A DNA stretch of 12,589 bases, from positions 1-12,589 of the forward strand of contig CASBQH010000312.1 of assembly GCA_949127695.1 (NCBI GenBank). The letters are read 5' to 3'. The translations under genes and the position numbers were made by a program. Below, piece by piece: positions 1 through 12,589 of the stretch. Below the pieces are notes generated by a model, which saw only the letters and a list, made by a program, of their open reading frames with translations, was not told the DNA's origin and ran no database searches. This stretch comes from Synechococcales cyanobacterium PMM_0073 (lineage in GTDB: Bacteria > Cyanobacteriota > Cyanobacteriia > Elainellales > Elainellaceae). Each line of letters begins with the position of its first letter. The stretch's first letter is position 1.

Positions 1-495
1 CGCCCCCTCAGCTACTAGCGACGAGGTGCGGCTAAATTCAGCCTGCTGGAGCTGGAGGTCAGCGGTGGATCTGGCTTGGTCGGCCTGTGAAGCCTGTAAA
101 CGCGCTTCTGCCGTGCCTTTAGCGGCCTGTGCGGCGCTGACGCTGGCCTGGGCTGAACTCACGCCTGCTCTAGCGGTATCCATATTGGCCTGCGACTGAT
201 CAATGCTGAGTGAGAGAATGGGCGTGCCCTGCGTCACCCGATCGCCATTCGCGACCAACACCGCTTTCACCCGTCCCTGGGTCTGCGGCTGTAGCGTCAC
301 CTTCTGGGCAGCTTCCAGCGTCCCCACAAACTCAGAGCTGTCTTCTACCGGACTCGACTCCAGGTCAACCATCTTCACCGGCACTGCCTGCCCAGCTCCG
401 GGCGGCCCACCCGCCTGCTCTGGCCTGCTGCAAGCCACCAGCAGCGACACCATCATCACCGAACTCAGCAGCTTCCTTGCCACTTTTAGATTCAT
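1..495 (-). CDS. RND efflux periplasmic adaptor (membrane fusion) lipoprotein, 5' part only
   Basis: The reading frame opens with ATG at 495 and stays open to the window edge; 165 residues are visible. Residues 1-22 form a lipoprotein signal: a basic start, a hydrophobic core and a lipobox L19-V20-A21-C22, so the mature protein should be lipid-anchored at Cys22. Residues about 50-97 (FVGTLEAAQKVTLQPQTQGR, then VANGDRVTQGTPIL) are the first half of the lipoyl/barrel-sandwich domain of HlyD/AcrA-type adaptors. From about 100 the chain is Ala/Gln-rich and heptad-like, matching the alpha-helical hairpin that contacts an outer-membrane channel. An AGGA lies 10 nt before the ATG. Family members link an inner-membrane RND or ABC pump to a TolC-type exit duct. 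The partner gene would be expected beyond the left edge; the ABC exporter on the other side is separated by 411 bp and is not an obvious partner. The C-terminal half is missing only because the window ends. Confidence 0.88.
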   Translation of the reverse strand, partial: MNLKVARKLLSSVMMVSLLVACSRPEQAGGPPGAGQAVPVKMVDLESSPVEDSSEFVGTLEAAQKVTLQPQTQGRVKAVLVANGDRVTQGTPILSLSIDQSQANMDTARAGVSSAQASVSAAQAAKGTAEARLQASQADQARSTADLQLQQAEFSRTSSLVAEGA

Positions 496-906
496 CTGAG
501 TCAAATCCTGCTTAACCACAGTTTCAAATTCATATCGACATTGCTCGAAAAACCGCCGAGATCCCAGCGCGCCAGCTCAGTCTGGCTCAGGCTTAAAAAT
601 CACTGATGCCCTTAATTCAGCTCCAAGTCAGTATATCGGAAGTTTTGAATTCCTGAAAGATGCCTCAACAAGCCCAATTTGAAATGAATTAAACTTTTTG
701 AGTTGGCTGCTTGAACCTAGCCCAAAACTCTGCCTGATTCTGTAGTCCCTGAGTCGCCTCAAAGCAGCCATGCTCAAGTTTTGTTAAAATAGCCGCAGTT
801 GAGTCTGGTGAGTCTTGGTAGAATTCAGGATGATATAGATCGCTTTCGTATCGAAGTGAATTTAATCTAGAAATCTCTGTGAACGCTGCTCAGAAAGTTG
901 AGAACT
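496..906. other. 411-bp noncoding gap between ABC exporter and adaptor gene
   Basis: I see no convincing gene here. It should hold the end of the ABC-exporter transcript and the promoter of the adaptor gene, both read on the minus strand. A minus-strand TATACT (630-635) could be a -10 box, but the best -35 match (around 653-658) is poor, so the promoter is only a suggestion. At 747-764 the minus strand can form CTTTGAG-GCGA-CTCAGGG, a 7-pair stem (two G-U pairs) closed by a GNRA tetraloop; no T-run follows it, so it is not a standard terminator. At 571-586 GCCAG/CTGGC makes a small hairpin in the adaptor leader. Confidence 0.5.
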
Positions 907-2736
907 CTACTCTTCCAACATTTGTAGGCGATAGAGGCTGGCATAAAGCCCGTCTTCAACCAGCAGCTCTTCGTGACTGCCTGACTCAATCAGCTCGCCT
1001 CGCTTCAGCACCAAAATCCGGTCAACGCTGCGAATCGTCGAAAGCCGGTGGGCAATCACAATCGCTGTGCGGCCTTCCAGCAGGGTTTCCAGCGCCTCCT
1101 GAATCATCGCCTCAGTGCCCACATCTAAATTGGCCGTTGCCTCATCTAGCACCAGAATGCTGGGGTTGCGGATGGCGGCTCGCGCAAAGGCCAACAGCTG
1201 CTTTTCGCCGCCCGACAGGTTGGTGCCGCGCTGCCGCAGCTCAGTGTCATAGCCTTGGGGCAGACGCTCAATAAACTGCGCCACATTGGTTTGGGCGGCG
1301 GCAGTTTTTACTTGCTCTAGGGTATAGGGTTCGCCCAGCGTAATATTGCCTTTGACATCTCCGGCAAACAGAAATCCGTCTTGCAAAATCACCGCCATCT
1401 GCCGCCGCAGCTCGGCTTGAGCCATATCGCGGATATCTTGGCCGTTCAGCAAAATGCGGCCTTCTGTGACTTCATACAGGCGGCAGAGCAGCCGAATAAT
1501 TGAGCTTTTGCCAGCGCCTGTTGGCCCCACCAGCGCCACTTTTTCGCCGGGACGAATTGTGAAATTTAGATCGTGCAGCACTAGCTCGTCGGGTTTATAG
1601 CCAAACGAAACATGCTCGAAGCGAATTTCGCTGGCTTCATTGCGCTCCGCAGCATAGCTAGGCAAAGTAGCGCTGAGTGCCGAGCGCACCGGATCGCGGA
1701 TTTCAATCGGCTCATTCAAAATATCGCTGACCCGCTCTAGTGCCGTCAGCCCCGCCTGAATCGCCGTAAAGCGCTCAGCAAACTGGCGCAGCGGATCAAA
1801 CAGGCGCTGAGCAAACAAAATAAACGAGGTCAAAATGCCGAACTCTAGCGCCTCGCCCTGCACCAGCAGGCTGCCCAGCCAGAGCACGCCGCCAATGGCC
1901 GCTAAGGCAATCCATTCCAGCGTGGCCGAAACCGCTGAGTCAAAGAAAATCGTGCGGTCTACTTGTTTGACATAGCGCAGGTTAATTGTTTTAAACAGCT
2001 CAGCGTTAAACTTCTCGCGCCGGAACAGCTGCACCACGTTAATCCCGACGATGTTCTCTTGCAAAGTCGAGTTCAGGGCTGAGAGTTCTTCCCGCGAGCG
2101 GTAGTTGGCAATGCGGTACTGCTGCTGAAAGTAGATAATTAGCCCCGTAATCGGCAGCAGCATCGCCAGCAGCAGTAGCGCCAGCTGCCACTGGAGCGAA
2201 AACATCACCACCAAAATCACCAGCATGGTTAGCAGATCGCTAACTGCGCCAATGGCTCCGGTCGAAAACACATCTCCCAGCGCATCCACATCGCTGGTGA
2301 GACGGGTAATTAAGCGGCCAACTGGCGTGCGGTCAAAAAACCGGGTGGCCAGCGAGGTGACATGGGCAAACAAGTCGTCGCGAATGCTGGCCGTCATTCG
2401 CTGCCCCACCTTCTGAATCAAAAAGCCCTGAACGCCGCTAAAGGCCAGCTGCACCATCTGCGTTAGAATCAGCAGCCAGATTAACAGCTGTGCTCCTGCC
2501 ACCAGCGACTTGCCTTGCAAAAAGCCCATCACTGGCTCTTGCTTGGCCAGCGCCACCGCCTGCCCAATAATAATTGGCTGGACTGCTCCCGCCAGCGCCA
2601 GCGGAATCAGCAGTACCAGCGAAGCAATCAGCAGCTTCAGGTTGCGTTTGGCATGGGGGATGAGGATCTTGAACAGACGCAGATCGGTCGGGCGCGGGCG
2701 GCGCAGTTCAGCTTCAGGCAAGGATGCAGCGGTCAT
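907..2736 (-). CDS. ABC exporter half-transporter (membrane domain fused to ATPase)
   Basis: This is a 609-residue type-I (MsbA/MdlB-like) exporter half-molecule in the inner membrane, which would work as a homo- or heterodimer. Residues about 30-330 are the six-helix ABC membrane domain, with clear hydrophobic segments near 34-56, 80-100, 160-202 and 268-292. Residues about 370-609 are the ATPase domain, with every motif intact: A-loop Tyr380, Walker A GPTGAGKSS (404-412), Q-loop Gln452, signature LSGGE (507-511), Walker B ILVLDE (527-532), D-loop NLD (536-538) and H-loop His563. Catalytic Glu532 is present, so this is not the degenerate half of a heterodimer. The ATG at 2736 has only a weak SD (GGAT). 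It lies 73 bp downstream of mgtE on the same strand and may be co-transcribed with it. The substrate cannot be told from sequence; lipid, peptide or drug export are all possible. Confidence 0.93.
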   Translation of the reverse strand: MTAASLPEAELRRPRPTDLRLFKILIPHAKRNLKLLIASLVLLIPLALAGAVQPIIIGQAVALAKQEPVMGFLQGKSLVAGAQLLIWLLILTQMVQLAFSGVQGFLIQKVGQRMTASIRDDLFAHVTSLATRFFDRTPVGRLITRLTSDVDALGDVFSTGAIGAVSDLLTMLVILVVMFSLQWQLALLLLAMLLPITGLIIYFQQQYRIANYRSREELSALNSTLQENIVGINVVQLFRREKFNAELFKTINLRYVKQVDRTIFFDSAVSATLEWIALAAIGGVLWLGSLLVQGEALEFGILTSFILFAQRLFDPLRQFAERFTAIQAGLTALERVSDILNEPIEIRDPVRSALSATLPSYAAERNEASEIRFEHVSFGYKPDELVLHDLNFTIRPGEKVALVGPTGAGKSSIIRLLCRLYEVTEGRILLNGQDIRDMAQAELRRQMAVILQDGFLFAGDVKGNITLGEPYTLEQVKTAAAQTNVAQFIERLPQGYDTELRQRGTNLSGGEKQLLAFARAAIRNPSILVLDEATANLDVGTEAMIQEALETLLEGRTAIVIAHRLSTIRSVDRILVLKRGELIESGSHEELLVEDGLYASLYRLQMLEE

Positions 2737-2809
2737 ATCCGGACTCTGGTATCGGCCTATCTACTGTAGCGTCTGCCGTGAATCTCTCGGCTAGCTATTG
2801 GGCAATCGC

Positions 2810-4171
2810 TTAGCCAAACAGCTTCAGCGCCAGCGAAATTAGGCTGAGAAAGGTCAGAAATCCCACAGCATCTAGCGTTGTGGTCAGCAGCGGGCCGCTG
2901 ATTAAAGCTGGGTCAAGCTTCAGCCGCTTCAGCCCCATTGGCAGCAATGTGCCCAGACTCGCCGCCACAAAGACGTTAAGTACCATCACCAGTCCGGCCA
3001 CAATTGCGACCCAGCGCTCTGAAGGCAATGCCCAGACCAGCGACAGAATCGCCAGTGCCGCTCCCAGCGCCACCGCCGTCCCCAGACCCGCCAACAGCTC
3101 CTTCCGCAGAATTTTCAGCGTGTCGGCTTGGGTGACTTCGCCCACGCCCAGCCCGCGCACCGTCACCGAAAGCGCCTGAATCCCGACGTTGCCGCTGGCG
3201 TTGGATAAAATTGGCATCACAACCGCCAGAACGGGCACCAGCGAAATCACATGCTGAAACGGGGCAATCGCGCTGGCTGCGCCCAGATAGAGGCCAATAT
3301 TGCCCAACAGCCAGGGCAGCCGCTTGCGAAGCGTCACCTGCGGCGAACAGAGCGCCGCCTCGTCGCCGCCGCTCACCCCGGCCAGCTTTTGGATATCTTC
3401 GGTGGCTTCTTCTTCCAGCACATCCACCATGTCGTCAATGGTGACAATACCCACCAGGCGATTCTCGCGGTCTACCACCGGTATGGCAATCAGGTCATAG
3501 CGCTTCATGATCTGCGCCACTTCTTCCTGCCGCATCTCGGTGTAGGCTTTGATCACCCGGGTGCTGGCAATATCGTCAATTCGGGTAGTCGGAATAGTAA
3601 ACAACAGCTGCCGCAGCGAGACAACCCGCACCAGCCGCCGCTGGTCGTCAATTACATAGGCATAGTAAATGGTCTCTTTGTCTTCGTCACTGCGCCGAAT
3701 TTTCTCCAGCGCTTCGCCCACGGTCATGCCGTCGCGGAGCTGCACATATTCGGTGGTCATTAGCCGACCCGCTGTGCCTTCGGCGTAGCCCAAAATGGTG
3801 GCAGTCGCCTGCCGCTCAGCCGGACTCAGCTGTTGCAGCAAGCGCTTAACAATCCGGGCGGGCAGCTCGTCAAATAGCTCAGCTCGATCGTCAGGCCGCA
3901 TCGCTTCGACCAGATGCCGCACGTCGGCAGCTTGCAAAGAGCTGATCAGCTCTTCCTGGATCTCGCTGGGCAGATATTCAAACACATCCGTGGCCACGTC
4001 TTTACGCAGCAGCCGAAACGCAATCGCTCGACTTTCAAAGGTCATTTTTACGATTTGGTCACAGATATCAATCGCCGGAAGCTGGCTGAGTTCCCATTTC
4101 ATCTGGTTCAGGCCAGCGACTTCCGAGCCAACATCTGCCCAAGAAATCTGCTTCTCTGGGATCGTGAGCAT
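2810..4171 (-). CDS. mgtE: MgtE magnesium channel/transporter
   Basis: The 453-residue length and domain order match MgtE. Residues about 30-135 are the helical superhelix N domain (repeats such as LPSEIQEELISSL and MRPDDRAELFDEL). Residues about 137-260 are a CBS pair (GRLMTTEYVQLRDGMTVGEA; YDLIAIPVVDRENRLVGIVT), which in characterised MgtE binds Mg2+ and closes the pore when cytosolic Mg2+ is high. Residues about 285-453 are the membrane pore domain with five hydrophobic helices and hallmark motifs: ILSNASGNVGIQ (321-332) and DPALISGPLLTTTLDAVG (420-437), whose acidic residue faces the ion path in known structures. MgtE imports Mg2+ as a dimer. The ATG at 4171 is well supported by AGGAGG 5 nt upstream. 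A 175-nt structured leader with a small ORF precedes it, suggesting post-transcriptional control. Paralogues with other ion preferences exist, but nothing here argues against Mg2+. Confidence 0.95.
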   Translation of the reverse strand: MLTIPEKQISWADVGSEVAGLNQMKWELSQLPAIDICDQIVKMTFESRAIAFRLLRKDVATDVFEYLPSEIQEELISSLQAADVRHLVEAMRPDDRAELFDELPARIVKRLLQQLSPAERQATATILGYAEGTAGRLMTTEYVQLRDGMTVGEALEKIRRSDEDKETIYYAYVIDDQRRLVRVVSLRQLLFTIPTTRIDDIASTRVIKAYTEMRQEEVAQIMKRYDLIAIPVVDRENRLVGIVTIDDMVDVLEEEATEDIQKLAGVSGGDEAALCSPQVTLRKRLPWLLGNIGLYLGAASAIAPFQHVISLVPVLAVVMPILSNASGNVGIQALSVTVRGLGVGEVTQADTLKILRKELLAGLGTAVALGAALAILSLVWALPSERWVAIVAGLVMVLNVFVAASLGTLLPMGLKRLKLDPALISGPLLTTTLDAVGFLTFLSLISLALKLFG

Positions 4172-4176
4172 GGCAA

Positions 4177-4182
4177 CCTCCT
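4177..4182 (-). promoter_or_regulatory. mgtE Shine-Dalgarno AGGAGG, beside a stable hairpin
   Basis: The minus strand reads AGGAGG with 5 nt to the mgtE ATG, the strongest ribosome-binding site in the window. It lies 4 nt downstream of a 9-pair hairpin. Its GGAGG core can also pair (four Watson-Crick plus one G-U) with either of two upstream CCUCUC elements at 4203-4208 and 4225-4230. Confidence 0.8.
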
Positions 4183-4345
4183 ATTTCAACCTCTCCCGCG
4201 CTGAGAGGCTGGCTCACCCGCTTAGAGAGGAACTGTACTATGTGGGGATGGACTAGGGTCCATGAGTTCTCTAAATTCAACATCGATGCCGCCCAGGGGC
4301 ATTGCATCGCTACCGTACATAGTACCCTCGGATCGGTACATTTGT
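4183..4345 (-). ncRNA. Candidate structured 5' leader RNA of mgtE
   Basis: Read on the minus strand, this stretch holds several helices. First is CGATGC/GCATCG enclosing GCC/GGC (4284-4309). Next is a perfect 6-pair hairpin ATGGAC-CCTA-GTCCAT (4248-4263). It is enclosed by a long helix pairing TTAGAG-AACT (4265-4274) with AGTT-cct-CTCTAA (4222-4234), 10 pairs with a 3-nt bulge. Last is CAGCCTCTC/GAGAGGTTG (4187-4211), whose G-U pair is only a pair in the minus-strand RNA. CCUCUC occurs twice (4203-4208, 4225-4230), so GAGAGG (4190-4195) and the SD have competing partners. I do not recognise a known riboswitch (it does not look like M-box or yybP-ykoY to my eye). No U-run follows the last hairpin, so control of translation is likelier than intrinsic termination. 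The fold was derived by hand, without energy calculation. Confidence 0.45.
4222..4320 (-). CDS. Putative mgtL-like leader peptide, 32 codons, upstream of mgtE
   Basis: ATG at 4320 is preceded by GAGGG (4325-4329), with 5 nt between GAGG and the ATG. The frame runs 32 codons to TAA at 4222-4224, 50 nt before the mgtE start and in a different frame. The peptide begins MYGSDAMPLGGIDVEF and ends MDPSPSPHSTVPL. The last 13 residues also form an ORF of their own from the internal ATG at 4263, with a weaker AGAG 5 nt upstream. Known biology: the enterobacterial mgtA leader encodes MgtL (MEPDPTPLP...), whose acidic and proline codons make ribosomes stall or fall off when Mg2+ or proline is low. The internal peptide has prolines at 3, 5 and 7, the same spacing. 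The stop codon and last two codons (Pro-Leu, CCU CUC) lie inside the long leader helix. Translation is not proven and so short an ORF can arise by chance. Confidence 0.45.
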   Translation of the reverse strand: MYGSDAMPLGGIDVEFRELMDPSPSPHSTVPL

Positions 4346-4351
4346 GTAGTA

Positions 4352-4380
4352 ATCTTACGGAGCATTTATGCGAGCGTAAA
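4352..4380 (-). promoter_or_regulatory. Candidate sigma70-type promoter of mgtE
   Basis: On the minus strand TTTACG (4375-4380) and TAAGAT (4352-4357) are separated by exactly 17 bp; each matches 4 of 6 consensus positions. Transcription would start near 4345, just upstream of the leader-peptide SD, giving a 5' leader of about 175 nt that includes all the hairpins. Confidence 0.4.
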
Positions 4381-4441
4381 GAAATAGCGGGCTGAATCAA
4401 GCTTGAGCGGAACTTGCGCTATTGGTCTTGAAGAATAGGAG

Positions 4442-7027
4442 CTAGGCTGGCAGCATCTGGCCTTCCAGCAGCATGGTGGCCTCTTCGGCTGAGAGCGGCG
4501 GACTGAACAAATAGCCCTGCATTTCCTCGCAGTCTAGAGAAAGCAGCGAATGCTCCTGCACCTTGGTTTCCACGCCTTCGGCCACCAGCTTCAGGTTGAG
4601 CACCCGCCCCATCGCAATAATTGCCGCCACAATCGCCTTATCGTTAGGGTCGGTGGTCAAATCGCGCACAAACGACTGGTCAATTTTCAGCGTGTTAAAC
4701 GGAAACTTCTTCAGTGAACCCAGCGACGAATAGCCTGTACCAAAGTCATCCATCGCCATTGAGACGCCCATCTGATGCAGCGCATAGAGAATGCTTTTGG
4801 TCAGCTCCACGTTTTTCATGACGGTCGTCTCGGTAATCTCTAGCTCCAGGTAGCGCGGCGCTAGTCCGGTTTCCTGCAAAATTCGCGCCACCCATTTCAC
4901 CAGATTCGGCTGCCGCAGCTGGCGGGCTGACAGGTTTACTGCCACCCGGACAGGCGGCAGTCCGGCGGCTTGCCAGCGGTAGTTCTGAGTGCAGGCGGTT
5001 CGCAGCACCCATTCGCCAATCGGCAGAATTAAGCCGTTCTCTTCGGCCAGCGGAATAAATTTGGCGGGGGATACCAGCCCCAGATCTGGATGCTGCCAGC
5101 GCAGCAATGCCTCCATCTGCGTGATTTCGCCCGTCACTACGTTCACCTGCGGCTGGTAGTAGAGCAGAAATTCTTGCCGCTCCAAGGCTCGGTGCAGATG
5201 GCTCTCTAAGGCCAGCCATTCTGAGGTTTCGGAGCTGATCGCCGAGGTATAGAGATGGTAGCCATTGCGCCCGCTGTCTTTGGCGCGATAGAGCGCTGCG
5301 TCGGCGTTTTTCAGCAGCGTTTCTGCATCGCTGCCGTTGGTGGGGTAAATTGCAATGCCAATGCTGCTGCTGACATGCAGCAGGTGGCCTTCGAGGTCAA
5401 AATCTGGCTTCATCGCCGTCAGAATTTTCTCGGCCACCTGCAAGGCATCTTCAACGCTAGCATCGCTTAGCAGCACCGTAAACTCATCGCCCGCCCAGCG
5501 CGCCACCATGTCATGCCGCCGCAGGCAGCGCTTCAGCCGCCGCGCCACTTCTTTCAGCAGCAGATCGCCCGCCGCATGACCCAGCGAGTCGTTGATCAGC
5601 TTAAACCGATCGAGATCGAGGAACATCACGGCTAGCTGGTGCTGATGGCGCTTGGCCTCTGCTAGGGCATTCGCCAGCCGCTCGTTGAAAGACTGGCGAT
5701 TGGGTAGCCCAGTCAGCAGGTCATGCGCCGCCTGATAGCGAATCTGAGTTTCGGTTTGCAGGCGCTCTGTGACATCTCGAAAGCTCCAGACCCGGCCAAT
5801 CACCGAATCTCCCAGGCGCTGCGGACAGGAGCGACCTTCGAGCGATCGCCCGTCTTTGAGAGCTAAAATATCGTGGCTTTCAATTTGGGGCTGGCTGTAG
5901 AGCGCCTGCATCCGGGCTAGAAACTGCTGCGGCTGCTTCAGGAAGCTGGTAACAAAGCCGAGGTCATGAAACTCATCCCAGGCCACAGGCTGCTGTCCCT
6001 GCTGCCAGAGTTCGGCAAATTTCTGGTTGAAATTCAGAATATTGCCCTGGCTGTTTGTCACTAAAATGCCGTCGGCAGTGGCTTCAAAGGTGGCTTGCAG
6101 CAGCGACAGAGAGTTGCCGAGCTTGTCCTGGGTACGCTGGCGATCGCTGACATCCCGCTTGATGGCCACATGATTGGTAATCTGACCGGCTCGGTTGTGA
6201 ATGGGAAAGATGGTGGCATCTTGCGGATAGAGCGAGCCGTCTTTGCGCCGCCCCACATAGGCTCCTTGCCAAACCTGACCCGCCTGGATCGCGCTATCAA
6301 TTTTCTGATAGAAATCAGGCTCATGCTGCTCGGAGCGAAACAGCTCAGCCGGGGTTCTTCCCAGCACCTCTTCGCGGCTGTAGCCCGTAATCTGCTCAAA
6401 AGCTGGGTTGACATAGAGCAGCCTAGTCCGAGCATCAGTGATTTCAATTGCATCTGCGGCTTGTTCTAGCACAGCGGTAGCCAACTCGGCCTGCCGCAGA
6501 GCCATCCGTAGCTCTGAGCGCTGCTCGGCAATTTTTTCGGCCAGCCGCCGGGTATCTGAGAGCGTGGTGGTGCGAGCTTGCAGCAGCAGCAGCATATCAG
6601 AAGCACTCCCCTGCCGCGCCCGATTTGAGAGCTTCAGCGTCAGGGCATCTAGATCGGGCTGATCCAATAGCTGCGGCATGGCCAAAAAGTACAGCCAGTG
6701 CTGCTGCGGGCTATAGATGGCTTGGCCGTTGAACTGGAGCTGATTATGCAGAGACTCTAGCAGCAGCACTGGACTAGACTGATCGCAAATCGCCTCAAAT
6801 GCTAGGGCAATATCGGGCTGGCGCAGCCGAAAATGCAGATCGACGCGCTCGCCCACGGCCAGCATTGGGCAAAGCCGCTGGAGGGCACTGCCCATCCGCA
6901 CAATCTGCATCTCGGCATCAAATGCCAGATAAAACGGAAAGATTGGATCAAGCGCATCGGCTGAGAGGCTGGTAGAAGCATGGCTCTGGCGACGGTTCAA
7001 TTTAAACGTCAGCGGCAGCTTGGTCAT
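4442..7027 (-). CDS. HNOBA-PAS-PAS-GGDEF-EAL cyclic-di-GMP signalling protein
   Basis: 861 residues, no membrane segment seen, so probably cytosolic. Residues about 28-165 (FPFYLAFDAEMQIVRMGSAL and FNGQAIYSPQQHWLYFL) match the HNOBA (haem-NO-binding-associated) domain, which partners H-NOX sensors. A helical linker (about 155-185) leads to a PAS domain (about 185-295; YVNPAFEQITGYSREEVLGR) and a second PAS-like domain (about 308-420). The GGDEF domain (about 430-595) carries the signature AGDEF (512-516) instead of GGDEF, with an intact inhibitory I-site R503-x-x-D506. The EAL domain (about 610-850) keeps Glu639, Asn698, Glu730, Asp760-Asp761, Lys781, Glu817 and Gln837, so phosphodiesterase activity is expected. 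AGDEF variants can still be active cyclases, so both making and breaking c-di-GMP is possible. No H-NOX gene lies in the window. The start at 7027 fits the HNOBA domain beginning soon after, although the SD is poor. Both HIP1 sites of the window lie in this gene. Confidence 0.92.
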   Translation of the reverse strand: MTKLPLTFKLNRRQSHASTSLSADALDPIFPFYLAFDAEMQIVRMGSALQRLCPMLAVGERVDLHFRLRQPDIALAFEAICDQSSPVLLLESLHNQLQFNGQAIYSPQQHWLYFLAMPQLLDQPDLDALTLKLSNRARQGSASDMLLLLQARTTTLSDTRRLAEKIAEQRSELRMALRQAELATAVLEQAADAIEITDARTRLLYVNPAFEQITGYSREEVLGRTPAELFRSEQHEPDFYQKIDSAIQAGQVWQGAYVGRRKDGSLYPQDATIFPIHNRAGQITNHVAIKRDVSDRQRTQDKLGNSLSLLQATFEATADGILVTNSQGNILNFNQKFAELWQQGQQPVAWDEFHDLGFVTSFLKQPQQFLARMQALYSQPQIESHDILALKDGRSLEGRSCPQRLGDSVIGRVWSFRDVTERLQTETQIRYQAAHDLLTGLPNRQSFNERLANALAEAKRHQHQLAVMFLDLDRFKLINDSLGHAAGDLLLKEVARRLKRCLRRHDMVARWAGDEFTVLLSDASVEDALQVAEKILTAMKPDFDLEGHLLHVSSSIGIAIYPTNGSDAETLLKNADAALYRAKDSGRNGYHLYTSAISSETSEWLALESHLHRALERQEFLLYYQPQVNVVTGEITQMEALLRWQHPDLGLVSPAKFIPLAEENGLILPIGEWVLRTACTQNYRWQAAGLPPVRVAVNLSARQLRQPNLVKWVARILQETGLAPRYLELEITETTVMKNVELTKSILYALHQMGVSMAMDDFGTGYSSLGSLKKFPFNTLKIDQSFVRDLTTDPNDKAIVAAIIAMGRVLNLKLVAEGVETKVQEHSLLSLDCEEMQGYLFSPPLSAEEATMLLEGQMLPA

Positions 7028-7109
7028 ATATCAGCGGCGGCACCCGGTATCTCAAAAGCAAGTTGGTGGCAGTCTGACGGATAGGGCTAAACCTCAAAAC
7101 CCTGGCTAT

Positions 7110-7137
7110 CTAGACATCCAGCTATTAGGATGCCCAG
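7110..7137 (-). terminator. Hairpin downstream of tnpB, possible terminator or processing site
   Basis: In minus-strand RNA CTGGGCATCC pairs with GGATGTCTAG around the loop TAATAGCT: 10 pairs, two of them G-U. In plus-strand RNA those two would be A-C mismatches, so the structure belongs to the minus transcript leaving tnpB. A short TTTT follows only about 14 nt later, so this is not a classic intrinsic terminator. It lies outside the recognisable transposon end, between tnpB and the GGDEF/EAL gene. Confidence 0.3.
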
Positions 7138-7168
7138 CCGCTCACAGCTTGTCTTCTTTAGTGACAAC

Positions 7169-7290
7169 TCCCGACGCTGATGCTACGCATACAGCGCGGG
7201 CTTCTCAAGATCGCTCCTGAGACTTTCCTGCTTCACTCGGTCTTGTCTAGGCAGTGCCCCCGACAGATCCCGTCCACAGGCAATTTCTTC
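7169..7290 (-). ncRNA. Candidate omega-RNA (reRNA) at the tnpB 3' end
   Basis: TnpB nucleases use a guide RNA transcribed from the 3' end of tnpB and the element's right end. Here the minus strand shows, in order, TGTC/GACA enclosing GGC/GCC (7244-7265), TCTCA/TGAGA (7203-7222), and a terminal hairpin CCCG-CGCTG / CAGCG-T-CGGG (7170-7200) with inner stem ATGC/GCAT around GTA. The tnpB stop codon overlaps that inner loop, so coding and RNA functions overlap. The guide would begin near 7168, in flanking DNA. The 5' limit is approximate. Structure was assessed by eye. Confidence 0.5.
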
Positions 7291-8487
7291 CACGATGAGT
7301 CCCACCGCAGAGAGTCCACGATTCCGGATCACTTGACCGCTAGCAATATCTCTAGGCTTGGTTGATCCACACTCAGGGCAATGATGAACCCGAACACTCA
7401 GATCCTTTTTGACTACAGCGCCACAGTCCGGGCATTCCTGGCTTGTGCCATTTGGATCAACTTTGCCGTAGTAGACATCCCGCTTCCAGCAGACCCAGCT
7501 CAGAATTTGATTTACAAACTGCCCCAAGCCAGCATCCAGAGTATGCTTACCCAGCATCCCCTTAGCCATAATGCGGAAATCAAGATCTTCGACAAAGATC
7601 ATTCCGGCATTGTCGCAGAGACGATGAGCCAGTTGAAAGTGAAAATCACGGCGGCAGTTTGCAATTTGCTCATGCAGTCTGCCAATCTTCTGGTTCAACT
7701 TGCGGCGGTTAGACGAGCCTTTTTGCTTGCTTTTTAGCCTGCGTTGCAGCAATTCCAGCTTGCGTTGCAGTTGATTAAAGAAGCGAGGCCGCTTGACCTG
7801 CTCACCGTCAGAAGTGGACAGAAAATACTCCAGCCCGACATCAACACCCATCGCATGACCCTGCGGGATAGAGTCAGGAACACTGACATCCATCTGCACG
7901 GCCAGCGAAACATACCACCCCGACGCTTTACGGACAATTCGAGCCGTTTTCAGCTTAAATCCGCTAGGTATAGGGCGGTGCATATTGATGGCGACCTTGC
8001 CAACTTTGGGCAGTTTGATGAGGCAGCGCGTTGCGGGGGTTCCCCCCGTTGTAGCGACTGCCGTCTGGTTCTCCGTAATGACATCGCTGTCAATCTGGGG
8101 AAACAGAAACGATCTGAACTGTCCAAACTTTTTGAATCTAGGAAAGCCGTGACCACGCTGCTTCATAGAGGCAAAAGCAGAGTCAACCCTGCCAATCACA
8201 TCTTGCAGCACCTGCGAGTGAACAGCTTTCAGCCCTGGATTCGTTTTCTTGGCTTCACTCAGCGCCTTCTTCTGCCTGTAGTAGTCAGGGTAAGGCGCAT
8301 CTGCCGGGATGATGTACTCAGACTGGAGAGAGCAGGCATTTACCGAGCATTTGCGACTGGCAATCCAGTCCTTACGCTCTCGCAGCGCATAGTTATAGAC
8401 TCTGCGGCAAGACTCCAGCCAATCGGTCATCTGGAGTTCTTGCTGCAAGTCTGGATAAATGCGGTAGCGGTAGGTCAATGTCAGCAT
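7183..8487 (-). CDS. tnpB: TnpB RNA-guided endonuclease of an IS200/IS605-type element
   Basis: 434 residues, full length for TnpB. The N-terminal region starts MLTLTYRYRIYPDLQQ, as is usual for the family, followed by an arginine-rich helical part. The RuvC nuclease motifs are complete: Asp216 (GVDVGL), Glu300 (FVEDLDF) and Asp380 (PRDIASGQVIRNRG). The four-cysteine zinc knuckle is Cys352/Cys355 and Cys370/Cys373. The protein should therefore be catalytically competent. Characterised TnpB proteins cut DNA matching the guide of their own omega-RNA next to a short transposon-associated motif, which helps keep the element in the genome. No tnpA is adjacent. The SD before the ATG at 8487 is weak, common for these genes. 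The last codons run into the terminal hairpin. I see no frameshift, so the copy is intact and possibly recent. Confidence 0.95.
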   Translation of the reverse strand: MLTLTYRYRIYPDLQQELQMTDWLESCRRVYNYALRERKDWIASRKCSVNACSLQSEYIIPADAPYPDYYRQKKALSEAKKTNPGLKAVHSQVLQDVIGRVDSAFASMKQRGHGFPRFKKFGQFRSFLFPQIDSDVITENQTAVATTGGTPATRCLIKLPKVGKVAINMHRPIPSGFKLKTARIVRKASGWYVSLAVQMDVSVPDSIPQGHAMGVDVGLEYFLSTSDGEQVKRPRFFNQLQRKLELLQRRLKSKQKGSSNRRKLNQKIGRLHEQIANCRRDFHFQLAHRLCDNAGMIFVEDLDFRIMAKGMLGKHTLDAGLGQFVNQILSWVCWKRDVYYGKVDPNGTSQECPDCGAVVKKDLSVRVHHCPECGSTKPRDIASGQVIRNRGLSAVGLIVEEIACGRDLSGALPRQDRVKQESLRSDLEKPALYA

Positions 8488-8505
8488 GGTCTTACTATAT
8501 CCATT

Positions 8506-8531
8506 TTAGGGGCGCTTGGTCTACTCCCTAA
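8506..8531 (-). repeat. Possible left-end hairpin of the tnpB element
   Basis: TTAGGG (8506-8511) and CCCTAA (8526-8531) form a 6-pair stem around a 14-nt loop, 19 bp upstream of the tnpB start. Its position suits a subterminal palindrome at the left end of an IS200/IS605-type element, but the hairpin is modest and could be chance. Confidence 0.3.
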
Positions 8532-8570
8532 GCAAAACTTCATCATGATCAGCAGGTCATGCATCAGTGT

Positions 8571-8622
8571 GCCTACGGCAGGCTACGCCTTTCTTCGATG
8601 CCGCAGGCCATACGGCTACGCC
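8571..8622. repeat. Short palindromic repeat cluster with two GGCTACGCC copies
   Basis: GGCTACGCC occurs at 8581-8589 and 8614-8622. Between and around them are small inverted repeats: GCCT-ACGGC-AGGC (8571-8583) and GCCG/CGGC (8600-8616). The style resembles the small dispersed palindromic repeats common in cyanobacterial intergenic DNA. It lies between the tnpB left side and the solo hairpin, with no ORF of its own. Confidence 0.4.
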
Positions 8623-8637
8623 TCACGCGCTCCTCAT

Positions 8638-8682
8638 CCCGACGCTGACCCAGAAGACTGGGTACAGCGCGGGGCTTCCCCG
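8638..8682 (-). repeat. Second copy of the tnpB-element terminal hairpin, next to the hydrolase stop codon
   Basis: On the plus strand CCCGACGCTGA (8638-8648) and TACAGCGCGGG (8663-8673) repeat, in the same orientation, the segments at 7170-7180 and 7190-7200 at the tnpB end. The loop differs: here the inner stem is CCCAG-TCTT-CTGGG, there ATGC-GTA-GCAT. It is either a solo right end or small derivative of a related element, or the left-end palindrome of the present one. The flanking GGGGAAGCCCC directly follows the hydrolase stop, so the hairpin may also end that transcript. Confidence 0.65.
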
Positions 8683-9741
8683 CTAATTGCTAAACCAATC
8701 CAAAACGCGATTCCAAGCCCACCAAGGGTCGGCATCTTTGAACTGACGCTGGCAAGCGGCGCTGCTGAGATAGCCCACATGCCCGCCCTGTGAGGTGAGC
8801 AGCAGCTGAATCGCCGGGTTCTGGGCGCAGGCGGTTTGCAGATCGCCCACCAGCGTTGGGTCAAACATTGGATCGTCAGCGGCGTAGAGAATCAGCGTCG
8901 GCTTCTGGAAAGAAGCGAGCTGGTAGAGCGGGCTGCTGGCGCTGTAGTAGGCTTCCACTGAGTTAAAGCCCAGCTTGTCAATCACCAACTCCTGGTCAAA
9001 TGTCCAGATATTATGGACGCGCTCCAATGCCGCGAAATCAATTGCGGCAGGATGATGCTCGGCAATTCGGGCAGCTAGAATCTTCAGCTGTCGAGTAATC
9101 GCCTGATCGAGCTTCCTGCCCACCCAGCTTTTCTCCAGGTAGCTGAGCGAACGCTGTGATTCGAGGCTGGGGCAAATCGCCGCACCGCCGCCCAGCTCTG
9201 ACTCAGCCAGATCCAGCTCTGCGCCCCAATCTGCCACGGTTTGGGCGGCTTTAATCCCCCAGAGCGCGAGCTGTCCGCCCAGCGAATAGCCCGTGAACCA
9301 GTAGGGAGCCGGACAGCCCAGTGCTTTGGCGGCAGCGGCAATCCGCACAAAGTCTTCGCCCTCATATAGCCCGTCTGAGGTGAGCGCCGGAGATAGCTCT
9401 GCTGTTTTGCCATGCGCTCGCCAGTCAAACAGCACCACCGCATAGTTTTGGGCATAGGCTTTGCGTCCCAAAATCTGCAAAAACCACTGGTTGTCCAAAT
9501 CGCCCGTGATTCCGTAGGTGCCAATAATTGTGCCTCTGGGCTGGGTAGGGATGGCCAGCTTGCCAAAAATCGGCACGTTCTGAGCGCCCGTAAAAACCTG
9601 CGGCTGGTAGACTGGCTCTGGCTCAAGCGTATGGCGCTGCCAGTCTTGGCTGACTCTGAGCGCGGTATAGAGGGTCATGGCAAGGCCGTTTTGCAGGCTC
9701 CAAGGCGGGCGATAGTGAGGCATGGGGCTCGCAGCTGGCAT
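8683..9741 (-). CDS. YheT-like alpha/beta hydrolase
   Basis: 352 residues. The opening HYRPPWSLQNGLAMTLY matches the typical start of the YheT/EMB8 hydrolase family, which supports the ATG at 9741 (or the Met a few codons in). The nucleophile elbow is G151-Y-S153-L-G-G. The acid is probably Asp290 in AADDPMFD, and the catalytic histidine is His321 in GGHVGYLSS, a hallmark of this family. The oxyanion region is TYGITGDLDN (75-84). The triad is complete, so esterase or lipase-like activity is expected; the natural substrate of bacterial YheT proteins is not established. No signal peptide or membrane helix is seen. GAAGAGA lies about 7 nt before the start. It is transcribed away from the Spx-like gene across a 90-bp spacer. 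Its stop is 1-2 nt from the transposon-derived hairpin, so an insertion may have trimmed or replaced its 3' end, but the C-terminus (WWAWNRVLDWFSN) looks natural. Confidence 0.88.
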   Translation of the reverse strand: MPAASPMPHYRPPWSLQNGLAMTLYTALRVSQDWQRHTLEPEPVYQPQVFTGAQNVPIFGKLAIPTQPRGTIIGTYGITGDLDNQWFLQILGRKAYAQNYAVVLFDWRAHGKTAELSPALTSDGLYEGEDFVRIAAAAKALGCPAPYWFTGYSLGGQLALWGIKAAQTVADWGAELDLAESELGGGAAICPSLESQRSLSYLEKSWVGRKLDQAITRQLKILAARIAEHHPAAIDFAALERVHNIWTFDQELVIDKLGFNSVEAYYSASSPLYQLASFQKPTLILYAADDPMFDPTLVGDLQTACAQNPAIQLLLTSQGGHVGYLSSAACQRQFKDADPWWAWNRVLDWFSN

Positions 9742-9761
9742 ATTTACATCTCTTCATATAT

Positions 9762-9783
9762 TCTAATTCAGGTCTAATTCAGG
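9762..9783. repeat. Perfect 11-bp tandem repeat in divergent promoter region
   Basis: TCTAATTCAGG occurs twice head to tail (9762-9772, 9773-9783), about one helical turn apart, between the divergent hydrolase and Spx-like genes. On the minus strand it contains TAGAAT, a fair -10 for the hydrolase. On the plus strand the second TTCAGG lies 16 bp before TAGATT (9800-9805), a weak possible promoter for the Spx-like gene. It could be a regulator site or a slippage duplication. Confidence 0.5.
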
Positions 9784-9831
9784 CCGCTGCAAAACTTGGT
9801 AGATTGAAGGACGGTCTATGAGGAAAGCAAT

Positions 9832-10182
9832 ATGACAGTTCAGGTTTACGGAATTCCAACTTGCACGACCTGCAAAAAAGCCTTGCAGTGGTTAAAAATA
9901 AACAGCATCGAATATGAGTTTATTAATACTAAAGAGTATCGTCCGACTCAAGCGATGATTCAAGCCTGGGTAGATGGACTCGGCTTTAAGCCGCTGCGAA
10001 ATACCTCTGGGCAGTCTTATCGAGCGCTTGGGGCTGAAAAAGATGGCTGGACAGAGGCACAGTGGGTGCAGGCGTTTGCCCAAGATGCGATGCTGCTGAA
10101 GCGTCCGCTGTTTGTTCAAGCGGGAGAAGCTGTGGCAGTCGGCTTTAAAGCAGAGGTTTTGCAGCAGGTTTTGAATGGGTAG
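9832..10182 (+). CDS. ArsC/Spx/MgsR-family thioredoxin-fold protein
   Basis: 116 residues, the usual length for this family. The N-terminus VYGIPTCTTCKKALQWL carries the C11-x-x-C14 motif seen in Spx, MgsR and YffB; classical arsenate reductases keep only the first cysteine. Downstream family motifs are present: NTKEYRPT (32-39), RNTSGQSYRALG (56-67) and LLKRPLFV (88-95). These proteins are small cytosolic thiol proteins; Spx and MgsR act with RNA polymerase under oxidative stress, others reduce arsenate, and the role of cyanobacterial CxxC members is not settled. No arsenic-resistance genes (arsB, acr3, arsR) are nearby, so a redox role is at least as likely as arsenate reduction. AGGAAA (9821-9826) gives a good SD 5 nt before the ATG. 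It is the only clear plus-strand gene in the window and converges on the DUF4912 gene with a 50-bp gap, where I see no clear terminator. Confidence 0.9.
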   Translation: MTVQVYGIPTCTTCKKALQWLKINSIEYEFINTKEYRPTQAMIQAWVDGLGFKPLRNTSGQSYRALGAEKDGWTEAQWVQAFAQDAMLLKRPLFVQAGEAVAVGFKAEVLQQVLNG

Positions 10183-10232
10183 AGCTGGCGCTAGGCATCA
10201 ACAGCTAGCCTGCTTTGATCGACCCAGTTGCC

Positions 10233-12589
10233 TTAAAACAGCTCTTCGCTAGCTTCTGCTTCACTGTTGGTGTTCCGGGACGGCGTTTCGCGCAGGAACT
10301 TGAGATGCACGGCTCTGCTCTGCTCGCCATCAGCGGCAACTGCATGGATGGGAAAGTCAATCAAGCCATCTTGGAATGATATCTGGAAGCGGAACGTGCC
10401 ATCTGGGTTAAGCTGAACCGGACGCCCGCCAATGGTGACAGTGGCATCTGGCTCGGTAGCTCCATAGACAATTAGCTCGGCATCGCCAATCATCCAAAAT
10501 TTGCGCGAGCGTTCTGGGGGAATAGAGGCTGACATGCCAATTCCTGACATGCCAATTCCTGACATGCCCATACCTGACATGCCAATGCCTGACATACCCA
10601 TACCTGATGTGGTGTACATACCGTATATTCCCGCGCCTGACATGCCCATCCCAGATGTCGTATACATACCTGCACCTGACATACCTGCACCTGACATACC
10701 CATGCCTGATGTATTGTACATGCCGATTCCCGACATCATGCCTGCGCCGGACATTGTTGGGATTGGCATTCCTGCACCTGACATGCCCATGCCTGATGCG
10801 GTGTACATGCCGATGCCTGACATGCCGATGCCTGACATGCCCATCCCCGACATCGTATACATACCCGCACCTGACATCATCCCCGCACCTGACATCCCCA
10901 CGCCTGATGTGGTGTACATGCCGATGCCTGACATCATACCCACGCCTGACATTGTTGGGATTGACATGCCGATTCCTGACATGCCGATGCCTGATGTGGT
11001 GTACATGCCGACTCCCGACATCATTCCCGCGCCTGACATGCCAATTCCTGACATGCCAATTCCTGACATGCTCATCCCCGGCATTGTATACATGCCTGCG
11101 CCTGACATGCCCATCCCTGATGTCGTATACATGCTGATTCCTGACATCATGCCTTCGCCTGACATCATTCCTACACCCGACATGCCGTACAGACCTGCGC
11201 CCGACATACCTATGCCAGACATTGTTGGGATTGACATACCTGCGCTCGACATACCCATACCCGACATCTCCCCGATGCCTGACATTCCTATACCTGACAT
11301 GCCCATCCCCGATGTCGTATACATGCCTACACCGGACATGCCAACACCTGATGTCGTATACATGCCGATTCCCGACATCATTCCCACACCTGATACCGTT
11401 GAAGTTGAGGTGTCTGATATGCCAATGCCAGACATGCCAATGCCAGACATGCCAATACCAGACAGGCCAATGCCAGACTCCGTTTTGCTCCCCATCCCAG
11501 AGGCTAGAGCAAAAGAGCTGACGGCAGGCACCTGCTGCATTGAACCAACCAGCGAGCCTGCAACATGCTCAACTTCAATTGCCTCACTGGGTTGGCTAGC
11601 TTGCTCAGAAATGGAGCTGCCAAAGCTAGTTTTCTGGGCTGGCGAAACCAGATTACCAAAAGACTGAGCGCTCAGATTCTCTTCCCATTCAATGGTGACA
11701 AACTGCTCTTCATACCAATCGGTTGCATAGATTGGCGGCACCCGCACCGGATTTGAGCGCGTCAGCAGCAGCCAGCGGCCATCCTCCGTCACATAGCCCA
11801 GCTCAGCCACATAGTCACGGTCACTCACCGGCACCGGAATATACCAGTTGCGGGCTAGCTCATCACATTCATATTGCTGGAGGCTATGCGGATTTGAGCG
11901 GGCATCTGTAATATCGTAAAAGCGCAGCGCAAACCGCTGACCGCCTTGCTGCCTGAGCGCCTGCTTATGCAGATCGGGCGCGTCCCAATAGGCATAGACC
12001 CACTGCGGATCGCGCGGCAGCAGTACAATCTGGCTCTCGCCATAGCCCATGGGCAGCTCCGGCAAATTCTCGTCCACCGAAGCCAAAGCCCCTATGTTCA
12101 AGTCAGGCAGATTGGGCGACAGATTGGGCGATAGATTAGGCGGCGGCGCGACAAATTTGGTAGCAGTCGCCGCAGTTTGAGCTAGTCCGGTTGAAGCCGG
12201 GGTCGACAGCCGCACAGCATTTGAGCGCGCCAGACTGAGCCAGCGCTGAGTAGGCGTCCAGTAGCCAATTTCGGCCACATAGTCATGATCAAATTCGGGC
12301 ACGGGCAGAGTCTGGCTTTGATCTGATTCAGCGCAGCCATAGTCAGAAACCGCAGGCAGCAGCGACTGCTGTAAATCGCTTGCGCCAGTAGCATCATAGA
12401 GCCGCAGCGTAAATTGGTTGCCACCCTGCTGACGCAGCTGCGCTTTTTCAGCTTCTGGAGCCTCCCAATCTGCCAGTATTTGCTCAGCATCATAGGGCGA
12501 GAGTCGAATGCGGCTCTGCTGGCGGCGACCCGCAGCAACTCCCACAGCGGCGGTTCCCACAGCAGCTCCCAGCGCGGCAGCTCCAATAC
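10233..12589 (-). CDS. Tandem DUF4912 protein with methionine-rich repeat, 5' end missing
   Basis: The frame is open to the right edge. The first possible start inside the window is GTG at 12560, but the codons before it read IGAAALGAAV and continue as GTAAVGVAAG. This Gly/Ala-rich, probably membrane-spanning stretch suggests that the real start lies outside. Numbering from the GTG, residues about 17-121 and 176-275 are two DUF4912 domains. They align closely (LRQQGGNQFTLRLYD / LRQQGGQRFALRFYD; DYVAEIGY / DYVAELGY; RSNAVRLS / RSNPVRVP), implying internal duplication; the first has lost the usual RDPxWxxxYWD start. A linker with PNLS repeats joins them. Residues about 362-680 are Met/Gly/Ser pentad repeats. 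Residues about 687-775 (FWMIGDAELIVYGATEPDAT, GGRPVQLNPDGTFRF, FPIHAVAADGEQSRAVHLKF) are the conserved C-terminal module, an Ig-like beta fold by appearance. The function of DUF4912 proteins is unknown. The C-terminus is complete, ending at TAA. Confidence 0.85.
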   Translation of the reverse strand, partial: IGAAALGAAVGTAAVGVAAGRRQQSRIRLSPYDAEQILADWEAPEAEKAQLRQQGGNQFTLRLYDATGASDLQQSLLPAVSDYGCAESDQSQTLPVPEFDHDYVAEIGYWTPTQRWLSLARSNAVRLSTPASTGLAQTAATATKFVAPPPNLSPNLSPNLPDLNIGALASVDENLPELPMGYGESQIVLLPRDPQWVYAYWDAPDLHKQALRQQGGQRFALRFYDITDARSNPHSLQQYECDELARNWYIPVPVSDRDYVAELGYVTEDGRWLLLTRSNPVRVPPIYATDWYEEQFVTIEWEENLSAQSFGNLVSPAQKTSFGSSISEQASQPSEAIEVEHVAGSLVGSMQQVPAVSSFALASGMGSKTESGIGLSGIGMSGIGMSGIGISDTSTSTVSGVGMMSGIGMYTTSGVGMSGVGMYTTSGMGMSGIGMSGIGEMSGMGMSSAGMSIPTMSGIGMSGAGLYGMSGVGMMSGEGMMSGISMYTTSGMGMSGAGMYTMPGMSMSGIGMSGIGMSGAGMMSGVGMYTTSGIGMSGIGMSIPTMSGVGMMSGIGMYTTSGVGMSGAGMMSGAGMYTMSGMGMSGIGMSGIGMYTASGMGMSGAGMPIPTMSGAGMMSGIGMYNTSGMGMSGAGMSGAGMYTTSGMGMSGAGIYGMYTTSGMGMSGIGMSGMGMSGIGMSGIGMSASIPPERSRKFWMIGDAELIVYGATEPDATVTIGGRPVQLNPDGTFRFQISFQDGLIDFPIHAVAADGEQSRAVHLKFLRETPSRNTNSEAEASEELF
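10521..11477 (-). repeat. 15-bp coding minisatellite encoding Met-Ser-Gly-x-Gly pentads
   Basis: About 320 codons are built from MSGxG (x = Ile, Val, Ala, Met), interrupted by MYTTSGxG (seven exact MYTTSG plus variants), MMSGxG and SIPTMSG spacers. By hand count about 69 of 320 residues are Met, with no Cys and almost no charge (two Glu and one Asp). Units are multiples of 3 bp, so copy-number change keeps the frame. The complementary strand is also open over the array (a Pro-Asp-Met-Pro pattern); I regard that as a by-product of the repeat. Confidence 0.9.
12109..12144 (-). repeat. Three 12-bp tandem units in the inter-domain linker
   Basis: AGATTGGGCGAC, AGATTGGGCGAT and a diverged AGATTAGGCGGC lie head to tail on the plus strand. 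On the coding strand they give PNLSPNLSPNL, lengthening the proline-rich linker between the two DUF4912 domains of the same gene. Confidence 0.8.

Follow-up and report, generated by a model that had tools for sequence, protein, structure and literature searches.

A conserved 13-codon leader ORF and a candidate translation-coupled RNA switch upstream of mgtE in cyanobacteria

In Synechococcales cyanobacterium PMM_0073 and its relatives, mgtE is preceded by a conserved leader containing a 13-codon open reading frame (ORF) which, on comparative sequence evidence, is very probably real and translated. Comparison and folding models also suggest that this ORF is probably coupled to a switch acting on translation of mgtE, whatever the sign of control and whatever the signal. 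Cyanobacterial photosynthesis relies heavily on Mg2+ (chlorophyll, Rubisco).

Organization of the mgtE leader

The stretch of DNA analysed (the window; 12,589 nucleotides) carries mgtE at 2810..4171 on the minus strand, where all leader features described below also lie. Its 453 codons encode MgtE_N, CBS and MgtE domains, and the product matches the TIGR00400 mgtE equivalog profile with 378.8 bits (cut-off 232.75). The upstream neighbour of the leader is, by eye, a GGDEF/EAL-like ORF. The whole leader element (4181..4314) matches covariance model R1 with 104.3 bits, a score to be read knowing that the window's own leader (L001) is among the 47 sequences used to build R1.

A predicted -10 box, TACTAT (4319..4324), is aligned with a TANNAT box kept in relatives, where it lies just 5' of a conserved hairpin. 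From the sequence, the transcript is predicted to start near 4312, which would give a leader RNA of about 130 nt. Its predicted 5' end is formed by the P1 hairpin, CGATGC / GCATCG (4284..4309), with double-sided changes in 4 of 5 pairs (helices 1 and 2). The leader ORF (4222..4263), for which the evidence is comparative, has 13 codons and encodes MDPSPSPHSTVPL, followed by a stop codon. Hairpin H (UGGAC NNNA GUCCA; 4248..4263) spans ORF codons 1-5, with the start codon at its foot. At the end of the ORF lies a pyrimidine tract, here called segment 1 (4225..4230; CCTCTC in the window, CCTCCT in many relatives). Segment 2 (4213..4221) adjoins the stop codon and is GCGGGTGAG in the window and CCTGGTGAG or GCTGGTGAG in many relatives; it is the alternative-fold partner of segment 3. 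Segments 3 and 4 form hairpin B (4188..4210), just 5' of the mgtE ribosome-binding site, with double-sided changes in 6 of 7 pairs. Duplex energy calculation gives TAGGAGG (4177..4183) as the mgtE Shine-Dalgarno sequence, with a mean energy of -9.1 kcal/mol and values of -4 kcal/mol or lower in 71/71 leaders. The Shine-Dalgarno sequence of the leader ORF itself is weak, reaching -4 kcal/mol or lower in 10/71.

The initial annotation had rightly seen a short ORF directly 5' of mgtE, in the form of a 32-codon frame (4320..4222) that ends with MDPSPSPHSTVPL and a stop codon, with GAGG (4329-4326) as its ribosome site. As a unit, this longer frame was rejected. Its ATG at 4320 lies within the predicted -10 box and GAGG is further 5' still, off the predicted transcript; the 32-codon ORF should therefore be absent from the mRNA. 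Nor is its start conserved across leaders. Among 97 distinct leaders, the 60 nt preceding the internal ATG contain an in-frame stop in 79 and some in-frame ATG in 23, but only five (L001, L002, L004, L009 and L045) have an in-frame ATG at least 15 codons upstream.

Conservation and distribution of the leader

The leader is closely linked to one type of mgtE. Comparison of 110 mgtE loci (30 from relatives and 80 from named genomes, with some genomes in both sets) revealed the motif ATGG(A/G)(C/T)NNNNGTCC upstream of mgtE in 108, and a variant in L008 has GTGGAC, with an in-frame ATG one codon earlier. The leader element is thus present at 109 of the 110 loci; by motif scan and R1 it is absent from L063. 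Strain PCC 7414 (muscicola; L073) is among its carriers. Alignment A1 holds 57 of the 71 leaders that are less than about 90% alike, the others being five with long insertions (L009, L011, L012, L019 and L024) and nine near relatives of other members. R1 was built from 47 of these 57, leaving aside ten with odd P1 or spacers. Because R1 was built from leaders carrying the ATG, its matches are no independent test of the start codon.

A search of 386 cyanobacterial genomes with R1, using stricter filters and scoring eight candidates per genome, gave matches in 42 genomes, one in each. This type of mgtE (E ≤ 1e-110) occurs in 43 of 386 genomes, the same 42 and G343, the only genome of this phylum-wide set in which the linkage fails; the remaining 343 genomes have neither an R1 match nor this mgtE type. 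The two samples of 386 are taken as identical, as their sizes agree and so do all listed handles, which include a minority of the genomes lacking a match. By coordinates all 42 matches adjoin mgtE, the mgtE match in G352 being a fragment 532 nt away. At the family level R1 matches 27 of 36 genomes, namely those whose best mgtE is at least 76% identical; in the other nine the best mgtE is at most 48% identical or there is none. R1 matched none of 17 regions upstream of distant mgtE paralogues (34-47% identical), and a search of plasmid records with the leader gave no match.

No Rfam family reaches its gathering score within the window. In the main texts of open-licence PubMed Central papers, no report of the element was found among the matches listed.

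Some distant loci look different. Both L141 (G343) and L063 have this mgtE type and are R1-negative, and the DNA preceding the match looks different. L142 (1-611, G048), also R1-negative, has by eye a TTG-started 13-codon ORF ending CTC CTC TAG before mgtE, with a GGGC AGUA GCUC hairpin at the ORF start (by eye); from its sequence it is perhaps a diverged form of the leader. L143, a distant leader, has a TTG start and an in-frame insertion, its codons being read by eye.

Conservation of the leader ORF as a reading frame

The first stop in frame 0 yields 13 codons in 75 of 95 distinct ATG-to-mgtE stretches and 10 to 20 in the rest. Since this length is uninformative by itself, the case for the ORF is comparative. 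When the search left the first base of the start codon open, 114 of 115 distinct leaders had A there; the base able to pair with it in hairpin H is C in 46/95 and A in 6/95. In A1, 57/57 leaders reach a complete stop codon ahead of hairpin B when read in frame 0; for frames 1 and 2 the numbers are 15 and 46. A looser hairpin-B pattern gave 78/81 in frame 0 and 31 and 65 in the other frames.

Insertions and deletions also respect the frame. The ATG-to-tract length is identical in 50 of 57 leaders and differs by a multiple of three in five more, so that frame is kept in 55/57; in the flanking spacers the most frequent frame class comprises 29 and 33 of 57. The remaining two, L017 and L027, have an in-frame stop earlier than the tract. 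In L011, outside A1, the usual stop is out of frame and the ORF ends two codons later.

Codons 1-13 are free of stops in 108 distinct leaders, and at codon 14 these have 43 TAA, 30 TGA, 21 TAG and 14 other codons. TGG does not occur there, whereas independent variation of the two purines would predict it 6.7 times. L026, the only member of A1 with TGG at the stop position, has an in-frame TAA earlier on.

Synonymous changes, counted in the 13-codon class (93 tips), are in modest excess: 73 of 207 in codons 6-13 against 57.8 ± 5.7 expected (P = 0.007), and 67 of 181 in codons 6-11 against 55.9 ± 4.8 (P = 0.0145). Taken separately, codons 6-8 (P = 0.08) and codons 10-11 (P = 0.23) show no significant excess, indicating that much of the conservation is of RNA.

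The leader peptide

The usual form of the peptide is MDxSP...LL-stop, with 13 codons. Asp2 is present in 88 of 95 distinct leaders, Gly replacing it in the other seven, while Ser4 is kept in 93 and Pro5 in all 95. Leucine is the last residue in 72/95, and PP occurs in 13/95. Two acidic residues are found in 48 peptides, one in 40, three in six and none in one.

The window's peptide begins MDPSPSP, and the initial annotation had likened this region to MgtL. The Met-Asp start and the invariant Pro5 bear out part of that likeness, but codon 3 encodes Pro in only 7/95 leaders and Lys, Gln or Arg in 67/95. Alignment of the mgtE leaders of relatives, proposed there as a check on a conserved short ORF with a DPxPxP run and synonymous bias, confirmed the short ORF and the modest synonymous excess and did not recover the run. 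Likewise, an EPDP-like early acidic-proline run is not conserved among the 95 distinct leaders, in which strong acidic or proline runs are rare. Judged from these peptides, the likeness is real in kind (Met-acidic, early proline), with the best part of the MgtL resemblance limited to the window and a small number of relatives.

Two codons stand out for other reasons. Codon 3, in the loop of H, has G as first base or T as second base in 0/95 distinct leaders, a bias that could be due to loop chemistry or to avoidance of certain residues. Codon 9 is AGT, kept as a codon in 73/75, within a CAGTA motif unexplained by the helices found, and may be held by something at the RNA level.

Mutually exclusive RNA folds

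P1, H and B together are paired in 95.6% of cells, with a covariation of 0.280 compared with 0.188 in shuffles. Hairpin H is nearly invariant, with 100% of cells paired and no double-sided changes. Two alternative helices, exclusive with B, were also found. Pairing of segment 2 (CUGGUGAG, 3' of the stop codon) with segment 3, which is the 5' arm of B, holds in 93.7% of cells; 7 cells are changed on both sides where shuffles give 2.1, and the score was reached by 3/500 shuffles. Segment 1 pairs with segment 4, the 3' arm of B, in 88.9% of cells, its score being reached by 2/500; sliding 1:4 by one column gave 12 doubly changed cells versus 7. As shuffles ignore relatedness, these scores are support and not probabilities.

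Segment 1 is also complementary to the mgtE Shine-Dalgarno sequence, with 83.3% of cells paired. In contrast to 1:4, this pairing does not exceed shuffles, and the tract:Shine-Dalgarno pairing was rejected as a covarying helix. Also dropped was a 9-bp helix seen in folds of the window, GTACTATG / CATAGTAC, the 5' arm of which overlaps the -10 box and which is not in the RNAalifold consensus.

The ORF ends where a ribosome could influence the choice of fold. Between the stop codon and segment 2 there are 0-3 nt in 51/57 leaders and 8-11 nt in four, and in two the stop codon overlaps or passes segment 2, so a terminating ribosome would usually cover this segment. With a modelled ribosome at the stop codon, B rose from 0.33 to 0.58 and 2:3 was abolished. 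When folds were forced, the mean energies were -26.3 kcal/mol for B and -27.4 kcal/mol for 2:3, B being lower in 25/57. For B with tract:Shine-Dalgarno the mean was -21.2 kcal/mol, compared with -25.1 kcal/mol for 2:3 with 1:4, the former being lower in 15/57. In the window sequence alone B is preferred by 8.4 kcal/mol, and the switch therefore looks lopsided there. Folds of the window alone are weak relative to shuffles (z -0.51 and -1.40).

Level and sign of control

Translation is the likely level of control, since no Rho above cut-off and no terminator were found. None of 40 genomes had a protein over the TIGR00767 cut-off for Rho, 37 of them giving weak partial matches (the window's genome is 78% complete); in the control, 8 of 14 control genomes were over the cut-off, a search which bears on the presence of Rho and not on termination. 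A simple scan of the minus strand at 4171-4320 revealed no terminator-like site.

The sign is much less clear from folding. Accessibility of the mgtE Shine-Dalgarno sequence was 0.40 with the leader ribosome-free and 0.46 with a ribosome at the stop codon (0.43 and 0.47 in a second run). Ribosome position thus has little and inconsistent effect, and accessibility does not point clearly to one sign of control. A fold that would hide the mgtE ribosome-binding site is tract:Shine-Dalgarno, which is without covariation and for which the folding difference is modest. Pairing of the Shine-Dalgarno sequence with segment 1 was 0.33-0.38 with B forced and < 0.01 with 2:3 and 1:4 forced. Compared with B, the forced 2:3 and 1:4 fold left the Shine-Dalgarno sequence more open in 34/57 leaders and less open in 21; two other fold settings gave 34 more and 22 less, and 38 more and 17 less. 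These models lean slightly towards early failure of the ribosome turning mgtE on.

We propose that the leader is a translation-coupled RNA switch setting the efficiency of mgtE translation. A ribosome reaching the stop codon would cover segments 1 and 2, allowing hairpin B to form; upon its departure the freed pyrimidine tract would pair with the Shine-Dalgarno sequence and mgtE would be poorly translated. Early failure on Met-Asp-x-Ser-Pro would instead allow 1:4 and 2:3 to pair, keeping the tract off the Shine-Dalgarno sequence, so that mgtE would be well translated. Mg2+ is the likeliest signal because ribosomes translating early acidic and proline residues become less stable when Mg2+ is low; low Mg2+ would then cause early drop-off and more MgtE. 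Both the signal and the sign of control are inferred here, and sensing of Mg2+ through ribosome drop-off is in our judgement possible, falling somewhat short of probable.

Alternative explanations

A chance ORF in an ordinary 5' UTR is scarcely credible. Even though 13-codon ORFs are common and the 32-codon form is not conserved, the stops, indels, start base, codon 14 and synonymous changes all run against it. A more serious rival is an RNA-only element, in which the leader binds Mg2+, another ligand or a protein, H and CAGUA are the recognition site and the ORF is accidental. The near-invariance of H would follow naturally, the retention of AGT at codon 9 points to RNA, and by eye the tract is kept in leaders in which the ORF stops earlier (L013, L017, L019, L024 and L027). 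Such an element is nevertheless hard to square with a stop in frame in every A1 leader, with indels that are mostly in frame, with the absence of TGG at the stop position in leaders without an earlier stop and with some synonymous excess. The first base of the start codon is A almost without exception although its possible partner is C or A in 52/95, and L143 combines its TTG start with an insertion in frame (by eye). We therefore regard an RNA-only element as improbable.

Two further alternatives are variants within the class of ORF-coupled switches. The leader ORF may respond to a signal other than Mg2+, such as prolyl-tRNA supply, EF-P or the overall rate of translation; the control point would then be slow codons 2-5 or the final Leu-Leu-stop. 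The constancy of Pro5, the PP pairs and the frequent terminal leucine are compatible with this, and there is a precedent in mgtP, which responds to charged tRNA-Pro and is mentioned in PMC8092293. On the other hand, PP is confined to 13 peptides and a Mg2+ transporter is the sole gene to which the leader is linked in the genomes searched, making a different signal rather unlikely. The sign may also be the opposite one, with full translation and the terminating ribosome opening the mgtE site, as in classical translational coupling. The slight gain in Shine-Dalgarno accessibility with a ribosome at the stop codon is in its favour; this gain, however, is minor and does not hold consistently from leader to leader, and for a Mg2+ importer the known enteric cases fit the reverse sign. 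This variant is also unlikely, if the least so of these alternatives. Control in which early ribosome failure favours mgtE translation, with Mg2+ as the signal, remains our preferred reading.

Comparison with known leaders

Leader peptides of Mg2+ transporters, the frame of comparison chosen in the initial annotation, proved the right one, although the wrong ORF had been selected. The setting does recall that of mgtL, corL and mgtQ in enterobacteria, in that a hairpin overlaps the ORF and the ORF terminates next to RNA helices that exclude one another. Kinship with the MgtL leader itself was not borne out. The best weak Rfam match in the leader is Magnesium-II (RF01056), which scores 14.3 bits (E = 1.9) where the gathering score is 40, and R1 gave no matches in the E. 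coli mgtA region.

The closest parallel is with Salmonella mgtQ, in the mgtC-mgtB intergenic region. In mgtQ, as described in PMC8092293, an 8-codon ORF is translated less well because of Asp2 and Glu5, so that a helix freeing the mgtB site is favoured, with control at the level of translation. Both systems have a short ORF with Asp2 before a Mg2+ transporter gene, a stem-loop over the ORF, mutually exclusive helices and control at the translational and not the transcriptional level (likely in the cyanobacterial case), the cyanobacterial side of the comparison coming from sequence comparison and folding. Of the traits of an mgtQ-type leader, an early acidic residue (Asp2), MgtE downstream and exclusive helices, one of them within reach of a ribosome on the ORF, are found. 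By the same source, mgtQ differs in being an intergenic ORF of a PhoP-driven operon and in having a strong ribosome-binding site of its own. The cyanobacterial element lies in the 5' leader of a gene of the MgtE family rather than between mgtC and mgtB, and it has another peptide and another RNA, in another phylum.

The mgtL leader of mgtA is alike in its Met-acidic short ORF, early proline, downstream Mg2+ transporter and two RNA folds. There, according to PMC11282234, ribosomes that drop off on EPDP at low Mg2+ keep Rho-dependent termination from occurring, whereas Rho above cut-off was found in none of the 40 cyanobacterial genomes and the EPDP run is not conserved in cyanobacterial leaders. 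In the corL leader of corA (E. coli and Salmonella), translation of an upstream ORF is inversely tied to the Mg2+ transporter, and the peptide has few acidic or proline residues, a point of likeness; it differs in being Rho-dependent (PMC11552253), and the likeness is one of description and not of sequence. 

PMC2211319 notes a YKOK element preceding an mgtE-like gene. Like this M-box (ykoK) riboswitch, the cyanobacterial leader would control mgtE from its own leader, but it has a translated-looking ORF embedded in it and, within the window, no Rfam family at gathering score. Conserved short ORFs in structured leader RNAs are also found in odc1 (uORF-25-1) and other uORF motifs (PMC8632094); these concern other genes in other bacteria and are likened by description, not by RNA comparison. 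By analogy, and on present evidence, the cyanobacterial element would work most like mgtQ. Membership tests place it in none of mgtQ, mgtL and corL.

Significance

We tentatively suggest that cyanobacteria have independently evolved a Mg2+ sensor consisting of a ribosome on a Met-Asp-x-Ser-Pro leader, purely translational and Rho-free, with two exclusive folds controlling mgtE; this fuller proposal is a little more speculative than Mg2+ sensing by drop-off as such. If true, the use of ribosome stability during translation to sense Mg2+ would have at least two origins, involving peptides, RNAs and transporters that are unrelated, and could operate without Rho. Cyanobacteria would also gain a defined regulatory element for a Mg2+ channel. 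A 2016 survey (PMC4833913) states that there are no reliable data on attenuation in cyanobacteria, and the leader peptide would then be a conserved one in a phylum so described. The comparative data name the exact bases for mutation.

Other features of the window

Two neighbouring genes on the minus strand were also noted. A DUF4912 protein encoded at 10236-12560 has a long tail of MSGIGMSGAGMYTTSG-type repeats (repeats recognized by eye). At 7186-8487, adjoining an alpha/beta hydrolase gene, lies a gene for an IS605 OrfB/TnpB-type protein with a Cas12f1-like TNB domain.
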